From an uncultured Synergistia bacterium (GTDB lineage: Bacteria > Eremiobacterota > SpSt-956 > JAKJGF01), in assembly GCA_937888925.1 (NCBI GenBank), contig CALARM010000361.1, positions 1 through 9,206 on the forward strand: a stretch of DNA of 9,206 nucleotides. The letters run 5' to 3'. Below the pieces are notes generated by a model that saw only the letters and a list, made by a program, of their open reading frames with translations, did not search any database and was not told the origin of the DNA. The position numbers were made by a program, and so were the translations under genes. Every line of letters begins with the position of its first letter. Position 1 is the first letter of the stretch. Shown here piece after piece: positions 1 through 9,206 of this stretch.

Positions 1-1292
1 TCTTAAAATCTGAATATAAGGCACTGGCTCTTAAAAAATCTTTAGAGACTGAATTTGTTAAAAGTCAATTAAGCAATGATACTTCTGTTGCACCGTCTCT
101 CCCGTTAATCATAAAAGAGAAACAGTATAAAGAATTAAAGAAAACTTCTGAAATGTTATTTACTATTATGGATAAAACCATAGGATTGGTAATCGATAAC
201 CAGAGTACAGGGACATATATAAGAACATACAGGTCTCTCTGGGATGTTATAAAAAAAGAAGACACCTTTAATTCCAATAATATAATATTTGCCAGAATAA
301 GTGGAGTATATGATAAAAATGATACTATAAGGTATTTTGAGTTTACTTCCGAACCTTCCGATTTGTTACTTGCAGAAGAGCTTCTGGAAATATACGGTAA
401 TATTCAGGAAGTATGGGAAAGTCTCAGAGAGATTAATTTTTCTTTTTTTAATAAATCATGGAAGAGTTTTGCCAGATTTCTTCAGACATGTAATAAAAAA
501 ATCGATTTTAATAAAAAGAAAGATGTTATAGCAATTATTTCTTTTCAGGAAAACTATGGAGATAGAATATATTATAAATATTTGAAAAATAATGGCTTTA
601 ATGTATGTAAGGCAAAGCCTGATGAATTCATTTTTAATGGAACAGAGCTTACATATCGTGATTTGAAGATTAAACTTATTATCTTTCCTCAGCCTGTAAA
701 GAATATTACTTATTTCAATACCGATTTGAAACCTGTTATAGATGCGTTTACAGGAGGTAAGGTTTTTATAATTGATGCATTCAGATCTCTTCTGGCTACT
801 GAAAAATCCCTTTTTGCTTTAATTTCAGACAGAAAAAATTACTCTTTCTATAATGATAGAGAAGTAAAATTTATAAAAAAACATATTCCATGGACAAGAA
901 TTATAAGACATGAATGTACAACTGATATAGAAGGAAATGAAGTTGACTTAATAGATTATATAATTGCCAGTCAGGACAGGCTTGTTTTAAAAAAATCCAG
1001 TGATATTACGGGCGATCACCTGGGGCCTGCCTGTGATATGAATCCTATGGACTGGAAAACTCTTGTATCCTGGATTTTATCCTCTAAAGAACTCTGGGTT
1101 GCACAGGAAAAAATTGAATTTAATTCTTCTGAAAGATATGTTATTGGTGAAGACACTTTAAAATTAAAGAAAATTTTCTGGTGTGTACATCCTTATATAT
1201 TCAACGGTAAATTTCAGACATGTTACGGGAAAACATCTGATGAGCCTGTCGTTAATGCAGATGCAACAGAAACGTTAGTCGGATTTATATGA
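1..1292 (+). CDS. Circularly permuted ATP-grasp-like protein (5' end outside window)
   Basis: The frame is open from the first bases (codons from position 3), so the gene begins upstream; the first ATG at 153 is probably internal. About 429 residues are visible. The order of motifs matches the circularly permuted ATP-grasp family, relatives of glutathionylspermidine synthase: a pre-ATP-grasp segment with IRYFEF near nt 325, a helical middle, FIIDAFRSLLATEKSLFALI near nt 765-825, HIPWTRII near nt 880, RLVLKK at 978-995, ELWVAQEKIEF near nt 1090 and a terminal segment HPYIFNGKF ... VVNAD. The family joins a carboxylate to an amine using ATP; the substrate here is unknown. The nucleotide-binding loop after RLVLKK reads SSDITGDHLGP instead of the usual glycine-rich GG-x-G-V, and the usual Arg of the late RLS motif is Lys (YGKTS). 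It is therefore divergent and may have altered activity. It ends in TGA at 1290-1292, against the ribosome binding site of the phosphorylase gene. Family call fairly sure; function not known. Confidence 0.72.
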   Translation, partial: LKSEYKALALKKSLETEFVKSQLSNDTSVAPSLPLIIKEKQYKELKKTSEMLFTIMDKTIGLVIDNQSTGTYIRTYRSLWDVIKKEDTFNSNNIIFARISGVYDKNDTIRYFEFTSEPSDLLLAEELLEIYGNIQEVWESLREINFSFFNKSWKSFARFLQTCNKKIDFNKKKDVIAIISFQENYGDRIYYKYLKNNGFNVCKAKPDEFIFNGTELTYRDLKIKLIIFPQPVKNITYFNTDLKPVIDAFTGGKVFIIDAFRSLLATEKSLFALISDRKNYSFYNDREVKFIKKHIPWTRIIRHECTTDIEGNEVDLIDYIIASQDRLVLKKSSDITGDHLGPACDMNPMDWKTLVSWILSSKELWVAQEKIEFNSSERYVIGEDTLKLKKIFWCVHPYIFNGKFQTCYGKTSDEPVVNADATETLVGFI

Positions 1293-1300
1293 AGGGAGGA
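1291..1300 (+). promoter_or_regulatory. Ribosome binding site of the phosphorylase gene, overlapping upstream stop
   Basis: GAAGGGAGGA lies 6 nt before the ATG at 1307 and overlaps the TGA (1290-1292) of the ATP-grasp-like gene. It decides the start: the in-frame ATG at 1289 would overlap that stop but has no Shine-Dalgarno sequence, while the ATG at 1307 has a strong one. The arrangement implies translational coupling of the two genes. Confidence 0.8.
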
Positions 1301-1306
1301 CTTAAA

Positions 1307-3841
1307 ATGAGTAAAACCGATAAAAAGAAACCTGTAAAAAAAACCTGTTCCGGTGAAAAGCATGAAGGCAGAAAAAAATTATGGGAAATGATTGAAGATA
1401 CCTATCTTGCTTCAGATATTGAATCATTACAGAAATCTTTTGCGAATCATCTTGAATATTCTCAGGCCAAGACCAGATACAGTGCCACAGATTTTGACTG
1501 TTATAAGAGTCTCGCCTATTCCATAAGAGACAGGTTGATGGAAAAATGGAACGATACTCAGGAAGCTTATTATAACAGTAACGGGAAAAGAGTTTATTAT
1601 CTGTCTATGGAATTCCTTATGGGAAGGGCTCTCTGTAATAATCTGATAAATCTTGGTATTAAAGATGACTGTTATGAAGCTCTCTGTGAACTGGGATATA
1701 ATCTGGAAGAGCTCAGAGAGCTTGAACCTGATGCAGGACTCGGTAACGGAGGCCTCGGACGTCTTGCCGCATGTTTTCTTGATTCTATGGCTACCCTCCA
1801 GTTGCCGGGATGTGGTTATGGTATAAGATATGAATATGGTATATTCGAACAGAAGATAGAACATGGATTCCAGATAGAAAGGCCTGATAACTGGCTTCGC
1901 TTCGGTAATCCCTGGGAGATTGTCAGGCCTGAATATACTTACAATATAGAATTTTACGGCACAGTAAATGAAATGGGTGAATGGGTAAATACCAATAAAG
2001 TACTTGCAATAGCCTATGATACTCCTATAACAGGATATAAGAATGATACGGTAAACAACCTGAGGCTCTGGTCTTCAAAAGCTACTGAAGAATTTGCTCT
2101 TGAGTGTTTTAATAAAGGTGATTATATAAGAGCTGTACAGGAAAAAATAACGACAGAGAATATCTCCAAAGTTCTCTATCCGAAAGATGATATAGTGCCG
2201 GGGAAAGAACTGAGACTGAAGCAGGAATATTTCTTTGTTTCTGCAACATTGCAGGATATATTGAGACGGTACAGGGTAAATAATAAAGATTTCGACGATT
2301 TTTCTTCCAGATCTGCCATCCAATTAAATGACACCCACCCTGCCATAGCCATACCGGAATTCATGAGGTTACTTGTAGATAAAGAAGGAATGCCATGGGA
2401 TAAGGCCTGGGATTTATGTGTAAAAACCTTTGCCTATACAAACCATACCATTTTACCTGAAGCACTGGAAAAATGGCCTGTTGAACTGCTGGGAAAACTT
2501 CTTCCGAGACATCTTCAGATAATCTATGAGATAAACAGAAGATTCCTTGAGAAAATACAGGAACTTTATCCTGGAGACACAGACAGATTGACGAGAATGT
2601 CTATTATTGAAGAAACTCCTGTTAAATCTGTGAGAATGGCCTATCTCGCCATAGTAGGGAGCCATTCCATAAACGGTGTTGCTGCACTTCATACAGAGAT
2701 AATAAAAGATAAACTTTTCAGGGATTTCTATGACATATGGCCTGAAAAGTTTAATAATAAGACAAACGGCATAACTCAGAGGAGATGGTTGAAACTCTGT
2801 AATGTAAGACTTTCTGATTTGATTTCAAAACATATCGGTGAAGGATGGGTTACAGATTTATATGAACTAAAAAAACTTATGCCCCTTGCTGAGGATAAGA
2901 AATTCAGGGCAGAATGGAAAAAAGTAAAGGAAGAAAATAAAAAAGACCTTGCAGAATATATAAAGAAACATAATGGTATTGACATAAATATTAATTCTAT
3001 ATTTGACTGTCAGATTAAACGTCTCCATGAGTATAAGAGGCAGCTTTTAAATGTTCTTCATATAATTACATTATATAATAGAATAAAGTCGATTTTATCG
3101 CCTGCTGATTTTGTTCCCAGAACCTTTATATTCGGTGCAAAAGCTGCTCCCGGATATTATATGGCAAAGCTTATTATTAAACTCATAAACTCTGTGGCAC
3201 AGGTAGTAAACAATGATCCCGATGTGGGTGATAAAATTAAAGTGGTATTCCTTGAAAATTATGGAGTATCACTGGCTGAAAAAATATTCCCTGCATCAGA
3301 CCTTTCGGAACAGATTTCTACTGCCGGTATGGAAGCATCGGGGACAGGTAACATGAAATTTGCTCTGAACGGCGCTCTTACAATAGGGACTCTTGATGGT
3401 GCCAATGTGGAAATAAAAGAAGAAGTAGGGGCGGAAAATATCTTTATATTCGGCTTAAAAACCGAAGAAGTAAATAATCTCAGAGATACATATAAACCTG
3501 CAGATTATTATAACGGTAACAGTGAGTTAAAACAGGTAATAGATATGATTGGAGGAGGTTATTTTAACCCGGAAAACAGAGAGCTTTTTAAACCAATAGT
3601 GGAAGATCTTCTCTGGAAAGATTATTTTATGGTACTTGCCGATTATGCTTCCTATGTAGAATGTCAGGAACAGGTGAGCCTTACCTTTAAAAATCAGGAA
3701 GAATGGACGGAAAAATCTATTATAAATACTGCCTGTACCGGTAAATTTTCAAGTGACAGAACTATAAAGGAATATGCAGAAGAAATATGGCACGTAAAAC
3801 CTGTAAAACCGAAGAAAAGTTCTAATTACCGTAACAGATAA
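1307..3841 (+). CDS. glgP: Glycogen/alpha-glucan phosphorylase
   Basis: A cytoplasmic PLP-dependent GT35 enzyme that releases glucose-1-phosphate from the non-reducing ends of glycogen or maltodextrin using phosphate. The 844-residue product is full length for the family. Visible signatures are VYYLSMEFLMGRAL near the N terminus, EPDAGLGNGGLGRLAACF, GYGIRYEYGIFEQ, RLKQEYFFVSATLQDI, IQLNDTHPA, KTNGITQRRWL, and the PLP motif GMEASGTGNMKFALNG, whose Lys684 should form the Schiff base. The N terminus carries a short lysine-rich extension (KTDKKKPVKK). The start at 1307 is chosen for its ribosome binding site; a start at 1289 would add six residues. The gene is coupled to the upstream ATP-grasp-like gene and followed by an inverted-repeat element. 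No frameshift or missing catalytic residue was seen. Whether glycogen or maltodextrin is preferred cannot be told from sequence alone, so glgP and malP are both possible names. Confidence 0.96.
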   Translation: MSKTDKKKPVKKTCSGEKHEGRKKLWEMIEDTYLASDIESLQKSFANHLEYSQAKTRYSATDFDCYKSLAYSIRDRLMEKWNDTQEAYYNSNGKRVYYLSMEFLMGRALCNNLINLGIKDDCYEALCELGYNLEELRELEPDAGLGNGGLGRLAACFLDSMATLQLPGCGYGIRYEYGIFEQKIEHGFQIERPDNWLRFGNPWEIVRPEYTYNIEFYGTVNEMGEWVNTNKVLAIAYDTPITGYKNDTVNNLRLWSSKATEEFALECFNKGDYIRAVQEKITTENISKVLYPKDDIVPGKELRLKQEYFFVSATLQDILRRYRVNNKDFDDFSSRSAIQLNDTHPAIAIPEFMRLLVDKEGMPWDKAWDLCVKTFAYTNHTILPEALEKWPVELLGKLLPRHLQIIYEINRRFLEKIQELYPGDTDRLTRMSIIEETPVKSVRMAYLAIVGSHSINGVAALHTEIIKDKLFRDFYDIWPEKFNNKTNGITQRRWLKLCNVRLSDLISKHIGEGWVTDLYELKKLMPLAEDKKFRAEWKKVKEENKKDLAEYIKKHNGIDININSIFDCQIKRLHEYKRQLLNVLHIITLYNRIKSILSPADFVPRTFIFGAKAAPGYYMAKLIIKLINSVAQVVNNDPDVGDKIKVVFLENYGVSLAEKIFPASDLSEQISTAGMEASGTGNMKFALNGALTIGTLDGANVEIKEEVGAENIFIFGLKTEEVNNLRDTYKPADYYNGNSELKQVIDMIGGGYFNPENRELFKPIVEDLLWKDYFMVLADYASYVECQEQVSLTFKNQEEWTEKSIINTACTGKFSSDRTIKEYAEEIWHVKPVKPKKSSNYRNR

Positions 3842-3857
3842 AAGGGTACCCGTAAAA

Positions 3858-4000
3858 AGCTTCTGCCTGGCAGGCTCTGGAGAAGAAAAATTAGTTTTTT
3901 ATATAGAATTAAAAATTAAATAAGGGTTAATTTATTGTTTGTAAAACAAATGATATAAGGCAAATTATTTTTCTTCGTAAGAGCCTGTCAGGCAGAAGCT
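3858..4000. repeat. MITE-like element with 34-bp imperfect terminal inverted repeats
   Basis: The left arm (3858-3891) and the reverse complement of the right arm (3967-4000) agree at 30 of 34 positions; both begin AGCTTCTGCCTG. The core of each arm is itself a near palindrome (GCCTGGCAGGC and GCCTGTCAGGC). The 75-nt AT-rich interior holds two more hairpins: AAATTAA/TTAATTT (3913-3919 with 3927-3933) and TTGTTT/AAACAA (3935-3940 with 3944-3949, 3-nt loop). No ORF lies inside. It fits a non-autonomous miniature transposable element, or a structured RNA in the leader of the radical SAM gene. TAAAA occurs directly left of the element and 2 nt beyond it on the right, but that is too weak to call a target-site duplication. 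Confidence 0.7.
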
Positions 4001-4109
4001 GATAAAATGGTTACTAATTTACCTGGTGCGGTACTTAGGGTCACCCATCACGGGTCATAATTTTACATATTTTTATATTGGTTTAATTTTGAAAGGCAGG
4101 AAATATCCA
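4001..4109 (+). other. Leader of the radical SAM gene, no gene found
   Basis: Together with the element just upstream, this completes the 268-bp gap after the phosphorylase gene. It contains a small hairpin, ACCC/GGGT with loop ATCAC (about 4044-4056), and a likely Shine-Dalgarno sequence AGGCAGG at 4094-4100, 9 nt before the GTG at 4110. I see no convincing -35/-10 pair. Confidence 0.45.
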
Positions 4110-5903
4110 GTGAACATTACATTAATTTTTCCACCTCACTGGGTGGTTCATCAACCATATTTGAGTCTTCCGTCTCTGACTGCTTACCTGAGAGAAAATG
4201 GTTATAATGTAATACAGAGAGATATAAATATAGAAAGTGCCGATGATTTATTCAGAACCGTTGTCTTAAAAGATGCCTATAAAAAACTTCAAAAAAAGTT
4301 GGAATATTTAAAGAATTTAAAGAATAGAACATCAGGGGAAGAAATTCTGTTAAATAATTTATCTTTTATGGAAGACAGAGATTATGCGGAATATACCAGA
4401 AATATCCTTCGTATGGTTAAATATTCAAAGGATGTAATGAGGGATAAAGACAAATTTTTTGATTTTCCTCTTTATCGTGACAGTATAAATGATATTTTAT
4501 TTGCCTATTATATACTGGGTATTCTTCATGAAACAAATATAGATTTTATGACCTTTTACAGGGAAGGATATCCCGGTACCAGCATAGAAGGTATAGTTAA
4601 ATATATTCATGATGAAGAAAACAATTATTATGCAGATTATTTCAGACATGTTACAATTCCTTCTTTACAAAAGAAACCGTCAGAACTCTATGGCATATCC
4701 GTATCAAGTCTTACCCAGATACTCCCCGGATTGACTCTTGCCGGTATGATAAAAAAGGCCATTCCTCAAGCCCATATCTGTATGGGAGGAAATATTTTTA
4801 CAAGAATTGCGGAAAAACTTGTTACTCCCTGCCCTCTGTTCGATTTTTTTGATTCTGTTATAATCTATGAAGGGGAAGTGGCATTACTTGAACTGGTAAA
4901 GGCACTGGAACATGGATATGGCTTTGAGAATATTTCAAATTTTATATACAGGGATAAACATGGCGAAATTATTCATAATAAAAATCTCTCTCTTCCTGAT
5001 ATAAATTCTCTTCCTGTGCCGGATTTTGACGGCCTTCCCCTGGAAAGGTATTTCTCTCCCTTTAACGTATTCCCTTTACTCACAGGGAGAGGATGTTACT
5101 GGAATAAATGCGCCTTCTGCAGGCATAAATCTATTTATGGAAATACTTATCGTGCAAGAAAAATAGAAAAAGTTATGGATGATATAGAAATACTCTGTAA
5201 AAAATACGGTGCTAAATATATTACTTTTTATGATGAAGCAATTCACCCTGTAAGATTAAAGAATATCATCGCTGAGATAATGAAAAGAAACCTGGATATT
5301 CGATGGGAAGGGACTCTGAGGGGGGAAAAGGAATTTGACAGGGAACTTGCATGCATGGCTTTTAAAGCAGGTGCCAGATTACTTTCCTTCGGGCTGGAAT
5401 CAGCATCTCCCAGAGTGTTAGACCTTATGTGCAAGGGTATTGACATCAATGTATTCAGGGAAGTGGTACGTTACAGCGCAGAAGCAGGCATATGGAACTA
5501 TGCCTCCTTTTTTACCGGATTTCCGACGGAAACAGAAGAAGAAGCTATGGAAACAGCAGATTTTATTCTGAAAAATCAGGATTTTATCCATTCAGTATCT
5601 CTGAATGTACCTTTCTTTGCTGTAGAAAATACCGATATAGATAAAAATCCTGAAAAATATTTTATTGAAAGCCTGACACCTATGGAAGGATGGGAACTTG
5701 CCGTAGGATATAATTATACTGTCACTGAAGGCATGTCTCAGAAGAAAGCCGGTGAAATGGCACTTGAAATATGCAATAAAATAAAACGGGATCATCGTCA
5801 GAGCAGCATATTCAGTTCCATGAACAGAGTCCATCAGATGCTCTATGCAGATCATTTCAATACAAATAATCTGGCTTCTGTAATCACGAAAGATTTTACC
5901 TGA
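4110..5903 (+). CDS. B12-binding domain radical SAM protein
   Basis: A probable cobalamin-dependent radical SAM enzyme of 597 residues; such enzymes often perform methylations or other modifications at unactivated carbons. The N-terminal strand NITLIFPPHW and LPSLTAYLRENGYNV begin a B12-binding-like fold. It is split by a charged helical insertion of about 140 residues and resumes at SELYGISVSSLTQ (from about residue 190), MGGN (225-228) and EGE (254-256). There is no DxHxxG motif, which many members lack. The [4Fe-4S] motif is C329-YWNK-C334-AF-C337, spaced CX4CX2C instead of CX3CX2C. Later radical SAM features are FGLESASPRVLDLM and TGFPTETEEEAMET. The start at GTG 4110 has AGGCAGG 9 nt upstream and begins exactly at the family's first strand; the frame is open from a GTG at 4026, which lacks a ribosome binding site. 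The substrate is unknown. Proximity to a LanM gene hints at peptide modification, but lipid or other substrates are equally possible. Confidence 0.88.
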   Translation: MNITLIFPPHWVVHQPYLSLPSLTAYLRENGYNVIQRDINIESADDLFRTVVLKDAYKKLQKKLEYLKNLKNRTSGEEILLNNLSFMEDRDYAEYTRNILRMVKYSKDVMRDKDKFFDFPLYRDSINDILFAYYILGILHETNIDFMTFYREGYPGTSIEGIVKYIHDEENNYYADYFRHVTIPSLQKKPSELYGISVSSLTQILPGLTLAGMIKKAIPQAHICMGGNIFTRIAEKLVTPCPLFDFFDSVIIYEGEVALLELVKALEHGYGFENISNFIYRDKHGEIIHNKNLSLPDINSLPVPDFDGLPLERYFSPFNVFPLLTGRGCYWNKCAFCRHKSIYGNTYRARKIEKVMDDIEILCKKYGAKYITFYDEAIHPVRLKNIIAEIMKRNLDIRWEGTLRGEKEFDRELACMAFKAGARLLSFGLESASPRVLDLMCKGIDINVFREVVRYSAEAGIWNYASFFTGFPTETEEEAMETADFILKNQDFIHSVSLNVPFFAVENTDIDKNPEKYFIESLTPMEGWELAVGYNYTVTEGMSQKKAGEMALEICNKIKRDHRQSSIFSSMNRVHQMLYADHFNTNNLASVITKDFT

Positions 5904-5916
5904 ACTTTTTGAGATT

Positions 5917-5945
5917 TTGACTATGGAAGTTTTTTGCTTTATAAT
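5917..5945 (+). promoter_or_regulatory. Near-consensus sigma-70-type promoter before the selenoprotein gene
   Basis: TTGACT (5917-5922), a 17-nt spacer, then TATAAT (5940-5945): five of six bases at -35, six of six at -10 and ideal spacing. Transcription would start near 5951-5953, giving a leader of only about 15-17 nt with the Shine-Dalgarno sequence at its very 5' end. It implies that the lipoprotein gene can be transcribed independently of the radical SAM gene ending at 5903. Confidence 0.7.
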
Positions 5946-5952
5946 CTAAAAG

Positions 5953-5962
5953 AAAGGAGTGA
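5953..5962 (+). promoter_or_regulatory. Ribosome binding site of the selenoprotein gene
   Basis: AAAGGAGTGA is a strong Shine-Dalgarno sequence 5 nt before the ATG at 5968 and fixes the start of the lipoprotein. No comparable site lies before the ATG at 6193, which argues that 6193-6480 is not a separate gene but the continuation past the in-frame TGA. Confidence 0.85.
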
Positions 5963-5967
5963 TTTAA

Positions 5968-6480
5968 ATGCATTATAAAACAATCTGCTGCCTTATGGTA
6001 TTGATGGCATTATTTTTTTCAGGCTGTTTTTGTACAGGAAGCGATAACACTTCAGGTATAAAAGAAGGCTCTATCGCCCCCGGATTTAGCCTTAAAGATA
6101 CAGATGGAAAAACCTTTGACTCTGGAAGATTAAAAGGGAAAGTGCTATTTCTTAATTTCTGGCGCTCAGGTTGAGGGGCCTGTGTAACGGAGATGCCTCA
6201 GTTGGAGGCATTACACAATAAGTATAAAGATAAAAAATTCTTATTGCTTGCAATAAATACGTCTGAAAGTTCATCAGAAATTAAGGATTTTATGACTGCC
6301 AATAAATGTACCTTCCCGGCTCTTGTGGCGGAAAATACCGATGTATCGCAAAAATATGAAATCAAATATGTACCTACCAGTTTTATTGTAAATAAATCCG
6401 GTATAGTAAAACATATGAGTGTAGGTGCAAGAGAATCCGATAAATGGGATGGCATTATAGAAAAGCTTCTGGCAGAGTAA
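5968..6480 (+). CDS. Selenocysteine-containing TlpA/thioredoxin-like lipoprotein
   Basis: I read one 170-residue protein through an in-frame TGA at 6172-6174 (residue 69). The N terminus is a lipoprotein signal: basic start, hydrophobic stretch, lipobox FSGC with Cys20. The mature part has the TlpA/AhpC-TSA layout: GSIAPGFSLKDTDGKTF, then KGKVLFLNFWRSG-U-GACVTEMPQLEAL, FLLLAINTSES and the cis-proline loop YVPTSFIV. The expected WxxxCxxC motif appears as W65-RSG-U69-GA-C72, so TGA sits exactly at the nucleophilic cysteine, giving UxxC. Both halves are in the same frame (225 nt between the ATGs at 5968 and 6193), and homology continues directly across the TGA. A bacterial SECIS-like hairpin follows at the right distance. 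The protein is probably membrane-anchored on the outer face of the cytoplasmic membrane (or in the periplasm) and acts as a thiol/selenol reductant or peroxidase-like enzyme. The alternative is a pseudogene from a Cys-to-stop mutation, which the hairpin and the intact downstream half make unlikely. Confidence 0.88.
6181..6217 (+). promoter_or_regulatory. Bacterial SECIS-like hairpin directing UGA recoding
   Basis: Downstream of the TGA at 6172-6174, the RNA can pair TGTGTA (6181-6186) with TACACA (6212-6217) and ATGCCTC (6193-6199) with GAGGCAT (6205-6211), with a 6-nt 5' bulge (6187-6192) and the apical loop AGTTG (6200-6204). The upper stem is a perfect 7 bp. The loop begins 25 nt after the TGA and has G at its second position. 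This fits what is known of bacterial SECIS elements: a hairpin within the coding region just after UGA, and a guanosine at the start of a small loop for SelB binding. Pairing was found by eye; no folding energy was computed. Confidence 0.82.
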
Positions 6481-6562
6481 ATTTTTTTCGGAGATATTTT
6501 AGCTGAATCTTCAAGCAGAAAAACAGGTAATATTTTCATTCCTGTAATGAACATAGAGACAT

Positions 6563-9001
6563 ATGAAATTTACAAACAGAGAAATACTTGATTTTATTGA
6601 GAAAACAGCCTTCCTTCATGAAAGAATAAATGGAGATTTCATTCCCTCTTCTATGGAAGATGAAGAACAAATAGACTCTTATATAAAGAGATGGAAAGAA
6701 ATTTCTGCTGAAAATGATGACCTGTCTTTTCAGAGAAGACTTTCCTTTAATAATATTGATATAGATAAAGTAAGGCCTGTAATGGGAAAAATCACTTTCC
6801 CCGTTAGAGACAAAATTCCTTTCTGGTGTGACATACTGAAGAAGATTATTAAGAGAAAGGCAGTTTCTCTGAAAAAAATCAGGTCGGAAAAGGTCTATCT
6901 CTGTGGAAATCTCGCTTTTGACGAATTTTTTATTCCTTTTGTAATGATTGCTATGGAAGAACTTGCCGGGACAACAGGTGACTCATACCATGTTCTTACT
7001 GGAAAAGCTTCTGTCATGGTGGAATATAATCTCCTTTATTCTCTGAATATGTTATGCGTAAAATCCGTATATGAAGCATTCACGGTATTTCTTTCGGAAC
7101 AGGAATCCTCATCGAAACATGGTCTATATTACGATCATTTTATAAGAAAACATTTGAAAAATTCTTTTAAGGATTTTTTTATGACCTACCCTGTCTCCGG
7201 TCGACTTGTTTCTACATTTATACAACTATGGGTAGAGTCTTTGAGTGAATTTTTTCTGAGATTTAAGAAGGATTTACCTGAAATTTCAGAAGTTTTTTAT
7301 AAAGATAATAACCCCGGATATATTACAGATTTAAAAATTGGACTTTCTGACAGGCATAACGGAGGAAGAACAGTTATAGCTATTACCTTCTCTTCCGGAT
7401 TAAAACTTGTCTATAAGCCCCGGAGTATGTCTCTGGATTGTTCTTATATGAAATTACTTTCCTGGTTCAACGAAAAATCCGGTATAACTGATTTTAAATT
7501 CTTTAAAATACTGGATAGAGGAGATTACGGATGGGCGGAATTTATAGAATATATGCCCTGCAAAACAGAAGAAGAGGGAAGACAATATTACAGAAGGACA
7601 GGTCATCTTCTCTGTCTGTTATATGTCCTTGGAAGCACTGACTGTCATATGGAAAACCTGATTGCCTGCGGAGAGTATCCTGTTTTTATAGATTTAGAAA
7701 CTCTTATGGAGCCGGAAATGAGATTTTTCGGGAAAGAAAAATATTCAAAAAGAGTCAGATTTCAGGCACATAAAGAATTTTTCTCGTCAGTAATAAAGAC
7801 AGGTATTCTTCCAAGGTGGACTTTTGAACTGGAAAAAAGACCTTATGATGTGAGTGTTCTCGGCAGCATCGGCGATCATGGCAGACCTTTTCTCAAAGAA
7901 ACATGGAAAAATTTAAAGACCGATTCTATACAAACATATATAGAAGATGCAGAATTCAGGCAGTGTCAGAATGTTCCTTTTCTTGACGGTACCCTGCTCT
8001 ATCCCTTTGAATATAAAGAATTTATTCTGGAAGGCTTCAGAGATTTTTATTCATTTCTTATAAGATACAGAGACGATTTACTTTCTTCAGATTCCCCTCT
8101 GAAAGAACTTAAAAATAAACCTGTAAGATTTTTTTTCCGCTTTACAGGTGACTATGGCATTATGATAAGACAGGTCATGGAACCTTCATTGCTGCGAGAT
8201 CCTCTTATGTGGAGTATTACATTGGATGGACTGGCACATAAAAAGGATGGAAAACACCTCTGGCCCGTTATTAAATCAGAGATTTTAAGCCTCGAACAGT
8301 TAGATATACCTTCTATAACCTGTCTCTCAGACAGTAAGGATCTTTATCCGGGGGAGGGAGAAAAAATAGAAAATTTCTTTCATAGCTCCGGTTATGATAA
8401 TGTTATAAACCGTATAAAAAAACTTGATTCAAAAGATATGGAAAGACAGACTCTGCTTATATGCTCGTCTCTCTATGCAAGGACTGTAATACCTTCCGAA
8501 GATTTTGAAGATTATAATTTTGATGAAAAAACTCATCATGATAATCTGCTTATAGGAAAAAAACTTCATGTAGCAGATTTTAGAGGCGTGGAGCGAAGTC
8601 TTGATGATGATTTTCTGATAGGACAGAGACTTAAGGAACATGCTATTTCTTTTGGTGATGCAGGTGTAAGCTGGACCTGTTATAAATATGTCAGCACAAT
8701 AAACAGATTTCAATTAGAACCTGCAGATTACAGCCTTCATAACGGTATATGCGGTATTGCCCTTTTCATGTCAGCTCTTGAGAATATTCAGAAAAAAGGC
8801 ATATATACAGAAACAGTTCTCTCCGCTCTAAAACCAGTTTTTACCGACCTTGACGATAAGGATTTTTCTGATCTTCTTCTGGAAGAATCCGGTGTAGAAG
8901 GTATAAAGTCTATTGTTTACACTCTTAATTCTATAAGTCACTTTCTGGATATGCCTTTTATTATGGATTATGCAAAAAAGGCTGAACTTTTAATAAAATA
9001 G
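6563..9001 (+). CDS. LanM-type lanthipeptide dehydratase with truncated cyclase domain
   Basis: Class II lanthipeptide synthetases phosphorylate and dehydrate Ser/Thr of a precursor peptide, then close thioether rings with a C-terminal LanC domain. The dehydration domain here is intact: SDRHNGG (D263, H265), VYKPR (K285), STDCHMENLIA (D360, H362, N365), FIDLETLMEP (D377, E379), and R522 and R526-F-T528 in the elimination region. These align, by spacing from memory, with the catalytic residues described for CylM. A LanC-like start, LHNGICGIALFMSALE, appears at about residue 725, followed by GVEGIKSIVYTLNSI, but the protein ends in TAG at residue 812, where LanM proteins usually run to about 1000. 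The zinc-ligand motifs (Cys and Cys-His) are absent, and the DNA downstream encodes another gene on the opposite strand. The ATG at 6563 is the only plausible start (in-frame TAG at 6554-6556) and has only a weak AGAGA site. The substrate peptide is not visible. Call sure for the dehydratase. Confidence 0.93.
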   Translation: MKFTNREILDFIEKTAFLHERINGDFIPSSMEDEEQIDSYIKRWKEISAENDDLSFQRRLSFNNIDIDKVRPVMGKITFPVRDKIPFWCDILKKIIKRKAVSLKKIRSEKVYLCGNLAFDEFFIPFVMIAMEELAGTTGDSYHVLTGKASVMVEYNLLYSLNMLCVKSVYEAFTVFLSEQESSSKHGLYYDHFIRKHLKNSFKDFFMTYPVSGRLVSTFIQLWVESLSEFFLRFKKDLPEISEVFYKDNNPGYITDLKIGLSDRHNGGRTVIAITFSSGLKLVYKPRSMSLDCSYMKLLSWFNEKSGITDFKFFKILDRGDYGWAEFIEYMPCKTEEEGRQYYRRTGHLLCLLYVLGSTDCHMENLIACGEYPVFIDLETLMEPEMRFFGKEKYSKRVRFQAHKEFFSSVIKTGILPRWTFELEKRPYDVSVLGSIGDHGRPFLKETWKNLKTDSIQTYIEDAEFRQCQNVPFLDGTLLYPFEYKEFILEGFRDFYSFLIRYRDDLLSSDSPLKELKNKPVRFFFRFTGDYGIMIRQVMEPSLLRDPLMWSITLDGLAHKKDGKHLWPVIKSEILSLEQLDIPSITCLSDSKDLYPGEGEKIENFFHSSGYDNVINRIKKLDSKDMERQTLLICSSLYARTVIPSEDFEDYNFDEKTHHDNLLIGKKLHVADFRGVERSLDDDFLIGQRLKEHAISFGDAGVSWTCYKYVSTINRFQLEPADYSLHNGICGIALFMSALENIQKKGIYTETVLSALKPVFTDLDDKDFSDLLLEESGVEGIKSIVYTLNSISHFLDMPFIMDYAKKAELLIK

Positions 9002-9009
9002 TTTTTCCT

Positions 9010-9206
9010 CTACTTATTTCCTCTGAATAAATTTTCGAGCGCACCGGCCAGATCCTGTAGTGTAACAGGCTTTTTAAGAATGTCTCTGATGCCTGTCTCT
9101 CTGGCTTTTTCCATACTGATAATATCAGTATAACCGGAACAGAGAATCACCGGAATATCAGGTCTTATTCCTGTAAGTTCTCCGGCAAGTTCAATACCTG
9201 TCATTT
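9010..9206 (-). CDS. Response-regulator receiver domain, C-terminal part (gene start outside window)
   Basis: The minus-strand frame runs off the right edge of the window, so the gene begins beyond it; the Met at 9204 is probably the second M of the usual MPxMTG segment. Visible are MTGIELAGEL, then IPVILCSGYTD with the conserved hydroxyl residue (Ser), and ILKKPVTLQDLAGAL with the conserved Lys-Pro. These form the second half of a CheY-like receiver domain that ends the protein, followed only by LFRGNK. The phosphoacceptor Asp is outside the window. The PVILCSGYTD wording and the terminal position are typical of receiver domains at the C terminus of hybrid sensor histidine kinases, but a stand-alone regulator cannot be excluded. 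It converges on the LanM gene, with 8 bp between the two stop codons and no clear terminator between them. Confidence 0.88.
   Translation of the reverse strand, partial: MTGIELAGELTGIRPDIPVILCSGYTDIISMEKARETGIRDILKKPVTLQDLAGALENLFRGNK

Follow-up and report, generated by a model that had tools for sequence, protein, structure and literature searches.

Gene organization of the locus

The window analyzed here, meaning the whole stretch of 9,206 nt, carries on its + strand, at positions 5968..6480, a gene for a predicted ResA/TlpA-like lipoprotein of 170 residues in which an in-frame TGA (6172..6174, + strand) is the predicted codon for selenocysteine 69 (U69). The gene was assigned by translation, Pfam matches, homologs, and fold, and the codon by its homolog column and by the upstream halves of relatives, which end one residue before it. 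The next gene on the + strand encodes a LanM (6563-9001) and starts 82 nt downstream, in agreement with the preliminary description of this DNA, which had placed the gene beside LanM.

Upstream on the same strand, an ORF cut by the window edge (3-1292, 429 residues) has no confident domain; it gave no significant Pfam or NCBIfam match and only weak hints of RepA_N (E 0.044) and CP_ATPgrasp_2 (E 0.11). It is followed by a glycogen/starch phosphorylase (1289-3841), whose best named relative, 80% identical, is from bacterium ADurb.Bin363, listed as unclassified in the NCBI taxonomy; no paper on this bacterium was found in the literature searched. The third + strand gene encodes a B12-type radical SAM protein (4110-5903, the start being taken as 4110). 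Its top two NCBIfam matches are families of P-methyltransferases and of RiPP-maturation C-methyltransferases, and all 22 of its NCBIfam matches fell far under their cut-offs. Between the phosphorylase and radical SAM genes lies an imperfect inverted repeat (3858-3896/3962-4000) with 39-nt arms that are 85% complementary and 65 nt apart. For the segment 3856-4002 the folding energy is −61.3 kcal/mol (z −10.09); Rfam, at its gathering threshold, had nothing matching the repeat, and the 21-nt core of its arm had no exact match in viral contigs.

Of the 932 positions in the LanM model, the LanM covers just 1-677, and of the 350 in the LanC-like domain just 2-74. The protein is thus C-terminally truncated, with the cyclase domain mostly missing, and the frame past its TAG holds just 43 open codons. 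A partial response regulator occupies the − strand at the window end. No tRNA was found within the 9,206-nt window.

A consensus scan located a promoter-like site, TTGACT-17-TATAAT, at 5917..5945 (+ strand, 11/12 matches); the start codon of the predicted selenoprotein gene follows after 22 nt. The same scan of 5880-6600 returned four sites against a shuffle mean of 3.1, so that the site is only suggestive of a real promoter. With the LanM start only 82 nt away and a search of 5880-6600 giving no terminator-like site on the + strand, co-transcription of the two genes is possible.

A single reading frame interrupted by TGA

The ATG at 5968, the TGA at 6172-6174 and the ORF 6193-6480 all share one frame, and the next stop, TAA at 6478-6480, lies 101 codons on. 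The earlier claim that the ORFs 5968-6174 and from 6193 share one frame, open beyond the TGA as far as this TAA, is therefore correct. The searched protein database gave the protein only as two halves. GC3 is 0.324 in the upstream and 0.327 in the downstream half, and by neighbor codon usage the shared frame outscores the other two across each half (5968-6171 and 6175-6477), but not within the six codons 6175-6192 taken by themselves. The 95-residue downstream ORF proposed by the gene caller (6193..6480, + strand) begins with an ATG that lies within a hairpin stem and is directly abutted by GGAG, an arrangement that by the spacing rule presumably leaves no usable ribosome-binding distance.

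Elsewhere in the window TGA behaves as an ordinary stop. The two neighboring genes that end in TGA have open run-ons of merely 5 and 2 codons, and no in-frame TGA occurs in the 2,688 sense codons of four neighbors, the first of which is cut by the window edge. Genome-wide TGA reassignment was rejected on the behavior of these neighboring stops. Given the short run-ons of the TGA-ending neighbors and the break shared by relatives described below, the open frame beyond 6172-6174 is more than chance.

The TGA occupies the position of the nucleophilic cysteine

Searched against Pfam, the read-through protein matched Redoxin (PF08534, E 6.8e-24) over residues 32-156 and AhpC-TSA over residues 34-150, with scores of 84.8 bits (cut-off 26.6) and 82.5 bits (cut-off 26), respectively; both matches span the TGA. 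The alignment with 11 full-length homologs (P0005-P0015) puts the UGA in the column of the first cysteine of CxxC. Cysteine at this column of the homologs had been set beforehand as the check on the reading, and all 11 have it, which upholds the earlier claim that the TGA replaces the first cysteine of the motif. The second, resolving cysteine of the UGAC motif, Cys72 (6181..6183, + strand), is likewise cysteine in 11/11. The complete active-site motif reads W65-R-S-G-U69-G-A-C72.

Two further residues align with ResA. E75 stands opposite the ResA glutamate three residues past the second cysteine, which is taken to be the E80 named in the PDB titles, and Pro136, in a VPT segment, aligns with the LPT of ResA, whose proline we take to be the cis-Pro of the ResA cis-Pro loop. 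The Redoxin match over 32-156 bears out the earlier statement that thioredoxin-fold homology continues past the TGA.

A scan of the genome_contigs collection gave one locus, 30% identical, in a Chitinophaga MAG, with WCGPC where the window has GUGAC. No orthologue DNA was found in viral_contigs, either by protein or by a degenerate pattern across the UGA; phage records gave 14 matches, all below 60% identity, and a plasmid search in near mode gave none.

Predicted fold and membrane anchoring

An AlphaFold model built with 19 sequences had a mean pLDDT of 85.8, with values below 50 at residues 15-28, and shows a helix from residue 70, right after U69. The best PDB matches in Foldseek were ResA-type (1su9, E 8.2e-16), with TM scores of ∼0.75 when normalized to the query and as high as 0.93 when normalized to target length. 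ResA was also the best match among solved structures by sequence. The Pfam domain score and the ResA-like fold place the protein in the TlpA/ResA-like superfamily. In NCBIfam, searched with U written as Cys, the ResA model NF002854 was the best match, at 111.3 bits against a cut-off of 170, and by this model the protein is ResA-like rather than ResA itself. The preliminary description had called the protein TlpA-like; the ResA/TlpA-type domain stands, but the closest characterized relative by both sequence and fold is ResA, not TlpA.

A lipobox-like sequence, F17-S18-G19-C20 (6016..6027, + strand), was recognized by eye, and the relatives P0138 and P0139 have LSGC, also by eye.

The break is conserved in relatives

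Database searches recovered the two halves of the protein from other sources as well. The read-through search returned 14 proteins, three of which are 95-residue downstream halves beginning at the same methionine: the window's own (P0002) and those of relatives P0003 (88% identical) and P0004 (71%). Searching with the upstream half returned the window's own protein, given a later start (P0137), plus three relatives (P0136, 97% identical; P0139, 84% over 75% of the query; P0138, 72%), and all four end in NFWRSG, whose glycine directly precedes the UGA. Leaving aside P0137 and P0002, the same break is thus present at the protein level in 3/3 upstream and 2/2 downstream halves of relatives. The relatives' halves P0138 and P0004 each match the domain separately.

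P0003 and P0139 each come from one 1,400-base contig, which is probably shared. At least two lineages besides the window's own thus have the break. The stop of the relatives is presumably TGA. The first 16 residues of the three downstream halves are identical, and the 3′ part of the hairpin described next codes for about the first eight; this identity fits a constraint on the RNA and equally one on the protein.

A SECIS-like hairpin follows the TGA

A bSECIS-like element lies at 6181..6217 (+ strand). It consists of a lower stem (6181-6186/6212-6217), a 5′ bulge (6187-6192), an upper stem (6193-6199/6205-6211), and the loop AGUUG (6200-6204), and the layout of lower stem and bulge is one that we take to resemble the Escherichia coli fdhF element. 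The bacterial SECIS model, as given in the passage on it in PMC13188914, has a loop of 3-9 nt, a stem of 4-16 bp, a G in the first two loop positions, a distance of 16-37 nt from the UGA, and a minimum free energy of −7.5 or lower. The hairpin 6192-6199/6205-6212 agrees with each of these values (eight pairs closing a 5-nt loop whose second position is G, a spacing of 25 nt to the UGA, −10.9 kcal/mol). It lacks the N1-N2 loop pair of the commonest SECIS pattern published in that passage (PMC13188914).

We scanned the window with this model, allowing ungapped stems only and leaving out the last 80 positions. On the + strand, 1/201 TGA triplets in any frame passed, namely 6172-6174 itself, and on the − strand 2/130; among all positions, 44/9,126 (+) and 89/9,126 (−) passed. 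Stems at least as stable were seen from 22 + strand positions, the same number as the 22 spacings from which this one hairpin would be seen, and from none on the − strand. When the region was recoded synonymously with neighbor codon usage and the protein fixed, 519 of 20,000 recodings passed the model and 54 of 20,000 were at least as stable. Among the codons of the region are some that are rare in the neighbors (ACG, 9/132; TTG, 19/260; and GAG, 30/209, twice).

Folding of the hairpin alone (6190-6214) gave −11.9 kcal/mol with z −5.07. The 54-nt stretch 6172-6225 adds the lower stem and the 6-nt bulge (−15.1 kcal/mol, z −1.75), and in the 66-nt stretch 6165-6230 (z −2.13) the upper stem is kept and the lower stem 6181-6186/6212-6217 is not formed. 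The folds of the longer stretches are thus less striking against shuffles than that of the hairpin alone. Rfam gave no match on the window at the gathering threshold.

Discussion

Taken together, our data indicate that 5968-6480 is very probably one gene for a ResA/TlpA-type, lipid-anchored thioredoxin-fold selenoprotein in which UGA is read as selenocysteine. The preliminary description had proposed such a protein, with selenocysteine first in UxxC, and this is the best-supported reading. Beyond the homolog column, it is favored by the break shared with relatives, by the hairpin, and by the use of TGA as an ordinary stop in two neighbors. The product would be a secreted thiol-disulfide oxidoreductase. 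Selenocysteine would be inserted at 6172-6174 by SelB and tRNA-Sec, helped by the SECIS hairpin within the coding sequence (6181-6217), and the protein would then be exported and lipidated at Cys20. In catalysis the U69 selenol may attack disulfides of target proteins and C72 resolve the resulting selenenylsulfide, with E75 presumably equivalent to Glu80 of ResA and Pro136 to its cis-Pro loop.

We considered whether the gene might instead be a decaying pseudogene, a once ordinary CxxC protein gene that recently acquired its TGA by nonsense mutation. A single substitution turns TGT or TGC into TGA, but relatives of 71-88% identity, whose halves are intact, are interrupted at this very position, the break falls on the codon where selenocysteine would make sense, the frame has no other stop, and there is a SECIS-like hairpin with codons rare in the neighbors. 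This explanation is very unlikely, and it is nevertheless the one that survives best. Reading of the TGA as some other amino acid, through genome-wide recoding or plain stop-codon read-through, would also account for the open frame; the position is that of the nucleophilic cysteine of the homologs, and the run-ons of 5 and 2 codons and the absence of in-frame TGA from the neighbors' 2,688 codons speak against it, leaving it a still smaller chance.

In the protein database the halves are listed as separate predicted proteins, which would be a lipopeptide of 68 residues and a redoxin fragment of 95. Each half, in the relatives P0138 and P0004 as well, is nevertheless a piece of one domain, and the second has neither the nucleophile nor a spaced ribosome-binding site and would start inside the hairpin stem, so that we give this possibility even less weight. 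A sequencing or assembly error has a negligible probability: an isolated error at the TGA is unlikely because distinct relatives show the same break, and the cluster of the window's downstream half comprises four member sequences on eight contigs.

The selenoprotein reading sets the protein beside several known systems. It shares with the ResA/TlpA-type oxidoreductases (NF002854; PDB entries 1st9 and 1su9) the fold, the aligned CxxC position, the active-site glutamate, the proline of the cis-Pro loop, and membrane or lipid anchoring, here a prediction, and differs from them in having selenocysteine for the first cysteine. With the ResA-like WAxxUGC proteins (NF041054) and the UGC-containing TlpA family it has in common a ResA-like domain and, by the motif in the name, selenocysteine four residues past tryptophan. 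In contrast to the UGC of the 354-position NF041054 model, its motif is UGAC, and its score of 48.2 bits against a cut-off of 300 places it outside that family. Etrx2, an exposed pneumococcal thioredoxin and by title a lipoprotein (PDB entries 4hqz and 2yp6), has the same fold but ranks below ResA in Foldseek and lacks selenocysteine; the likeness is one of sequence and fold only.

Selenocysteine in thioredoxin-like families was described as known, rightly so, as UxxC members have been catalogued in sections of PMC2398784, PMC1088965, and PMC13188914. Compared by description only, the protein resembles the UxxC selenoproteins of the thioredoxin/peroxiredoxin-like superfamily in carrying UxxC in the same domains (sections of PMC2398784, PMC1088965, PMC9312934, and PMC13188914). 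Those of PMC2398784 list 321 UxxC sequences for Trx-like 1 (COG0526), 225 for Prx-like 1 (pfam00578), and 68 for Prx-like 3 (pfam08534, with a weak E-value), those of PMC1088965 four thiol-disulfide isomerase-like ones, and those of PMC13188914 the redoxin family PF08534 and cd02966 (thiol-disulfide isomerase-like), the same families appearing in PMC9312934. Neither lipoprotein nor periplasm comes up in the texts of PMC13188914, nor does periplasm in PMC2398784. As such proteins have been catalogued since 2005-2008, ours adds an example and no new class. In the literature searched we found no direct account of a ResA-type selenoprotein, no paper on Eremiobacterota and selenocysteine, and, by fixed phrases, none on lipoprotein, periplasmic, or membrane-anchored selenoproteins; among the papers returned for lanthipeptide with selenoprotein, none had such a link as its subject, judging by title and abstract opening.

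According to the passage on them in PMC2397514, TlpA and ResA are bacterial disulfide reductases that are anchored in the membrane and have an important part in the maturation of cytochrome c. By analogy, the likeliest role of the protein would be extracytoplasmic disulfide reduction, as for ResA in cytochrome c maturation. We consider it improbable that the selenoprotein acts together with the upstream radical SAM protein and the downstream truncated LanM, serving an uncultured lineage as the extracytoplasmic selenol reductase dedicated to a pathway of peptide modification, and any functional link to LanM is speculation; if true, this pathway would tie selenocysteine to lanthipeptide-type biosynthesis.

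All selenoprotein genes found in PMC1088965 had, according to that paper, been misannotated, either truncated or missed. The database halves of the present protein are without its catalytic residue. The picture of what selenoproteins do is unchanged by our findings. They point to a selenocysteine-dependent, probably lipid-anchored ResA-like reductase in an unclassified bacterial lineage, which, if its sel genes are confirmed, would join the map of selenocysteine users.
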